This document shows, one piece after another, positions 1 through 64,000 of a stretch of DNA of 64,000 bases. The DNA comes from Bacteroidia bacterium (GTDB taxonomy: Bacteria > Bacteroidota > Bacteroidia > Cytophagales > Cyclobacteriaceae): the NCBI GenBank assembly GCA_030432655.1, contig JAUILA010000012.1, forward strand, positions 62,001 through 126,000. Direction: 5' to 3'. The first letter of the stretch is position 1, and every line of letters begins with the position of its first letter. The notes below the pieces were generated by a model. That model worked only from the letters and a program-made list of their open reading frames with translations. It did not search any database and was not told the DNA's origin. The position numbers and the translations under genes are program-made.

Positions 1-1821
1 CTCGTCGTATTCAATTACTTCGGTGGCAGGAAACGCGTTATCGTATAAGGTGGTATCCGAGCTGTGGTAATTGGCGAATGAATCTAGCACGAAGAAGTGG
101 GCTTTCCCCTTGGCGGCATCGCTAAGGATATTTATTGCTTCATAGGCATCCTCTGCCTTTTCGACAATGTAGTAATTGAGGTAAGGCTCCAGGTAATTTT
201 CAATCGTTACCCTGTATTCCGGTTCGCAGGCAATGATATCGGATAGGAGTGGGGCATTCTTTTTCCAGCCAGTCTTCTTTTTGAGGAATTTAATTGCCTC
301 AGGAAACCCTTCCAGGTTTTCCACCAGTGATTTTGTGAGGTTGTATTCGTTTTCCCTGGCGTCCCTGGTCCGGTTGATCTGGTTGACCTCATCACGGATC
401 ATATCGATCGTATGCCGGGTATTCTCTATCCTGCCCTGGAGATCTTCCTCAGCTGACTGCAGTTTAGAAAGTTCTTTCTGCCGTATATTCAGCGATTCTG
501 ATAACTCGGACGTCTTATTTTCAAACTGGGCCAGGCTGGCGCTTTGTTCGCTTGTATTGGACGCAGTTCTTTCCAGTTCCTGCTTAAATGATGAAAGCTG
601 CAGTTCCTTTAATTCAACTGATTTTTTCAGTTGGTAAACTTCTTCCTGGGCATTTTTCTGCACCTGCCGCATGGTTTCCACTTCTTCACGCAGTTGCCGG
701 GTCTTTTCTTTCTGTTCATCATAATCGGACCGCAGTGAATTTACCCGCACTTCCATTTCAGCCAGGATCTTTCCTGCGGAGGATTTTTCCTGGCGAAGGC
801 TTTCGATACTGAAAGAGGCGCGCTCGTTACTCTTTTTGTCCTGCTCGATCTGTTCCTTGAGGTTATCGGATTTGTCGTTCAGGTAGCGCAGTCGTTCATT
901 TTTTATTTTCTTTTCACTCTCGTACTGCCGGATCTTGCTCACATGTTCGTTAAGCGATTTTTGCCGGGCAGCCAGCGCTTTCTCTTTCAGGATGATATCG
1001 GCCTTGGCCTTTTCGAGGGCTGCTTCCTTTTCCTTGATCTGCTTACTGAGACTTAGCTTCTTATCATTCTCCTGTTCAATTTTCTTTTTGAGAGCATTGA
1101 ATTCTTCGGAGAATGTACTGACATGAAGACGCGCGAGTTTAAGGCTGGATTGTTTGTATTCCTCTTTAAGGGAATAGTATTTTTCGGTTTGCTTTGCCTG
1201 TCGTTCGAGCGATTTCATATTCTTCTCGATCTCGTAAAGCAGATCTTCCACTCGTTCCAGGTCAGCATCCGTATCCTGCAGCTTTTTCAGCGTTTCCTTT
1301 TTGCGCTTTTTAAATTTGGAGATGCCGGCGGCTTCCTCGAACAGTCCGCGCCGTGAATTATCCTTGTCGTTCAGCAAGTCATCCACCATTTTCAATTCAA
1401 TGATCGCATAGCTGTTCGAGGCAATTCCTGTATCCATGAACAGGCTGGTGATATCTTTCAGCCGGCATGTCACCCCGTTAAGAAGGTACTCGCTGTCACC
1501 ACTGCGGTAATAGCGACGGGTAATTGTGACCTGAGAATATTCGGTTGGCAGCAGGTTTCTTGTATTATTAAAGGTGAGGCTCACTTCTGCCATCTGGGAA
1601 GCCTTACGTTTTTTGGTTCCGTTGAAAATCACATTCTCCATTTTGTCCGAACGGAGAGTACGACTGCTTTGCTCACCCAGCACCCAGCGGATAGAATCCA
1701 CAATATTTGATTTTCCACAACCATTCGGACCGACGATACCGGTAATTCCTTTATCGAAATTAATGATGACTTTATCCCCGAAACTCTTGAATCCTTTGAT
1801 CTCCAGCTTTGAAAGCTCCAT
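1..1821 (-). CDS. smc: Chromosome segregation ATPase SMC (N-terminal part, cut by window edge)
   Basis: This is the amino-terminal half of an SMC protein, the ATPase core of the bacterial condensin that compacts and segregates chromosomes. The minus-strand frame is open for exactly 607 codons from ATG 1821 to the left edge. It begins with the SMC head (MELSKLEIKGFKSFGDK), followed by the Walker A motif GPNGCGKSN at about residue 33, the IRWVLGEQS motif, and GLFEEAAGISKFK near residue 155. A long charged coiled coil runs from about residue 165 to 500. The last visible residues (HFFVLDSFANY) look like the start of the hinge. SMC proteins are usually about 1180 residues, so roughly half lies outside. 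A perfect -7 box, TAAATTTG, lies on the minus strand at 1880-1873, between this gene and its divergent neighbour. Identification is firm. Confidence 0.97.
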   Translation of the reverse strand, partial: MELSKLEIKGFKSFGDKVIINFDKGITGIVGPNGCGKSNIVDSIRWVLGEQSSRTLRSDKMENVIFNGTKKRKASQMAEVSLTFNNTRNLLPTEYSQVTITRRYYRSGDSEYLLNGVTCRLKDITSLFMDTGIASNSYAIIELKMVDDLLNDKDNSRRGLFEEAAGISKFKKRKKETLKKLQDTDADLERVEDLLYEIEKNMKSLERQAKQTEKYYSLKEEYKQSSLKLARLHVSTFSEEFNALKKKIEQENDKKLSLSKQIKEKEAALEKAKADIILKEKALAARQKSLNEHVSKIRQYESEKKIKNERLRYLNDKSDNLKEQIEQDKKSNERASFSIESLRQEKSSAGKILAEMEVRVNSLRSDYDEQKEKTRQLREEVETMRQVQKNAQEEVYQLKKSVELKELQLSSFKQELERTASNTSEQSASLAQFENKTSELSESLNIRQKELSKLQSAEEDLQGRIENTRHTIDMIRDEVNQINRTRDARENEYNLTKSLVENLEGFPEAIKFLKKKTGWKKNAPLLSDIIACEPEYRVTIENYLEPYLNYYIVEKAEDAYEAINILSDAAKGKAHFFVLDSFANYHSSDTTLYDNAFPATEVIEYDE

Positions 1822-1929
1822 GCAACGACTATTTTAAACAGTTTCCCCGACAGGCCTGATTGGGGAAGGAAACAAATTTAAGAGAAATAATGAAAAACTA
1901 ATGGAGAAATAAGTTCTCAAAAATCCTTA

Positions 1930-1937
1930 TATATTTG
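1930..1937 (+). promoter_or_regulatory. Bacteroidota-type -7 promoter box, probable near-leaderless start
   Basis: TATATTTG matches the Bacteroidota -7 consensus TAnnTTTG at all fixed positions. It ends seven bases before ATG 1944, so transcription would begin at or beside the start codon. No clear -33 TTTG is visible about 19 bases upstream, which lowers confidence. Its position also argues against the in-frame TTG at 1935, which lies inside the box. Confidence 0.5.
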
Positions 1938-1943
1938 TTGAAG

Positions 1944-2420
1944 ATGGATGCCGAATTTATCATATATCTCGTCTTCCTGGCGATCTTCGTGATCAGCCGG
2001 TTATTGAAGAAGCCTTCCTCAAAGGCTCCTTCGCGTAAAAGACCTGCTCCTGACCAGGAACCTGAAACCTCACGGCCACCTGTTAAGTCCTTTGAGGAAT
2101 TGCTTGAAGAATTTACCTCGGGCAGAAGACAGGAGGAACCGGATGATTCATTTCCCGAAGAATACGAAGAATACGAAGAAGTACCGGTTACTTCACAGGA
2201 ACCTGAAACTTCCTCACCCTGGAATGAGTACAAGACCGAGAAGCTGCGGACACTTGATGAAATGATTGATATCGAGAAGGTGCGCACCACAACCAAACTG
2301 GAGTCAAAGGAAGAAAAGCAAACTGAAAGCACAGCCGATAAAATACGCAGCATGCTCAGTGACACTGAGGAGGCCCGGCAAGCAATTATTCTCAGCGAAA
2401 TCATTCGCAGGCGATATTAG
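1944..2420 (+). CDS. Membrane-anchored acidic hypothetical protein
   Basis: No function is known for this 158-residue protein. It has one N-terminal transmembrane helix (about residues 3-17, DAEFIIYLVFLAIFVIS), then a basic stretch with several KK and RK pairs. A long Glu/Pro/Ser-rich, probably disordered cytoplasmic region follows. It ends with a short predicted helix (ARQAIILSEIIRRRY). A conserved C-terminal tail of this kind (AIxxSEIL, then an aromatic) is common in small Bacteroidota proteins of unknown function. The ATG at 1944 is preferred over TTG 1935, because TTG lies inside a promoter-like -7 box. It is divergent from smc, but no functional link can be shown. Confidence 0.7.
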   Translation: MDAEFIIYLVFLAIFVISRLLKKPSSKAPSRKRPAPDQEPETSRPPVKSFEELLEEFTSGRRQEEPDDSFPEEYEEYEEVPVTSQEPETSSPWNEYKTEKLRTLDEMIDIEKVRTTTKLESKEEKQTESTADKIRSMLSDTEEARQAIILSEIIRRRY

Positions 2421-2518
2421 TTTAAATTGCCTTCATTTCTTACAAGGAAGTCACATTCGCCCCTTTTCGCCCAAAAAAATATTGGAACAAACTAAATTTA
2501 AAACCATATTTACGAGTG

Positions 2519-2545
2519 CTTCGGAAGGACATATCCTGTCCGAAG
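2519..2545 (+). promoter_or_regulatory. Strong hairpin upstream of the adhesin operon
   Basis: CTTCGGA plus AGGA pairs with TCCT plus TCCGAAG around a four-base loop, giving an 11-bp stem with one bulged G at 2538. A T-rich run (2553-2558) starts seven bases after the stem, so it may be an imperfect terminator for the upstream gene. Alternatively it may be a structured leader for the genes starting at 2609. Confidence 0.4.
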
Positions 2546-2608
2546 GTTACTTTGATTTTTTGAACTATATATATTACTGGTGGATTTTTTACGTCAATCT
2601 CGGTCACT

Positions 2609-2935
2609 ATGAGAGTTGCAGCTTTAATTTTTTTTATCACCGTTCTTTCGTCCTTTACGCAATCAGAAGAGGTGGAAACCCACCGGAGCACGTGCTTCGG
2701 GGGGAAAATTGAAATCATCAAGCAACATGCAGATCAGAACAGGAATAACGGCAGCCTGGAAGTTAAGCTTCCCAGGCAGTCGGGCAATGTTCAGCTCATC
2801 TGGGTGAAGCATGGTGAAACCGAGAAGGGCACCAAAATCACCAATCTCAAGCCAGGTTATTATAATTTAATGATTATAGATGGAAGTAATTGTCAGACAG
2901 TTATTGACAATATACTAATCAAGGAATCCGAATAA
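2609..2935 (+). CDS. Small secreted protein with one SprB-like unit
   Basis: This 108-residue protein has a signal peptide (about residues 1-19, hydrophobic VAALIFFITVLSSF). The rest is a single small beta-rich unit. Its second half (TNLKPGYYNLMIIDGSNCQ, then TVIDNILIKE) resembles the second half of a SprB repeat, where a Gly-Tyr-Tyr turn leads into VTDxxGC and a closing strand. That is the same repeat family as in the giant protein that begins two bases after this stop codon, so the two are very probably co-transcribed. It lacks a T9SS sorting domain of its own. A periplasmic or surface partner of the large protein is possible but is inference from position and likeness only. Confidence 0.65.
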   Translation: MRVAALIFFITVLSSFTQSEEVETHRSTCFGGKIEIIKQHADQNRNNGSLEVKLPRQSGNVQLIWVKHGETEKGTKITNLKPGYYNLMIIDGSNCQTVIDNILIKESE

Positions 2936-2936
2936 T

Positions 2937-5900
2937 ATGAAAGGCTATTTTTTAGGCTATAAGCGGAGAATACCGCAACTTTTTTTAGCTACCTTTTTTT
3001 GCCTCGTATCGCTGGCAAACGCAGAGGCACAATGCCCTACGTCTGATGTTACTATCAATATTACCGATGTTACATGTAACGGATTTAATGATGGAACATT
3101 TGAAATTATCTTAAATGATCCCAACGGGTATACCGGTAATTACTCATTTGCTCTTATTGGCTTACCCAGTAATGGCGGAGATCTTGTCAATCGTGTGCAG
3201 GCGGGTTCTGATCCCTCTACCGTATTTACCGGCCTTCCCCCGGGTTCTTATACATGGTTTGTGACCTTTGGCCCGGGTTGTCCGGGGTTTTCGGCAGGCG
3301 GATATACTATTTTGCAGCCTCCTGCACTTAACGCTTCCGTAAGTGGCATTACTCCTGCGTGTACTCCCGGAACGGGTTCGGTTTCTCTGGATGTTTCCGG
3401 AGGTAACGGAGGTTATTCATTCAGCTGGACAGGTCCCACCGACCCGGGTAATGTGGAGGATGCGGTCAACCTGGATGCAGGTACATACAATGTAACCGTT
3501 ACTGACCTGCAGGGCTGTAACATAACATTAACAAATATTTTTGTACCTGTAGTTACCCAGGCCGATGCAGGAGCAGACCAGGTGGTTTGTAGCAATACAG
3601 CGGTACTCGAGGGGAATGCTTTTAACCCTTCCGGTGAAACAGGTTCATGGACGCTCGTCAGCGGCTCGGGAAATATAACAGACGCCACTGATCCGAATTC
3701 ACAGGTAACAAACCTGGGAGTCGGGGATAATGTATTTGAATGGTTTATTACTGATTCCGGCGGAATATGTGCCGGAACGACCGATCAGGTCGTTATTTCC
3801 TGGTATAACCTGGAGTTGTCTGACCCGGCGGATATCCTGCTTGCGTGTAATGGCGCCGGTGATGGTTCGGGTTCCTTCACCGCTACCGGCGGATCGGCCC
3901 CGTTTGTATTCACTGTAGATAATAACACTACAGGTGCTGCGACCAGCAGTACCGCTACCTCTCTTGATTTTACCGGGGCAGGACCCGGGACAATTACCGT
4001 CTCAGTCACTGACGCCAACGGTTGTGTACAGCAACAAAGTGTGGATATCACCGAACCGCCTGTCATTGCACTGGATTCGGAAACCAGTACGGATGTGACT
4101 TGCGACGGTGGAGCGGACGGATCAGTTTCTGTTTTGGCTTCTGGCGGTACAGGTGCACTTTCTTACACGCTTATGCCTGGTGCCATCACAAATGGTACCG
4201 GAACTTTTAACGGGCTGGCCGCGGGAGACTATACTGTGGAGGTCACAGATGCTAATCTTTGCGGACCCGTGGTTTCTTCCACACTGACCATTGCCTCACC
4301 ACCGGCAATCACCATAGATAATACCAATACGACCGATGTTACCTGTAACGGCGGGACCGACGGTCAGATTGAAATTACCGCTACCGGCGGAACCGGTGTA
4401 CTGACGTATACGCTTCAGCCTGCTGCTGTTTCCAATACAACAGGGATTTTTGCAGGTTTGGCCGCGGGATCCTACACGGTGGAGGTGACCGATGAAAACG
4501 GATGCGGACCGGTTGTGAGCGGAACCATTGACATTACTGAGCCTGCGGGAGTCACCATTGATAATGTAGCTTTCACGGACGTGACTTGTAGTGGTGCCTC
4601 AGACGGAACCATCACGGTTACCGCTTCCGGTGGCGTGACTCCATACGATTTTACCCTTCAACCGGCCAATATTACCAATAATACAGGTTCCTTTACCGGA
4701 CTGGCTGCCGGTACGTATACTGTTGAAGTGGCAGAGGCTAATGGTTGCGGACCTGTCATTTCTTCACCGGTTACAATCAGCGATGCCACCCTTATTGTTG
4801 TTACTGCACCGGTAACCACAGATGCAACTTGCACAGGGGCAGACGACGGAACCCTTTCCGTTACGGCTTCGGGAGGAACAGGGGTTTATACCTATACTAT
4901 TCAGCCGCTTGGATTAAGTAATTCCACAGGCGTATTCAACAGCCTGGCACCGGGAACATATACCGTGGATGTCGAGGACAGCAACGGATGTACAGTCACT
5001 TCTGCCGACGGTACTATTGCCGAGCCGGCGGGAGTTGTTATAGATAATACCGCCATTACAGATGCTACCTGTCCCGGAGGCACTGATGGCCAAATTACAG
5101 TTACGGCTTCAGGAGGGACTGCACCACTGACCTATACCCTGCAGCCAGGTGCGGTAGTAAACAGTACCGGAATATTCGCAGGACTTGCTCCCGGCACCTA
5201 CAGCGTGGATATTTCAGATGCAAATGGCTGCGGACCGGTGTCTGCAACCGATCTGATCGTTGGACAACCTGTACCGGATCAGCCGGTTGATGACGTTACA
5301 GTGTGTAATCCGGTAAATTCGGACATTATTCTTACACTGAATTCCACCCAAAACGGCACAACGTTTGAGCTTCAGGACCTGTCAGGAAATCCGCTTTCGC
5401 CGCCTGTCCAGGCCTCGGGACCTGCAGGGCCGGTGAACCTGGTGATCGACCAGGCTAATGCGCCGGTAGTAACGACCACCTACCAGGTCGCTGTCACGCT
5501 TCCTTCCTGCCCGGAATATATTCTTCCGGACCAATTCGTGGTAACGGTTACTGATGCACCTTCGGATGTCCTTGCGGTAAGTGACGTGGTTCTTTGTGAA
5601 GGAGAATCATCGGATGCCTCTTTTGTGATTGCAGGCTCGGAGAATGGCGTAACCTATGAATTGCAGCAAACAGACGGTTCATCCCTTTCGCCGGCAGTTA
5701 CGGCGGTCGGAAACGGAGGAGATCTGAACCTTACGATATTAGCAGCTGATCTGCCAGCGGCTACCACCACCTACCAGGTGGCAGCAAGTGCTGCAGGTGG
5801 ATGTTCTTCGGTACTTACCGATCAGCCTGTTCTGACATTCCAGCCACTTCCAGATGCAACACTGGCGGGCGATGCAACAATTTGTCCCGGAGAATCAGCA

Positions 5901-8900
5901 ACATTAGCGGTCACCCTGACCGGGACCGGCCCATGGAATCTGACCTATAGTGACGGCGTGACGGAAACGACAGTGGTGGCGAATTCACCAAATTATGATC
6001 TGGTCGTTTCTCCGGCAGCGACCACCACATATTCGCTTGTACGTGTGGAGGATGCGGGTACCGCCTGCCTCCGCGATCCGCTTTCTTCCTCGGCTACCGT
6101 GACTGTTTCACCTGTTGCAGGTGACCAGGTGACCTATGGGGCAGGAGCATGGATTGGTTATGTGTATGATGATTCGAATGATCCTCGTCCCTATCCCGGC
6201 CGGGTTGATTTTGATACGGACAAATACCGTGGATTTATTAACCAGCCATTCAATTTTGATCTGAATATTGACGCAGGCGCAGTTTCCGGTCCGGATTTGT
6301 GTACTGACTATTCAGATAATTACAGCATCCGATTCAGAATGAACGCTGATTTTGTTCCCGGCACGTATGAAATTACGGTAGGAGGTGATGACGGTTTCCG
6401 TTTAAGCCTTGACGGTGGTGCAACTTTTGTCGTAGACGAATGGAGAGACCAGTCCTACCTGACTGAAACGATTCAATTGTGCCTGGATGGCAATTATGAT
6501 CTTGTACTTGAATACTACGAAAACGGTGGCGTATCGAGGGTTTCATTCAATTCCACCCTGCTTTCGCCGGCTGAAACCATGGATGTTGCCATTGCAGCTG
6601 ATCAGCTGCCGGTGTGTAGTGGAGATGCAGCAACTTTCCGTGCTACGGTAACCAATGGGGGAGCGGTTCCTTCATTCCAGTGGCAGGTTAACGGAGTGGA
6701 TGTTCCCGGAGAAACGTCTGATGTGTTCACTTCTACCTTATTAAATGACGGGGATGTTATACGAGTAGTTGCAGAGGCCGATCCATCGCTGACCTGTGTA
6801 CTCAATGATCCGGCTACTTCGAACGAACTTACATTCTCCAGCACGTCTGACCTGACCGCAACGGTGTCGATCACTGCAGATCAAAACCCAGCCTGTGTGG
6901 GTACGGACATTACATTTACCGCTGCCCCCGCAGATGCAGGCCCGAACCCGACATATCAGTGGCAGGTAAATGGTGCAGATGCAGCTGGGGAAACCGGGGA
7001 TACATTTGTAGCGAGCGGGCTAAACGACGGCGATGTTGTAAGAGTGGTTCTGACGCCGGATCCTGCCGTTACCTGTATTACCAATTCAACTGCCAACTCT
7101 AATGAAATTACGGCCTCGTTCGTTTCAGATCTCACTGCGACTGCATCGATTGTGGCCGACCAGAATCCGGTATGTGCCGGGACAGATGTGACATTTACCT
7201 CTGCGGTGACCGATGCCGGTAGCAATCCGTCCTACCAGTGGCAGGTGAATGGTGCGGATGTAGCTGGAGAAACTACCGATACATTTGTTACCAGCAGTCT
7301 GACCGACGGCGACATAGTTCGTCTCATCGTTACAGCAGACCCGCTGGCTACATGTGTTTCCAACAGTCCGGTTACCTCCAATGAAGTTATTATTTCGATT
7401 CAGCCGTCGACATCCATGTCGGTGTCGGTGGCTGCTGATCAGAATCCTGTATGCCAGGGTGATGCGGTTAATTTCACTGCCACCGTTACTGACGGAGGTG
7501 CCAGTCCGACTTATCAGTGGCAAATTAACGGAACCGATATAGCGGGAGAAACGGGTGCAACATTTACAAGTGCCACATTAAATAATAATGATGTGGTGAC
7601 GGTTACGGTAACAGCCGATCCGGCCCTTACCTGTGTGGTAAACAGTCCATTACTCTCGAATGGTATTCTCATGAATATTTCAGACTCACTGGAGCCTGTG
7701 GTATCCATCGTTGCTGATCAGAATCCGGCTTGTACCGGGGCAACGATCAATTTCACGGCTACGGCAAGCGATGCAGGAGCAAATCCATCTTACCAGTGGC
7801 AGGTCAACGGATCAGATGTCGCAGGAGAAACCGGAAGTACTTTTGCCGCTGCGGGTCTGGCAGACGGAGATCAGGTCCAGGTGGTACTTACCGCGGATCC
7901 TTCGGTTACCTGTATTTTGTCACCTGTTGTGGTGTCCAATACGATAAACATGAGCTTGGTTGACAGCCTTACACCGCAGGTAACTGTTACCGCGGATCAG
8001 GATCCCTCATGTATCAGTGATGCTGTGACCTTCACAGCGTCCTTTACAGAATCCGGGGCAACCCCTTCATTTCAGTGGCAGGTAAACGGGGCTGATGTGG
8101 CAGGAGAAACCGGCCAGAACTTTACGAGTGCTTCATTGAATGACGGAGATTTAGTCACAGTCGTTCTTACGGCTGATCCGCTGGCGACATGTGTGACCAC
8201 GACGCAGGCAATATCTGCGCCATTCACAGTTAACAGGGTTGGATCACTTTCACCAACAGTATTTGTGAATGCTTCTCAAACAACTATTTGTACAGGCACG
8301 GATGTTCTTTTCACTGCTTCAGTAATTAACGCAGGGCCCAATCCGGGATACCAGTGGCAGGTTAACGGGGTGGATGTCGCAGGTGAAACAAATGATTCAT
8401 TCCTTACTAATGCGCTTGCCGATGGCGACCTGGTTCGCTTAATCGTTTCGGTTGATCCTTCCGTAAGTTGTTCGACGGTGACCGAAGTGACATCACCGGA
8501 AACAGTCATTAGTGTTGATACGGAAATAATTCCTGCAGTTACCATCACCGCTGATCAGACAGCTATTTGTACAGGTAATACGGTGACCTTTACGGCAAAT
8601 GCAGTGGACGCCGGGCTAAATCCGTCGTACCAGTGGCAGATTAACGGAGTGGATGTTGCCGGTGAAACTTCAGAGACATTTGTGAGCTCTGCGCTCAGCG
8701 ACGGTGACCAGGTTCAGCTAGTATTGACAGCGGATCCTTCGCTCACTTGTGCTAATCCTTCTGTGGTATCGTCCAATGTAATAGATATTTCTGTTGTGAC
8801 TTCGCTTAATCCCGCGGTAACAATTCTGGCAGATCAAAACCCGGTTTGTGTGGGTGATGCAGTGACCTGGACAGCAACTGTAACAGAAGCGGGTGCTGAT

Positions 8901-11354
8901 CCGACATATCAGTGGCTGGTAAATGGAGCCGCCATTGCGGGTGAGACAAATCCGGTATTTACAAGTTCGTCACTTAACAACGGGGATCTTGTCTCTGTAG
9001 AGGTTACGGTCGATCCGGCTGCAACTTGTGCGGCGACCCCTGTGGTAAGTTCATCCCAGGAAGTACAGAATGTTGTTACCAGCCTGACGCCTACGGCTGC
9101 CATAGTAGCATCGCAGACTACGATCTGCTCAGGCAACCAGGTAATATTTACAGCGAATGCATCCAATGCCGGACCCGTGCCGACCTACCAGTGGCAGATT
9201 AACGGAGCCCCGGTGGCAGGTGCCAATTCGGATACCTTTATAACCACGGCACTGGCCGACGGTGATCAGGTCAATGTAATCGTCGGGGTGGATCCGGCTG
9301 TGAGTTGTGCCACAACCACCAGCGTAACCTCCAATAATATAGCTATTGCGGTACGTCCGGCAGGAGATCCTGCCTGTGTGGGCGGCGGAGAGAATTGCGG
9401 AGCCTTTGTGATTACGGTAACACCGACAAGGCCTCCATGTACGGCACCTGACTCAGGGGAGTTATCCTTCCTAATTTCCGGTGGTACAGGAAACTATACC
9501 GTTGTATTATCCGATATGGATGGGTTCAGCCAGGGCGAAGCAGGTCTGGCCGGTACACCGATCATCTTTGAAGACCTGACAGCTTCTGATTATATGTATA
9601 CCATTACCGATGGCAACGGCACAACCTGTACACTGCCATTTACGCTGGATAATGAAACTATTCTGGAAGCGGCCATTCTTAGTACGACCGACGCGGCTTG
9701 TTTTGACCAGCCGGACGGAAGTGTTACAGTGGAAGTACTAAGCGGAGGGAACGCTCCGTATGAATATTCCTTAGATGGTATCCTTTGGAGGCAGGTAACT
9801 ACATCTGTATTTACCGTTGACGGGTTATCACCTCAGGATAGTCCGATCGGAATCCTGATCAGGGACAATGCATCGGATCAGTGTCCTGAGGAGGTAATGG
9901 TGGATATTAACAATCTTTATCCGCAGATCAATGCTGATATTACCGCTTCACCGGTGCTTACCTGCGACGGTGATGAGGGCGAGATAACGGTAGCATTTCC
10001 TCCGACAGGAGGTAATTCTCCAAACGGAGTATGGAATATTGCGATTGCGGAAGGAGTAAATGCTCCGGGCGGATTCGACCCTTTCGGTGCGGACAGAACA
10101 TTTACCGGCCTGGCTGCCGGCGAATATACGATCTTCCTTGAAGATGAAGGCGGATGTGTCCGGGAGATTCCGGTCATCGTAGAGGCACCTAACCAGGTGC
10201 AGCTGCTGGCTGATGTCAATGCGGCGGATTGTTCACTGGATGGAAAGAGCGGAGAGCTGAACCTCCAGGTGACCAATTCATCACAGGTTCCCGGTCCGTA
10301 TGACCTGGTCATTACCGGGCTGACAGGAGCCAATGCAGGGGACATCATTTTTGCCAATGCAGCCTGGAGTGGCGGATTCATTAGTATTGATACACTCGTA
10401 AGCGGAAATTATGAGATCATGGTTACCCCTTCGGATCCTGATCTGTGTGTACTGACCGTGGAACGCGAAATTACCGGAGGTCCGCAACCTGTTTCTTTTG
10501 ATTATGCATTGCAGTGTGCTCCTGCTTCGGCATCCAAAGAATTGCTCCTAACGGATATTCAGGGGAATGATGGCGAATTGTACACGCTTCGGGTTTATGA
10601 CAACCTCACTTCAGCGTTGGTTGAAGAGATAAGTTTTACCATTAACATTGGCAATCAGTACCTTATCTCCAATTATCCCTTCCTTACCCAGACCAGGGAA
10701 TACAGACTTCGACTGGTTCAGTCACCGGCTGTATGTGCGGGATCTGAAGTAAGATATGATCATCCGGATAACCTGGTAATTCCACAGCAGTTGCTGGCGG
10801 AGATCGGAGAAACGACCAAGTCGCTTCCTGACCGTCCGACCGGGACCCTGGAGGTGGTTAATTTCACAGGAGGATATCAGCCGGATGATAATTCATTCCC
10901 GTACCTGACCTATATCGAGCTGGATTCGGCGGCCATTCCAGGCCAGTCATTCAGTGCCGGTTTTGATACTGTTCGTCTGGATCAGAATCTTGACTATGCC
11001 ATTCTCTATGAGAAAATCCCGGCAGGTCGATATACAATTCTGGTCAGTGACCAGATAGGATGTACCTTCAGTCTTACCGGAAGGGTGCCACTGGATACGG
11101 ACATATTTATCCCTAATATCTTTACGCCGAATAATGATGGTTCGAACGAAACATTCTATATCCGGAATAAGCCGGATACAGAGGTCAAGCTGATCATCAC
11201 GAACCGCTGGGGCAAACAGGTGTATTCTTCAAATAATTACCAGAACAACTGGGATGGAGGTGAAGAACCTGATGGTGTTTACTATTATATGATAGACACC
11301 GGCGAGGATAGCTACAAGGGCTGGGTTGAAATTATGCGAGGTTCCAGGCCTTAG
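2937..11354 (+). CDS. Giant T9SS-exported adhesin-like protein (SprB, PA14-like and Ig-like repeats; gliding-type C-terminal domain)
   Basis: This is a 2805-residue predicted surface or secreted protein. A signal peptide (about residues 1-31) is followed by about eight SprB-like units (residues 40-780), five of them close copies of about 80 residues. Then come two or three beta units sharing TTTYQVA (about 780-1060) and a PA14-like domain (about 1065-1208, with PGTYEITVGGDDGFRLSLDG). Ten Ig-like repeats of about 93 residues follow (about 1215-2140), each with YQWQVNG, a GET turn and two Cys suited to a disulfide. Four more SprB-like units (about 2155-2520) lead to a gliding-motility-associated C-terminal domain (about 2721-2805: FIPNIFTPNNDGSNE, ITNRWGKQVY, PDGVYYY). 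That last domain is a T9SS type B export signal. In gliding Bacteroidota such proteins act as surface adhesins. The role here is inferred from architecture. It is preceded by a small co-directional secreted gene. Confidence 0.92.
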   Translation: MKGYFLGYKRRIPQLFLATFFCLVSLANAEAQCPTSDVTINITDVTCNGFNDGTFEIILNDPNGYTGNYSFALIGLPSNGGDLVNRVQAGSDPSTVFTGLPPGSYTWFVTFGPGCPGFSAGGYTILQPPALNASVSGITPACTPGTGSVSLDVSGGNGGYSFSWTGPTDPGNVEDAVNLDAGTYNVTVTDLQGCNITLTNIFVPVVTQADAGADQVVCSNTAVLEGNAFNPSGETGSWTLVSGSGNITDATDPNSQVTNLGVGDNVFEWFITDSGGICAGTTDQVVISWYNLELSDPADILLACNGAGDGSGSFTATGGSAPFVFTVDNNTTGAATSSTATSLDFTGAGPGTITVSVTDANGCVQQQSVDITEPPVIALDSETSTDVTCDGGADGSVSVLASGGTGALSYTLMPGAITNGTGTFNGLAAGDYTVEVTDANLCGPVVSSTLTIASPPAITIDNTNTTDVTCNGGTDGQIEITATGGTGVLTYTLQPAAVSNTTGIFAGLAAGSYTVEVTDENGCGPVVSGTIDITEPAGVTIDNVAFTDVTCSGASDGTITVTASGGVTPYDFTLQPANITNNTGSFTGLAAGTYTVEVAEANGCGPVISSPVTISDATLIVVTAPVTTDATCTGADDGTLSVTASGGTGVYTYTIQPLGLSNSTGVFNSLAPGTYTVDVEDSNGCTVTSADGTIAEPAGVVIDNTAITDATCPGGTDGQITVTASGGTAPLTYTLQPGAVVNSTGIFAGLAPGTYSVDISDANGCGPVSATDLIVGQPVPDQPVDDVTVCNPVNSDIILTLNSTQNGTTFELQDLSGNPLSPPVQASGPAGPVNLVIDQANAPVVTTTYQVAVTLPSCPEYILPDQFVVTVTDAPSDVLAVSDVVLCEGESSDASFVIAGSENGVTYELQQTDGSSLSPAVTAVGNGGDLNLTILAADLPAATTTYQVAASAAGGCSSVLTDQPVLTFQPLPDATLAGDATICPGESATLAVTLTGTGPWNLTYSDGVTETTVVANSPNYDLVVSPAATTTYSLVRVEDAGTACLRDPLSSSATVTVSPVAGDQVTYGAGAWIGYVYDDSNDPRPYPGRVDFDTDKYRGFINQPFNFDLNIDAGAVSGPDLCTDYSDNYSIRFRMNADFVPGTYEITVGGDDGFRLSLDGGATFVVDEWRDQSYLTETIQLCLDGNYDLVLEYYENGGVSRVSFNSTLLSPAETMDVAIAADQLPVCSGDAATFRATVTNGGAVPSFQWQVNGVDVPGETSDVFTSTLLNDGDVIRVVAEADPSLTCVLNDPATSNELTFSSTSDLTATVSITADQNPACVGTDITFTAAPADAGPNPTYQWQVNGADAAGETGDTFVASGLNDGDVVRVVLTPDPAVTCITNSTANSNEITASFVSDLTATASIVADQNPVCAGTDVTFTSAVTDAGSNPSYQWQVNGADVAGETTDTFVTSSLTDGDIVRLIVTADPLATCVSNSPVTSNEVIISIQPSTSMSVSVAADQNPVCQGDAVNFTATVTDGGASPTYQWQINGTDIAGETGATFTSATLNNNDVVTVTVTADPALTCVVNSPLLSNGILMNISDSLEPVVSIVADQNPACTGATINFTATASDAGANPSYQWQVNGSDVAGETGSTFAAAGLADGDQVQVVLTADPSVTCILSPVVVSNTINMSLVDSLTPQVTVTADQDPSCISDAVTFTASFTESGATPSFQWQVNGADVAGETGQNFTSASLNDGDLVTVVLTADPLATCVTTTQAISAPFTVNRVGSLSPTVFVNASQTTICTGTDVLFTASVINAGPNPGYQWQVNGVDVAGETNDSFLTNALADGDLVRLIVSVDPSVSCSTVTEVTSPETVISVDTEIIPAVTITADQTAICTGNTVTFTANAVDAGLNPSYQWQINGVDVAGETSETFVSSALSDGDQVQLVLTADPSLTCANPSVVSSNVIDISVVTSLNPAVTILADQNPVCVGDAVTWTATVTEAGADPTYQWLVNGAAIAGETNPVFTSSSLNNGDLVSVEVTVDPAATCAATPVVSSSQEVQNVVTSLTPTAAIVASQTTICSGNQVIFTANASNAGPVPTYQWQINGAPVAGANSDTFITTALADGDQVNVIVGVDPAVSCATTTSVTSNNIAIAVRPAGDPACVGGGENCGAFVITVTPTRPPCTAPDSGELSFLISGGTGNYTVVLSDMDGFSQGEAGLAGTPIIFEDLTASDYMYTITDGNGTTCTLPFTLDNETILEAAILSTTDAACFDQPDGSVTVEVLSGGNAPYEYSLDGILWRQVTTSVFTVDGLSPQDSPIGILIRDNASDQCPEEVMVDINNLYPQINADITASPVLTCDGDEGEITVAFPPTGGNSPNGVWNIAIAEGVNAPGGFDPFGADRTFTGLAAGEYTIFLEDEGGCVREIPVIVEAPNQVQLLADVNAADCSLDGKSGELNLQVTNSSQVPGPYDLVITGLTGANAGDIIFANAAWSGGFISIDTLVSGNYEIMVTPSDPDLCVLTVEREITGGPQPVSFDYALQCAPASASKELLLTDIQGNDGELYTLRVYDNLTSALVEEISFTINIGNQYLISNYPFLTQTREYRLRLVQSPAVCAGSEVRYDHPDNLVIPQQLLAEIGETTKSLPDRPTGTLEVVNFTGGYQPDDNSFPYLTYIELDSAAIPGQSFSAGFDTVRLDQNLDYAILYEKIPAGRYTILVSDQIGCTFSLTGRVPLDTDIFIPNIFTPNNDGSNETFYIRNKPDTEVKLIITNRWGKQVYSSNNYQNNWDGGEEPDGVYYYMIDTGEDSYKGWVEIMRGSRP
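4075..5270 (+). repeat. Five tandem SprB-type coding repeats, period about 240 bp
   Basis: Five consecutive units start near 4090, 4330, 4577, 4816 and 5056. Each encodes DxTCxGGxDGxIxVTASGG, then a YTLQP strand, a GLAAGTYTVEV strand and NGCGP. The DNA copies are diverged, which suggests older duplication under selection on the protein rather than recent expansion. They lie wholly inside the giant gene. Confidence 0.8.
6584..9360 (+). repeat. Ten tandem Ig-like coding repeats, period about 279 bp
   Basis: Units start near 6584, 6864, 7141, 7420, 7699, 7981, 8258, 8537, 8816 and 9095. Each begins with a strand of the form VxIxADQNPxCxG, has a central YQWQVNG and GET, and ends with a DGDxVxVxxTADPxxxC strand. 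Units 7, 8 and 10 replace the usual ADQNP by a Q-T-x-I-C form, which suggests at least two sub-lineages. The DNA is diverged between copies. It is a coding array and not a CRISPR. Confidence 0.85.
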
Positions 11355-11357
11355 ACA

Positions 11358-12365
11358 CTAAAGTTTAACAAGAAAATCCATGGTATCGACCTGGTCGGCA
11401 TAGTCCCATAATTCAGGTAATTGCGCCTGACCCATGGCAATGCTGCCCGGCAGCCAGCCGCCGGCGGAGACGATACACTGGATTTTCTCCTTTTCTGATT
11501 CAAGTACCTCACGCACTTCCTGTTCTGATGTGTACTCTTCAAAATACAGAACGGATATAGGCGAAACCATTCGGTTGCTTTTTTGAAGGAGAAGGAATCC
11601 GTTGTCCAGGTGTGGTTCTTTGTTTACCAGCAGTACTGATTTATTGTAATCATAATTATTGTGGTATTTATGATGGTGCATTACCTCCTGGTAGGGCTGG
11701 ATGGATTCGAAAAATTTAGCAAAGCTGTATCCCTCCGGGACATAGAGCTTTGAGATATTCCGGCATCCCAGGCCGAAGTAGGTAAAAATGTCTTCACCCA
11801 GATTCCTGAAGTCATTGGTGGTTTCTGAGCCATTTATCAAGGCCACTGACGATCGGTTTTTTCTAATAATGTGAGGGTATTTTGAAAAATACTGGTGGAA
11901 ATACCGGGCTGTGTTATCGCTTCCTGTAGCGATTACCGCATCAATATTTTTTAGTTTGTCAGTAAGGATGATCCTTTTCGATAATTCCGGGTCGATCATA
12001 CGCAATTGCTCCAGGAGATATTCGAGGAGGGCACGGTCTTTCGAACTGGGTTTTACCCTGGCAACATGGCCGGAACTGATTACCGAGATTATGTCGTGAA
12101 GTCCTACCAGAGGGATATTGCCTGCCAGTACCAGTCCGACATTTTTGACATCCTTTATCGTCGGATAGGAGTCAAGCCACTTCTCAAGCTTAGTGCGGTT
12201 AAGGTAGTTGGTGGCTCCCCTCAGCGCTTTCCGGATATTCTCCTGCGTAAACCAGGAATTCTCATTAGCTGAGCGAAAAGCAAGCTGGGAAAACCGCTCT
12301 TCCGGCAGTGATTTAAGGTGCCGGCCCAGATGATCCAGTGAGTCGATGATATTTTTTCGATTCAT
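11358..12365 (-). CDS. LuxC-like acyl-CoA reductase
   Basis: This 335-residue protein resembles the acyl-CoA reductase family that includes LuxC, which reduces activated fatty acids to aldehydes with NADPH. Visible features are an N-terminal helical segment, a Rossmann-like core (NVGLVLAGNIPLVGLHDIIS at about 78-97), the segment AVIATGSDNTARYF, and GLGCRNISKLYVPEGY, which carries the Cys expected to hold the acyl thioester. ATG 12365 (MNRKNIIDSL) is chosen; the longer frame begins inside the promoter of the divergent ferredoxin gene. The ferredoxin beside it may supply electrons, or the pairing may only be a conserved arrangement. The physiological substrate is unknown. The gene ends three bases after the giant adhesin gene, tail to tail. 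Confidence 0.8.
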   Translation of the reverse strand: MNRKNIIDSLDHLGRHLKSLPEERFSQLAFRSANENSWFTQENIRKALRGATNYLNRTKLEKWLDSYPTIKDVKNVGLVLAGNIPLVGLHDIISVISSGHVARVKPSSKDRALLEYLLEQLRMIDPELSKRIILTDKLKNIDAVIATGSDNTARYFHQYFSKYPHIIRKNRSSVALINGSETTNDFRNLGEDIFTYFGLGCRNISKLYVPEGYSFAKFFESIQPYQEVMHHHKYHNNYDYNKSVLLVNKEPHLDNGFLLLQKSNRMVSPISVLYFEEYTSEQEVREVLESEKEKIQCIVSAGGWLPGSIAMGQAQLPELWDYADQVDTMDFLVKL

Positions 12366-12399
12366 GGCACAAAGGTAAACCATTATATTGTTTACGACG

Positions 12400-12430
12400 T
12401 TTGATAGCCGGCAGATACTTAGTATTTTTG
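12400..12430 (+). promoter_or_regulatory. Full consensus Bacteroidota promoter for the ferredoxin gene
   Basis: TTTG at 12400-12403, a 19-base spacer, and TATTTTTG at 12423-12430 match the Bacteroidota primary sigma factor consensus (TTTG, about 19 bases, TAnnTTTG) at every fixed position. Transcription should begin near 12437, leaving a leader of about 30 bases before ATG 12468. This is the clearest promoter in the window. Confidence 0.75.
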
Positions 12431-12458
12431 CCAAACAGACGTTGAAACATATAAATAA

Positions 12459-12815
<357 letters not shown>

Positions 12816-13718
12816 TCAGCGCATTTTGGAACGCTTGATCAGATAGGCATTCAGCACCTCATTAAAGTCACTCTGGATGTCCATGGGGATGAAATCTATC
12901 TTCAGCTGACCGCACCTGATCTTTAATTCATGATAAAAAGAACTTACCTGCTGACGGTAGGTTTTTTTTATTTCCGACGGATTCAGTTTCATTTTCTCGC
13001 CGCTTTCAAGGTCGATGAATTCATGCGGGCGGTCATCGAAGTCAAAGTCGAATTCTGTGTGTTTGTCAGTGATATGAAAAAGCAGTACCTCGTGCTGGTT
13101 GTGCTTCAGGTGCTGCAGGCCTTTGAGAACCTCTTCGGGATTTTCCTGGTCAAACATATCACTGAGAATGACAATCAGTGACCGGCGTTTATTTTTTTCC
13201 GCGATTTCATGAAGCACCCTTGCGACCGAGGTTCGCGCACCTTCTTTTTCTTCATCTGCCAGTTGCTGGAGGTGAATGAAGAGTTTATTCAGGTGGGTGG
13301 AGGTTGATTTGATTTGAGTCGTAAGTTCAATCTGATCCGAGAAGGAACATAATCCAACCGCATCGCGCTGACGCTGAAGCAGGTAGGCCAGTGCCGCTGC
13401 GGCGAGGATGCTGAACTTGAGCTTTCCTTTTCCCGGAAGCGGATAATGCATGGAGGACGAAGCGTCCAGTACCAGCTGGCAGCGCAGGTTGGTTTCTTCT
13501 TCAAAACGCTTGGTATACAAACGCTCCGTTTTGGCGAACACCTTCCAGTCGATAAGTCGTGTGCTTTCGCCTGTGTTATAGAGGCGATGCTCGGCGAACT
13601 CTACCGAAAAACCATGGTACGGTGACTTGTGCAGCCCTGTGATAAAGCCTTCCACCAGTTGCCTGGCCAGAAAGTCAATATTGCCAAACTCCTTTACCCG
13701 ATCCAGATCCAGTTTCAT
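12816..13718 (-). CDS. DUF58 / von Willebrand factor A-like protein
   Basis: This 300-residue protein belongs to the DUF58 family, which usually accompanies MoxR AAA+ ATPases and membrane VWA proteins. The family hallmark is at about residues 45-75 (EFAEHRLYNTGESTRLIDWK, then RLYTKRFEEE). A VWA-like MIDAS DASSSMHYP follows at about 84-92. ATG 13718 (MKLDLDRVKEF) is chosen over the TTG at 13757, because family members begin at this point. No MoxR gene is adjacent, which is unusual. The role is unassigned; MoxR-DUF58 systems are thought to act as chaperones for metal insertion or envelope processes. Confidence 0.85.
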   Translation of the reverse strand: MKLDLDRVKEFGNIDFLARQLVEGFITGLHKSPYHGFSVEFAEHRLYNTGESTRLIDWKVFAKTERLYTKRFEEETNLRCQLVLDASSSMHYPLPGKGKLKFSILAAAALAYLLQRQRDAVGLCSFSDQIELTTQIKSTSTHLNKLFIHLQQLADEEKEGARTSVARVLHEIAEKNKRRSLIVILSDMFDQENPEEVLKGLQHLKHNQHEVLLFHITDKHTEFDFDFDDRPHEFIDLESGEKMKLNPSEIKKTYRQQVSSFYHELKIRCGQLKIDFIPMDIQSDFNEVLNAYLIKRSKMR

Positions 13719-13872
13719 TTCTTCCGCTTCAGATTGTGTTTTCCTAAGTTCTTGCAAAATATATACAATTACAAAGGGGTATTTGCTTTGAATATATTTA
13801 TTACACTATATTAGGACTTGAATTTTGTAAAATCTAAAAAGTGCTTTAATTATCAACTAAAACAAAAGGATT

Positions 13873-14235
13873 GTGGAAGAGAACAACAATAATGAAAGAG
13901 ATGAGATTTTTTCTGAGCGAGTGAGAGCGGGGAAACGTACTTATTTTTTCGATGTAAAGGCAACACGTTCTAATGACTATTACCTGACAATAACTGAAAG
14001 CAAGCGCCGGTACAAAGAGGATGGGTTTACGTATGAGAAACATAAGATCTTTCTCTACAAAGAAGATTTTAATAAATTCGTTGATGCACTGCACAGTACT
14101 GTAAATCATGTGAAAGAAGAGTTGCTTCCTGAGGTGGATTTTACTCAATTTGAAAGACTTGAAGATTCGCCCGGATACAACGGGCAGCATAATGGTTCTG
14201 CCAATGAGATTGATACCGAGTTGAAATGGGACTAA
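13873..14235 (+). CDS. PUR-family nucleic-acid-binding protein (DUF3276)
   Basis: This 120-residue protein is of the PUR-alpha-like family that includes the Borrelia regulator BpuR. Such proteins bind single-stranded DNA or RNA as dimers. Seen here are the PUR strand pattern EIFSERVRAGKRTYFFDVK (about 11-29), the segment YYLTITESKRRY (about 36-47), and a C-terminal helix (YKEDFNKFVDAL). A disordered acidic tail follows. The start is GTG 13873; no ATG lies near it, and the family begins at this point. A rho-independent terminator follows the gene. The targets are unknown. Confidence 0.85.
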   Translation: MEENNNNERDEIFSERVRAGKRTYFFDVKATRSNDYYLTITESKRRYKEDGFTYEKHKIFLYKEDFNKFVDALHSTVNHVKEELLPEVDFTQFERLEDSPGYNGQHNGSANEIDTELKWD

Positions 14236-14257
14236 TTATATAAAGCTACGCATTAGG

Positions 14258-14282
14258 CCCCGAAGAGATTCGGGGTTTTTTT
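14258..14282 (+). terminator. Rho-independent terminator after the PUR-family gene
   Basis: A perfect 7-bp stem, CCCCGAA with TTCGGGG, closes a GAGA loop and runs straight into seven T residues. It lies between the PUR-family stop codon and the AI-2E transporter start 13 bases further on, so the two transcripts are probably separate or attenuated here. Confidence 0.9.
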
Positions 14283-14294
14283 ATATTACAACTT

Positions 14295-15392
14295 ATGAGG
14301 AGGAGGCCATTAATATATCTGGGTATCATTTTGCTGTTGATGTTGCTGCTGGCCTGGGTATTCACAGATATATTTATTTATGTGCTGATTGCCATTATAC
14401 TGAGCGCCATTCTCCGGCCAATGACCCGGTACCTCCGGCGTGTTCAGCTATTCAAATTACGGATACCCCGTTTCCTTGCCATACTCATTTCGTTCACGGT
14501 TTTTGTTCTGGTGATATCCCTGTTCGTCGTGTTGTTTATTCCACTCATATCGGACCAGGTAACATTGATCAGGAGTTTCAATTATGATAATTTCTACGAA
14601 CAGGTTACGACACCGCTGGCCAATTTTGAAAATTTCCTGATACGTAATGATCTTACCACCGAACCGCCCGGCTTTATGGTCAATACGCTGCGGGAGAGAA
14701 TCATTACATTTTTCAGCAGTATCCAGGTTGGTGAGATGCTTAACCAGGTACTTTCTCTTACGGGCAGTCTCCTGGTAGGTATCCTGGCTGTGCTGTTCAT
14801 CACCTTCTTTTTTTTATATGAAATGGGGGCCATGCGCAAACATGTGATCAGCCTTATTCCTAATCATTATTTTGAAGTGACAATTGCAGCGTTTAATAAA
14901 ATTGAGCGGCTTCTTTCCAACTATCTTACAGGATTATTATTACAGATGCTGGCGATCTTTACCATTGCATCCATTGGCTTGTCTATCATGGGCATAAAAT
15001 ACGCCGTTACTATTGCGTTATTTGCGGCGGTTGCCAACCTTATTCCTTACATGGGGCCTATTCTGGGTGCGCTGTTCGGGATCATTGTCGGGATCAGTAC
15101 TTCGATCGGTGTTATGGGGAGCGGGGAACTTCTCTGGCTGGTCCTGAAGGTTGCTTCTGTCTTTGCCCTGGTTCAGCTAATAGACAATGTACTGCTGCAA
15201 CCGCTTATTTTTTCAAAAAGTGTTAAAGCCCATCCTTTGGAGATTTTTATAGTTATATTTGCAGGCGCTTCGCTGGCCCAGATACCCGGCATGATCCTGG
15301 CCATACCGGCATATACGGTTATCCGGGTGATGGTGGGTGAACTTTACAGTGGCTACCGGAGCTATCGAGTATTCAGGATTCAAAAGAATTAA
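14295..15392 (+). CDS. AI-2E family (PerM-like) membrane transporter
   Basis: This 365-residue inner-membrane protein has about seven to eight transmembrane segments. They include an N-terminal pair (about residues 5-40), one near 60-85, a central pair near 145-180, and a C-terminal bundle from about 210 to 350. The family motif region is present as [19 protein letters not shown] (about 252-270) with a following [18 protein letters not shown]. Family members export autoinducer-2 or act as sodium/proton antiporters, and the substrate here cannot be assigned. It lies three bases upstream of ychF, so the two are probably co-transcribed. Confidence 0.88.
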
Positions 15393-15395
15393 TTT

Positions 15396-16493
15396 ATGGC
15401 ATTAAAGTGTGGGATTGTTGGATTACCAAATGTTGGAAAATCCACGCTCTTCAATGCGATCTCCAATAATAAGGCAGAAGCTGCCAACTTCCCGTTTTGT
15501 ACTATTGAGCCAAATGTCGGGGTAATTACCGTACCTGACGAACGGCTGACAATTCTCGAAGACCTGGTAAATCCGCAACGGGTGATGCCAACAACCATTG
15601 AGTTTGTTGATATTGCAGGACTGGTGAAAGGTGCCAGCAAAGGGGAGGGGCTGGGAAACCAGTTTCTCGCCAATATCCGGGAAGTGGATGCAATTGCGCA
15701 TGTAATCCGCTGTTTTGAAGATGACAACATCGTTCATGTGGACGGACGTATTGATCCTGTGACGGACAAGGAAGTCATTGACACGGAGCTCCAACTTAAA
15801 GACCTGGAATCGGTTCTAAAGAAGATTGCGCGAATTGAAAAAATTGCCAAAACCGGGGACGCAGCGGCCAAAAAAGACCTCGCAATTTTACTTAAGTATA
15901 AGGAACACCTGGAGTCGGGAAAGAATGCGCGTGCGCTTGAAATTTCCCCGGAGGAGCGCAAATCCATAGCCGATTTGCAGCTGCTGACCATCAAACCTGT
16001 GATCTATGTGGCCAATGTGGAAGAAGACGCATTGCCGGATGGCAATCAGCACAGTGATAAGCTGCGTACAATTGCTGCAGAAGAGGGTGCCGATGTGATT
16101 GTAATCTCTGCGTCCATTGAGGCCCAGATCGCTGAACTGGAAGATGCGGAAGAAAGGGCGATGTTCCTTGAGGAATATAACCTGAAACAATCCGGATTAA
16201 GCAAACTGATCAAGGCAGCCTACCATATGCTTGACCTGATTACTTATTTTACAGCAGGGGAAAAGGAAGTTCGCGCATGGACAATTCGCCGTGGCTGGAA
16301 AGCGCCACAGGCGGCTGGCGTCATCCATACTGATTTTGAGCGGGGATTTATCAAGGCCGAGGTGATTGGCCTGGCCGACTATGAAAAATACAAAACGGAG
16401 CTGGCATGCCGGGAAGCTGGCAAAATTGCCATAGAAGGGAAAGAGTACGTGGTGAAAGACGGAGATATCATGCATTTCAGATTTAATGTATAA
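15396..16493 (+). CDS. ychF: Ribosome-associated ATPase YchF (Obg-like)
   Basis: This 365-residue protein is the universal YchF/OLA1 ATPase of the Obg-related P-loop group, linked to ribosomes and stress control. Visible motifs are the P-loop GLPNVGKST at about residues 8-16, the FPFCTIEPN switch region, [20 protein letters not shown], a coiled-coil hairpin at about 130-200, and the C-terminal TGS-like domain ([21 protein letters not shown], and [10 protein letters not shown] at the end). Length matches the family. It follows the AI-2E transporter gene by three bases and is followed by a terminator. Confidence 0.97.
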
Positions 16494-16594
16494 TCTTATT
16501 TTTTTATTACATGATCTTTTAGATTTCGCCATTTAATACTATTTTTAGAGGCTAGTAGTAATTTTTTAGGTTCTTAGATACTCCTTTAGTCAAT

Positions 16595-16619
16595 CGATCA
16601 GATTTTGCGATCGTTTTTT
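16595..16619 (+). terminator. Probable rho-independent terminator after ychF
   Basis: CGATC at 16595-16599 pairs with GATCG at 16609-16613 across a nine-base loop, and six T residues follow. The stem is short, but the shape and position fit termination of the ychF transcript before the Cas6-like gene. Confidence 0.6.
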
Positions 16620-16670
16620 GTTGATTTGAGTGATCCTAAGCCCTGATTTTTTAAAAAATTCGCATTTACA

Positions 16671-17480
16671 TTGAGAGTCAGGATTATTTTTCAATTAAAG
16701 AACAGAGGAAGTCACATCCCGTTCCATCACCAGTACCTTTTGGCGCAAATGATCAAAGGGATCCTCATGAAGGGCAACGAGGAGAAATTTGTTAATTATA
16801 CCTTTTACAATTTCTCCGGATTAAAGGGGCAGACAAAGATCAGCCGGAAAGGACTTCATTATTATTCATCAAGGGTTACCCTGGTATTATCAAGCCCCAA
16901 CAAGGATTTCATTGATTATTTCCTGACCAACCTGTTTGATTTTCCTAAAGTTGAATTGGGCGCACTGGCATTGCATCCGGAAACCGTTGAGCTGGAGGAG
17001 CCTGTAGAGATGCAGGAATATGCAAAGTTTATTTGCATTTCTCCCCTGGTCGTACTGAATTCAAGTTTCAATGACAGTTCAGCCAAGCGCTTCATTCCTC
17101 CCGAAACAGATGTATTCTCCGACCTGTTGTACGAATCTACCATGCAGCGCATGCAGCAGACAGGTTCTTTCAGTGATGAGGAGCTTGCCAGTTTCTATAA
17201 ATTTCAGCTGATCCCTGACAAAAACTACATTGCGCGGCTAACTGCCCAGCAAAAGAAGTATGCCCGGATCTATCCTGTATTTGACCAGGACGTGAAATAT
17301 GAGATACGCGGGTACACATTTCCTTTTACCCTTTATGCAGCGAAAGAAGTGCTTGATTTTGTATTCAATTGCGGGCTCGGTCAGTTTACGCACAAAGGCT
17401 TTGGTATGCTTGATGTCGCAAATACAAATCCGAACAGCCGGGCACTCAAATACGAATTCAATTACGCTGTTTCCCGCTAG
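16671..17480 (+). CDS. Solitary Cas6-like protein (possibly inactive)
   Basis: Cas6 proteins cut CRISPR precursor RNA with a double ferredoxin fold. This 269-residue protein has the family landmarks: the N-terminal strand MRVRIIFQL, then HHQYLLAQMIKGIL (19-32), a FYNFSG segment (45-50), FICISPLVVLN (120-130), and the C-terminal glycine-rich loop GLGQFTHKGFGMLDV (235-249). Compared from memory with Pyrococcus Cas6, its catalytic Tyr31 and His46 positions fall on Lys29 and about Glu37-Glu38, so the usual residues appear missing. The start is TTG 16671; an ATG start would remove the first strand. No other cas gene or repeat array is in the window. It could be a non-cutting RNA-binding Cas6, one serving a distant array, or a protein co-opted for another RNA. 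Confidence 0.8.
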   Translation: MRVRIIFQLKNRGSHIPFHHQYLLAQMIKGILMKGNEEKFVNYTFYNFSGLKGQTKISRKGLHYYSSRVTLVLSSPNKDFIDYFLTNLFDFPKVELGALALHPETVELEEPVEMQEYAKFICISPLVVLNSSFNDSSAKRFIPPETDVFSDLLYESTMQRMQQTGSFSDEELASFYKFQLIPDKNYIARLTAQQKKYARIYPVFDQDVKYEIRGYTFPFTLYAAKEVLDFVFNCGLGQFTHKGFGMLDVANTNPNSRALKYEFNYAVSR

Positions 17481-17492
17481 AAGCCAGTTTTC

Positions 17493-18764
17493 TCAGAAGG
17501 AATTAAAGGTAATCTGTTTGTACCCCATCAGGTATTCGCCGCGCTCCATTACCGGATCGACATATACAAATATTTCGTATAGGTTTTCCGTTTCGTAATG
17601 ATCTCCCCCGTAATAGTTTACTGACAGGGAGTCTCCACGCACCTCGTACTTATAATTGTAGAAACCCTGTTTCAGCAATAATTTTGCCTGGTATTGACCG
17701 GTGGATTCAGTATATCTCATCAGGTTTTCCGGTGCTTTGCGGTAGTTGTTCATCTGGCCCACTACGTATACCTCCCCGGGAATTTTCTCTGCTTCAAGGC
17801 TGAAAGTCACTTCCACATAATCGGATTCGATAACACCGTTTCCCGTATCTGTATTTGCCACCACAAAGTCGCCGTTGATGTCCACGATCCGGCTGTATGC
17901 TTCCTTACCCCGAAATTTATCAATGGCCAGGAAAACCTGAATTGGCCTTTGCTGGCGATTGGTATATGCAACGTTCTGACCCGGGTACTGAAGTGACCGC
18001 ATATCAAAAAACCGGTATTCCGTTCCTGCGTAGAATGCATTCTCAAAATTAAAGAAGCGGTATTCAAGCTGTGAGTCCATGTCGCGTATGAAGGTAGGCT
18101 TCAGACCAGTGATTGCATTATCCCATCGCTGGTTCTGCCGAATTACCACCTTCACCTGGTCCATTGGATTCTGAAGGTCCACATCCCCGTAATTAAGAAT
18201 AAAATCAATTTGCTGCCTGCCCCGGTCAACCGAAGTGAGTCCGCGGAGGTCACTGGTTACCCCGATATTTACCTGGTCTCCGTAAATCATAAAACGATGG
18301 CTGAGAATTATATCCCGTTGATCACTGCCCCGGTAGGCAACAAGAAGGTAATTGCCGGGACGTTTTACCGGCGGCACCTCAAAGACATAATGAACATAGG
18401 ACAGTTTCACGTCCACTGAATATTCATACCGGCGGATGTTAAATTCGTTGTACCCATCCAGGAAATCCAGGTTGCGCAAGTCACTTTCCGTCCAGTCTGC
18501 ATTACAGGCGATGATCCTCACCCTGTAATCTTCGGCATCCTGAACCAGGTCGTCAAATTCAAGAATCATATTTTGCCCGGATAACGGGGCAACCGAAGGG
18601 CGAAGATAGGTGGATTCCCCTCCACCCCGGGGGTACATCATTACCGTGCGGATCTCGGCTTCATACGTGGCATTCTCATATACCAGCACTTTATTGTTTT
18701 GGGGGAGAATACCGGCAAGAAATGCCAGAAGGTAATGGGTAAGGGTGATATAGGTTAAGGTCAT
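17493..18764 (-). CDS. Type IX secretion system Plug protein (DUF5103)
   Basis: This 423-residue periplasmic or outer-membrane-associated protein matches the DUF5103 family. In Flavobacterium johnsoniae a family member is the Plug found bound to the periplasmic opening of the SprA translocon pore. An N-terminal hydrophobic signal (about residues 3-20) is followed by beta-rich segments such as DLVQDAEDYRVRIIACNADW, then YEFNIRRYEYSVDVKLSYV-like strands, and MYPRGGGESTYLRPSV near residue 43. The C-terminal part (about 300-423) resembles a carbohydrate-binding-module-like sandwich. It fits the T9SS cargo proteins elsewhere in this window. The gene is divergent from an ECF sigma factor. Confidence 0.85.
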   Translation of the reverse strand: MTLTYITLTHYLLAFLAGILPQNNKVLVYENATYEAEIRTVMMYPRGGGESTYLRPSVAPLSGQNMILEFDDLVQDAEDYRVRIIACNADWTESDLRNLDFLDGYNEFNIRRYEYSVDVKLSYVHYVFEVPPVKRPGNYLLVAYRGSDQRDIILSHRFMIYGDQVNIGVTSDLRGLTSVDRGRQQIDFILNYGDVDLQNPMDQVKVVIRQNQRWDNAITGLKPTFIRDMDSQLEYRFFNFENAFYAGTEYRFFDMRSLQYPGQNVAYTNRQQRPIQVFLAIDKFRGKEAYSRIVDINGDFVVANTDTGNGVIESDYVEVTFSLEAEKIPGEVYVVGQMNNYRKAPENLMRYTESTGQYQAKLLLKQGFYNYKYEVRGDSLSVNYYGGDHYETENLYEIFVYVDPVMERGEYLMGYKQITFNSF

Positions 18765-18788
18765 AATTCAATGGTGCAATTTTCAGGC

Positions 18789-18808
18789 CTGACTCATTTT
18801 ATAGTCAG
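18789..18808. promoter_or_regulatory. Inverted repeat between Plug and sigma factor genes
   Basis: CTGACT and AGTCAG form a perfect 6-bp inverted repeat separated by eight A/T-rich bases. It lies in the 114-base space between the divergent Plug and ECF sigma genes. It could be an operator shared by both genes, but six-base arms can arise by chance. Confidence 0.3.
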
Positions 18809-18878
18809 ATCTGATAAAATTCGATAACTTTCCAACTAATTTCAAGAAACCTGCGTCTAAGAAAATACCAGGGCCTGT

Positions 18879-19430
18879 ATGAACGACGAAACTTCTTTGA
18901 TCAAGGGATGCATTGATGGCGACCGAAAGGCGCAACGGAAGCTTTATGAGCTGTTTTCCGAACGTCTTTTTGTGGTATCCATGCGTTATTGCCGTTCAGA
19001 TCTTGAAGCGGAAGATGTTCTGCAGGAATCCTTTATAAAGATATTTAATAAGATTGACAGTTTCAGGGGAGAGTCTTCCTTGTATTACTGGATGAAACGA
19101 GTCGTCGTTCGTACCGCCCTCAATCATCAGCGAAGCAAATTGTATATGTATCCGATGGTGGATGTGGAGAATATTCACATGTCGATGGAAGAGAAGATTT
19201 CGCTGGCGGATTTTCACCTTGAAGAACTTATGGGAATGATCCGCAAGCTCCCGACGGGATGCTCGGTAATTTTCAATCTCTATGCGATTGAGGGATACAC
19301 CCATAAAGAAATAGCAGAAATGCTGGAAGTAAGTGAGGGGACATCAAAGTCACAATATTCACGTGCCAGAAGTCTCCTTCAGGAAATGATTAAAACAGAA
19401 AACAGAGTTTCATATGGCACAGGCCGATAG
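18879..19430 (+). CDS. ECF-type RNA polymerase sigma factor
   Basis: This 183-residue sigma-70 family factor has only regions 2 and 4, as in ECF sigma factors. Region 2 (about residues 18-85) includes DLEAEDVLQESFIKIFNKI, the core-binding helix, and the FRGESSLYYWMKRVVVRTALN segment that reads the -10 region. Region 4 (about 118-170) carries the helix-turn-helix IEGYTHKEIAEMLEVSEGTSKS, followed by SRARSLLQ. The next gene overlaps its last 17 bases, suggesting translational coupling with a membrane partner likely to control it. The regulon is unknown; a link to the divergent T9SS Plug gene is possible but untested. Confidence 0.93.
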   Translation: MNDETSLIKGCIDGDRKAQRKLYELFSERLFVVSMRYCRSDLEAEDVLQESFIKIFNKIDSFRGESSLYYWMKRVVVRTALNHQRSKLYMYPMVDVENIHMSMEEKISLADFHLEELMGMIRKLPTGCSVIFNLYAIEGYTHKEIAEMLEVSEGTSKSQYSRARSLLQEMIKTENRVSYGTGR

Positions 19431-20724
19431 ATCACATTTTGAGCAGGAATGGGAGAATGCCTTTGCAGATGCCCGCAGAAAGCCTTCGCCGAAGGTTTGG
19501 AATGGAATTGAAAGATCCCTTCATGGCGGACATAGTACCCGCAAAAGGATGTTCCTGATTCAGCTGGCAATGGCTGCCTCTGTATTGTTTGCCATGTCCA
19601 TCGGGGCGGCAGGCGTATACCAGGTATTTTTCGCCGGAGAAGAGACCGGTAAGAAAATAGTAGCTGCCGACAGCACTGCAGAAACCGAGACAGTTATTCC
19701 TTTAAAGGAGAATGACTCAAGCGAAAATACAGCCGTTAATGGACAGACACGTGAAAATGATACGATCCTAAAAGATTCGGGAGCGGAGTCGGATGTCCGG
19801 GATTCAGACTCAGGCCATAATTCACCTTACGCTGCACAATTATCCCAGGCAGACGCTACAAATAAATCCCAGGCACCGATGATGCCGGAGCTGGTGGAAG
19901 GGTCGGTAAAAAGTTCATTCACATCCGATTTTGAGGAAATTGATCCATTTGCAAGTCAGCTTGCTTTTGCATCCAACCTCCCGGAGGTCAGTCCGCACGG
20001 GGTTCCTGAATTATATGTAAAGAAGGACCGCTCATCGGGGAATTCCGGCTGGGCTTCCGTTGGGTTTTCTGCGGGAAGCTACAATGCCGGTTCTGCCTCG
20101 AGGGATATGTATATGCTAGGTTCATCATTCGATAGTAATAACCTGAGTGTCGGACGGGTTTCTGAGGAATCCAGCGGTTCCGTTTTTCAGGTAGAAATGA
20201 ATTTTGGCAAAAAACTGGCCGAGAAATGGTTTGTTCAGGGGGGACTCGGCTATATGGAACGTAATTCCCAGGGTACCTCCAATCTCATATCGGCCCAGGG
20301 AAATTCTGTCGCAGATATGGCGCTGGCCGAGAGCCGTCAGGTGGTTGTTTCCGAGCCATACAGGTTGGATAACAGTATGCAACTGCTTACGGTGCCGGTG
20401 CAGGTAGGGTATATTCTGCTGGACCATAAAGTTGGGCTGAGATTGCTTACCGGAATAGCCAATGAGGTTATGATCAAATATCAGATTCAGGATTCTGATG
20501 GAAACCTGGGCAGCCAGTCAATCCGTGCCGGGGAAAGTGATGAGTACAACGCCTATGGTATGAGCGCATTGGTTACGACTGAAATCAGCTACGCCCTGGC
20601 AGATCATTACCAGGTGGCCCTTTTTCCTCAAATGAGAAAATCCCTTATGACGTTGCGTGAAACCGACGGTGATTTACCAGTATCTCTTGAGATTGGGTTC
20701 CGCGTTCGGTACCTGATTGATTAA
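19414..20724 (+). CDS. Single-pass membrane protein with C-terminal beta-barrel-like domain, partner of the ECF sigma factor
   Basis: This 436-residue protein begins with a short cytoplasmic part (about 1-48, with WENAFADARRKPSPKVW, which resembles the start of Bacteroidota anti-sigma-like proteins). A transmembrane helix (about 49-70, MFLIQLAMAASVLFAMSIGAAG) follows. Next is a long acidic, low-complexity periplasmic linker (about 75-190). The C-terminal part (about 215-436) has alternating strands such as FVQGGLGYMERNSQG, LLTVPVQVGYILLDHKVGLR and LEIGFRVRYLID, as in outer-membrane beta-barrels. Its start overlaps the sigma gene by 17 bases. A role in holding the sigma factor and sensing the envelope is inferred. 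Whether one protein spans both membranes or the barrel-like part folds in the periplasm cannot be told. Confidence 0.7.
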   Translation: MAQADRSHFEQEWENAFADARRKPSPKVWNGIERSLHGGHSTRKRMFLIQLAMAASVLFAMSIGAAGVYQVFFAGEETGKKIVAADSTAETETVIPLKENDSSENTAVNGQTRENDTILKDSGAESDVRDSDSGHNSPYAAQLSQADATNKSQAPMMPELVEGSVKSSFTSDFEEIDPFASQLAFASNLPEVSPHGVPELYVKKDRSSGNSGWASVGFSAGSYNAGSASRDMYMLGSSFDSNNLSVGRVSEESSGSVFQVEMNFGKKLAEKWFVQGGLGYMERNSQGTSNLISAQGNSVADMALAESRQVVVSEPYRLDNSMQLLTVPVQVGYILLDHKVGLRLLTGIANEVMIKYQIQDSDGNLGSQSIRAGESDEYNAYGMSALVTTEISYALADHYQVALFPQMRKSLMTLRETDGDLPVSLEIGFRVRYLID

Positions 20725-20762
20725 GATAGGATTTTAACTTTTGGCGGACTGGCACTCAAACG

Positions 20763-22679
20763 TTAGTTATCTTTCAATCGTTCGACTTCTTCTGCCGCGC
20801 TTTCCCAGCGTTTGGTAAGCTCTTCGATTTTGTTACTGAGTTTTTCATAATCCAGGTTTATTTCTGCCAGTTTATCCGGGTTTCCATAAATCTCTGGTTT
20901 GGCCATATGTGCCTCCAGGGATTCTTTTTCGGTTTCCAGCTCCAGGATCTCTGTTTCGATACCGTCCAGTATTGAGCGTGCTTTCTTTAGCGCGGCTTCG
21001 TCCTGATCACGCCTGGGTTTTTTGCTTTCCGGTTTTACTTCAGGAGCCTCTTTTTCCGGTGTCATTTCTTCTTCCGAAGGAGGCTGTATATGTGTTCGCC
21101 AGTACAGGAATTCTTTATACGTCCCCGGGTATTCCTTAATCTCCCGGTCCTCGATGTACCATATTTTATTGGCCACCTCAGAAATAAAATGGCGGTTGTG
21201 CGAAACGACCACAAACGTGCCTTCATATTGCTGCAATGCCTGGATCAGAATGTTTTCCGATATAAAGTCCAGGTGGTTGGTTGGCTCATCCAGCAAAAGG
21301 AAATTGGCTTCCGATATCAGCGTTTTTGCAAGAGCAACCCTTGATTTCTCACCACCGGACAGCACCTTGATCTTCTTAAATACCTCATCTTCTGTAAAGA
21401 GAAAGCACCCCAGGATCTGACGTAACTCCAGTTCAGACTTGTCCGTGCCCGCCTGCTTGAGTTCCTCCAGGATTTCGTTATTTACGTGCAACGCCTCCAA
21501 CTGATGCTGTGCATAAAATCCCTGGATCAGGTTATATCCCTCTTCCCGTTTGCCCTTTACAGGTTCAGAACCAGAAATTATCCGGAGCAGGGTGGATTTA
21601 CCTTTTCCATTAGCGCCAATCAGGGCAATTTTGTCTCCCCGTTCAATATGGGCAGAGGTATTCCGGAGAATGTGCAGATCGCCATACGATTTACTGATAT
21701 TCTCCAGCCTGATTACATGACGTCCTGATTTCTGTTTAAACCTGAACCTGAAATTAACCGCGGCATTTTCATCGATCACGTCTTCCACACGGTCCATTCG
21801 CTCAAGTGCCTTGACCCTGGATTGTACCTGCCGGGCTTTGGTTGCTTTGGCACGGAACCGTTCAATGAACCGTTCGGTCTGGCGGATCATTTGCTGTTGG
21901 TTTTCAAAAGCATTTTTCTGAATCTCTTCACGCTGTTCCTTCTCTTCAAGGTAATAATCATAATTTCCTTCATAAGAGATCAGTTGTTGTCGTGTGACCT
22001 CTACAATTCGGTCTATAGTGTTGTTCAGGAATTGACGGTCGTGTGACACAATAATAACCGCGCCTTCATAATTCCTGAGGTAGTTCTCGACCCATTCGAT
22101 CGACGGAAGGTCCAGGTGGTTGGTAGGTTCATCGAGCATCAGCAGGCTTGGCTTCTCCAGTAGTAGTTTAGCCAGCATAACACGCATTCTCCAGCCCCCT
22201 GAAAATTCACGTAAGGGCCGGTGAAGATCGCTGGTGGTAAAACCAATTCCTTCCAGGATCTCCTCGGCTTTTGCCTGCATCGAATATCCTTCCAGCCGCT
22301 CAAATTTTTCCTGCAGTTTCGTAAGTTTTTCAACCAGCTTGTCCGAATAATCCGTCTCAAGTTGCTTCAGGATTTTTTCGATCTTTTTCTGGGTTTCAAC
22401 CGCTTCCGAAAAGGCTTCCATTGCCACGCTGAGAATACTGTCATCGGTCAGGTAAGAAAGCAAATCCTGGTTCAGAAACCCTACGGTACATTCATTGCTC
22501 TTACTGATGTCGCCGTTGTCCGGGGTTAATGAACCCATGATCAGTTTAAGCAGGGTAGACTTACCTTTTCCGTTTAATCCGATGAGTCCGATTTTATCCC
22601 GGGGCCGGATATGCAACGAGGCATTTTCATACAAAGCTCGACCCCCTATATAGTAGGACAGGTTATTAATTGACAGCAT
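20763..22679 (-). CDS. ABC-F family ATPase
   Basis: This is a 638-residue soluble protein with two ABC ATPase domains and no membrane segments, as in ABC-F proteins that act on the ribosome. Domain 1 has Walker A GLNGKGKST, signature FSGGWRMR and Walker B LMLDEPTNHLD. Domain 2 has GANGKGKST, LSGGEKSR and LLLDEPTNHLD. A charged linker between them (about 240-310, EEKEQREEIQKNAFENQQQM) is the P-site tRNA-interaction motif region. The C-terminal coiled coil (about 560-638) is like that of Uup/YheS-type members. ATG 22679 (MLSINNLSYYIGG) is the natural start; the upstream extension has no family match and crosses the divergent gene's promoter. Subfamily and any antibiotic role are not decided. 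Confidence 0.93.
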   Translation of the reverse strand: MLSINNLSYYIGGRALYENASLHIRPRDKIGLIGLNGKGKSTLLKLIMGSLTPDNGDISKSNECTVGFLNQDLLSYLTDDSILSVAMEAFSEAVETQKKIEKILKQLETDYSDKLVEKLTKLQEKFERLEGYSMQAKAEEILEGIGFTTSDLHRPLREFSGGWRMRVMLAKLLLEKPSLLMLDEPTNHLDLPSIEWVENYLRNYEGAVIIVSHDRQFLNNTIDRIVEVTRQQLISYEGNYDYYLEEKEQREEIQKNAFENQQQMIRQTERFIERFRAKATKARQVQSRVKALERMDRVEDVIDENAAVNFRFRFKQKSGRHVIRLENISKSYGDLHILRNTSAHIERGDKIALIGANGKGKSTLLRIISGSEPVKGKREEGYNLIQGFYAQHQLEALHVNNEILEELKQAGTDKSELELRQILGCFLFTEDEVFKKIKVLSGGEKSRVALAKTLISEANFLLLDEPTNHLDFISENILIQALQQYEGTFVVVSHNRHFISEVANKIWYIEDREIKEYPGTYKEFLYWRTHIQPPSEEEMTPEKEAPEVKPESKKPRRDQDEAALKKARSILDGIETEILELETEKESLEAHMAKPEIYGNPDKLAEINLDYEKLSNKIEELTKRWESAAEEVERLKDN

Positions 22680-22786
22680 GGCGCAAAGGTAGTCGATTCC
22701 GCTAAGGTTAAAAATATCCCGGGATCTAACACTTTGTGAATTTACCTGTTTTATGGTCTGAAGCAGAATTAATGTAACTTTAGTCC

Positions 22787-23944
22787 ATGAAGAACTACCA
22801 CACCACCGCACTTACCTTTATTTTCCTTGTCAGCATCTTTATTTCCTGCCAGGACTCCGGCCAGGAAACGAATATTGATGTCAGTGAGAACCCGGAAGAG
22901 GCGGATTCGCTGATGAGCATGCTGAATCTACCCGACGGCTTTCAGATCTCTGTTTTTGCTGAAGTTAACAATGCGCGGTCGCTGGCGATGAGCCCTTCCG
23001 GAACCATTTTTGTTGGTAATCGCAGAGGTGATAAGGTGTATGCGTTACAGGATGAGGATAATGATTTTAAGGCGGAAACGATCGTTGTTATTGACAGTGG
23101 TTTGAGTTCCCCTAACGGGGTGGCTTTCCGGGACGGAGATCTTTATGTGGCTGAAATTAACCGCATATTAAAATATCCTGATGTGGAGAATGACCTGGCG
23201 AATCCGCCTTCACCGGAGGTGGTATATGGAGATTATCCAACGGAAGAACACCATGGCTGGAAATACATTGCCTTTGGCCCGGACGGGATGCTCTACGTGC
23301 CGGTAGGTGCGCCTTGTAATAATTGCCTGTCAGATGATGAGGTATTTGCTTCAATTACGAGGCTTGACGTGAACGGGGGCGAACCGGAAGTTTACGCTCA
23401 CGGAGTGAGAAACAGCGTTGGGTTTGACTGGCATCCTGATTCGGGAGAATTATGGTTTACTGACAACGGCCGGGACAATTTAGGCGACAGTATACCCCCG
23501 TGCGAGCTCAATTTTGTTAGTGAGGCGGGGCAGCATTTTGGTTATCCTTTCTGCCACGGGGGCGACATCAGTGATCCGGAGTTTGGGGATCAGCGTCCCT
23601 GTGAAGATTTCAGAAAGCCGGCCTTTCGGTTTGAAGCCCATACTGCTCCACTGGGCATGACTTTTTATACAGGTAATATGTTTCCTGCGGAATACAAAGG
23701 TGACATTATTGTGGCTCAGCATGGTTCCTGGAACCGCAGCAACAAGGTGGGGTACCGACTGATGCGGTTGACGATAGAAGGTAATGAAGCCACAAGTGCC
23801 ACGGTATTTGCGGATGGATGGCTGGATGAGGCGACACAGAACCAATGGGGGCGTCCGGTCGACGTACTACAACTTCCCGACGGTTCCGTGCTGGTATCTG
23901 ATGATCAGGCCGGACTCGTTTACCGGATAAGTTATTCCGGGTAA
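22787..23944 (+). CDS. PQQ-type sugar (sorbosone) dehydrogenase-like lipoprotein
   Basis: This 385-residue beta-propeller protein resembles soluble glucose/sorbosone dehydrogenases that may bind PQQ. The N terminus is a lipoprotein signal with lipobox FISC (Cys at about 21), so it should be anchored to a membrane. Family signatures are GVAFRDGDLYVAEINRILKY, then GPDGMLYVPVGAPCNNC, YAHGVRNSVGFDWHPDSGELWFTDNGRDNLGD and HGSWNRSNKVGYR. The GVRNSVG and TDNGRDN motifs are shared with L-sorbosone dehydrogenases. The substrate is unknown. It is divergent from the ABC-F gene by 107 bases, and a near-match TAACTTTA -7 box sits just before the ATG. Confidence 0.82.
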   Translation: MKNYHTTALTFIFLVSIFISCQDSGQETNIDVSENPEEADSLMSMLNLPDGFQISVFAEVNNARSLAMSPSGTIFVGNRRGDKVYALQDEDNDFKAETIVVIDSGLSSPNGVAFRDGDLYVAEINRILKYPDVENDLANPPSPEVVYGDYPTEEHHGWKYIAFGPDGMLYVPVGAPCNNCLSDDEVFASITRLDVNGGEPEVYAHGVRNSVGFDWHPDSGELWFTDNGRDNLGDSIPPCELNFVSEAGQHFGYPFCHGGDISDPEFGDQRPCEDFRKPAFRFEAHTAPLGMTFYTGNMFPAEYKGDIIVAQHGSWNRSNKVGYRLMRLTIEGNEATSATVFADGWLDEATQNQWGRPVDVLQLPDGSVLVSDDQAGLVYRISYSG

Positions 23945-23966
23945 GCTCCGGGATTTGGAGGCATAC

Positions 23967-24302
23967 CTATTCTACTGAATCACGCCGCTTTTCCGGCATG
24001 ATAGATTGCTTTCCGGCCAGAATTTCAAAGAAAAGTTTAAAATCACTTCCCAGGCTGTACAGCGGGTACCGGAAAGTGGCGGGCTTATTTTTTTCAAAAA
24101 AGAAATGGCCGGCCCAGGCAAATCCGTAGCCAACCAGCGGAATCAGGATGAGCCATATCCATTCCTGCATGATCAGTACAGAGATCAGAATAACAAAGAC
24201 AAGCGAAGTTCCGATAAAATGCAGCAGCCTGGAAACCGGGTGTTTATGTTCGCTTAAGTAAAAGGGGTAAAACTCCCTGAAGGTTGAGTATTTCTTTTCC
24301 AT
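23967..24302 (-). CDS. DUF962 / Mpo1-like small membrane protein
   Basis: This 111-residue protein matches the DUF962/Mpo1-like family. Family features are the N-terminal FREFYPFYLSEHKHPVSRLLHFIGT (His residues at about 18, 20 and 27), two hydrophobic helices (about 29-48 and 49-66), and GHFFFEKNKPATFRYPLYSL. In yeast, Mpo1 is an iron-dependent dioxygenase in fatty acid alpha-oxidation, and the conserved histidines are metal ligands. The bacterial role is not established. It lies tail to tail with the PQQ-type lipoprotein gene. Confidence 0.85.
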   Translation of the reverse strand: MEKKYSTFREFYPFYLSEHKHPVSRLLHFIGTSLVFVILISVLIMQEWIWLILIPLVGYGFAWAGHFFFEKNKPATFRYPLYSLGSDFKLFFEILAGKQSIMPEKRRDSVE

Positions 24303-24721
24303 AGGCGCTTAGGTTGCTTTCCGGCAAGGTACAAATATCTGTGATCAGATGTGTCCCCAAAACCGGGGGAGGAAAATATAAAAATTCAATAAATTTCCAA
24401 ATTTCTTTCGGGAGTGAAATTATTGAGCATCATCTGATTAGAGGATGATTTTTCGGAAAATCTTCATTTTCAGCCGATTTTCCATCAATGGGTAAGGGTG
24501 GGGTAAAGAATGTAAAAGTGCGATAAAACATTCTTAACAAATTGTCCTAAATTTTTTAATGGTACTATTTATGAAAAGGGCATATACGCAGGGAATAGGC
24601 AGGTGATTGGAAAATGACTATTTCTTAATTCATAAATGGTTAATCCTGGGTTTACAGGAGGTTTTTTCTTTACCTGTATACTTACGGTTAGTAAAAACAA
24701 TCACTTGAAACTAACCTATTC
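24303..24721. other. 419-base intergenic region with two hairpins, no gene
   Basis: No convincing coding frame or RNA gene is visible. It lies between the divergent DUF962 and PhoX-like genes. ATCATC at 24429-24434 and GATGAT at 24444-24449 form a 6-bp stem followed by four T. TACAGG at 24653-24658 and CCTGTA at 24673-24678 form a perfect inverted repeat across 14 bases, about 45 bases before the PhoX-like ATG. No -7 box fits well. A long leader or small regulatory RNA is possible. Confidence 0.5.
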
Positions 24722-26173
24722 ATGAAAAAATTAACTACCTCTCTCACATGTCTTTTGCTGGGACTTGGCGTATTCCTGACCGGCTGCGATAAGTTTTTTC
24801 CTGCACCCGGCATGGGTAATGGTCCTGGTAAAGGCAAAAGTGTCAAACTGAAGGATTATTCGGCCACTCCACACCTGGCCAAAACGACCCCGGAGTTCAG
24901 AAACATTAAACTTTACAGCCTGTTCAGCAGTGAAGACCAGCTGCCTTTATCTCCTGATTACATTTTTGGTGGTTCTGCTGACGGTGCCGGGTTCAGGCGC
25001 GTTCACAGCGGGTTTGCCTTAATTGTCAATAATGAAGATAACTGGGCAGTTTCCCGTATTTTGTTTAACGCCAGTCTCAAGCCGATGAAAGGAGAATATG
25101 TTCTCAATTCAGATGGTGCGCAGTCAAGGGTGTGTTCTGCAACCCTGGCAACTCCTGAGGAGCACGGGTTCGGACCCATTTTCCTTACAGCCGGTGAAAG
25201 CGGTGTGGAAAGTCAGACTAAAATGGTTGATCTCTTTGCCGATGAGGCCAATGCTTCTTTTCCCCGGATGGTCGAGGGATTTGGTCGCTGGAATGCTGAA
25301 AATGCGGTTCCTTTGCCTTTAAAAGCGTACAACAAGACAGTCGTGGTTATCGGAGATGATGACAGCGGCAGTTCGGCCGGAGGCCAGGTTGCCATGTATA
25401 TCAGTGATGAAGTAGGTAATCTCAACGACGGAAAAGTTTATGTACTTCGAAGGAAAGACCTGAATGACCGGGAGATGGATATGGAAACGGGTACTGAATA
25501 TGCGGTGGAATTTGTTGAAGTCGAGAATGCCAAATACAATACAGGCGATCAGAATAACCTGGAATCAGCCAGTCTGAATGCTATTCAATTCGGACGGGTT
25601 GAAGACATTGACTATGGTAAAGCGCAGGGCGATGAAAATATCGTTTATTTTAATGTGACAGGTCAAAGTGGTAATGCAGACCGTTCAAAGTACGGACGCG
25701 TGTATCGCATCAACCTGGACGAGAATAATCCTCTGGAAGGAACAATGGAATTGCTTCTCGACGGTGATGACCGCGACGGAATTGCCGGCGCATTTCAAAA
25801 CCCGGACAATATCTGCGTCACTGAAAATTATGTATATGTACAGGAAGATCCCAATGGTTATGGGGATGAGACGCATGATGCCTACCTATACCAGTATGAT
25901 ATCGCTACCGGCGGTCTGAAGGTGGTTATGGAGCTAAGGAATACCGAGCTTGCAGGATCTGCTTATGACACGGGCGGGAATCGTTTTGGCGCCTGGGAAT
26001 ACGGTGCCATGATTGATGTTTCCGATGAATTGGGCATTGACGATACCTTTATCCTTTGTGTTCAGCCACATACCTGGCGAACTGATGAATTTAAAGGGGT
26101 AGACGGGGGTTCTCTTCGTCCTAATGAAAACCAGGGAAGCCAGATCCTGGTAGTAAAAGGCCTGGCACGCTAG
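24722..26173 (+). CDS. PhoX-like (DUF839) lipoprotein
   Basis: This 483-residue protein resembles the PhoX/DUF839 family of calcium- and iron-dependent alkaline phosphatases, which fold as beta-propellers. A lipoprotein signal ends with LTGC (Cys at about 22). A Gly-rich linker follows. The family pattern is seen in FGRVEDIDYGKAQGDENIVYF (about 297-317), then KYGRVYRINLDE, FQNPDNICVTENYVYVQED (Glu and Asn expected to bind metal) and a C-terminal FILCVQPHTW. The usual Tat signal of PhoX is replaced by a lipobox. Catalysis on phosphate esters is therefore likely but not proven, and a DUF839 relative without phosphatase activity is the alternative. A strong hairpin follows the stop. Confidence 0.65.
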   Translation: MKKLTTSLTCLLLGLGVFLTGCDKFFPAPGMGNGPGKGKSVKLKDYSATPHLAKTTPEFRNIKLYSLFSSEDQLPLSPDYIFGGSADGAGFRRVHSGFALIVNNEDNWAVSRILFNASLKPMKGEYVLNSDGAQSRVCSATLATPEEHGFGPIFLTAGESGVESQTKMVDLFADEANASFPRMVEGFGRWNAENAVPLPLKAYNKTVVVIGDDDSGSSAGGQVAMYISDEVGNLNDGKVYVLRRKDLNDREMDMETGTEYAVEFVEVENAKYNTGDQNNLESASLNAIQFGRVEDIDYGKAQGDENIVYFNVTGQSGNADRSKYGRVYRINLDENNPLEGTMELLLDGDDRDGIAGAFQNPDNICVTENYVYVQEDPNGYGDETHDAYLYQYDIATGGLKVVMELRNTELAGSAYDTGGNRFGAWEYGAMIDVSDELGIDDTFILCVQPHTWRTDEFKGVDGGSLRPNENQGSQILVVKGLAR

Positions 26174-26194
26174 TCTTACCTATTCACCTGAAAA

Positions 26195-26222
26195 AAAAGA
26201 GATGGGGAAACCCATCTCTTTT
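26195..26222 (+). terminator. Rho-independent terminator after the PhoX-like gene
   Basis: AAAAGAGATGGG pairs with CCCATCTCTTTT around a GAAA tetraloop, giving a 12-bp stem with an A run before it and a T run after it. It lies 20 bases after the stop codon. It also ends nine bases before the ATG of the next gene, so it would be in that gene's leader if transcription starts further upstream. Confidence 0.8.
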
Positions 26223-26230
26223 CATATATC

Positions 26231-28036
26231 ATGCGATTCCTATATCTCCTCCTGCTATTTACACTTGTTTCCTGTACTCCGGATAACAACGATACGGATG
26301 TTGTCTCGGATATACGACAGCTTTATGACCGGCATCTGGACAGCTTGTATAACAGTGTTCATTTACTTTCGGAAACCCCGGCAGACGAACCGATACTGTT
26401 AAAGAAACGATTTGAAACCGCACGGTTACATTTTAAAAAAATTGAGGTGTTCGGAGAATTTTATCACCATGATCTGATGACCAAGATCAACGGACCCGCT
26501 ATTCAGAAACAGAACCTTCATGATAATATCCGGGTCTACCTGCCCGTCACCGGGTTTCAGAAGATTGAGGAGTTGATTTATGCCGAGGAAAATCCGGATA
26601 CTGATCTTTTAAGCATTGAGATGCTCCGGCTGACTGGCCTGGTGGATACCTGGCGGAATGACAGCCAAACAGTGTTGCTTAATGATAAAAATGTAACTGA
26701 AGCAGTAAAAAGGCAATTCCTTCGGATAAGCGGCCTGGGTATTAGTGGTTTTGATTCTCCGGTTGCCTTATTATCCCTACAGGAGGCAGCTGCTTCCCTT
26801 CAATCTGCCGGGGAATACCTCGGTATGATGATGGAAGAAAATGAAGAAATGAACATTCTTAGCCGAAACCTGGAAAGGGCAATCAATACGCTGGATAGCG
26901 CCAATAACTTTGAGTCATTTGACCGCTTTGACTTTCTTGTCAATTACCTGAAACCAGCCTATGATCAGCTTTTGGTTGTACAAGCAGAGAATGGTATTGA
27001 AAATAATAAGTGGATATCAGCGGTAAACCTGGATCAGAAAATGTTTTCGGATCAATTTTTTAATGCTGATTATTTCGCCCCTTCCTACAACCGGAATGTT
27101 TCTGTCCAGCAAGTAACCCTGGGCAAGAAACTTTTTTCTGAACAGATGCTGTCATCCGATCAGTCCAGGTCTTGTGTTTCCTGCCACGATCCGGCACAAT
27201 CTTTTACCGATGGACGCAAGCGAAGTATTTCCCTGAGCGGTGATTCCACCATTCTCCGGAATGCACCAACATTGCTCAATTCAGGATTTCAGATGTCCCA
27301 ATTTTACGACTCCCGGGTCACATTTCTTGAAGAACAGGTGCTGGATGTAGTCAATAACAAAGAGGAAATGCATGGATCCTTGGATCAGGCCGTGGAGCGT
27401 CTCGTAGCTTCTGAAAAGTATAAAGTTGAATTTACAGAAGTATTTGGCCGGAAAGACATTACCCCGAGGGATATACAGAAGGCCATTGCTTCCTATGTCC
27501 GTTCACTGGAGTCATTAAATTCACGGTTTGATCTTGCCCTGCGCGAAGAGACTGAGTTGACACAAGAGGAGCTCGATGGGTTTAATCTCTTTATGGGCAA
27601 GGCAAAGTGCGGAACCTGTCATTTTTTTCCATTGTTTAACGGAACCGTTCCTCCCCAATATAATGAGTCAGAATCCGAAGTTCTTGGCGTACCTGCTCAA
27701 TATATAACTGAGGAAGCGCTCAACGATCCTGATTCCGGGAAATACCATGTTTACCTGGCCGAAACTCACCTGTATGCGTTCAAGACGCCAACCATCCGGA
27801 ACGTCCAGAATACAGCGCCGTATATGCATAACGGCGCTATGAAAACACTTGAGGAAGTGCTGGACTTTTACAATCGCGGGGGAGGGGCAGGAATTGGTAT
27901 AGACTTACCTAACCAGACATTGCCGCCTGATACACTTGGGTTAACAGTGGCAGAGCAACAAAAAATTATCGCGTTTATGGAAGCACTTGAATCTCCCGTG
28001 GAGGAGCCTTCAAAACTCCTCGCCGGAGATCAGTGA
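26231..28036 (+). CDS. Di-heme cytochrome c peroxidase-like lipoprotein with an N-terminal helical domain
   Basis: This 601-residue protein has a lipobox (LVSC, Cys at about 15). The N-terminal part (about 20-260) is helical, resembling imelysin/EfeO-like domains in pattern (for example KRFETARLHFKKIEVFGEFYHHD). The C-terminal part (about 275-590) is a bacterial di-heme peroxidase of the MauG/CcpA type, with two CxxCH heme sites at Cys315-Cys318-His319 and Cys460-Cys463-His464. The conserved FKTPTIRNVQNTAPYMHNG follows the second site. Such enzymes reduce hydrogen peroxide or oxidise protein substrates in the periplasm. The start sits just after a hairpin. The gene overlaps the DUF2911 gene by seven bases, tail to tail. 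Confidence 0.85.
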   Translation: MRFLYLLLLFTLVSCTPDNNDTDVVSDIRQLYDRHLDSLYNSVHLLSETPADEPILLKKRFETARLHFKKIEVFGEFYHHDLMTKINGPAIQKQNLHDNIRVYLPVTGFQKIEELIYAEENPDTDLLSIEMLRLTGLVDTWRNDSQTVLLNDKNVTEAVKRQFLRISGLGISGFDSPVALLSLQEAAASLQSAGEYLGMMMEENEEMNILSRNLERAINTLDSANNFESFDRFDFLVNYLKPAYDQLLVVQAENGIENNKWISAVNLDQKMFSDQFFNADYFAPSYNRNVSVQQVTLGKKLFSEQMLSSDQSRSCVSCHDPAQSFTDGRKRSISLSGDSTILRNAPTLLNSGFQMSQFYDSRVTFLEEQVLDVVNNKEEMHGSLDQAVERLVASEKYKVEFTEVFGRKDITPRDIQKAIASYVRSLESLNSRFDLALREETELTQEELDGFNLFMGKAKCGTCHFFPLFNGTVPPQYNESESEVLGVPAQYITEEALNDPDSGKYHVYLAETHLYAFKTPTIRNVQNTAPYMHNGAMKTLEEVLDFYNRGGGAGIGIDLPNQTLPPDTLGLTVAEQQKIIAFMEALESPVEEPSKLLAGDQ

Positions 28037-28569
28037 TCCAGAAATTCAATGGGGATGCTGACCATTGTTTCCCCCCACATCATCAGCAGGTCGGCATGCT
28101 CATTTTTTTGTTCGAATGCGATTGTGAAAGGTTCCCAGACAACATCATCCACCTTTTTGGCCGGCACTTCAAAACGGAGGACATCCGCCGCTTCGTTATA
28201 ATTATATGCACCCCACTGGCCCAGTTCTTTGTTCAGAATGATGGTCCAGTTGTCTTCCTGAGGAATGGAAAACAGAGAGTAAGTTCCGGACTCCAGGCGA
28301 TTACCGCCGATCATAATGTCTTCAGTGACGGTGATCTCGGTAGCTTCATTGGCACCCGTTCTCCAAACTTCACCATAGGGTACCAGGTCCCCAAATATTT
28401 CCCGCCCTCTTTTATGGGGCTGGCTGTAGGTGATTTTCACATAGGTGTCCTCAAATTTCATGGTCACAATTGCTGTCGGACTGGGACGGGCGGTTATGGC
28501 TTCCTGGCCGAAGCCGGCAGCAGCCGCTGAAAGAATCAAGAGAAGTGAAAGAGAAATATTCCTGAGCAT
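28030..28569 (-). CDS. Secreted DUF2911 protein
   Basis: This 179-residue protein has a signal peptide (about 1-20) and matches the DUF2911 family, common in Bacteroidota and of unknown function. Typical features are ITYSQPHKRGREIFGDLVPYGEVWRTGANEATEI (about 48-81), then GGNRLESGTYSLFSIPQEDNWTIILNKELGQWG (about 89-121) and a closing strand. The pattern of strands suggests a secreted beta-sandwich. No catalytic motif is evident. It lies tail to tail with the di-heme peroxidase gene, overlapping by seven bases. Confidence 0.88.
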   Translation of the reverse strand: MLRNISLSLLLILSAAAAGFGQEAITARPSPTAIVTMKFEDTYVKITYSQPHKRGREIFGDLVPYGEVWRTGANEATEITVTEDIMIGGNRLESGTYSLFSIPQEDNWTIILNKELGQWGAYNYNEAADVLRFEVPAKKVDDVVWEPFTIAFEQKNEHADLLMMWGETMVSIPIEFLDH

Positions 28570-28651
28570 TTGATTGAGATCTTTTTATTTACGCCTAAAT
28601 ATACGGAACTTTCGATCAAAAATTGTACCTGTTTTAATAAGCGGATAACGC

Positions 28652-29134
28652 ATGGAACGACCCGATTTTGACGACATATTTATGGAACTGGCGGTTAATC
28701 TGGCCAGACGGTCTCACTGCATCAAACGGCACGTGGGAGCCGTGCTCACCAAGGACACCCGGATTATTTCCATAGGTTATAATGGTCCGCCGGCAGGGAC
28801 ACATAATTGTGATCTGGAATGGCCGGAGAAAGGATGTCCGCGGGATAGCAAAGGAGGCTGTTCACTGGCTATTCACGCTGAGCAGAATGCGTTATTATAT
28901 GCGGTAAAGAATAAGACGGAGGTGTTGGGTGCTACACTTTATGTGACACTGGCGCCCTGTCTTGCCTGTGCCCGTATAATTTATACCATGGGAGTGAAGC
29001 GGGTGATCTTTCTTAACTCCTATGCCGAGTACAAAGGGATTGATTCGGATGAAGGGGTTGACTTTCTCAGGAAATTCGGTGTGGAGGTACTCAAATACCA
29101 CGGGAATCCGGATAACGTGACCCACATGATTTAG
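28652..29134 (+). CDS. dCMP deaminase
   Basis: This 160-residue zinc enzyme of the cytidine deaminase superfamily converts dCMP to dUMP, feeding thymidylate synthesis. The zinc site is clear: His75-Ala-Glu77 (HAEQNALLY) with the catalytic Glu77, and Cys103 and Cys106 in PCLAC. The substrate-binding region has GYNGPPAGTHNCD (about 42-54), and the N-terminal LARRSHCIKRHVGAVLTKD is typical of deoxycytidylate deaminases. Length fits the family. It overlaps murB tail to tail by four bases and faces away from the DUF2911 gene. Confidence 0.92.
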   Translation: MERPDFDDIFMELAVNLARRSHCIKRHVGAVLTKDTRIISIGYNGPPAGTHNCDLEWPEKGCPRDSKGGCSLAIHAEQNALLYAVKNKTEVLGATLYVTLAPCLACARIIYTMGVKRVIFLNSYAEYKGIDSDEGVDFLRKFGVEVLKYHGNPDNVTHMI

Positions 29135-30150
29135 ATCACATTGACTTCGGGCTGCAGGGAAATTCCAAACTTATCTGCCACGGATTGCCTGATTTCCTGA
29201 GCCAGCTTCCAGACTTCGTCACCGCTACCACCCCCGTAATTGACCAGAACCAGGGCCTGCATCCGGTGCACGCCTATATTATCCCGTGTATGTCCTTTCC
29301 ACCCGCATTTTTCAATCAGCCAACCTGCCGGTACCTTAACCATGTCATTTTCCAGCGGATACCCTGGTATTTCGGGAAAGCGGTCTTTGAGATCTGCATA
29401 AACAGATTCCGGAATGGATGGATTTTTAAAAAAACTTCCTGAGTTGCCGATCCTGGCAGGGTCGGGCAGTTTACTTTGACGGATGCTGATTACGGCTTTG
29501 CTGATGTCCTGGATTGTCGGGTCTTCAATCTGCATTTCGGTCAGTGTCTCCCTGATAGCTCCGTAACTGCTGTTCAGTGTATGCGGGGGCCTGGAAAGCC
29601 GGAAAGTCACATCACAAATGATGTACTGGTCCTTCAGCTCATTCTTAAAAACACTCTCCCGGTAACCAAAGTGGCAATCTTCCTTTCTGAAAGTCTTTAA
29701 CGCACCCGACTCCCGGTGTACAGCCCTTAATTCATAAAATACCTGTTCAATTTCCACACCGTAGGCACCGATATTCTGCATCGGGGCCGCTCCGACGGTA
29801 CCGGGTATCAGCGATAAATTCTCCACGCCGCCCCAGTTATTCTCCAGGCAATACAGAACAAACTGGTGCCAGTTCTCCCCGGCGCCGCATCGGACAAGGA
29901 CATGTGTTTCGTCTTCCTGCAACAATTCTTTGCCCCTGATATCCATTTTCAGCACCAGTCCATCCGGGTTTTTGGTCAGGAGAATATTACTTCCACCACC
30001 CAGGATGAACGCATCGGATACATTCGCTTCCGGAGAATTCACCGCATCGATGACCTCCTGTATGGAAGAGCAGGAGAGAAATAACGGAGCAGTGGCGTCC
30101 AGGCCGAAGGTATTAAAGCCTTTAAGAGAGTAGTTCTTTTGGAGCTGCAT
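29131..30150 (-). CDS. murB: UDP-N-acetylenolpyruvoylglucosamine reductase MurB
   Basis: MurB reduces UDP-N-acetylglucosamine enolpyruvate to UDP-N-acetylmuramate with NADPH and FAD, an early cytoplasmic step in peptidoglycan synthesis. This 339-residue protein is a type I MurB (like E. coli, about 342 residues). FAD-binding features include AFILGGGSNILL (about 47-58) and LSLIPGTVGAAPMQNIGAYGVEI (about 115-137). The active site has NSGSFFKNP with the proton-donating Ser, and the C-terminal PEVNVI supplies the conserved Glu. ATG 30150 (MQLQKNYSLKGFNTFG) is preferred over GTG 30156, which adds two residues. It is followed tail to tail by the dCMP deaminase gene, and a terminator-like hairpin lies in its leader. 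Confidence 0.96.
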   Translation of the reverse strand: MQLQKNYSLKGFNTFGLDATAPLFLSCSSIQEVIDAVNSPEANVSDAFILGGGSNILLTKNPDGLVLKMDIRGKELLQEDETHVLVRCGAGENWHQFVLYCLENNWGGVENLSLIPGTVGAAPMQNIGAYGVEIEQVFYELRAVHRESGALKTFRKEDCHFGYRESVFKNELKDQYIICDVTFRLSRPPHTLNSSYGAIRETLTEMQIEDPTIQDISKAVISIRQSKLPDPARIGNSGSFFKNPSIPESVYADLKDRFPEIPGYPLENDMVKVPAGWLIEKCGWKGHTRDNIGVHRMQALVLVNYGGGSGDEVWKLAQEIRQSVADKFGISLQPEVNVI

Positions 30151-30200
30151 GATCACGAAATAACCAAAAAATGGCGAGACTTATCCCGTTCAAATTAAAA

Positions 30201-30224
30201 AAAGTCACCGCCGGGAATGACTTT
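30201..30224 (-). promoter_or_regulatory. Terminator-like hairpin in the murB leader
   Basis: On the minus strand, AAAGTCA pairs with TGACTTT across ten bases (30201-30224), and the stem is directly followed by a T run at 30203-30197. This is the shape of a rho-independent terminator, but it lies upstream of murB in the same direction. If the murB promoter is further right, it would act as an attenuator. It could instead protect murB from readthrough from the minus strand. Confidence 0.45.
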
Positions 30225-30294
30225 CATAACGCGGACAATAAATTGTTGGTTAAGGGAACGGAATATGGTTAAATTCAAAATCAGTTTAACCTAA

Positions 30295-31305
30295 ATGACT
30301 AATCCAATGAAGAAATTCCTGAGCCATCGCTTAATTATTCTATTGATGATTACTTCATCTTTTACTGCGGTTCAGGCGCAGTTTTTTTCCGAGTCCGGGC
30401 CATTTGCACATACCTATTCGATAGTGGCGAGAGACGCTGAGACTGGTGAAATGGCCGTAGGCGTTCAAAGTCACTGGTTTTCCGTCGGGACGGTAGTCAG
30501 CTGGGGAGAGGCTGGTACCGGTGTTGTGGCAACCCAGTCATTTGTAAACAAACGCTTTGGTCCCGAAGGGCTGGCTTTGTTACGGGAAGGGAAAACGGCT
30601 CAGGAAGCGCTTGATATCCTGATAGCCGCAGACGAAGGCCGGGAATACCGTCAGCTGGCTATCGTTGATAACAAGGGAAATGTTGCGACCTATACCGGGG
30701 AGTCCTGCATCGCAGAAGCAGGGCATATTAAGGGTAATGGGTTTAGTGTTCAGGCCAATATGATGTTACGTTCTGAGGTTTGGGGAGCCATGGAGAAAGC
30801 ATATCTGGAGAATGATCAGCTGCCGCTTGCAGAACGCGTGCTTGCAACGCTGGAGGCTGCACAGGCAGTCGGGGGAGATATCCGGGGAAAACAGTCAGCG
30901 GCTATTTTAGTGGTTAAAGGGGAATCGGCCGAGCCATGGGAAGATCCATACATTGATTTACGGGTGGATGACGATTCAGATCCACTGAGTGAATTGTCCC
31001 GGTTACTCAAAGTTTTCCGGGCCTATGAGCATATGAATGAGGGAGATCTGGCGCTGGAACACAATGATATGGCAGAAGCATTGACTCAATATAATGCCGC
31101 CCAGGAAATGTTTCCTGATAACCTTGAAATGAAATACTGGACTGCCATAACGCTGATCAATAATGGCGATTTGGAAAAAGGGAAGGAGATCTTAAAGGAA
31201 GTATTTCGCGCTGACAACAACTGGCGAATACTAACAGAGCGACTACCTTCTTCCGGATTGCTCACGGTGGAAGATGACGTGCTCAAGGAGCTATTATCCC
31301 TCTGA
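30295..31305 (+). CDS. DUF1028 (Ntn-hydrolase-like) secreted protein
   Basis: This 336-residue protein has a signal peptide (about 1-29, ending VQAQ). DUF1028 then runs from about 35 to 230, with the hallmark HTYSIVARDAETGEMAVGVQSH, then GVVATQSFVNKRFGPEGL and a GGDIRGKQSAAILVVKG segment. DUF1028 proteins have an Ntn-hydrolase-like fold. The last 100 residues are helical and TPR-like (about 240-336). A start four codons later (ATG 30307, MKKFLSHRL) is equally possible. The function is unknown; hydrolysis of an amide or peptide bond is a family-based guess. The 3' end overlaps the TlpA-like gene by 12 bases. Confidence 0.85.
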   Translation: MTNPMKKFLSHRLIILLMITSSFTAVQAQFFSESGPFAHTYSIVARDAETGEMAVGVQSHWFSVGTVVSWGEAGTGVVATQSFVNKRFGPEGLALLREGKTAQEALDILIAADEGREYRQLAIVDNKGNVATYTGESCIAEAGHIKGNGFSVQANMMLRSEVWGAMEKAYLENDQLPLAERVLATLEAAQAVGGDIRGKQSAAILVVKGESAEPWEDPYIDLRVDDDSDPLSELSRLLKVFRAYEHMNEGDLALEHNDMAEALTQYNAAQEMFPDNLEMKYWTAITLINNGDLEKGKEILKEVFRADNNWRILTERLPSSGLLTVEDDVLKELLSL

Positions 31306-31794
31306 CATCAGGCGGCGTATCCGGTTCACATTGGATGCATCATTCCATTCGATGGCTCCTTCAATTTTCAGAACGATTTCGCCCTCCGGACTTATGACCA
31401 GCGTAGTGGGAAACCCAACCAGCTGAAACTTATCAACTGCATCCGGCATGTGATATCCCGGAATATTGATGCCTTTATCCTGGAGGAAGTTGCCGGTTTG
31501 TTCGGGTGATTCATTAGTGACAAGGATAAACTCTATTGGCTCATTTCCAAGTGAATCCCGCAAGGCGGTAATTGATGGCAACTCAGCGATGCAGGGTCTG
31601 CACCAGGTGGCCCAGAAGTTTACCAGAAGATATTTGTCCGCTGAATCTTCCAGGGATACTGATTTTCCCTGGCCATCAGTAAGGGTCAGTTCGTCCCGGA
31701 TACTCGAGGATTCAGCCGTTTCAACCGATGAGCCGGCGGAACACGCCAGCAGGCTGCTCAAAAGCAATACAAATACCATATTTTTCTTTTTCAT
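31294..31794 (-). CDS. TlpA-like thioredoxin-fold lipoprotein
   Basis: This 166-residue periplasmic or membrane-anchored protein has a lipobox (LLAC, Cys18) and a thioredoxin domain with active site WCRPC at residues 64-68 (VNFWATWCRPCIAELPSI). The cis-Pro region is present as GFPTTLVISPEGEIV. TlpA/ResA-like proteins reduce disulfides, often for cytochrome c maturation or copper handling. ATG 31794 (MKKKNMVFV) is preferred over an upstream frame that reads into the permease gene. Its ATG overlaps the permease stop codon by four bases (ATGA), so the two genes are coupled. The permease may move a metal, which would fit a copper-related thiol role. Confidence 0.87.
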   Translation of the reverse strand: MKKKNMVFVLLLSSLLACSAGSSVETAESSSIRDELTLTDGQGKSVSLEDSADKYLLVNFWATWCRPCIAELPSITALRDSLGNEPIEFILVTNESPEQTGNFLQDKGINIPGYHMPDAVDKFQLVGFPTTLVISPEGEIVLKIEGAIEWNDASNVNRIRRLMSEG

Positions 31795-33023
31795 ATGACA
31801 AATAAATAGAGAATAATACCAGCAAACAACCAGGCAAAACAAATGTAGGCAAGTACGCGAAGTACCTGTTCAATCGTTTTTCCCTTGTCCGCCATATCAT
31901 GGTGGCCATGTCCGCCTTTCCATTTCTTATTGGCATAAAGCAATACTCCACTAAGAAACAAAAACGCCATATTCAGGTAAAACGTATAATTGAATTTGAA
32001 GAAATCTTTGTCTTTAATTAAGGAGTCACCCCCGCCTTCCGGGATCATATTAAAAAAGCCTAATCCGTAATGGAGACACAAGGTGGTAAGGACCAGTGAT
32101 ACAAATAATGTCAGGAGAATGTATAGCGACATTTTCCATCCATAGTAGCGAGCATTGATCCGGAGAATAGGGAAGACAACAAGGTCACTGAAAATGAATG
32201 CCATAATCCCCGCAAAACTGACTCCATTGTCAAAAAGCACCGCAGCCAACGGAATATTTCCCATGGAGCCGATAAAGGTCATGAAAGCGACGACCGGACC
32301 TATCAGTATATGTTCCATTATCTGGAGAAATGAGAAGCCTGCCTGATCGCCACCGGTTCCGATGAACAACGTCTCAAAAAAACTGCTGGGCACCATGACG
32401 GCAATGATTCCGGCGATTGTGAAGCCAACTGTTACATCTTTCCAGACCATGTCCCATTCCATCCGGTAATGCATTCCTACCCTGGACCATGCTGATTTCC
32501 TGCTTACTTTTTCTTTCACGGATTCGTCTTCCTTTTCGGATTCGTTATCCGTTGATTTCCCAAGGTTCTCACGGGCCTGGCTGATCAGTTTGTCCGGCCT
32601 GGTTGCTTTTACGAAAATCCACATGAACAGAATAAGAAGAAGACCGCCAATATATTCTCCAACTACAAATTGCCAGGTAAGAAAAATGGAGATGACAATA
32701 CCAAGTTCGATCACCAGGTTTGTGGAGGCCAGCAGAAAGGCCATTGACGGAATAAATCCGGCCCCTTTTTTAAATAAGGATTTGGCCGAGGCAAGGGCGG
32801 CGAAACTGCACGAGCTGGATATAAAGCCAAAAAAGGCGGCAAGGCCTACTTCCTTCGGGCCCGAATCACCCATGGTGCGGGTCATCCGTTCCCGAGTCAC
32901 GAACACCTGGATAAGACTGCTGACAATATACCCCAGGCAAAACGCCCAGAGGGCTGACCAGAAAAAGCCGGCAGTAGTCCATGCACTTTCAGCCCATGAA
33001 TTGAAAAAAGGATGATTAAACAT
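31791..33023 (-). CDS. Permease of the ArsP/YraQ (PF03773) type
   Basis: This 410-residue inner-membrane protein has about eight to ten transmembrane segments in two bundles. A hydrophilic charged linker (about 150-190, ENLGKSTDNESEKEDESVK) lies between them. Family motifs are GFISSSCSFAALASAKSLF (about 71-89), which holds a Cys near the membrane, and the matching FIGSMGNIPLAAVLFDNGVS in the second half. Relatives export organoarsenicals or metals. The substrate is not identified. It is translationally coupled to the downstream TlpA-like thioredoxin. Two inverted repeats lie in its upstream region. Confidence 0.82.
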   Translation of the reverse strand: MFNHPFFNSWAESAWTTAGFFWSALWAFCLGYIVSSLIQVFVTRERMTRTMGDSGPKEVGLAAFFGFISSSCSFAALASAKSLFKKGAGFIPSMAFLLASTNLVIELGIVISIFLTWQFVVGEYIGGLLLILFMWIFVKATRPDKLISQARENLGKSTDNESEKEDESVKEKVSRKSAWSRVGMHYRMEWDMVWKDVTVGFTIAGIIAVMVPSSFFETLFIGTGGDQAGFSFLQIMEHILIGPVVAFMTFIGSMGNIPLAAVLFDNGVSFAGIMAFIFSDLVVFPILRINARYYGWKMSLYILLTLFVSLVLTTLCLHYGLGFFNMIPEGGGDSLIKDKDFFKFNYTFYLNMAFLFLSGVLLYANKKWKGGHGHHDMADKGKTIEQVLRVLAYICFAWLFAGIILYLFVI

Positions 33024-33032
33024 GCATTAATA

Positions 33033-33113
33033 TTTGAAACAAGCATCATGCCGTGGACAGTAAACGTTTCAAACCCTTATTATAAAGAGTATTTACAGGC
33101 TGTGTCAACACAG
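33033..33113. promoter_or_regulatory. Two inverted repeats between the permease and sugar dehydrogenase genes
   Basis: TTTGAAAC at 33033-33040 and GTTTCAAA at 33066-33073 are perfect 8-base arms 25 bases apart. A second, tighter palindrome, CTGTGT-CA-ACACAG, lies at 33100-33113. The region is between divergent genes, so either could be an operator for one or both. No DNA-binding protein that would read them is identified nearby. Confidence 0.45.
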
Positions 33114-33176
33114 GTGGTGAATTTTGTCCACAATGAATTTAGGCCGGTTACGGGACATTCTTCGTAACTTAAAGGG

Positions 33177-34289
33177 ATGGAAAAAGTAGTAACATTTTTA
33201 TTGATTGTCCTGGGCGGAGGACTGATAAGCGTTTCTCCTGCTTATTCCCAGGAATATTCTTCGGGTGAAATGCGGTATCGTGCGGTCCTGGTTGCAGGTG
33301 ATCTTGATGTGCCATGGGGAATGGCCTGGTTGCCGGATGGAAGTATGCTGGTAACTGAACGGGACGGTCGGCTTTTGCAATTTAAGGGCGACAACCGGAC
33401 AGAAGTTACCGGGTTGCCTGACATATATTCCAGTGGCCAGGGTGGCCTCATGGAGGTAGTGCTGCATCCTGATCACAATGAAAACGGATGGATTTACCTT
33501 ACCTATTCGTTTCGTGAAGGCGGAAGCGGGGGAAATACAGCATTGATTCGCGGCCGCCTGGAAGGTGCTTCTCTGGTTGATATTCAGGAGTTGTTCCGGT
33601 CAACCCCTAACGCCCGGACCAGGCACCATTACGGCGGAAGAATTGCTTTCGATAAAGAAAACTTTTTGTTTTTAGGCGTTGGTGAGCGAGGTACCAGGGA
33701 GAACGCGCAGGACAAAAGCGTGAGCGCGGGAAGTATTATCAGGTTGCATGATAACGGGGATATTCCTGAAGATAATCCTTTTGCCGGCGAAGAAGACATT
33801 CACCCGGCCATCTGGAGTTATGGTCATCGAAATCCGCAGGGAATAGCATTTCATCCAGAAACCTCTTCATTATTCAATACAGAGCACGGACCACAGGGAG
33901 GTGACGAGCTGAACCTGATTCTGCCAGGCAGGAATTACGGATGGCCGGTAATTACCTTTGGTAAAAATTACGATGGTACGGTGATCACTGATGAAACTTC
34001 CCGGGTCGGAATGGAGCAACCGGTTCATTACTGGGTGCCCTCCATAGCACCGGGGTCTCTGATGTTCGTAACCAGTGACAGGTATCCGGACTGGAAAGGG
34101 GACGCTCTTGTAGGTTCGCTAAAATTCAATTACGTTGAACGGGTGATCATGCAGGGTGACCGTGCCGAAGGCACAGAAAAATTACTGGAAGATATCGGGC
34201 GGGTAAGGGATGTGAGAGAAGGACCGGATGGTTATATTTACGTTGCCGTTGAAGGAGACGGTATTTACAGGATTGAAATAATTGAATAA
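33177..34289 (+). CDS. PQQ-dependent sugar dehydrogenase (Asd/YliI type)
   Basis: This 370-residue secreted six-bladed beta-propeller enzyme is of the soluble aldose sugar dehydrogenase family. A signal peptide (about 1-25) precedes the mature protein. Family signatures are VPWGMAWLPDGSMLVTERDG (about 43-62), GGLMEVVLHPDH, RHHYGGRIAFD with the conserved His, SYGHRNPQGIAF and NTEHGPQGGDELN. The His in the first-blade region, the Arg-His-His and the GHRNPQG match residues that hold PQQ and calcium in the family. Electrons would pass to the cytochrome c encoded four bases downstream. Confidence 0.9.
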   Translation: MEKVVTFLLIVLGGGLISVSPAYSQEYSSGEMRYRAVLVAGDLDVPWGMAWLPDGSMLVTERDGRLLQFKGDNRTEVTGLPDIYSSGQGGLMEVVLHPDHNENGWIYLTYSFREGGSGGNTALIRGRLEGASLVDIQELFRSTPNARTRHHYGGRIAFDKENFLFLGVGERGTRENAQDKSVSAGSIIRLHDNGDIPEDNPFAGEEDIHPAIWSYGHRNPQGIAFHPETSSLFNTEHGPQGGDELNLILPGRNYGWPVITFGKNYDGTVITDETSRVGMEQPVHYWVPSIAPGSLMFVTSDRYPDWKGDALVGSLKFNYVERVIMQGDRAEGTEKLLEDIGRVRDVREGPDGYIYVAVEGDGIYRIEIIE

Positions 34290-34292
34290 AAT

Positions 34293-34691
34293 ATGTCAGC
34301 ATCAGGAATACTTACTTTATTGTTACTTACAGCCATTTCGGTTCCCTTTATTCAGGGAAATGCCAAGCAGGAGAGTATGGACCGGGGCAAGGAAATTTAT
34401 AACCAGTTGTGTATTGTTTGTCATCAGGCAGATGGAAAGGGTATTGAAGGTGCATTTCCTCCACTGGCGGCGTCGGATTACCTGATGAAAACTCCTGATA
34501 AGGCAATTCATGCGGTGAAATACGGGTTGCAGGGAGAGATCACCGTGAATGGGAAGAAATATAACAGTGTGATGACCAATCAGAACCTGTCTGATGAGGA
34601 GGTAGCCGATGTTATGACGTACGTGATGAACAGCTGGGGCAATTCACACGAGATGATCACAGTGGAAAGGGTCCGGAAGGTTGCGGAGTAA
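34293..34691 (+). CDS. Secreted mono-heme cytochrome c
   Basis: This 132-residue class I cytochrome c has a signal peptide (about 1-22) and one heme site, Cys40-Cys43-His44 (QLCIVCHQADGKG). The axial Met is likely in YNSVMTNQ (about 92-99), and the C-terminal helix is DEEVADVMTYVMNSW. It lies four bases after the PQQ-type sugar dehydrogenase gene, so it is the natural electron acceptor. Its 3' end overlaps the start of the TonB-dependent receptor gene by 11 bases, which implies one operon. Confidence 0.92.
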   Translation: MSASGILTLLLLTAISVPFIQGNAKQESMDRGKEIYNQLCIVCHQADGKGIEGAFPPLAASDYLMKTPDKAIHAVKYGLQGEITVNGKKYNSVMTNQNLSDEEVADVMTYVMNSWGNSHEMITVERVRKVAE

Positions 34692-36936
34692 TATTCTCCC
34701 GATACTATTTATTTTATTAACCTGTGCGGGTGCAAATGCGCAGCTGTCACTACGAATTACTGATGAAGTCACCTCTGAACCTCTTGAGGGCGCAACAGTC
34801 TCGGTTGACAGTATGATTTTTGTTGCCGGACCGGACGGCAGTGTACAGGTACCGGAACGGCTAACCGGCCGCAAAGCGGTGATCCGGTTTCTCGGATACC
34901 AGACACGCGGGATCGTGCTGGACAATCGACAAACTGTTTTTCGTCTTTCGCCGGATTACCTTTTGCTCGAAACCATTACGGTAAAGGCCTACCACCAGGA
35001 TCGCCGGTTGGCTGATGTCGCCGGCAGCTACGCCTTCATTCCAGGAAAAGGACTCAGCTCCCAGGGCAGTTCGGCGGTCGTCAATATGGTAAGTGCCACG
35101 CCAGGCATTCGAATGGAGCAGCGATCACCGGGCAGTTACCGCATGAATATCCGTGGAAGCACACTACGTTCGCCATTTGGCGTCCGGAATGTGAAGATTT
35201 ATTACAATGAGATCCCTGTCACTGAACCAAACGGGAATACACCCCTTAACCTTCTTGATCTCGAGCATCTTTCATCCCTTTCATTTATCCGAACGCCTGC
35301 GGCAAGTATGTACGGTGCGGGGACGGGTGGTGTGATGTTACTATCATCCGATCCGTTGGCGGAAGAAGGCATTTCCGGAAGGGCTGAACTTTCATTTGGC
35401 AGTTTTGGATATCAGCAATTCTATGCAGAAGTGCAGCATCGGGAGGGAGACAGTTATACGCGGGTGATGGCCGGTAAAACAGGTGCGGAAGGATATCGTG
35501 ACCATACAAGGTCGGAACGTCGTAATATCGGGGTGATTGGTGAAATTCCTGTTTCTGAAAAACAGGTGATTTCCTACACGTTGCTCTATAATGATATATT
35601 TTATGAATTGCCGGGGGGTCTCACATCCGAACAGCGTGATGAAGATCCTACGCAGGCAAGGCAGATCGCCATTGTCCGGAATTCTTCCATTGATCAGAAA
35701 TACTTTATTTCCGGTATTTCCAATAAATATGAATGGGCGGAAGGATCAGGTAACAGTACTTCCCTGTATTATTCTCAGGCCAATAAGGAGAATCCATTTA
35801 TCACGAATTATGAATTTGAAGATCTTACCGGATACGGGTTGAGGACACGATTCTTTCACACATTGCAGGCAGGTGAGGCACAGCTTGACCTTATTGCCGG
35901 GGGAGAATGGCAGTGGGGACGGTTTCAGGCGGATAATTTCGGGAATTCGGATGGGGCTCCTGACACCCTGCGATATATTGATGACACCGATATGTTTACC
36001 GGGTTCGAGTATATACAGGCTGAACTTAAAGCCGGCAAATTCCGAATTACCACGGGTGCAAGTATCAATCATCTTACGTATGATTTTAATCGTCGTGTCG
36101 ATGTGGCACTTGACTCTGCCTACCAGGTGAAAAGAACCTTTGAGAATGTAATTACCCCACGGATTGGGATGGTTTACCAGGTTGGGCGGACTGCGCTATT
36201 TGCTAATGCCAGTCGTGGCTATTCCCCGCCAACCCAGGATGAAGTACGGACCAGCGACGGAGCAATCAATACCGGCCTGCAGGCTGAAGATGCCTGGAGT
36301 GTGGAGGGAGGCGTTCGTTCAGATCTTTTACCAGGCCGTTGGTACGGTGAAATCACCATGTTTCACATTCTCCAGGACAATACAATCGTCAGCCTGGTCG
36401 ATGAATCCGGTAATTCACTCTTCAGGAATAGTGGAACCACCCGGCAGCAGGGTATAGAATTACTACTTCGCGGAAAGGCGGTGGACAGGCAGACAGGGTT
36501 TCTACGGGAATTGAATCTGACCGGCAGCTTATCCTGGAATAGTCTGATTTTCAAGGATTATTTAAAGGAGCAGGGAGGGGAGAATGTGGATATCAGCGGA
36601 AATGATCTTACAGGAGGTGTGCCACTGACTTATTTCCTTGAAGCGCTCGTTGAAACTGCCGGAGGTATCCGGCTTTCTCTGTCGCACCAGTTTACAGACC
36701 AGATTCCGTTAAATGACGAAAACACGGTATACAGTAAACCGTATCACCTTGTCCGGCTGCGTGTCGGGAAAGAGATTGTTTTTTCAAATGGTATGGGTCT
36801 GGAGGTCTATGCCGGCGGCGATAACCTGCTTAATGAAACCTATTCCCTGGGAAATGATCTGAATGCATTCGGTAACCGGTATTTCAATCCGTCTGCCGAA
36901 AGGAACTATTACGCTGGCCTTATGATACGGTTTTAG
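34681..36936 (+). CDS. TonB-dependent outer membrane receptor
   Basis: This 751-residue receptor has a signal peptide (about 1-20), a carboxypeptidase-regulatory-like N-terminal domain (about 22-92), a plug domain (about 110-215, with GSTLRSPFGVRNVKIYYNEIP and GAGTGGVMLLSSDP) and a C-terminal 22-strand barrel ending NYYAGLMIRF with the terminal Phe. It should import a ligand with energy from TonB. The ligand is not known. The start is TTG 34681, which overlaps the cytochrome c gene. No closer ATG precedes the signal peptide. The operon with the sugar dehydrogenase suggests uptake of a sugar-oxidation cofactor such as PQQ, or of an oxidised product; this is inference. Confidence 0.88.
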   Translation: MRSNILPILFILLTCAGANAQLSLRITDEVTSEPLEGATVSVDSMIFVAGPDGSVQVPERLTGRKAVIRFLGYQTRGIVLDNRQTVFRLSPDYLLLETITVKAYHQDRRLADVAGSYAFIPGKGLSSQGSSAVVNMVSATPGIRMEQRSPGSYRMNIRGSTLRSPFGVRNVKIYYNEIPVTEPNGNTPLNLLDLEHLSSLSFIRTPAASMYGAGTGGVMLLSSDPLAEEGISGRAELSFGSFGYQQFYAEVQHREGDSYTRVMAGKTGAEGYRDHTRSERRNIGVIGEIPVSEKQVISYTLLYNDIFYELPGGLTSEQRDEDPTQARQIAIVRNSSIDQKYFISGISNKYEWAEGSGNSTSLYYSQANKENPFITNYEFEDLTGYGLRTRFFHTLQAGEAQLDLIAGGEWQWGRFQADNFGNSDGAPDTLRYIDDTDMFTGFEYIQAELKAGKFRITTGASINHLTYDFNRRVDVALDSAYQVKRTFENVITPRIGMVYQVGRTALFANASRGYSPPTQDEVRTSDGAINTGLQAEDAWSVEGGVRSDLLPGRWYGEITMFHILQDNTIVSLVDESGNSLFRNSGTTRQQGIELLLRGKAVDRQTGFLRELNLTGSLSWNSLIFKDYLKEQGGENVDISGNDLTGGVPLTYFLEALVETAGGIRLSLSHQFTDQIPLNDENTVYSKPYHLVRLRVGKEIVFSNGMGLEVYAGGDNLLNETYSLGNDLNAFGNRYFNPSAERNYYAGLMIRF

Positions 36937-36937
36937 G

Positions 36938-37285
36938 TCATTCCCGTTTTCGCCCCATAAATTTAAATGCATCCACCATCATGTAGGTGCCTGTTATGCC
37001 GGTTACGCCACCGGTGATAAGCAAAGCCTGTCCCAGGCTGTCATTTTCCCTGCCAAGCATGAGTCCGCCTGCAATAGTCACCGTATAGCCTATGGTGGCA
37101 ACCAGAACACCCGTGCGCAATTTTTTACGAGATTTTTCGAGGTTAAGATTAATGTTATCTACCTCAGTCCGGAGCTCAAGTATTTCCTGTTTCAGAGAAT
37201 CTAAATCCTTTTCCTGAGCCAGGGCGGTTTGCGCTATTAAGCAGAACGGCAGGAAGAGAAAAAGAATTTTACAGCGTTTTATCAT
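36938..37285 (-). CDS. Small secreted or membrane protein of unknown function
   Basis: This 115-residue protein is not recognised. It has a signal-like hydrophobic N terminus (about 6-24, LFLFLPFCLIAQTALAQ). A short coiled coil follows (about 30-55, LDSLKQEILELRTEVDNINLNLEKSRK). Two Gly-rich hydrophobic segments follow (about 61-72 and 81-100) that may form transmembrane hairpins. ATG 37285 is chosen because the longer frame adds an unlikely charged N terminus. It lies 3' of the LytTR regulator in the same direction, about 40 bases away, and may be co-transcribed. It ends tail to tail with the TonB receptor gene, one base apart. Confidence 0.6.
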   Translation of the reverse strand: MIKRCKILFLFLPFCLIAQTALAQEKDLDSLKQEILELRTEVDNINLNLEKSRKKLRTGVLVATIGYTVTIAGGLMLGRENDSLGQALLITGGVTGITGTYMMVDAFKFMGRKRE

Positions 37286-37326
37286 AGTGATGAAGGATGC
37301 TTTAGGTGAAATATAACAGACTTTTT

Positions 37327-38103
37327 CTAATCTGTCAACGAACCTTCCAGCCATTGTTTGAAATCACCAACACGGTTCCGGCTCACAACCATATCTTCGC
37401 GGCAGGTATCAGCAGGCATTATCTGCAGTCGTTTGCCCGGGTGTTTGCGGACTTCCCGGATAAAGGAAAGGTTTACGACAACTGAACGATTGATCCTGAA
37501 AAAGTGCTCTGGATCCAATAGTCCTTCCAGTTGATCGAGCGTATAATCGATCAGGAATTTACGTGATTCCTTGCGGTCATAGAGGTAAGCGGTCTTGTCC
37601 TGGGCATAAAAATAGCCAATGCCTGAAATATCCTTGAAAAGGATGCGATTGCCTGAGTTGACAACAAAACGATTCTTGTGTTTTTTCTGATTGATCAACT
37701 GCGCAGCCACCTCCGGAGCAAGTGCCGGACCGGGACTTCTGGACTGACGGACCCGCGCAAACTTATCAAGGGCAGTATACAGAGATTTCTCAGAAATAGG
37801 TTTCATGAGATAATCGATACTATTAAGTTCGAAGGCTTCCATGGCGTAAGAATCGAATGCCGTGGTAAAAATCACTGGGGTCATTACGTTGAACCTGCGG
37901 AAAATCTCAAAGCTTTTACCATCTGCCAGCTGAACATCCAGGAAGATCAGATCGATTGAGCCAACATTCTCCCGTAAGAAGTGAAGGGTGTCCTTCACTG
38001 TATCCAGCGAGGCCAGGATTTCAGTTGCCGGATCATATTTTACAATCAGATCACGCAACCTTTCGCTGGCCAGTTCTTCATCTTCAACGATCAGTACCTT
38101 CAT
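37327..38103 (-). CDS. LytTR-family response regulator
   Basis: This 258-residue regulator has a receiver domain (about 1-120) with phosphoacceptor Asp56 (LIFLDVQLADGK), acidic Glu7-Asp8 and Lys102-like MKPISEKSLY. Its DNA-binding domain is LytTR (about 150-255), with DQLEGLLDPEHFFRINRSVVVN. LytTR proteins bind as dimers to direct repeats. The start overlaps the 3' end of the upstream sensor kinase gene by 20 bases, so the pair is co-expressed. The signal and targets are unknown. Confidence 0.95.
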   Translation of the reverse strand: MKVLIVEDEELASERLRDLIVKYDPATEILASLDTVKDTLHFLRENVGSIDLIFLDVQLADGKSFEIFRRFNVMTPVIFTTAFDSYAMEAFELNSIDYLMKPISEKSLYTALDKFARVRQSRSPGPALAPEVAAQLINQKKHKNRFVVNSGNRILFKDISGIGYFYAQDKTAYLYDRKESRKFLIDYTLDQLEGLLDPEHFFRINRSVVVNLSFIREVRKHPGKRLQIMPADTCREDMVVSRNRVGDFKQWLEGSLTD

Positions 38104-39112
38104 TTCCGGATTCGAGTATAGGGACTTTAACTACAAAGTTGCCGTTTGATTGAACTATCAACGCATCGTTATTGCACAGATATTCATATCGCCTTCTGAT
38201 ATTTTTTAAACCAGTTTCGGTTGATATTTCCTTAACCGGTTTAGGCTGCAGGTTGTTTTCCACAATATAGTATCCATCATGTTCATACAACCGGATGGCA
38301 AGCGGATTTTTGCGTGAAATGATATTATGTTTAATCGCATTTTCGATGAGCATCTGCAAGGTGGCCGGGGCGATGTAATGTGGTTCGCCGGAAAAGGTTA
38401 GCTTATTGCTGATCTCGATACTTTCACCAAACCGTATCTTCAGCAGGTACAAATACGCTTCAAGGAATTCAAGTTCTTTGTCAATGTGAATCACATTGTT
38501 TTGCTGGTTGCTTAGCACATAGCGATAAACAATACTCAGTTGTTCAATAAAATTTGAAGCTGTCTCCGGAGATTTGTGAACCAGTGTTGACAAGACATTC
38601 AGACTGTTGAACAGGAAGTGAGGGTTGACCTGGTTACGTAATGCGTCAAATCGTGCCTCTGCGGTTTGCTTGAGGAGTAATTCTTTTTCTATCTCATTTA
38701 AGCGATTCCTGTTCATGAAAAATACGATGGCATTAATACTGTTCAGGAACAGGTTAACGCGGAAGGCAAATCCAAGCGCCAGCTTGAAGCTAAATTGCAT
38801 ATCAGATTCAGTGCCGCTCAAATAGGGAAAAATAAGGGTAATTAATGCTGAAATCAGCAATACTGCCACAATACTCAATCCGAACTGAACCACCAGCGGA
38901 TGTAGTCTCCATCTGTTTGACGGGAGTGTTACAATCATCCGATTGGATTCCCATATCAATAAGATTATAACAAACAGGCTTCCAAAAAACAGGGGAAATG
39001 GCAGGTCGGCGCCAAAAAGGCGGTCACCCTCGGTAAACAGAATATTCAGATATGAATAGACTGCCAGGAGAATGATGAAAATGTAACGGTAGCGATTGGA
39101 GAACATTTTCAT
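38084..39112 (-). CDS. Sensor histidine kinase of the LytS/YehU type
   Basis: This 342-residue membrane kinase has about four transmembrane segments in the first 130 residues (about 10-28, 42-55, 76-96 and 112-135). The His_kinase (PF06580) phosphoacceptor region follows, with His165 in LRNQVNPHFLFNSLNVLST. The C-terminal ATPase region has the N-box MLIENAIKHNI (about 255-265). It partners the downstream LytTR regulator, whose gene overlaps it by 20 bases. The short extracytoplasmic loops suggest it senses a membrane or small-molecule signal. The stimulus is unknown. Confidence 0.93.
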   Translation of the reverse strand: MKMFSNRYRYIFIILLAVYSYLNILFTEGDRLFGADLPFPLFFGSLFVIILLIWESNRMIVTLPSNRWRLHPLVVQFGLSIVAVLLISALITLIFPYLSGTESDMQFSFKLALGFAFRVNLFLNSINAIVFFMNRNRLNEIEKELLLKQTAEARFDALRNQVNPHFLFNSLNVLSTLVHKSPETASNFIEQLSIVYRYVLSNQQNNVIHIDKELEFLEAYLYLLKIRFGESIEISNKLTFSGEPHYIAPATLQMLIENAIKHNIISRKNPLAIRLYEHDGYYIVENNLQPKPVKEISTETGLKNIRRRYEYLCNNDALIVQSNGNFVVKVPILESGNEGTDR

Positions 39113-39122
39113 GAATAAACTG

Positions 39123-39156
39123 AAAAATAGCGAAAAGGGCAGAAGACTCCGCCCTT
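39123..39156 (-). terminator. Possible terminator after the fasciclin gene
   Basis: On the minus strand, AAGGGC and GCCCTT (39156-39135) form a 6-bp stem across ten bases, followed by four T and then a second T run. It lies 22 bases after the fasciclin stop codon and before the histidine kinase start. The stem is short, so this is only a candidate. Confidence 0.4.
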
Positions 39157-39177
39157 CTCACTCTAAAAAATGGGCTA

Positions 39178-40578
39178 TTACAGCGCCGTATCTACAGGTA
39201 ATAATATTCCATCGATAATATGTACAACACCATTTGTGCCAAGTACATCCGTACCGGTTACAGCCGGGTCAGCTACATCCGGATCCATATCGATCAGAGT
39301 CACACCTTCGTCGATATTTACTTCGAACGTTCCTCCCTGAAGTGTCTCAGGAGATAATCCATCAAACAAATCTGATGAGAATGCTCTTGTTCCTAATACG
39401 TGATAGGTAAGAATCGCCTCAAGCGTTCCATCTCCAAGTAATGGATCAACATCTTCCGGTCCATCAATTTCAAGCGCTGAATACAGGGCATTGAAGGCAT
39501 CATCTGTTGGAGCAAAGACGGTAAACGGTCCGTTGGGATCCTGAAGGGCAGTCACAAGTCCTGCTTCTGTAAGTGCACCGGCCAACTGATTGAATCCATT
39601 GTCTATCGCTAATTGCACTACATCAACTGCAGGAGGCAGTAAAGTCTGGTTTATAGCGTGCACAATTCCATTATCATATGTAAGGTCGGTAGCCACTACT
39701 TCAGTGGTTCCATTAATAAATACTCCACCTGCATTATTGGTCAGGTAAAAGTTACCGTTCAGCGTCTCGACGCTTGCAGCCAGTCCGCCTTCTGTACTTG
39801 GCAGATCTGCCGCAGCCACTTCACTTCCAAGGACGTGATATGTTAAAATTGGAGTAAGATCATCTGCAGTTAAGCCGTCAAGCGTGGTAATACCGGCTGC
39901 TTCAAATGCTGCATTATCCGGAGCAAATAACGTAAGGCCAGCTTCCGGATCAGTCAGTGTTTCGAGCAGATTGGCAGTAACCACTGCTTCAGTCAAAATT
40001 GTATAGTCCTTGCTGAAATAGGCTGGCTCCACGATCGTATTTACGATGCTGGCTTCCAGTTCGGGTACCAGTACGGCATCTATGATGTGTACAACACCAT
40101 TTGTAGCTTCCACATCCGCAGTAGTTACGTTGGCATTATTAATCATTACACTTGTTCCGGACTTCGATACGGTTACCTCTTCGTCATTCAATTCTGTGGC
40201 TGCCATATCTCCATCGTTAAGATCACCTGATTCAAGAGCGGCACCATTGATCACGTGATACAAAAGAACCCGGCGCACAACGTCTTCCGGAATACTTTCA
40301 AGGTCAGGCTGACCAACAACCCCGAGCAAATCGGCAAATGCCGCGTTTGTTGGAGCAAATACAGTAAACGTTCCGCTTCCATCCAGTAAGGCCAACAGAT
40401 CAGGATTGGTCTCTAGAGCATCTACGAGAAGCGACAGGTCCGAATTTCCAGCTGCAATATCAGCAATGGTCATATCGGGTCCGGCAGGCATTCCGCCATC
40501 ATCATCATCGCCACATCCATTCAGGGCAACTATTGCCACCATGGAGAGCATTAATGTAAAAATTTTAAGCAGTTTCAT
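39178..40578 (-). CDS. Lipoprotein with three fasciclin (FAS1) domains
   Basis: This 466-residue surface or periplasmic lipoprotein has lipobox LNGC (Cys at about 22), then an Asp/Gly linker. Three FAS1 domains follow at about 35-175, 180-315 and 320-466. Each has the core FTVFAPTNAAF (or LTLFAPDNAAF) and a closing NGVVHIIDAVLxP strand. FAS1 domains mediate adhesion and polysaccharide or protein binding. ATG 40578 (MKLLKIFTLML) is chosen over the longer frame, which breaks the signal peptide. The 181 bases upstream hold no recognisable -7 box. Function beyond adhesion is not indicated. Confidence 0.9.
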   Translation of the reverse strand: MKLLKIFTLMLSMVAIVALNGCGDDDDGGMPAGPDMTIADIAAGNSDLSLLVDALETNPDLLALLDGSGTFTVFAPTNAAFADLLGVVGQPDLESIPEDVVRRVLLYHVINGAALESGDLNDGDMAATELNDEEVTVSKSGTSVMINNANVTTADVEATNGVVHIIDAVLVPELEASIVNTIVEPAYFSKDYTILTEAVVTANLLETLTDPEAGLTLFAPDNAAFEAAGITTLDGLTADDLTPILTYHVLGSEVAAADLPSTEGGLAASVETLNGNFYLTNNAGGVFINGTTEVVATDLTYDNGIVHAINQTLLPPAVDVVQLAIDNGFNQLAGALTEAGLVTALQDPNGPFTVFAPTDDAFNALYSALEIDGPEDVDPLLGDGTLEAILTYHVLGTRAFSSDLFDGLSPETLQGGTFEVNIDEGVTLIDMDPDVADPAVTGTDVLGTNGVVHIIDGILLPVDTAL

Positions 40579-40759
40579 AATGTTGATATTTTTGAAGTTT
40601 GATTTCAATAACTAAACCTGTCTCATCCACTTGTTTCCCTGGCTTACTGAGTCAACCGTTCTTTTTATGGAGTGAATGGTCTTTTGCCGGAGTCAGTTGT
40701 TCGGGACAGTTCCGTTTCTCCTAAAACATTATTAAATTCACCGGTAAATAACTGACGCT

Positions 40760-41497
40760 ATGAATACAATGAAATCAGCTCTTGTTCTGGTCTTTCTCCT
40801 GGCTGCGCAACTTACTTTTGCTCAGACCAAACCGGAAGAAACAGAGGTTTGGGAGCCGGAACCGGAGAAAGTTACCTTTAATAATGGTGTGCCTTCAGAT
40901 GCCATGATACTGTTTAATGGAGAAGGCCTGTCGGCCTGGGAGTCGGAAAGCGGAGACACACCGGGCTGGACGGTTTCGGATGGCGTGTTAACGGTAAAAC
41001 CTCAGACCGGGGTAATTCAGACAAAGGAGAAATTCGGCGATGTACAGCTGCACGTGGAATGGAGAAGTCCGACAGAAATAACCGGTGAAGGACAGGGAAG
41101 GGGTAACAGTGGTGTTTTTCTATCCGGCCGATACGAAGTGCAGGTGCTGGACTCCTATAATAACAGGACCTATTCAAATGGTCAGGCTTCCAGTATATAT
41201 AAGCAGTACATTCCCTATGTAAATGCTACCAAGGCACCTGGCGAATGGCAGGTTTACGACATCATATTTGTTGCACCGGAATTTGACGACGCCGGAAATG
41301 TTACAGAGCCGGCTAGAATTACGGTCTTTCATAATGGGGTGCTTGTACAATATGACCGCGAATTGAAGGGAACTACGGCCTATATCGGTCAGCCGGAATA
41401 CGAAGCACACGGGGATAGTCCGCTTGTTCTACAGGATCATGGCAATCCGGTGAGCTATCGTAATATATGGGTCAGAAAACTGGATTTACGGGAGTAA
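40760..41497 (+). CDS. DUF1080 (3-keto-disaccharide hydrolase-like) secreted protein
   Basis: This 245-residue protein has a signal peptide (about 1-21, ending FAQ). A DUF1080 domain (PF06439; concanavalin-like beta-sandwich) follows at about 50-240. Typical features are AMILFNGEGLSAWES, VQLHVEWRSPTE, GNSGVFLSGRYEVQVLDSY, and AYIGQPEYEAHGDSPLVLQDHGNPVSYRNIWVR at the end. Members hydrolyse 3-keto-glycosides or bind carbohydrate; activity here is not proven. A start three codons later, ATG 40769, is possible. It ends tail to tail with the aldo/keto reductase gene. Confidence 0.9.
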   Translation: MNTMKSALVLVFLLAAQLTFAQTKPEETEVWEPEPEKVTFNNGVPSDAMILFNGEGLSAWESESGDTPGWTVSDGVLTVKPQTGVIQTKEKFGDVQLHVEWRSPTEITGEGQGRGNSGVFLSGRYEVQVLDSYNNRTYSNGQASSIYKQYIPYVNATKAPGEWQVYDIIFVAPEFDDAGNVTEPARITVFHNGVLVQYDRELKGTTAYIGQPEYEAHGDSPLVLQDHGNPVSYRNIWVRKLDLRE

Positions 41498-42520
41498 TTA
41501 ATTCCTCAGGACATTCTCTATTGACTCAAGCTCTTCATCAGTAAAATTCTGGTTGTCCAGTGCCTGGAGATTGGTCTTCAATTGCCCGACTGAACTGGCA
41601 CCAATAAGTACACTGGTTATTTCCGGGCGTCTCAGCAGCCAGGCCACGGCCATCTGGGCGAGTGACTGACCTCGCTTGTGTGCTATACCGTTAAGTGCAC
41701 GAATAGTCGGAAGGTTGTCCTCAACCTGGGATTTCTGAAGGTAAGTCATTTTTCGTCCTGCCCTGGAATCGGACGGAATGCCGTCAAGGTACCGGTCAGT
41801 AAGCATTCCCTGTTCGAGCGGCGAAAAGGCAATACAGCCCACGCCGTAATCAGTGAGTGTCTTCAGCAGATCATCTTCCACCCAACGGTCAAGCATGGAA
41901 TACCGCGCCTGGTGGATAAGGCAGGGTGTGCCCATTTCCTTCAATATTTTGAAAGCTTCCGCCGCGCGGTCGGCAGGGTAATTGGAAATACCGGCATACA
42001 GCGCCTTTCCCTGGCGAACAATGTGGTCAAGGGCGCCCATTGTTTCTTCGAGAGGCGTATCCGGATCGGGCCGGTGGTGATAAAAGACGTCCACATACTC
42101 CAGACCCATGCGATGCAGGCTTTGATCCAGGCTGGCAACAAGGTATTTACGGCTTCCAAGGTTTCCGTACGGTCCCGGCCACATATCAAACCCGGCTTTG
42201 GTACTGATAAACAACTCATCCCTGTATGGCTTGAAGTCATGCTTCAGGATAGTTCCGAATTGTTCTTCTGCCGAGCCGAATGAAGGGCCATAATTGTTGG
42301 CCAGGTCAAAGTGGGTTATTCCCTGGTCAAATGCGTGTCGCAGGATCATCCGGCCATTGTGGAGACTGTCAACAAATCCGAAGTTATGCCAAAGACCCAA
42401 TGAAAGGCTCGGAAGTAAAACACCGCTCCTTCCGCATCTTCTGAAATTCTTTCCGGCGTACCGGTCATCATTGGGCAGATAAGGCTTTAACCCGGATTTA
42501 TCATCAATCTCCAGTTCCAT
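41498..42520 (-). CDS. Aldo/keto reductase (YghZ-like)
   Basis: This 340-residue NADPH-dependent enzyme folds as a TIM barrel and reduces aldehydes and ketones in the cytoplasm. The catalytic tetrad is visible: Asp and Tyr in FDLANNYG (about 72-79), Lys in ISTKAGF, and His in VDVFYHHRPDPDTPLEE. The end segment SVLIGASSVGQLKTNL binds the cofactor. It is closest to the YghZ/L-glyceraldehyde-3-phosphate reductase group, judging by GPSFGSAEEQFG and the C-terminal pattern. It follows the transketolase gene with a one-base overlap, so the two are one operon. Confidence 0.9.
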   Translation of the reverse strand: MELEIDDKSGLKPYLPNDDRYAGKNFRRCGRSGVLLPSLSLGLWHNFGFVDSLHNGRMILRHAFDQGITHFDLANNYGPSFGSAEEQFGTILKHDFKPYRDELFISTKAGFDMWPGPYGNLGSRKYLVASLDQSLHRMGLEYVDVFYHHRPDPDTPLEETMGALDHIVRQGKALYAGISNYPADRAAEAFKILKEMGTPCLIHQARYSMLDRWVEDDLLKTLTDYGVGCIAFSPLEQGMLTDRYLDGIPSDSRAGRKMTYLQKSQVEDNLPTIRALNGIAHKRGQSLAQMAVAWLLRRPEITSVLIGASSVGQLKTNLQALDNQNFTDEELESIENVLRN

Positions 42521-44562
42521 TATTTATATTCTTTAAGGTATTTTTTGACTTCCTCGCTTACTTTAGGTCCGGTAAAACCGAATTTATCATCCAGTACCTT
42601 GGCCGGGGCGGAATAACCGAAGTGATCAAGACCGAATACTTTTCCTTTAGGTCCTACAAGTCCTGTCATTCCTTCCGGAATGCCGGCGGTAAGACCAAAA
42701 ACGGGTTTATCCAGGTCAATTACCGAAGCCTGGCAGGCGTCTGTCTGTTGTCTGAACAGCCCTTCTGAAATAGCTGAAACGATCCGCACCTTAAGTCCTT
42801 CTTCCTTCTCCAGGATATCAGCTGCCTCCACAAGGGTCGATACTTCCGATCCGTTCCCTACCAGGGTGATATCATACCCGTCAGTATCCCTGACCAGGTA
42901 AGCTCCTTTTTTTGCTCCTTTGGCGTTTTCATACCTGGTCTTACCACCGAATGCGGGGATGTCTTTAATATTCTGACGCGAGAGAATAAGGGCAGTAGGC
43001 GTTTTTGTATTTTCCATTGCCATTTCCCAGGCAACGGTCGTTTCCGGCGCATCGGCGGGACGCAAGGCAAGCAGGCTCATGTCTCCGTTGTGGTTTTTCA
43101 CTTTTTCCAGGAGCCTGATCTGTGCTTCCTGTTCGATTGGCTGGTGTGTCGGACCATCTTCTCCGACCCTGAAGGCATCATGTGTCCAGATGTACTTAAC
43201 AGGTATTTGCTGCAGTGCTGCCAGCCTGATTGCCGGTTTCATGAAATCCGAGAAAACAAAGAAAGTGGCTACTGCCGGGATAACGCCTCCGTGAAGTGCC
43301 ATGCCATTTGCGGCCGCAGCCATGGTCAGTTCAGCAACACCGGCCTGCAGGAATGCACCGTGAAACTGACCTTTCCGGAACGATGAGGATTTTTTAAGAA
43401 ATCCATCAGTCTTATCGCTGTTGGACAAGTCGGCCGAGGATACAATCAGGTTGCCCACCTGGTCTGCAAAGGCGCTCAACACCGCACTTGAAGCATTCCT
43501 GGTGGCAATGTTCTCCTTTTGTTCAATGGCGCTGTACGCCACTTCCGGTGCATCTCCGCTGAGGTATTTCTCAAGTTTTTTTGCCAGTTCGGGGTTGGCA
43601 TCTGCCCATGCTTTTTGTTCCTCCCTCTTTCGTTTGACATAATCACGCTTTTCGTCCAGTACCCCGGCATAGAATTTCTCCACCTCAGGGAAAATCGTGA
43701 AAGGATCTTCAGGATCACCGCCGAGGTTACTCACGGTCTTCTTAAAATCAGCTCCGGCCCCGGTAAGTGGCTGACCGTGGGTGTGGTAATTGGCCTCCAT
43801 ACTTCCTCCTTCAGAATCCACCGCTCCTTTGGCCATGATGGTCTTACCGATAATCAGGAATGGCTTTTCCTGTTCATCATTGGCGGCCTTCAGCGCGCTC
43901 CGGATTTGTTCGTGATCATGTCCGTCGATGGTCATGACATGCCAGCCCCAGGCCTCGTATTTCATGGCAGTATCTTCCGTGGTCACATCCTCAGTTGGCG
44001 AGGAAAGCTGGAGGTCATTGGAATCGAAGAACATAACAATATTGTTCAATCCCAGGTAGCCGGCAATTCGTCCGACACCCTGGCTAATTTCTTCCTGGAT
44101 ACCACCATCTGAAATGTAAACGTATGTTTTATGCGCCATCCATTCTCCGAACCTTGCTGCAAGAAACCGTTCTGCTACTGCCGCGCCAAGCGCCATGCCA
44201 TGTCCCTGGCCGAGCGGACCGGACGTATTCTCTATACCACGTTCCACATCCACTTCCGGGTGTCCGGGAGTGGGGCTTCCCCATTGCCTGAAATTCCTTA
44301 GTTCGTCCATTGTGTATTTGCCCTGGAACGACAGTACGGAATAAAGCATTGCCGACATATGCCCGGGATCCAGGAAGAAACGGTCACGGAATGGCCATTT
44401 CGGATCATCCGGGTCGTAGTTCAAGAATTCGGAATACAGGATCTGGATGTAGTCTGCACCACCCATCGGGCCACCCGGGTGACCAGAGTTGGCCTCTTCG
44501 ACCATGGCGGCAGATAAAATCCGAATATTATCGGCAGCTTGAAGTTGAATATCTTTTTGCAT
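42520..44562 (-). CDS. tkt: Transketolase
   Basis: Transketolase moves two-carbon units between sugar phosphates in the pentose phosphate pathway, with thiamine diphosphate and Mg2+. This 680-residue protein has the N-terminal EEANSGHPGGPMGGADY (substrate His at about residue 28), GHMSAMLYS, a TPP/Mg-binding GDGG-like segment (YVYISDGGIQEEISQG), and THDAFRVGEDGPTHQPIEQ in the pyrimidine domain. Length is standard. It lies in one operon with an aldo/keto reductase, while xylA-xylB are 16 kb away. Pentose metabolism would feed into this enzyme, but there is no evidence of shared control. Confidence 0.95.
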   Translation of the reverse strand: MQKDIQLQAADNIRILSAAMVEEANSGHPGGPMGGADYIQILYSEFLNYDPDDPKWPFRDRFFLDPGHMSAMLYSVLSFQGKYTMDELRNFRQWGSPTPGHPEVDVERGIENTSGPLGQGHGMALGAAVAERFLAARFGEWMAHKTYVYISDGGIQEEISQGVGRIAGYLGLNNIVMFFDSNDLQLSSPTEDVTTEDTAMKYEAWGWHVMTIDGHDHEQIRSALKAANDEQEKPFLIIGKTIMAKGAVDSEGGSMEANYHTHGQPLTGAGADFKKTVSNLGGDPEDPFTIFPEVEKFYAGVLDEKRDYVKRKREEQKAWADANPELAKKLEKYLSGDAPEVAYSAIEQKENIATRNASSAVLSAFADQVGNLIVSSADLSNSDKTDGFLKKSSSFRKGQFHGAFLQAGVAELTMAAAANGMALHGGVIPAVATFFVFSDFMKPAIRLAALQQIPVKYIWTHDAFRVGEDGPTHQPIEQEAQIRLLEKVKNHNGDMSLLALRPADAPETTVAWEMAMENTKTPTALILSRQNIKDIPAFGGKTRYENAKGAKKGAYLVRDTDGYDITLVGNGSEVSTLVEAADILEKEEGLKVRIVSAISEGLFRQQTDACQASVIDLDKPVFGLTAGIPEGMTGLVGPKGKVFGLDHFGYSAPAKVLDDKFGFTGPKVSEEVKKYLKEYK

Positions 44563-44703
44563 AGGGATTAAACTGGATAGTTGATTCTCAATTGGGCAGT
44601 GAAATTACGATGTATGGAAAAATTATCCCAATGCCGTACCAATTTAATAGTGAATTAAAGAAGTCTTAACGTATGATTGCGCCAAAACATATTGATATCG
44701 ATG

Positions 44704-44711
44704 TATGTTTG
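44704..44711 (+). promoter_or_regulatory. Bacteroidota-type -7 box before the DUF4301 gene
   Basis: TATGTTTG matches TAnnTTTG at all fixed positions. It lies 56 bases before ATG 44768, in the 205-base gap between divergent transketolase and DUF4301 genes. The -33 element is weak: the nearest ATTG is 24 bases upstream rather than 19-21. Confidence 0.45.
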
Positions 44712-44767
44712 GTCAGAATAGGGCAGTTATATATATTCACTTAAAACACACCTTAGCCCACATAATT

Positions 44768-46294
44768 ATGGAATCATTCACTACCCACGATCTAGAAGTT
44801 ATGCGCCAGTCAAAAATCAGGCGCGAAGATGTTGAAGAGCAGCTCAAGTATTTCCGGAAGGGATTTCCTGCAATGGACCTGGTCAGGAATGTCACGGTGG
44901 GTGATGGTATCCGGAGAATAGAAGGCAGCGAAAAGGAGAATTTCATTAAATTATATGAGGATAAGAGCACATCGCTCAGTATCCAGAAGTTTGTCCCTGC
45001 CTCGGGCGCGGCGACCCGTATGTTCAAGGCGCTCTACGCTTATCTGAATGAAGATCAGCCAGACCTGAATGACCATTCCGATGTGGAAGAATTCATGAAC
45101 GGGATCAGAAATTTTGCTTTTTATCATGACCTGCAAAAAGTTATTGATGATGGAGGGGATGATATTGAAGAACTCCTGGCAAGGGATGAATACAAAAAGA
45201 TTCTTCATGCGCTTCTCGATGAGGAAGGGCTCAATTACGGATTCCTGCCCAAAGGGTTGATTAAGTTCCATTCGTATGATGACCACAGCCGGACGGCGGC
45301 GGAAGAGCACCTGGCGGAGGCAGCTGAATATGCGGTCAGTGCCGGGAAAAAGGTGTACATACACTTTACGGTTTCCCCGCAGCACCGGTCTTATTTTGAC
45401 AAACTCATGGAGGATGTTATTGAGCGCTATGAGAAGGAGAATGACGTTTCGTACGTTATTACTTACAGCGAGCAGAATCCGGGTACCAACACCATTGCCG
45501 TTGATTTTGACAATGAACCGTTTCGGGATGAAACCGGCGAGATATTGTACCGTCCGGGAGGTCATGGTGCATTACTGGAAAACCTGGACCGTATGGATGG
45601 TGATGTGGTAATGATCAAGAATATTGATAATGTGGTGCCTGATCATCTTAAAAAGCCAACTGTTACCTATAAGAAGCTGTTGGGTGGTGTCCTGATTGAT
45701 GTTCAGCAGAAAATCCATGCCTACCTTGTACGCCTGGAGAAGGAGGAACTCACGCATGAACTGGCAGCGGAAATTGCAAGCTTCCTGAAGGAGGAGGTTT
45801 CGTATGTTGTATCAGAATCATTTACAGAGTTGTCGGACAGGGAGAAGAAAAGCAAACTGGCAGAGATCCTTCACCGGCCGATCCGGGTCTGTGGAATGGT
45901 CATTAATACAGGGGCACCGGGAGGAGGACCATTCTGGGTAAAGGGGAAGGATGGATCGGTAAGTTTGCAGATTGTGGAATCCGCACAGATTAATATGGAG
46001 GATCCTCTCCAGAAAAAGATGGTGGAGGACGCAGGATATTTTAACCCGACGGACGTAGTTTGCGGACTGAAAGATCACCGTGGTGATTCCTTCGACCTGA
46101 TGAATTACCGGGATAACGATACGGGATTTATTACTGAGAAGTCACTGGGCGGAAAAAAACTGAAAGCACTGGAACTTCCCGGATTGTGGAACGGATCAAT
46201 GGCTGACTGGAATACCATTTTTGTAGAAGTTCCGGCGGATACATTCAACCCGGTCAAAAGTGTGAATGATCTTCTGAAGAAAGCACATCAATAG
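44768..46294 (+). CDS. DUF4301 protein
   Basis: This 508-residue cytoplasmic protein matches the DUF4301 family (PF14134), found mainly in Bacteroidota and without a known function. Features are FVPASGAATRMFKALYAYL (about 76-94), PKGLIKFHSYDD, HFTVSPQHRSYF, DFDNEPFRDETGEILYRPGGHGALLENLD, and RVCGMVINTGAPGGGPFWVKG. The GHGALLENL and Lys-rich segments recall nucleotidyltransferase-like (UTP-glucose-1-phosphate type) proteins, a weak resemblance. ATG 44768 is chosen because the longer frame crosses the promoter-like sequence. It stands alone, divergent from the transketolase gene. Confidence 0.85.
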   Translation: MESFTTHDLEVMRQSKIRREDVEEQLKYFRKGFPAMDLVRNVTVGDGIRRIEGSEKENFIKLYEDKSTSLSIQKFVPASGAATRMFKALYAYLNEDQPDLNDHSDVEEFMNGIRNFAFYHDLQKVIDDGGDDIEELLARDEYKKILHALLDEEGLNYGFLPKGLIKFHSYDDHSRTAAEEHLAEAAEYAVSAGKKVYIHFTVSPQHRSYFDKLMEDVIERYEKENDVSYVITYSEQNPGTNTIAVDFDNEPFRDETGEILYRPGGHGALLENLDRMDGDVVMIKNIDNVVPDHLKKPTVTYKKLLGGVLIDVQQKIHAYLVRLEKEELTHELAAEIASFLKEEVSYVVSESFTELSDREKKSKLAEILHRPIRVCGMVINTGAPGGGPFWVKGKDGSVSLQIVESAQINMEDPLQKKMVEDAGYFNPTDVVCGLKDHRGDSFDLMNYRDNDTGFITEKSLGGKKLKALELPGLWNGSMADWNTIFVEVPADTFNPVKSVNDLLKKAHQ

Positions 46295-46323
46295 TAAAGT
46301 AAAGATTGAATTAGATAGCATAT

Positions 46324-46368
46324 AGCACTGATTATAAATAGTTTATATTTCAATAAACTCGTAGTGCT
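46324..46368. repeat. Nested inverted repeat between DUF4301 and CHAD genes
   Basis: AGTTTAT (46340-46346) and ATAAACT (46353-46359) form a 7-bp hairpin with a six-base loop. It sits inside outer arms AGCACT (46324-46329) and AGTGCT (46363-46368). It lies between convergent genes, so it may end both transcripts. It lacks a T run after the outer stem. Confidence 0.4.
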
Positions 46369-46373
46369 TTAAC

Positions 46374-47255
46374 TTAATTTTTCCAGAAACCTGCAATTCT
46401 CGCTGAAAAATCCGAAGGACTGTCAAGGTAAATTTTGGCGCCCAGGTCCAGGGCCGCAGATTGCATATGCTGACGTTCGAAAGAGATCAGTGCATTGATC
46501 AGGTCCCATTCCCGAACATCACTGAAACCGCTGTCCCGGGTGCTCGCGGCTTTTTCCCTTAGCAGTGCCAGGTCATGATCGTCACCGAGCAGATCACTAA
46601 GTTCATGAAGGGATTCCTCCCAGGCAGAGATCATATGTGGCCAGGCAGACATAAGCATCTCCAGCTGATACCGCAGATATTTGGTTCTCTTCCTCCATTC
46701 ATGAAAGCCATCAGTTGATGGATTGTCATTGACCTCCCGGAGGGCGCCTTTTCCGCGCTTATAAACTTTTTCTATCCCCGGCCTGATATCATCAAAGGAT
46801 CCGATATCATACCCTTCAAATTCCTCCAGGTGCTTTGAGATACGGTGGGCAATTTCATCGAGCGGGTTGCCATTATCGAATGCACTTTTGAACCTGGTTT
46901 CACGTTCGTCCAACAGAATTTTTTCAAAATTACCGAATGTACGTTTGTAGAGGTGTTCATTGTAACGTTCGCGTAGCTTTGCAAGAGATTCGATGAGGGC
47001 GGTTTTATCACGGAGTGATGAGATACGTCTTCCAAGGTCACGATAAAATACATTTTCCTCCTTATACCTGTCGGTTGCTTTCCGAACCAGCCTTACCGCG
47101 GCCCGCAACTTCTTCAGCGACTTCCGTACTTCATGAATTTTTTCATGAATGTCAAGATTTCCGTTTATGGTTTCCAGAATGAATTTTTCCTCATCGGTTA
47201 TCACCTTATTGATTCCCTGGTCCAGCGGTACAGAATTCTTGATGGTTAAACTCAT
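46374..47255 (-). CDS. CHAD domain protein
   Basis: This 293-residue protein is almost entirely helical and matches the CHAD family, named for conserved histidines that bind polyphosphate. Features are DIHEKIHEVRKSLKKLRAAVRLVRKA (about 34-59), with His and basic residues in the first helix, and GFHEWRKRTKYLRYQLEML (about 183-201), plus ELSDLLGDDHDLALL. CHAD domains localise to polyphosphate granules. No CYTH domain or other partner is adjacent. A perfect minus-strand -7 box, TAACTTTG, lies 18 bases upstream of the start. Confidence 0.9.
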   Translation of the reverse strand: MSLTIKNSVPLDQGINKVITDEEKFILETINGNLDIHEKIHEVRKSLKKLRAAVRLVRKATDRYKEENVFYRDLGRRISSLRDKTALIESLAKLRERYNEHLYKRTFGNFEKILLDERETRFKSAFDNGNPLDEIAHRISKHLEEFEGYDIGSFDDIRPGIEKVYKRGKGALREVNDNPSTDGFHEWRKRTKYLRYQLEMLMSAWPHMISAWEESLHELSDLLGDDHDLALLREKAASTRDSGFSDVREWDLINALISFERQHMQSAALDLGAKIYLDSPSDFSARIAGFWKN

Positions 47256-47273
47256 TCAGAAATTATCTTAAAT

Positions 47274-47281
47274 CAAAGTTA
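47274..47281 (-). promoter_or_regulatory. Bacteroidota-type -7 box before the CHAD gene
   Basis: On the minus strand the sequence is TAACTTTG, a full match to TAnnTTTG, ending 18 bases before the CHAD start codon. No -33 TTTG is found at the standard distance, so this is a candidate only. Confidence 0.45.
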
Positions 47282-47383
47282 GCTTAATGACAGTAAATTT
47301 TTCTTATCGCAGAATGGAATTGATATTATCTTCAAATATGATTTTATTTAAAGATTAATCAATTCCAACCTTAATATAAAAAA

Positions 47384-47644
47384 ATGGAAACACAACCTAC
47401 ATCAATGAATCGTACATCAACGCTTTCCACCACGGACTGGCTGATAACCCTGATAATAACAGCTATTCCAATCGTGGGTTTTGTGATGCTGTTTGTTTGG
47501 GCATTTGGAAGTGATACCAATGAAAACAAGGCTAACTGGGCCAAGGCTACCCTGATCATTTACGCCATTTCCGTGGTTCTTGCAATTATTTTCTTCACCA
47601 TATTTGGTGCAGCATTTTTGTCTCAGATGGATAACTACCAATAG
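47384..47644 (+). CDS. Small membrane protein with two transmembrane helices
   Basis: This 86-residue protein has two hydrophobic helices (about 20-43 and 58-80) around a hydrophilic loop (GSDTNENKANWAK). Similar small proteins occur in many Bacteroidota near unrelated genes; none has a known function that can be cited from sequence alone. It is followed by a strong bidirectional terminator. Confidence 0.7.
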   Translation: METQPTSMNRTSTLSTTDWLITLIITAIPIVGFVMLFVWAFGSDTNENKANWAKATLIIYAISVVLAIIFFTIFGAAFLSQMDNYQ

Positions 47645-47656
47645 CGAATAATACCT

Positions 47657-47690
47657 AATCTCTCCGCGGCGGTTCTGCGGAGAGATTATT
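47657..47690. terminator. Bidirectional terminator between convergent genes
   Basis: AATCTCTCCGC at 47657-47667 pairs perfectly with GCGGAGAGATT at 47677-47687, an 11-bp stem with a nine-base loop. A T-rich tract follows on the plus side. It lies between the small membrane protein and the VOC gene, whose stop codon overlaps the right arm. Confidence 0.8.
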
Positions 47691-48492
47691 TTATGGTATT
47701 ATCTCCCATGGTCGAATAGACGACATCATCCGGTTCCCATAGTTCGATCTTGTTGCCGTCCGGATCCATGATCCACCCAAATTTGCCATAATCGAATTCC
47801 TGGATTTCGCCGACCACCTGCACCCCCCTGGATTTCAACTTTTCAATTAACGCTTTCAGATCATTAACACGGTAGTTGATCATTGATTCCTGCTGACCCG
47901 GATCAAAGTAGTCCGTATTTTCGGTGAACACTCCCCATGCAGTGAAGCCTTTCTTTTCGGGATACCTGGCGGAGCGCCATTCAAAGGTTGCCCCGTATTG
48001 ACCGGCCGGTATACCAAGGTTCTCATCATACCATTTTTTAAGTTTTTCCGGATCAGGGCTTTTAAAGAATACACCTCCGAGGCCGGTAACACGTGCCTCA
48101 TCAGGTGCTGAAACCGGATCTGTCATAAAATAGGGATTGTATATTATTCCGATAACATTCTCCCACGGATCCTTCACGCGCGCTACCATAATACCATCAC
48201 CGACATCGTTGGGTTTCTCTACCTCGCCGGCTCCTAGTTCTATAAGGCGATTAAATTCTCCCGCGATATCTTCCACGCCCCAGTAGACTTCCTGGCTGAT
48301 TCCGGTATTCCGTTTTTCTGTTGTGGGAAGAATGCCAAGCTCATATCCTGCGACTTCAAAACCCACATAAAAGGCTTCATTAAAATAAGGTTCTTTAGTA
48401 AGTACTTTTGTATACCATTCCGTGGCCTCCTTCAGATCGGTCACGTAGTAAAGACAGGTTCTCAGTCCGAGAAATGGTGTTGTTGTTTTCAT
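47686..48492 (-). CDS. Two-domain VOC (glyoxalase-like) protein
   Basis: This 268-residue protein contains two vicinal oxygen chelate units. Unit 1 (about 5-125) starts LRTCLYYVTDLKEATEWYTKVL. Unit 2 (about 140-260) starts GLGGVFFKSPDPEKLKKWYDENLG and ends FGWIMDPDGNKIELWEP, where the Glu is a likely metal ligand. Only the second unit clearly keeps the closing motif. VOC enzymes include glyoxalases, dioxygenases and resistance proteins, so the reaction cannot be named. It ends at a bidirectional terminator and lies seven bases downstream of a T9SS cargo gene, in the same direction. Confidence 0.85.
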   Translation of the reverse strand: MKTTTPFLGLRTCLYYVTDLKEATEWYTKVLTKEPYFNEAFYVGFEVAGYELGILPTTEKRNTGISQEVYWGVEDIAGEFNRLIELGAGEVEKPNDVGDGIMVARVKDPWENVIGIIYNPYFMTDPVSAPDEARVTGLGGVFFKSPDPEKLKKWYDENLGIPAGQYGATFEWRSARYPEKKGFTAWGVFTENTDYFDPGQQESMINYRVNDLKALIEKLKSRGVQVVGEIQEFDYGKFGWIMDPDGNKIELWEPDDVVYSTMGDNTIK

Positions 48493-48498
48493 GTGCTG

Positions 48499-49968
48499 TT
48501 AGTTATTGGTTTTGACAAATCGTTTTGTGATTTCATAATCAGCTCCTTTCATTCTGAGCAGATAGATTCCCTGCGATAAATTTGAAACATTGACCGGGAA
48601 ATAGGACCCGCTTTCGGGGGATTTACTGATAAGAATTTTACCCGTCATATCGATAATATCAACCCTGGCGCCGGATAGTTCGGTCTGACTATATATCCAG
48701 ATTTCATCGGTAGCGGGGTTGGGATAGAGGACCAGGAGGTCCTCAAAATCAAGAGGATCGCAGGGCGGGTCCAGGTAGTATTTATAATCGGTCCGATCGT
48801 ATTCATACACGTCATTAAACGAGGTGGTATTTATTTCATGCGAGAGCTGCCCGGCGCAATCGTAAAAGTATTCATTGGTAAAGTGAGAATTATAGGTTGC
48901 GTAATACGAGCGGGAAACCTTACGAATAAGCTGACCGGCATCATTGAATTCAAGTTGATTGTACCCGTGAGATACCAGTCGGTTTTCATCATCGGCCGAA
49001 CGTTCTTCCCATTGCTCACCAACCAGAATCCCGTTTTCGTAGGTCAGGAATTTCTCGAAAGTAGGCACAAAATCCAGTGTATAACGAATTTCAGATAATT
49101 CCCGGACGAGTTTATTATCCAGATAAACGGTGGTCCGCCTGGTATCAAAGGATTGTTCATAAAAAGTACGGGTATTAAACAGCGAATCTCCTTTTACCAG
49201 AATTACCCGTTCATTGTACACCTGCCAGGCATTTTCAGGTGAAAACCGGCGGTAAACGGTAATGCGGCGTTCATTCGGTGAATCCGAGTAGGTGGTAAGT
49301 CGTCCAGAAGACTCTGTTTCTGCACCGTTTTCTATCCGGTAAGTTATTTGCAAGGTCTCCCGGCATAAATTATCACGTTCAATTACGAGCCGGCTCCTTG
49401 GAATCCAGGTATCAGAATTGACGAGTTCCGACGTGGTGACTTCCACCAGACATCCATTGGCATCGTAGGCGTTCTGAATCAGGTTTCCGAACCATGGGCC
49501 ATTAACCGTTTCACGGTTGCGGTTTTCTTCCCGCTCTACCAGTCCGGCCTGGGTGTATGATTTGATTGTTTCCGACACAAATACACCAATTTCCTCTTCG
49601 TAGGACTTGCGGATAAAGGAGGATTTAATAAGTAGTGTATCACTGAGGTATTCGGAAGTTTGAGTTGACTCGAGCAGAATACGGTCAAAATCGTCCGAAT
49701 ATATAACTGAATGGTAATAAGTAACATTTCCGGCCTTGTTGCGCCTGAAGGTATCCGCAGACCGGAGACGCCAGGCTCCTTCCGACCAGAGGTAATTTTT
49801 TTCCTTTTCAAAAGATTCGTTTGTTTGTATGTAAACGGTTCGCGACCAGTTTACCCATTCACCGTTGGAATGCTGGCGTTGATAAACCTTTTCACGGAGC
49901 GGACTCTGGGACGTGGCAACCGTTCCAAACGACATGAATACAATTAATCCGAACCAACACCACTTCAT
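48499..49968 (-). CDS. T9SS-secreted protein with Por-type C-terminal sorting domain
   Basis: This 489-residue protein has a signal peptide (about 1-20). The body is beta-rich with short Tyr-rich YD-like repeats (for example SHGYNQLEFNDAGQLIRKV and EYFYDCAGQLSHEI at about 320-375). The C-terminal 75 residues are a type A T9SS sorting domain (VLYPNPATDEIWIYS, then GKILISK and LSQGIYLLRMKG). Such domains are removed after export and the protein is attached to the surface or released. The body has no named family that can be given. Its role is unknown. It lies directly upstream of the VOC gene, in the same direction. Confidence 0.85.
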   Translation of the reverse strand: MKWCWFGLIVFMSFGTVATSQSPLREKVYQRQHSNGEWVNWSRTVYIQTNESFEKEKNYLWSEGAWRLRSADTFRRNKAGNVTYYHSVIYSDDFDRILLESTQTSEYLSDTLLIKSSFIRKSYEEEIGVFVSETIKSYTQAGLVEREENRNRETVNGPWFGNLIQNAYDANGCLVEVTTSELVNSDTWIPRSRLVIERDNLCRETLQITYRIENGAETESSGRLTTYSDSPNERRITVYRRFSPENAWQVYNERVILVKGDSLFNTRTFYEQSFDTRRTTVYLDNKLVRELSEIRYTLDFVPTFEKFLTYENGILVGEQWEERSADDENRLVSHGYNQLEFNDAGQLIRKVSRSYYATYNSHFTNEYFYDCAGQLSHEINTTSFNDVYEYDRTDYKYYLDPPCDPLDFEDLLVLYPNPATDEIWIYSQTELSGARVDIIDMTGKILISKSPESGSYFPVNVSNLSQGIYLLRMKGADYEITKRFVKTNN

Positions 49969-50017
49969 TCACAAAAGTTACTGATTTTCGGATTGTAAAA
50001 CCACTAAAGGTGAGAGC

Positions 50018-51439
50018 TTAAAGCTGCAGGTTGGTAATACCGGCTGACCAATACAGTTCGGCCAGTTCCTTTTGAAAGTCAGCACGTTCCTTGATTAGCT
50101 TGCTTTCCGCCTCAATAAGTTTTTCCAGCTGAATGTTTATTTTAAACAGGTCGCTTTCCCCGTTTTCAAGGTTCAGGCGCTCAGCCTGCAGGAGCAGCTC
50201 GTATTGTTCGGCAATCTGTTGTTGCTGCACGAGTAATTGCTGCAAATTGATAAGCGTGGTAAACCGGGCGTTGATGTCATTCAGGATATTACGTTCTGTG
50301 ATGTCCTGCTGCAGGCTGTTGGTAAGACGTTTGACCTGCACCTGTCCGAGTTTTCCCCGTTCCTTCCGTAGAAACAGTGGAAATTCGACATTGATCCCAA
50401 ACTTGTAATCTTCCATAAATTCTATAGAGGAGGATTCACCCGTGGCATCCCAGGGCTGATCCAGAAAATAGTAGCCTACATCCAGTCTTGGCTTCAGGTT
50501 TTCCTTTGCCAGTCGTTCATCTACTTCAAGGCTCTCGTCTTTAATCCGGAGTTTACGCAGGGAAGGATGGGATTCCCGGGCCATTTCCGTCAATCGAATG
50601 AGCAGAGAGGATTCGATTTCGGGATTTATCGCCATTTCGGGCACCAGATCATCCGTAAGCTCCAGGGGCAGCCCTTCTTCGTCCCACAGATGGTTTGATA
50701 ATTCCAGGGAACTTCTTACCAGCACAATCGTGGCCTCCCTCAATGCCGTTTCCCTGCTTAACAGCGAAATCTTAGCCTGAACCGTGTCGATGGCTGCTGC
50801 TTCCCCGTACTGGAATGCCAGCATGGTACGGGAGAATATTTCGCGCGCGACACTTATATTCCGTTGCATCAGTTCAAAGTTCCGGTACGCGTTATACCAG
50901 TTCCAGTAATCCTTGGCGGCCGTAAGGAGGATTTTGTTAATTTCGGCTATCTGATCGGCTTCGGCCATTTCCTGGAACAGCAATGCTTTCTGAACCATGG
51001 CCCTTCTGTCATCGATAAATAACCCTCTTCCCACCGGGATGCTTACCCCCCAGTAAAGCTGTCGGTTATCGGTTCCCTCCGAGATATAGTTTTCAGGATT
51101 CAGATAGGAGCCACGGTTCTGCTCTATTCCGGCAACCGGATCGACCGGGAACCATACAGGTATTTTCAGCGATACATCCAGCAGGTTATAGTATTCAGTA
51201 TCATTAAAATCCTTGACCGACCAGTTGCCGGTAATTTTCGGATCAAAACTTCCCCGTGCCAGCCTTACTTCCTGGCGGGCTGTTTCACTCAGTAATTCAG
51301 CCTGTTTGACAACCGGATGGTTGCGGAGTACCAGCTCATAGAACGTATCGAAATGAAAAACCGTGGTGGTATCCGGCTGCGACCGTAAAAGCAAAGGTGC
51401 AGAGACCATGAAGAGTAATACAATGATCAGTCGTTTCAT
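50018..51439 (-). CDS. TolC-family outer membrane channel protein
   Basis: This 473-residue protein has a signal peptide (about 1-20) and the helix-rich repeats of outer membrane efflux proteins (about 60-260 and 280-470). Typical segments are ELVLRNHPVVKQAELLSETARQEVRLARG and VDERLAKENLKPRLDVGYYF, plus the coiled-coil end ELLLQAERLNLENGES. With the HlyD-type and ABC proteins encoded upstream it would form a tripartite exporter. It overlaps the HlyD gene by four bases and is the last gene of a TetR-led operon. The substrate is not known. Confidence 0.92.
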   Translation of the reverse strand: MKRLIIVLLFMVSAPLLLRSQPDTTTVFHFDTFYELVLRNHPVVKQAELLSETARQEVRLARGSFDPKITGNWSVKDFNDTEYYNLLDVSLKIPVWFPVDPVAGIEQNRGSYLNPENYISEGTDNRQLYWGVSIPVGRGLFIDDRRAMVQKALLFQEMAEADQIAEINKILLTAAKDYWNWYNAYRNFELMQRNISVAREIFSRTMLAFQYGEAAAIDTVQAKISLLSRETALREATIVLVRSSLELSNHLWDEEGLPLELTDDLVPEMAINPEIESSLLIRLTEMARESHPSLRKLRIKDESLEVDERLAKENLKPRLDVGYYFLDQPWDATGESSSIEFMEDYKFGINVEFPLFLRKERGKLGQVQVKRLTNSLQQDITERNILNDINARFTTLINLQQLLVQQQQIAEQYELLLQAERLNLENGESDLFKINIQLEKLIEAESKLIKERADFQKELAELYWSAGITNLQL

Positions 51440-52782
51440 TTTTTTGCTTCTTCTTCGCTTTTTGTGGCTGAATTTGAAAGGGGCTCCTCATAAAGACTGG
51501 GAGGGAAGCCATTCAGCTGACGCCAGATTTCATACCAGACCGGCACATTGTTGAGCATTACCCAGCCTTTTGCTCCCGAACCAAGCCGTAATTGCTCTGG
51601 CCAGGGTTCGTCTTCCGGATCCGGGGTAACAAGAATCCGGAACTGACCACCCTGGCTGTTCATGTAGTCAACCACCTGCACAATTCCACCGAAACTTCCT
51701 ACCGAAACACTTGGCCAGCCGGAGAATTGGAGGGCGGGCCACCCGTCAAACTCAATTCGCACCTTCGATCCGGTAGATATAAGGGGAACATCCATGGCCT
51801 GCACATAAATTTCCACGGCAAGATCCGGATTAGCCGGAACCACGGTTGCCACGGCTTCACCTTCCTTTATGGTTTCGCCAATTCCCGCTTGCAACGTTTT
51901 AACCAGGTAGCCTGCCTGAGGTGCAATCACCTGGTATTGTTCACGTCTGATCTCCACATTGACATAATAGTTTTCCAGTTTGGCCAGAGAGCCTTCTGCC
52001 TCATACAAATCGGCAAGCGTCGCATTCAGGTCAGATTCTGTTTTACTAATCTTGTCCTGGTACTCTGCACGAATACCAGCGATATCTGCCTTGGTATTGA
52101 TCAGTTCCGCCTTAGACTGCTGGAACTTGTTTTCGGCAGTGACCACTTTCATACGGGCTTCCTGTAATTTTGATTCGATCTCCTGAAATTTGGTAAGGGC
52201 GATGTTACCTGCTTCGAAAAGGATTTTATTACGTTCGAACTGGTTTTCCAGGTTTCTGAACCGGATTTTCTCCGCTTCAAAATCCACGCTGTCACTCACC
52301 AGTTTCAATTCCGCCTGCCGGATTTTATTCCGTATCTGAAGGTCCTTTACCTGAAAAGCATCCCGCAACGCAGCAATTTGAGTCCTCAGGGCTACGGCCT
52401 TCTCCTCTTTTGACTGAATACTTGAACTCTTTGCATCCACCTGATCATCAATTCGCTCCAGCAGTTCCGGATCAAAATATTCATCTTTTATTTCGCTAAG
52501 GGTAAGAATAGTATCTCCCTGCTGTACAAATTGTCCTTCCCGGATGCGCCAGCTGGTTATGCGCCCGGCAATCGTCGACTCTATCATTTGCGGTCGGTTT
52601 GAAGGGGTGAATGCTGTCAGCGTTCCGGTTCCACGAATGTTTTGCTGCCAGGGCAGGAACATCATTACAAGGAACATGGCGCCAATTCCCAGCAAGACCT
52701 TAGCCAGGGTTTTACCTGTTTTAGGTGTTTTCAGCGCTTTCAGTGTATTTAAGGGGACACTATTTGGATTAACATATTCCAT
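51436..52782 (-). CDS. HlyD-family membrane fusion protein
   Basis: This 448-residue periplasmic adaptor has a transmembrane anchor (about 30-48), a biotinyl/lipoyl-like half (IAGRITSWRIREGQFVQQGDTIL, about 70-92), a long coiled coil (about 110-280) and the returning lipoyl half with VIAPQAGYLVKTLQAGIGETIKEGEAVATVVP, then a beta-barrel domain with IEFDGWPAL. It links the ABC exporter in the inner membrane to the TolC-like channel. It overlaps the TolC gene by four bases and lies one base downstream of the ABC gene. The order ABC, HlyD and TolC is that of type I-like exporters. Confidence 0.93.
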   Translation of the reverse strand: MEYVNPNSVPLNTLKALKTPKTGKTLAKVLLGIGAMFLVMMFLPWQQNIRGTGTLTAFTPSNRPQMIESTIAGRITSWRIREGQFVQQGDTILTLSEIKDEYFDPELLERIDDQVDAKSSSIQSKEEKAVALRTQIAALRDAFQVKDLQIRNKIRQAELKLVSDSVDFEAEKIRFRNLENQFERNKILFEAGNIALTKFQEIESKLQEARMKVVTAENKFQQSKAELINTKADIAGIRAEYQDKISKTESDLNATLADLYEAEGSLAKLENYYVNVEIRREQYQVIAPQAGYLVKTLQAGIGETIKEGEAVATVVPANPDLAVEIYVQAMDVPLISTGSKVRIEFDGWPALQFSGWPSVSVGSFGGIVQVVDYMNSQGGQFRILVTPDPEDEPWPEQLRLGSGAKGWVMLNNVPVWYEIWRQLNGFPPSLYEEPLSNSATKSEEEAKK

Positions 52783-52783
52783 A

Positions 52784-54964
52784 TCAGCTGATTATATTGT
52801 TAAGTACTCCTTCTTTCATCAGGTTGTTGAAAGAATCATCACGTTTGACCCTTCCTTCATCCATAAGAATTACCCGGTCACAGGCCGCCATAATCAGCGG
52901 GTCATTCGAGACCACAATGAGAGTCCAGCGGTTTTCCGGCCGGGTAATCATTTCCATAAGTTCCATTCTCTCGGATTTAAAAAAGTCATTAAAAAAATCG
53001 TTCAGGATCAACAGCCTTGGATTTTTAGCCAGACACCTGGCCAGAATGATGCGGTTGACCAGGTTAGGAGGTAATCCTTTACCGCCGCTGACCATATTAC
53101 TGTTCAGTCCGTCCCGCATAGAGTTTATATGGTCGGATATACCTACCTGTTCAATAGCCTTAATGGCATCTTCCGGTTTCAGATGAGGTTTAGCCAGGAG
53201 AATATTCTCCATGATCGTCCCTTCAAATATGTCTTCCTGGGATACATTCTGCCCGATCCGGTCCCGAAGATTCATCAGATCCAGGTCGCGAACTGAGTAT
53301 CCGTCAATAGATACTGCTCCTTTATAATCCTGATTTAGGCCGGAAATCGTATCGGTCAGCAACGATTTTCCCGATCCTCCGCTGCCTGCTATACAAATGC
53401 GTTCTCCCGGTTCAATATCGAGGGAAATATTCTCCAGTGAATGCGTAGTGATTCCTGTAAATTTGTAATGAAGATCTTTGATCCGAATGGAATAACCTTG
53501 TTTTGATGATTCATGAGAAATATTAAGTCCGCCGCTACGCTCGAGGGGAAGATCTGTAACATTCGCGATTTTATCCACGGCAGTAAGCATATCATAGATC
53601 GTATCCATATACATGATAATTTTTTCCACGGAATTCAGGGTCAGAATGATGATCACTTCTGATGCCACGAATTGTCCCAGGGTAATCTCGCGCTGCACCA
53701 CCAGTATGGTACCCATGATAAGCAATCCACCAGTCACCAGTCCTTTAAACAGAACAATAAATCCGTATTGTTTGATCAGTACACTGAAGTGAGTTTTCCG
53801 GTTTGAGAGATAGTTATTGACGTTATAATCAGTTTTTCTGACCGGCAACAGCGAATTTCCGGATAACTTAAATGAATGGATTGTCCGCGCCAGTTCTTCC
53901 AGCCAGTAGACTACCTTGTACTTATACTTGGATTCCTTAATGGATGATTCAAGTCCGGTCGGACCGGTAAGGTAAAAGATCAGGAAAAGGATCCCGATCA
54001 GGAGCAGGCTGAAAAAGACGAAAAACGGGTGATAAAAGGAAAGGAGAATAAGGCCGAACAGGATTTGGATCGCGCCTGACGACAAATCAATCAGTAACTT
54101 AGGCAATCCTTTCTGAAGTGTCAGTACATCAAAAAACCGGTTCATCAATTCAGGAGCGTGGTATTTTGACAATGCTTCGGCCCTGATCCTCGGAACGCGG
54201 AAGGCAAATTCGAATGCAGCCTTGGTAAATACCCGCCGCTGCAGGTATTCCACCAGTGAAATCTGCATGATCTGCAAACCCCCGGCGGCAAGTACACCAA
54301 GGATCACGAGCGCTATCAGTATATATACGGAGCTGAAGAAAACACCACCGGATATGAGTGAGACCGTGGCCTGGATGCCAAGCGGGAGCGTCAGGCTGAT
54401 CAGTCCAATAAATACCGCATAGATATAAATGTAACCAATATCCCGCTGTTCCTCAGACAGCAGCCGGAACAGGCGCTGAACCGGGCTTAGCTTCTTCGCG
54501 GGCAATTCACCTTCCAGGTCATCACTAACCAGGCTTTTGTAGGCAAACACACCAAGAATTATTATCTGTCCTTCCCGCTGATATAATTCCTCCGTCAGAT
54601 CATTATCCACCGGATGCCAGGCCGATTCAATTTCTCCTGGATATACAAGGGCATACGTCCATTTCCCCCTTTTTCGCTGCATGACAACAGGGATGAAGCC
54701 CTCATCGCTTTTTCGAAAAACCACCACGGGAATAGCCATTTCGTCCAGATGTTGCATGAACGCCGAACTGCGTACTGAGTTTTCCAGGAACATAATGCGC
54801 TGCCTGTTGCCGGCTTCAACCAGATCACGAATGAAATCCTGGACTTCGGATTCATCATACTCCCGACCTGCATTGTACATATCCTCGTAAAACTTACTGT
54901 TCTCTTTATGACCCAGTAAGTCGGACGCAACGCGAATAGTATTGATCAACTGCTGACTGTTCAT
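52784..54964 (-). CDS. ABC exporter with C39-like N-terminal domain and altered ATPase motifs
   Basis: This 726-residue protein resembles peptidase-containing type I exporters. An N-terminal region (about 1-150) looks like a C39 peptidase-like domain without an evident catalytic Cys. A six-helix membrane domain follows (about 165-440), then an ATPase domain (about 470-726). Walker A is intact (AGSGGSGKSLL, near 526) and so is the Q-loop. The signature is SGGKGLPPN (near 625). The Walker B site reads LLILNDFFND (near 651), with Asn and Asp where Asp and Glu are normal, and the H-loop is VVSNDP (near 687), with Asn for His. ATP hydrolysis may be weak. It is translationally coupled to the TetR gene (four-base overlap) and followed by HlyD- and TolC-type genes. 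Confidence 0.85.
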   Translation of the reverse strand: MNSQQLINTIRVASDLLGHKENSKFYEDMYNAGREYDESEVQDFIRDLVEAGNRQRIMFLENSVRSSAFMQHLDEMAIPVVVFRKSDEGFIPVVMQRKRGKWTYALVYPGEIESAWHPVDNDLTEELYQREGQIIILGVFAYKSLVSDDLEGELPAKKLSPVQRLFRLLSEEQRDIGYIYIYAVFIGLISLTLPLGIQATVSLISGGVFFSSVYILIALVILGVLAAGGLQIMQISLVEYLQRRVFTKAAFEFAFRVPRIRAEALSKYHAPELMNRFFDVLTLQKGLPKLLIDLSSGAIQILFGLILLSFYHPFFVFFSLLLIGILFLIFYLTGPTGLESSIKESKYKYKVVYWLEELARTIHSFKLSGNSLLPVRKTDYNVNNYLSNRKTHFSVLIKQYGFIVLFKGLVTGGLLIMGTILVVQREITLGQFVASEVIIILTLNSVEKIIMYMDTIYDMLTAVDKIANVTDLPLERSGGLNISHESSKQGYSIRIKDLHYKFTGITTHSLENISLDIEPGERICIAGSGGSGKSLLTDTISGLNQDYKGAVSIDGYSVRDLDLMNLRDRIGQNVSQEDIFEGTIMENILLAKPHLKPEDAIKAIEQVGISDHINSMRDGLNSNMVSGGKGLPPNLVNRIILARCLAKNPRLLILNDFFNDFFKSERMELMEMITRPENRWTLIVVSNDPLIMAACDRVILMDEGRVKRDDSFNNLMKEGVLNNIIS

Positions 54965-55641
54965 GAAGACTTAATTGTGTTAAATACCATTTCTTTAAGA
55001 AAATTTTCATTTCGCTCGTGGATGTACCCGTTTTCGCAGGACAAATCGGTGAGAGAGGGCAGGTGCATGGCAAAAAACAATTGCTGATGGGCAGCCTGGA
55101 GTACTGTACTGATAAGTGAATGGGGATATTTATATTCCGGATTAATATCCGTCAGCATCCCTGCGATCTTGGTACAAAGCGATTTAAAACCACGGAAGAG
55201 GCCTTCCTTATTGTCGTCATCCACTTGTTTTGTAAGATACGTTTTGTCCGATTCAGAGATTACTATCCGGTAAAGTGCCTCCTCATTAATCTGAGGAAAG
55301 GAAGTGTCCTGCTCTTTTTTGCTTGCTACAATATTCAGGGCAATTTCCAGCCGCCGGGCAGGATCATCGATGTTCTGGGTGTTATAATCTATCAAATACT
55401 CCAGCCAGTTCCAGTACCAGGCTATAAGGTAGACCAGCAACCGGTGCTTATTGTCAAAATACCTGTAAATGGAGGCCTCGGTTGAATTGATCCTGCGGGC
55501 CAGTTTTTTAAATGTAAATGATTCCAGACCGAGTTCATCAATCATATCGATGCTTTCCTGAAGGATTTTTCGCCCCAATTCCGTCTCCTGCGGGTCCCGG
55601 ATGTAGAGGTTACTTTTCATAACAAATTGGAGGGTCGCCAT
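54961..55641 (-). CDS. TetR-family transcription regulator
   Basis: This 226-residue regulator has an N-terminal helix-turn-helix (about 25-70; IDELGLESFTFKKLARRINSTEASIYRYFDNKHRLLVYLIA). The C-terminal domain is helical and would bind an inducer. It is the first gene of an operon with the ABC exporter, HlyD and TolC genes, so it is likely to repress this export system. ATG 55641 is used, but ATG 55620 (MKSNLYIRDPQ) is equally possible. A perfect palindrome (55671-55683) lies upstream and is a fitting operator. Confidence 0.88.
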   Translation of the reverse strand: MATLQFVMKSNLYIRDPQETELGRKILQESIDMIDELGLESFTFKKLARRINSTEASIYRYFDNKHRLLVYLIAWYWNWLEYLIDYNTQNIDDPARRLEIALNIVASKKEQDTSFPQINEEALYRIVISESDKTYLTKQVDDDNKEGLFRGFKSLCTKIAGMLTDINPEYKYPHSLISTVLQAAHQQLFFAMHLPSLTDLSCENGYIHERNENFLKEMVFNTIKSS

Positions 55642-55670
55642 GCTGAAATATATTAAAACAATATTAAATG

Positions 55671-55683
55671 ATAGTAATACTAT
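55671..55683. promoter_or_regulatory. Candidate TetR operator
   Basis: ATAGTA and TACTAT form a perfect palindrome around one A, 30 bases upstream of the TetR start and 134 bases before the divergent DsrE-like gene. It sits in very A/T-rich DNA, as TetR operators often do. Autoregulation is expected for this family but is inferred here. Confidence 0.5.
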
Positions 55684-55816
55684 TATAAATTATACTACCA
55701 CTAACGAACTATGGCAAATAATGTTCAGCCATATGAAAAAAAAATTTCTCAATCCCCGGATTACGGTTAAATGTGAGCAGAATCATGTATTTTTCGTGAC
55801 TTAAAAAATATCATCG

Positions 55817-56383
55817 ATGAAAAGGACCCTTACTATCATTCTGTTATTTGCTGCGCAGGCATTAATGGCCCAGATTCCGGAACATCTGACCGGGAAAGTT
55901 TCATATCCTGTATTTGATCAGGAACCCTGGATAGGGGTAATTGACGTGGAGAGTACTGCCATGAAGTATGATGCATCGGTTGACTACAAGGTAATGATTG
56001 ATGTATATGATAAGGTAAATAACAAATCGAATGCCTTTACGCCTTTGAATGAAGCCGCGCGAACCTATAATTTGTTATCATCTCTGGGGGTTCCGGAAGA
56101 AAAGGTAAGTATGGCCTTGATTATTCATGGGGGCGCCGTGGATGCTTTTTTATCCAATGAAGCCTATAATGAGAAGTTTCGTGAAGATAATCCCAATCTT
56201 ACCCTGATCCGTGCCATGCAGGAAAAAGGCGTTAAGTTTTATGTGTGCAGTCAGACCATGGGCTTCCGTAATCTGCCTGCGGAAGATCTTTGTGATGTGG
56301 CCGAGGTGACGTTATCGGCCAAGACTACCATGATCATCCTTGACCAGCAAGGGTATTCGTACCTGAATGTAAACGAAGACTGA
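55817..56383 (+). CDS. Secreted DsrE/DsrF-like protein
   Basis: This 188-residue protein has a signal peptide (about 1-19, ending LMAQ). A DsrE/F-like domain follows (about 58-185), seen in DYKVMIDVYDKVNNKSN, VSMALIIHGGAVDAFL and GVKFYVCSQTMGFRNLPAEDL. DsrE proteins carry sulfur on a conserved Cys in sulfur oxidisers. Cys at about 149 in FYVCSQTM is the likely site. A role in sulfur trafficking in the periplasm is family-based inference. It is divergent from the TetR gene and tail to tail with a VOC gene. Confidence 0.82.
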   Translation: MKRTLTIILLFAAQALMAQIPEHLTGKVSYPVFDQEPWIGVIDVESTAMKYDASVDYKVMIDVYDKVNNKSNAFTPLNEAARTYNLLSSLGVPEEKVSMALIIHGGAVDAFLSNEAYNEKFREDNPNLTLIRAMQEKGVKFYVCSQTMGFRNLPAEDLCDVAEVTLSAKTTMIILDQQGYSYLNVNED

Positions 56384-56755
56384 TCAAACTCCTTTGCCGA
56401 AGATAATCACGTTATTTTCCGGATCGGTAAGTTCAAAGTCACGCATTCCATAATCTGCATTCTCCGGGGTCGATATTTCTGTCACACCCCTGCCTGTTAA
56501 TTCTTTATACAGCTCATCAACATCCATCACGAATACAAAAGCAAAGGGCCTTCGCTGGCCTTTTTTGGTACTCGAATCTGATTGCGCCAGGTGAATTTTA
56601 AATGAATCCCTGGGGAGAACAACATAAGAGGGAGGATCTTCCCAGGTAAACTCAATCTTGAATCCCAGTTTGGTTGAATAAAACGATGTCATCTCCGATA
56701 TATTCTGAACCGGCAAAACCGAAGCCACATGGGAAATGGAAGGTATTTTTTCCAT
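56384..56755 (-). CDS. Single-domain VOC (glyoxalase-like) protein
   Basis: This 123-residue protein has one VOC fold. It begins VASVLPVQNISEMTSFYSTKLGFKI, contains FAFVFVMDVDELYKELTGRGV, and ends FELTDPENNVIIFGKG. Bleomycin-resistance-type and glyoxalase-like members share this shape. The usual metal ligand pattern is only partly visible (Glu is replaced in the last strand by Ile-Ile-Phe), so catalysis is uncertain. It lies directly tail to tail with the DsrE-like gene. Confidence 0.82.
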   Translation of the reverse strand: MEKIPSISHVASVLPVQNISEMTSFYSTKLGFKIEFTWEDPPSYVVLPRDSFKIHLAQSDSSTKKGQRRPFAFVFVMDVDELYKELTGRGVTEISTPENADYGMRDFELTDPENNVIIFGKGV

Positions 56756-56784
56756 CGGTGAAATTTTAATAATTTGGTTATTCC

Positions 56785-56798
56785 TTTATACGTATAAA
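56785..56798. promoter_or_regulatory. 14-bp perfect palindrome between divergent genes
   Basis: TTTATAC followed by GTATAAA is a perfect palindrome without a spacer. It lies in the 62-base space between the VOC gene (starting at 56755) and the small protein gene (starting at 56818). Its position suits an operator, or a pair of overlapping A/T-rich promoter elements. No matching regulator is identified. Confidence 0.4.
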
Positions 56799-56817
56799 TC
56801 AGCAAAACGGATATTAC

Positions 56818-57105
56818 ATGCAATTCGAAGAGTTTCAGCAAACACTACAGAAGGAAAAGCCGGATCCATCACTGAGTGATCCGCTGAAAGCCCTGTGGTA
56901 CGACGGGAACGGACAGTGGGAGCGTGCCCACGACCTCATCCAGGATGCCATGTCCGGCGATGAAGCCTGGGTCCATGCTTATCTGCACCGGAAAGAAGGC
57001 GATATCGGGAATGCGGATTACTGGTATCGCCGGGCGGGCAAATCCCGGCCAGACAGTAATCTTGAAGAAGAATGGGAGTTCATCGTACAGTCATTACTGC
57101 CATGA
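56818..57105 (+). CDS. Small conserved hypothetical protein with TPR-like helices
   Basis: This 95-residue protein is of unknown function. It has the pattern PLKALWYDGNGQWERAHDLIQDA, then WVHAYLHRKEGDIGNADYWYRRAG. This resembles a conserved small protein of Bacteroidota and other bacteria with TPR-like helices, recognised only by pattern. The GH130-like gene starts 14 bases after its stop, so the two may be co-transcribed. No signal peptide is present, so it should be cytoplasmic. Confidence 0.7.
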   Translation: MQFEEFQQTLQKEKPDPSLSDPLKALWYDGNGQWERAHDLIQDAMSGDEAWVHAYLHRKEGDIGNADYWYRRAGKSRPDSNLEEEWEFIVQSLLP

Positions 57106-57118
57106 AAAAATCAAAACC

Positions 57119-58138
57119 ATGAAGGCAGGCTGGCTGATACTTTTACTGTTGTCGGGCGCATGTTCGACGGAAGTTGCTACCAAAAAACAAACAGAGTGGG
57201 AGCTGCATGGCTTCACCAAGCTTGATTCGGTCAACCCAATTCTGACCCCTGACAGTGAACTTGCATTCAGCGATCCTGTTTCCGGAATACAGGTTGAATG
57301 GGCCAGTCGGAATGTGCTGAATCCCGCTGCCGTGGTTAGAAATGATACGGTTTTTTTATTTTTCAGAGCTCAGGACAAAAGCGGGACTTCACGAATCGGT
57401 CTGGCAACCAGCACAGACGGGATCCATTTCAGTAAACGAAGCGAACCGGTTTTTTACCCGGCGGATGACGCTATGAGCGATTATGAATGGAGCTATCTGA
57501 GAAAAGAAGACCCTGATTGTTCAAATTGCTTTGATGGCGTGGAGGACCCGCGTATTGTTAGTGCACCAGATGGCGGTTATGTGATGACATATACTGCTTA
57601 TGATGGCCGTACAGCACGGCTGGCCCTGGCTACATCGGCAGACCTGATCCATTGGAAAAAAGAAGGACTGGTGCTTTCCGACAGTATTAACCGTGATTTA
57701 TGGAGTAAATCCGGCGCGATCGTGGTGAAACAGGAGGGGGAGAATATGGTCGCTCATGAAACCGGTGGAAAATACTGGATGTACTACGGCGATACTGATT
57801 TGTTCATGGCCGTATCTGATGATTTAATCCGATGGAAGCCATTAATAAATGAGGAGAATGGGCGGCGTATAACCGTCATGCATCCGCGCCCCGGCTATTT
57901 TGACAGCAGGCTGGTGGAGCCCGGGCCCTTTGCACTGAAAACTGAAGAGGGTATTCTCCTGATCTACAACGGCAGCAATGCGTCAAATGCCAACGATCCT
58001 GAGCTTCCGAAGTTCACGTATGCTGCTTCGAATTGCGGTGGCTGCCCTGCCACGGGAATCATTGTGATCCTACTTCCCGGCAAATCTTTCCCTTTGCCTG
58101 TCGCGCCTGAGGTATGCCGAGCGATTCGGCAAGTTTAA
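57119..58138 (+). CDS. GH130-like beta-propeller lipoprotein, C-terminal part lost
   Basis: The first 300 residues match a five-bladed beta-propeller of the GH130/DUF377 kind, which phosphorolyses or hydrolyses mannosides. A lipobox (SGAC, Cys at about 14) is followed by NPAAVVRNDTVFLFFRAQD, GLATSTDGIHF, DGVEDPRIV and DSRLVEPGPFALKTEEGILLIYNGSNASN. After residue 300 (FTYAAS, near 58030) the family match stops. The reading frame continues with 35 unlike residues to a stop at 58138, where it overlaps the TPR gene by 80 bases. Relatives continue for about 80 residues after this point, and the other frames do not supply the missing part. It is thus a truncated or recombined gene. ATG 57119 (MKAGWLILLL) is the start. 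Confidence 0.7.
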   Translation: MKAGWLILLLLSGACSTEVATKKQTEWELHGFTKLDSVNPILTPDSELAFSDPVSGIQVEWASRNVLNPAAVVRNDTVFLFFRAQDKSGTSRIGLATSTDGIHFSKRSEPVFYPADDAMSDYEWSYLRKEDPDCSNCFDGVEDPRIVSAPDGGYVMTYTAYDGRTARLALATSADLIHWKKEGLVLSDSINRDLWSKSGAIVVKQEGENMVAHETGGKYWMYYGDTDLFMAVSDDLIRWKPLINEENGRRITVMHPRPGYFDSRLVEPGPFALKTEEGILLIYNGSNASNANDPELPKFTYAASNCGGCPATGIIVILLPGKSFPLPVAPEVCRAIRQV

Positions 58139-59248
58139 TATCCCGGCAGGCCTGCTGAAAATTCTCCAGATAGTATAAGGTCAGGGCGCGCATGTACACT
58201 GCCTGTCCATATTCAGGATCATAAATGAGGGCCACATTGTAGTCATTGAGTGCATTTTCATATTCCTTAAGATAATACAACGAATTACCACGATTGTAGT
58301 AGGCCTTTTCCAGGTCCGGTTTCAAGTCGATCGCGCGGGCGAAATCGCCCAGGGCTTCCTCGTATTTACCCTTAGTATTAAGCACGATACCCCGGTTGAC
58401 CAGTGTCTCTGCATTATTCGGGTCCAGTGTGATGGCCTGGTTGAAATCAGCCAGTGCTTTATCAATTTCGCCCTGTTGGAGGTACCGAAAGCCACGCTGC
58501 CGGTAGGCAAGGGGCGACGAGGGGTTGTCCCGGATACTTTCAGAATAAAAACGAACAGGACTTTGCAGGTCCCCTGATTCTTCGATAAGGTTGGCCAGGT
58601 TGTACCGGGCCAGTGCATTTTCCGGTGTCAGCTCCAGGGCGCCTCATACTGACCGGACTTCCGGTAAATATTGCCGCGGTTCACATAATAATCTGCGTTT
58701 GCAGGCTGAATGGATATGGCGGTATCCAGCAGGGAAAGCGCCTGGTTAAGGTTACCAAGGCCCTCTTCGCACAAACCAAGGTAATTGTAAAGAAAAGACC
58801 GGTCTTTGGTCTGGGCGGTAAACATGCCGGTAATTCCTTCACCATGGACTGGTTGCCGGTAATACACCATGGAGGTGGTCCCGGCCGGAAGTTCCAGTAA
58901 TTGACGGAATCCTTTACGCGCATCCTCATAGTGCTCCAGCCGGTAATTCAGGACACTGGCAGAGAGCAGTACTTCCACCCGCTCAGGAAAAGCATTCAGG
59001 TACACGATATAATCCAGCAGGGCCTGATCGGCTAGATCCAGCTGTTCATATGCCGCGGCCCGGTAGAGGTACGCATCCATCAGGCCCGGATCCAGTCGTA
59101 TCGCCTTATCGAATTCTTCCCTTGCCAGCTCATAATTTTCATTCTCCAGGGCCTGAATACCAGATTCCAAAATTCTGTCTGCATCCGGCTCCTGGGCTTG
59201 TGCAGCGAAGAAAGTAATCAGGAGGATTAACAGCAGGAGCTTTTTCAT
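58059..59248 (-). pseudogene. Secreted TPR-repeat protein gene with a one-base frameshift
   Basis: This gene encodes a signal peptide (about 1-19) and many tetratricopeptide repeats, for example FDKAIRLDPGLMDAYLYRAAAYEQL and FARAIDLKPDLEKAYYNRGNSLYY. The first 206 residues (59248-58628) end early at a TGA after QYEAPWS. Reading one base over from about 58640 restores the match as EAALELTPENALARYNLA and continues as TPR without interruption to 58059. A single missing G within GCG-GCC explains this. Restored length would be about 396 residues. Loss in nature, sequencing error or assembly error cannot be told apart. TPR proteins act as scaffolds; the partners are unknown. Confidence 0.8.
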
Positions 59249-59285
59249 ATTATTAGAAACATGATTTTAGTCCGGTAAGTTGCAT

Positions 59286-59816
59286 TTATTCCTGTGCCTG
59301 GAGAATGGCCTTGTCATTCTCAAACAATTCGATAATCCAGGAGGCAGGTGCCCGCTCCGTTCTGTTCTCGCCTGCCTTTTGCAGGATCTCTCCCATCGAA
59401 ACCGGAACATCCCTTTTCCAGATGAGGGCCCGGGTAATGCCAATGGCGGCAATCCGGTCTTTGTTTTCGAATGTATGAATGTGATACACCCACTTACTGT
59501 CCCATCCGGCCAGTTCCAGCGTTACTTTGAACCGGGAGAATATTTTGAGGGGCCGGCGGTAAATGATCTTTTGAGAACCCAGGGTAGGGGCCAGTCCGCC
59601 CCTGAAAACAACCTCATACAATTTTGACCGCAGGAGGGCTTCCCACCTGATCAGGTCCATATAAACAGTATAACGTGACGCGGTCATTACGCGTAATCCC
59701 TCGCAGTCGAAGAGACGCACGCGAAAAGTCCGGCTGAATTTTGCGTCAATGGGGATCGGCGCAGTGAAATTGCGCAGGATCAGTAAAATAAGTATCCTGT
59801 ACCAAAAATAAAGCAT
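59286..59816 (-). CDS. Membrane-anchored thioesterase-like protein (THEM6-type)
   Basis: This 176-residue protein has a hydrophobic N terminus (about 1-14, MLYFWYRILILLIL), then a hotdog thioesterase-like domain. Matching features are FRVRLFDCEGLRVMTASRY, MDLIRWEALLRS, and LKIFSRFKVTLELAGWDSKWVYHIHTFEN. These resemble the THEM6 and 4-hydroxybenzoyl-CoA thioesterase type. A catalytic Asp or Glu at the usual helix (near MTASRYTVYMDL) is only approximately placed, so activity is uncertain. The ATG at 59816 overlaps the foot of a large hairpin. The gene follows xylA in the same direction, after 54 bases. Confidence 0.65.
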   Translation of the reverse strand: MLYFWYRILILLILRNFTAPIPIDAKFSRTFRVRLFDCEGLRVMTASRYTVYMDLIRWEALLRSKLYEVVFRGGLAPTLGSQKIIYRRPLKIFSRFKVTLELAGWDSKWVYHIHTFENKDRIAAIGITRALIWKRDVPVSMGEILQKAGENRTERAPASWIIELFENDKAILQAQE

Positions 59817-59850
59817 CTTGAAGTTCCGGGTTTTACCGGACCTTCAAGAT
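59815..59850 (-). terminator. Large hairpin after xylA that includes a start codon
   Basis: ATCTTGAAG and CTTCAAGAT form a perfect 9-bp stem. Inside it, CCGG pairs with CCGG across a two-by-two internal loop. It lies 20 bases after the xylA stop codon, followed by a T-rich sequence (CTTTATTTTT), as in a terminator. The first two bases of the thioesterase-like ATG are the last bases of the stem. Confidence 0.65.
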
Positions 59851-59870
59851 ACAAAAATTATAAAGCGGAA

Positions 59871-61202
59871 TTACCGCAGGTACTGGTTGATCAGGTTTTC
59901 GTACATTTCCTGCTTTCCGCTGATCATGTCCGGCTCCCCGTTCTGCACCGCAAGGTCGTGAAGCTCTTCGAGCGTCAGGCTTCCTTCCCTGAACTTCTTC
60001 CCGTTCCCGCTGTCAAAGGACGCGTACCGGTCGCTTCGAAGCTTGTTGTACGGTGATTCATTCAGGATGCGGTCAGCAATAAGCAATGCCCGGGCAAAAT
60101 TATCCATTCCGCCGATGTGTGCGTGGAATAAATCATCCAGATCGGTTGAATTTCTGCGGGTTTTGGCATCGAAATTAATTCCTCCCGTTTTGAATCCGCC
60201 GGCTGGAAGCAATACCAGCATGGCTTCCACCAGCTCGTAGAGATCAACCGGGAACTGATCCGTATCCCAGCCATTCTGATAGTCACCACGGTTTGCGTCA
60301 ATTGATCCGAGCAGACCGGCGTCGGCCGATACCTGCAGTTCATGCTGAAAGGTGTGACTTGCCAGGGTCGCGTGGTTTACTTCAATGTTCAGTTTAAAAT
60401 CATCAGTAAGCCCGAATTCCTGGAGAAAGGCAATACAGGTGGCGGCATCAAAATCATACTGATGCTTGGAAGGTTCCATCGGCTTGGGTTCGATCAGGAA
60501 GGTTCCTTCGAAACCGTTCTTTCTGCCGTAATCCCTGGCCATGGTAAAGAAACGCGCAATATTCTCCCGTTCTTTTTGCATTTGTGTATTGAGCAGGCTC
60601 ATATAGCCTTCGCGGCCACCCCAGAATACGTAATTCTGGCCACCAAGTTTGATGGTGGCATCTATGGCATTCTTTACCTGGAATCCTGCATGTGTCACCA
60701 CATTGAAATCGGGGTTGGTCGCTGCACCGTTCATGTACCTCGGGTTTCCGAACAGGTTGGCGGTACCCCAGAGCAGTTTTACCCCGGATTCCTGTTGCTT
60801 TGATTTAGCATAATCGGTGATATCCTGCAGTCTCTTTTCGGATTCTGTCAGCGTACCTGCCTCATTTACCAGATCATAATCGTGAAAGCAATAGAATTCA
60901 GCACCGATCTTGGTAATGAATTCGAAGGCGGCATCCATTTTGTCGCGGGCTGCCTGAATAGGATCAGACGCGGTATCCCAGGGGAATTGTTTGGTTGGCG
61001 CACCAAAGGGATCGCCCCCGGTTCCACAGAAGGAATGCCAGTAGGCAATGGCAAACCGCAAATGTTCTTTCAGGGTTTTGCCGCCCACTTTTTTATCGGG
61101 ATCATAGTATTTAAAAGCCATCGGATTGTCAGAATCCGGGCCTTCGAAAGAGATTTCACCAATCCCTTTGAAGTATTCTTTGTCACCTGTTAATACACTC
61201 AT
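59871..61202 (-). CDS. xylA: Xylose isomerase
   Basis: Xylose isomerase converts D-xylose to D-xylulose with two divalent metals. This 443-residue protein is a class II enzyme. Features are [15 protein letters not shown] (about 53-67), [12 protein letters not shown] with the catalytic His (about 103-115), [34 protein letters not shown] with a metal-binding Glu, [15 protein letters not shown], and [20 protein letters not shown]. Length is normal. It is coupled to xylB by a four-base overlap and followed by a strong hairpin. Together the two enzymes pass xylose into the pentose phosphate pathway. Confidence 0.98.
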
Positions 61203-62680
61203 GAGTTAAGTTGCTTGTTTAAATTTTCTTTCCAGGAATTATAAATTGATTCGTATTCATTGATGATAGCCTGATCCGGATGATAGGAATTAGCGAGATC
61301 AAGCGGAATATTTTCAATGTTTTTGTACATGCCGATACCCATTCCGGCGGCCAGGGCTGCACCCCGTGCGCCGTCCGTATCAAAAATTTCCACATCACAT
61401 CCTGTCAGGGAAGTAAATAATGTGGAAAACAGCGGGCTGAGGAACATATTAGCCCGGGAAGCTCTGATTTTTTCGGGTGAAACCCCAAGGTCCCGCAATA
61501 GTTCGAATCCATAGATGAATGAAAATACGATCCCTTCCTGCACAGCGCGGTACATTTCGGCTGACTGGTGCCTGGTAAAGGAGATGCCGGAGAACGAAGC
61601 ATGAACCTGCTGGTTCTTCAGCATGCGTTCCGCACCATTACCAAACGGGTAGAAGAACAATCCGTCACTACCCGCTTTCGCATCCCGGGCCATTTCATTC
61701 ATTTTCTGATAAGATGCAGCACCTGATAATTCTTTGATCCAGCGGTTGGCTATCCCGGTACCATTAATACAAAGAAGAATGCCTGTGAGCTGATCGCCGG
61801 CAGGTGAGGGGTGCAAAAATGTGTTTACCCGTGCCGACTTGTCAGTGATAAGTTCGCCTGATACCGCATAGATCACGCCAGACGTACCTGCAGTGGAAGC
61901 TACCTGACCGGGTCGGAATACTTTCAGTGAAATGGCATTGTTCGGCTGATCTCCCGCCCGGTACGTAACCGGGGTCCCGGCGGCAATGCCTGTTTCTGCC
62001 GCCGCTTTTTCGTTGACACCTCCCTGATCCCCAAATGACGGAACAAGTGCCGCAAATGGGTTTTTTCCAATTCCGGACAGGACTTCATCAGAAATGGCTT
62101 CCGACTGGTAATCATAGAGAATACCTTCCGAAAGCCCGGAAGATGTAGTTTGTCGTTCACCGGTCAGCCGGTACGCGATATAGTCTCCTGGCAACATGGC
62201 CGTTTCAATCTTTTCAAATTTCTCCGGTTCATTCTCCTTTACCCACATCAGCTTGGAGGCAGTAAAGTTTCCCGGAGAATTCAGTAATCTGGAATAGCAA
62301 AACTCAGTACCGATCCGGCTTTCCATCGCCCGGCCGGTTTCAACAGCCCGGCTGTCACACCAGATGATCGATGGGCGTACCGCTTCTCCATTTTTGTCAA
62401 GCAGAACAAGTCCGTGCATCTGGTAGGCAATGCCGATTGCCCCGATCCCGGAGCCGGCACCTGGCAGATCATTGAAAATTTCCCTGATGGCGGAAACGGT
62501 ATGCTGCCACCATGTGTCAGGATCCTGCTCGGCCCAGTCTGGTCGCGGACTGTCAATGCGCATTTCACTCTCCGGTTTGAAGCAGGATGCTGCTACATTA
62601 CCGGATTCTGATTCGACCAGGGAAACTTTCACGGATGAACTTCCCAGGTCGATGCCTAGAAGATATTTTTTATTCGACAT
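61199..62680 (-). CDS. xylB: Xylulokinase
   Basis: Xylulokinase phosphorylates D-xylulose with ATP to xylulose-5-phosphate. This 493-residue FGGY-family kinase has the N-terminal [16 protein letters not shown] (about 8-23), the substrate region ISYQM-like [15 protein letters not shown], and the C-terminal ATPase-domain signature [23 protein letters not shown] (about 360-382). [13 protein letters not shown] follows. The order is xylB then xylA on the minus strand. A -7 box, TACTTTTG, and a palindrome lie just upstream, beside the divergent Nudix-like regulator. Confidence 0.96.
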
Positions 62681-62713
62681 ATTTGGTTTTAATGTCCGGA
62701 GTTATCTATCTTA

Positions 62714-62734
62714 TGGTCATATTGACCAAAAGTA
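62714..62734. promoter_or_regulatory. Operator palindrome overlapping the xylBA -7 box
   Basis: TGGTCA-TAT-TGACCA (62714-62728) is a perfect 6-bp inverted repeat. On the minus strand, TACTTTTG (62734-62727) matches TAnnTTTG and overlaps its right arm. This is the expected layout for a repressor site at the xylBA promoter, read by the divergent Nudix-like regulator. The -33 element is not evident. Confidence 0.6.
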
Positions 62735-62764
62735 GGTAAAAATTTTCAAAATACATAACACTGC

Positions 62765-63448
62765 ATGTCAAAAAACAAGCTGGTTAAAAGTGTTACGATT
62801 GATTGTGTGATTTTCGGGTTTTATGAACGACGGCTTCAGTTATTGCTGGTGAAGCACGCAGATGGGATCGGGCAGGGGAGATGGGGGCTTCCGGGTGGAT
62901 GGATCCTTCAGGATGAAGACCTGGACCAGGCGGCCTACAGGATACTTTCAGACCTCACCGGAATTGAAAATATCTACCTGGAGCAATTGCGTGCTTTTGG
63001 CGGGGTTGATCGTTTTCCGGTATCTCGGGTCATAACCATTGCCTATTTTGCCCTGGTGAATCCGTCTGAATACCAGCTCATCCCCGGTTTTACCGCTTCG
63101 GAAGTGGAATGGTTTCCGGTTGATGAGCGTCCTGAATTGTTGTATGACCACCAGGAAATCGTGTTGAACGCCCTTGACTTCCTGAAAGATAAGGTTCGTC
63201 GTGAACCTATCGGATTTAACCTTTTGCCGGAAGAATTTACCCTGCTGGATTTGCAGCATCTGTATGAGGAAGTGTTGCAGCATGAACTGGACAAGTCAAA
63301 TTTCAGGAGGAAAATAAAGAAAATGGGATTGCTCAGAAAGAGCGGTAAAAAGCAGACGGACGTGCCTCACCGGGCGGCCAACCTGTATGCCTTCGATGAG
63401 ACCATGTATCGAAGGCTGGTGGAAAAAGGGTTTAACTTTGAAATCTAG
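62765..63448 (+). CDS. Nudix-type transcription regulator (NrtR/AraR-like), probably controlling xylose use
   Basis: This 227-residue protein has a Nudix domain (about 8-140) and a C-terminal winged helix (about 150-227, FTLLDLQHLYEEVLQHELDKSNFRRKI, then GKKQTDVPHRAANLYAF). The Nudix box starts correctly (Gly45 and Glu51 in GGWILQDEDLD), but the catalytic Arg-Glu pair is Arg59-Ile60 and the Glu-Glu pair is Asp63-Leu64. It is thus unlikely to hydrolyse nucleotides. In Bacteroidota, related proteins such as AraR sense sugars with this domain. The divergent xylBA operon and the shared operator suggest a xylose-responsive repressor. Confidence 0.88.
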   Translation: MSKNKLVKSVTIDCVIFGFYERRLQLLLVKHADGIGQGRWGLPGGWILQDEDLDQAAYRILSDLTGIENIYLEQLRAFGGVDRFPVSRVITIAYFALVNPSEYQLIPGFTASEVEWFPVDERPELLYDHQEIVLNALDFLKDKVRREPIGFNLLPEEFTLLDLQHLYEEVLQHELDKSNFRRKIKKMGLLRKSGKKQTDVPHRAANLYAFDETMYRRLVEKGFNFEI

Positions 63449-64000
63449 GGTTTTTTAAATCGCTTGATAATAGCATAGAGGATTGCCAGGAATATAAGGA
63501 GCGATATCCCTGTGATAATGTCGATGGTTTCCAGACCGGAAACGAACCAGAGGATTACGATGATGGTGAGAATGGGGACGAAGAGTCCGCCCGGAATCCT
63601 GAATGCCGAAGGTTGATCATCGACTTTTCTCAACTTAATTACCGCCGCGGCAATGCCAATATAAATGATAAGAATCGCACTGTTCGATACGATCACCAGT
63701 GGTGCGAAACCGCCGAAGAGTGCGAGGGTAAGACCAATCAGTACATACACAGTTATGGCTATGTAGGGCGTTTTGAACCGGTTATGGATGCGGGCCAGGA
63801 CAGGAACCGGAAGTGTATTGTCCCGGGCCGAGCTGAAAAGAGACCGCGGAATATTCAGGATTTCCCCGGATATATTACCAAACATGGATATGGCGGCTCC
63901 GATGGTGAGCAGCGTGAATCCGAACGGACCAATAAAGCGGCCCGCTGTTTCGGCAAGCGGATTCTCCGTAAAGCTCTCTAATTCCGGGCCCAATACTCCA
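63445..64000 (-). CDS. APC-family amino acid permease (C-terminal part, cut by window edge)
   Basis: The visible 185 residues are the last five or so transmembrane segments of an amino acid-polyamine-organocation transporter, with ETAGRFIGPFGFTLLTIGAAISMFGNISG, then NIPRSLFSSARDNTLPVPVLARIHNRFKTPYIAI and IYIGIAAAVIKLRKVDDQPSAFRIPGG. The frame is open to the right edge, so the start lies beyond the window. The substrate is not determined. It overlaps the Nudix-type regulator gene by four bases, tail to tail, and belongs to a different transcript from xylBA. Confidence 0.88.
   Translation of the reverse strand, partial: GVLGPELESFTENPLAETAGRFIGPFGFTLLTIGAAISMFGNISGEILNIPRSLFSSARDNTLPVPVLARIHNRFKTPYIAITVYVLIGLTLALFGGFAPLVIVSNSAILIIYIGIAAAVIKLRKVDDQPSAFRIPGGLFVPILTIIVILWFVSGLETIDIITGISLLIFLAILYAIIKRFKKP

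Follow-up and report, generated by a model that had tools for sequence, protein, structure and literature searches.

A conserved, CRISPR-independent Cas6 derivative of Bacteroidota without the canonical catalytic site

Introduction

Cas6 proteins are known parts of an immune system, in which they normally serve as the RNA cutter of CRISPR immunity. In Cas6e and Cas6f the catalytic histidine lies at the start of helix 1; the catalytic columns of the alignments used here are, we assume, those of the Tyr31, His46 and Lys52 triad of Pyrococcus furiosus Cas6. Two further Pyrococcus proteins of known structure, PDB codes 3ufc (entry title 'Characterization of a Cas6-related gene from Pyrococcus furiosus') and 3qjj (PH0350, 'One RAMP protein binding different RNA substrates'), are Cas6-related and, as we understand them, non-catalytic. 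RNA-binding proteins that regulate their own synthesis and have weak start codons also exist, for example infC.

We found no description of a solitary Cas6 family in Bacteroidota among the titles and abstracts listed from the open-licence literature (subscription papers were outside the scope of the search), and the available passages of PMC8730458, PMC6452270, PMC5294841 and PMC10910872 contain no mention of one. According to the passages available of PMC5294841, isolated cas loci were counted only if they contained three cas genes, so that survey would miss a gene of the kind described below.

Gene and locus

The gene, designated cas6L, lies at positions 16671..17480 on the forward strand of the window, which is the whole 64,000-nucleotide stretch of DNA analysed, and its open reading frame encodes 269 residues from a TTG start codon (16671..16673). 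A leader (16494..16670, forward strand) separates it from ychF (15396..16493, forward strand), and the gene for a T9SS plug protein (17493..18764, reverse strand) converges on it from the other side. Pfam assigns the upstream neighbours in the window to DUF58, DUF3276, AI-2E transporter and YchF, and those downstream to T9SS plug protein, ECF sigma factor and ABC-type ATPase, in agreement with the initial annotation, which had placed a Cas6-like gene between ychF and the plug gene. No other cas gene lies beside cas6L, either within the window or among the genes that commonly flank its orthologues.

Family membership and overall structure

The cas6L protein matches PF01881 (Cas_Cas6_C) at 1.4e-20 (74.8 bits; cut-off 23) and TIGR01877 (cas_cas6) at 5.1e-21 (76 bits; cut-off 58.65), far beyond chance, and the Cas6-like character first read from the sequence alone is thus borne out. 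Cas6 models of PADLOC also match, the best at 1.6e-31. The nearest solved sequences are those of Cas6 and Cas6-related proteins, with 3ufc the best of them.

The initial annotation had proposed structure prediction and comparison with Cas6 structures. An AlphaFold2 model calculated from a 57-row alignment has a pLDDT of 93.7 and a pTM of 0.89. Its top matches in VIA-align, effectively tied, are 3qjj (Z 26.4, rmsd 2.2, 229 aligned residues), 3ufc (Z 26.2, rmsd 2.5, 231 aligned) and 5yi6 (Z 25.9, rmsd 2.1, 224 aligned), followed by 3i4h (Z 25.0, rmsd 1.9, 217 aligned) and 3pkm (Z 24.1, rmsd 2.2, 218 aligned); the next match falls to Z 15.1. The model thus has a Cas6 fold, with Z of 24–26 to the closest archaeal Cas6 structures, and cas6L belongs to the Cas6 superfamily (RAMP) both by sequence and by its double ferredoxin-like fold.

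Catalytic site and invariant residues

The protein was aligned with its orthologues (hereafter orphans), with CRISPR Cas6 of the same family and with other Bacteroidota Cas6. The catalytic tyrosine is present in 18 of 19 family CRISPR Cas6 and 11 of 11 other Bacteroidota Cas6, and in none of the 58 orphans, 37 of which have a lysine at this column. The histidine of the LHxxGY motif is likewise present in 18 of 19 and 11 of 11, and falls in a gap in 58 of 58 orphans; a lysine or arginine occupies the third column in 18 of 19, 11 of 11 and 8 of 58, respectively. Among the 19 family CRISPR Cas6 rows, the tyrosine is missing from one (L243), the histidine from one and the Lys/Arg from one. CRISPR-type neighbours were present at five of the eight loci checked among the 11 rows from elsewhere in the phylum (L091, L093, L096, L101 and L105) and absent at the other three (L103, L106 and L110). 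The loop at the catalytic site has 11–19 residues in orphans versus 27–31 in CRISPR Cas6.

In cas6L, Lys29 (16755..16757) stands at the tyrosine column, and the missing histidine-bearing segment would fall at approximately residues 36–46 (16776..16808). The altered catalytic site proposed in the initial annotation is thus confirmed, as is its placement of Lys29; its assignment of the histidine position to Glu37-Glu38 does not hold, because the segment that bears the histidine is absent. An alignment that places a histidine at the catalytic position, which would have refuted the proposal, was not found: a histidine occurs somewhere in residues 33–47 in 14 of 57 orphans, with no fixed position. 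The alignment shows that the canonical Tyr/His/Lys site has been lost in the orphans, and the missing triad speaks against classical repeat cleavage by cas6L.

Over 57 diverse rows the orphans have 38 invariant columns, which include H20, Q21, K52, Q54, K195, K196, R199, R213 and Y215. In the FHHQ motif (residues 18–21, 16722..16733), F18, H20 and Q21 are invariant and H19 is found in 54 of 57 rows, while the family CRISPR Cas6 have Asn-Tyr at the positions of the two histidines. The main rival to the reading preferred below builds on these residues: the orphans could be active, re-specialised ribonucleases that lost the Pyrococcus-type triad and cleave a cellular RNA by means of a new site, e.g. 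H19/H20, at the start of helix 1, with K52, R213 and Y215. The closest folds, however, include the Cas6-related proteins that we presume to be non-catalytic, and there is no direct evidence of catalysis. Although catalytic residues do differ between Cas6 families, according to the available part of PMC6452270, we consider this rival unlikely, without being able to set it aside.

Relationship to CRISPR

The only PF01881 match in the genome's own assembly (4.9 Mb, 50 contigs, completeness 100) is cas6L, and neither Cas1 nor any match to RAMP proteins was found in this assembly, which is rated 100% complete. Five matches to TIGR01587 (cas3) were rejected; none is over the cut-off, and since the same search was positive in 14 of 14 control genomes, they are regarded as ordinary helicases. 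One family-type CRISPR repeat pattern gave no match in the genome; other repeat types were not covered, so an unrelated array is not formally excluded. The repeat scan of the window revealed no CRISPR-like repeat family, as the initial annotation had noted. A script-based scan of 155 orthologue loci, with flanks of only ~1.5 kb at 36 of them, revealed no array, while the same script detected arrays at 18 of the 20 Cas1 loci scanned in this family. An array call at L035 was discarded as a minisatellite. Separately, a CAGTAG-type minisatellite lies directly downstream of a Cas6 gene with a Cmr1 neighbour (L105, 2324-2587) and mimics an array in simple scans.

Among 196 genomes of the family, Cas1 is present in 75 and Cas6 in 168. 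Cas6 is present in 98–106 of the 121 genomes without Cas1, the margin reflecting eight genomes for which no Cas6 listing was available. More than one Cas6 gene is present in 34 genomes, and 31 of these also have Cas1. The orphan Cas6 is independent of CRISPR, as first supposed; the array or cas operon elsewhere in the genome that would have refuted this was not found, with the reservation about other repeat types given above.

It remains conceivable that the orphan acts in trans on arrays elsewhere in a genome, or on arrays that are occasionally gained. In 14 genomes that carry a high-scoring Cas1, PF01881 matches only once, and in one of these (G914) a CRISPR array of at least 17 repeats in two runs lies beside Cas1 (L282, 13345-14497), with the only PF01881 match on another contig. 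A home-made CRISPR-Cas6 profile found nothing at five such single-match loci (G914, G790, G903, G855 and G111), some of them cut by contig or sequence ends; its silence proves little, because it also missed the Pfam-recognised Cas6 at L285 (G882). Some of the 14 genomes may, we presume, carry CRISPR types without Cas6. Action in trans is thus not excluded for these 14, but overall we consider it very improbable: most Cas1-free genomes carry a Cas6, the genome studied here has neither Cas1 nor RAMP proteins, two or more Cas6 genes are present in 28 of the 43 genomes whose Cas1 is high-scoring, and the triad is absent in the orphans. As a crRNA-processing endoribonuclease, cas6L has neither the CRISPR/cas context nor the catalytic triad, and there are no data on cleavage of repeat RNA.

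Distribution and synteny

In a scan of named genomes, relatives are encoded in 180 of 203 candidate stretches; the best 80 of these 180, which belong to Fulvivirga, Cyclobacteriaceae, Cesiribacter and their kin, are 59–80% identical to cas6L over nearly the full length. Of 390 genomes sampled from the order, 180 match the cas6L protein at 1e-5 or better. The matches in four of them (G433, G484, G573 and G596) reach only 1e-8 to 1e-6 and could represent ordinary Cas6; the remaining matches are at 1e-42 or better. Orthologues are present in 72 of the 74 sampled genomes of the same family, including the genome studied here; the two misses (G624 and G648) were identified on the assumption that the listing of misses is sorted by kinship. 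Strong matches occur in 12 other families of the order, with 42–57% identity among the matches listed. Five genomes of one of the families sampled (f74; G416, G429, G454, G466 and G479) have two matches each, the second being either another orphan copy or an ordinary CRISPR Cas6. In a phylum sample of 395 genomes, matches beyond the family do not exceed 63.7 bits, and the 11 of 21 such loci that were placed in the tree all group with CRISPR Cas6.

The stable locus suggested in the initial annotation is evident from the 156 loci compared, which include the window, the genome's own copy (L082) and some genomes twice: in 136 of them ychF immediately precedes the gene on the same strand (median gap 108 nt), and the convergent plug gene occupies the next position in 105 of 151. 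In the non-redundant set (57 rows, <82% identity), ychF is upstream in 37. The 20 loci without ychF directly upstream comprise 19 of other families and one contig edge. Some loci of other families (e.g. L160, L161, L173 and L175) keep ychF beside the orphan, so the arrangement looks ancestral. This position would suit a RAMP-like scaffold whose main partner is a protein, such as YchF or the ribosome, and not a specific RNA; since 19 loci of other families keep the gene with no ychF close by, and many of its invariant residues are basic, we hold this possibility to be slight.

Natural losses occur. PF01881 is missing from 28 of the 196 family genomes, and among the 20 of these 28 that are listed, genera g176, g317, g338, g295 and g315 have two or three absentees each, with no listed match. 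All 12 genomes searched that lack a PF01881 match or an orthologue retain ychF. At four of ten gene-less loci (G648, G795, G811 and G624) the site is cleanly empty, with ychF adjoining the plug gene (0–62 nt between them); at the other six, other genes follow ychF.

Phylogeny and selection

In a tree of 88 proteins, which did not include 3ufc or PH0350, the 58 orphans form one side of a branch with a support of 100/100 and a length of at least 2.34 changes per site. The median dN/dS of the orphans is 0.015, based on those 14 of 21 pairs for which dS was usable; of the seven left out, six were saturated and one had a dS of 2.99. In the 15 genomes that contain both kinds, mean identity is 74% among orphans versus 49% among CRISPR Cas6, and in 92 of 105 comparisons the two orphans resemble each other more closely than the two CRISPR Cas6 do; ten of the 13 exceptions involve G737, whose orphan is on a long branch. 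This is not a pure comparison of rates, because CRISPR Cas6 genes may have moved between species. Sequence identity among the orphans is correlated with that of ychF (r 0.40), DUF3276 (0.45), AI-2E (0.49), DUF58 (0.49) and plug (0.65), as expected for a mostly inherited gene; the correlation with the ABC ATPase (ABC-F) is not significant (0.27, p 0.087). The orphans of genus g185 (L177, L188 and L244; G702, G690 and G737) are more diverged (45–48% identity, branch 0.91), with ychF still upstream in L177.

The orphans thus constitute one clade that changes slowly under purifying selection. A decaying CRISPR remnant, for which the lack of cas genes beside cas6L might speak, is refuted by the dN/dS of about 0.015; the 38 invariant columns over 57 diverse orthologues and the presence of the gene in 13 families of the order also speak against it.

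Start codon and leader

The aligned start codon is GTG in 97, TTG in 49, ATG in 9 and TTA in one of the 156 loci, i.e. GTG or TTG in 146; in the 57 non-redundant loci it is TTG in 28, GTG in 19, ATG in 9 and TTA in one. The locus with TTA has, as read from the alignment, a GTG one codon upstream, and an in-frame ATG lies upstream of the aligned start in two loci. The start of ychF is ATG in 134 of 137 loci and that of DUF3276 (13873-14235), presumably a PUR-alpha-like protein, is GTG in 89 of 90. A conserved non-ATG start thus occurs twice in this neighbourhood, with the ATG-started ychF in between, and is not unique to cas6L.

The leader contains a T-run (16647-16652), and U-rich leaders are conserved in the orthologues. 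A run of five T occurs at most 35 nt upstream in 91% of cas6L loci versus 0–60% in ten neighbouring gene families, for two of which (AI-2E and plug) the starts are less sure. Within 40 nt, such a run is found in 45 of 56 non-redundant loci, one of the 57 rows having been dropped as too near a contig end. In a subset of 20 divergent leaders of similar spacing, identity over the 27 columns that precede the start is 73%, compared with 48% farther upstream. The idea that the leader motif marks a regulon was considered and rejected: a 23-nt version of the leader was found in 9 of 16 chosen genomes, each time at the cas6L leader (exact in six, one mismatch in three), with no match in the other seven; elsewhere, it has one site with three mismatches (G865). 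The same pattern read backwards, as a control, gave three matches in two genomes. The leader in the window is a related U-rich sequence without the exact 23-nt version of other genera.

A hairpin that hides the start codon was considered but is not supported: some leaders fold in this way, but the mean z over 75 leaders (56 non-redundant loci and 19 of one subgroup) is 0.18, with no excess of structure. An Rfam search around cas6L gave no match, and a scan for sigma-70 promoters and terminators, which does not cover Bacteroidota promoters, found none. Many leaders contain, as we read them against a consensus, a TAnnTTTG-like box, and A-rich positions around -12 to -14 fit what we take to be the pattern of Bacteroidota translation context. 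The leader could therefore be, at least in part, ordinary translation context. We interpret it, without binding data, as a linear cis-acting site beside a weak start codon.

Proposed function

The cas6L family is a real, conserved, CRISPR-independent derivative of Cas6. Our preferred explanation, to which we give a probability of about 65%, is that a CRISPR Cas6 became a conserved stand-alone gene whose product has a CRISPR-independent role in RNA binding; the binding is inferred, without binding data. The Cas6 fold and the basic invariant residues suggest RNA binding, and the loss of the usual cutting site together with retention independent of CRISPR suggests that the bound RNA is probably some cellular RNA, as the initial annotation had proposed. 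No target RNA was found near cas6L with Rfam.

According to this stand-alone RNA-binding model, Cas6 would have become detached from the CRISPR machinery in an ancestral member of this order and turned into a conserved gene, which is fixed behind ychF in most lineages. The protein may recognise a short, mostly unstructured RNA through the new invariant basic and aromatic residues. The conserved leader and weak start further suggest feedback: on the U-rich leader upstream of the GTG/TTG start, the protein would repress its own translation, and its level would then follow the amount of free cellular target RNA. This autoregulation, to which on its own we would not give even odds, is a weaker inference than binding itself. 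Equally tentative is the wider proposal that a Cas6 with a rebuilt RNA site works as a housekeeping RNA factor in a large group of bacteria, where it binds a cellular RNA, perhaps cuts it with a new active centre, and senses its free amount through the leader and start codon; if true, it would mark an unseen RNA pathway in these Bacteroidota.

The family is of interest as a stand-alone Cas6 under strong selection in bacteria that, among those sampled, mostly lack Cas1, and as a clear example of a defence protein recruited to a different RNA-related task. TIGR01877 still labels cas6L 'CRISPR-associated endoribonuclease Cas6', which may mislead CRISPR counts. Its own leader, the invariant residues and the natural losses at an intact empty site offer handles for finding its RNA.

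Comparison with known systems

The cas6L protein shares the fold of Cas6 of the Pyrococcus furiosus type (3i4h and 3pkm; TIGR01877, PF01881 and the PADLOC Cas6b models) over residues 1–251, as well as the glycine-rich GxGxxxxxGFG end. In contrast to P. furiosus Cas6, it has no Tyr/His/Lys triad and no CRISPR context, and it is much more conserved. The CRISPR Cas6 encoded in genomes of the same family have the PF01881 match and the fold family in common with the orphans; they differ in retaining the triad in 18 of 19 cases, in forming a separate clade, in being on average less conserved, and in lying beside Cas1 and arrays in the loci checked.

With respect to regulation, cas6L resembles autoregulated genes of the infC type in having a conserved start codon other than ATG, immediately preceded by a conserved leader. 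These sequence features of an autoregulated protein are therefore present; leader binding and repression are without data, and autoregulation of cas6L has not been demonstrated. The proteins themselves are unrelated.

Further counterparts are the Cas6-related proteins PH0350 (3qjj) and 3ufc, the best structural matches together with the tied 5yi6; 3ufc is also the best match by sequence. Like these Pyrococcus proteins, cas6L combines a Cas6 fold with the absence of the triad histidine, and 3ufc also lacks the LH motif in the alignment. They differ from cas6L in being archaeal and only ~22% identical, and the segment deleted in cas6L is, in our reading of the alignment, still present in 3ufc.
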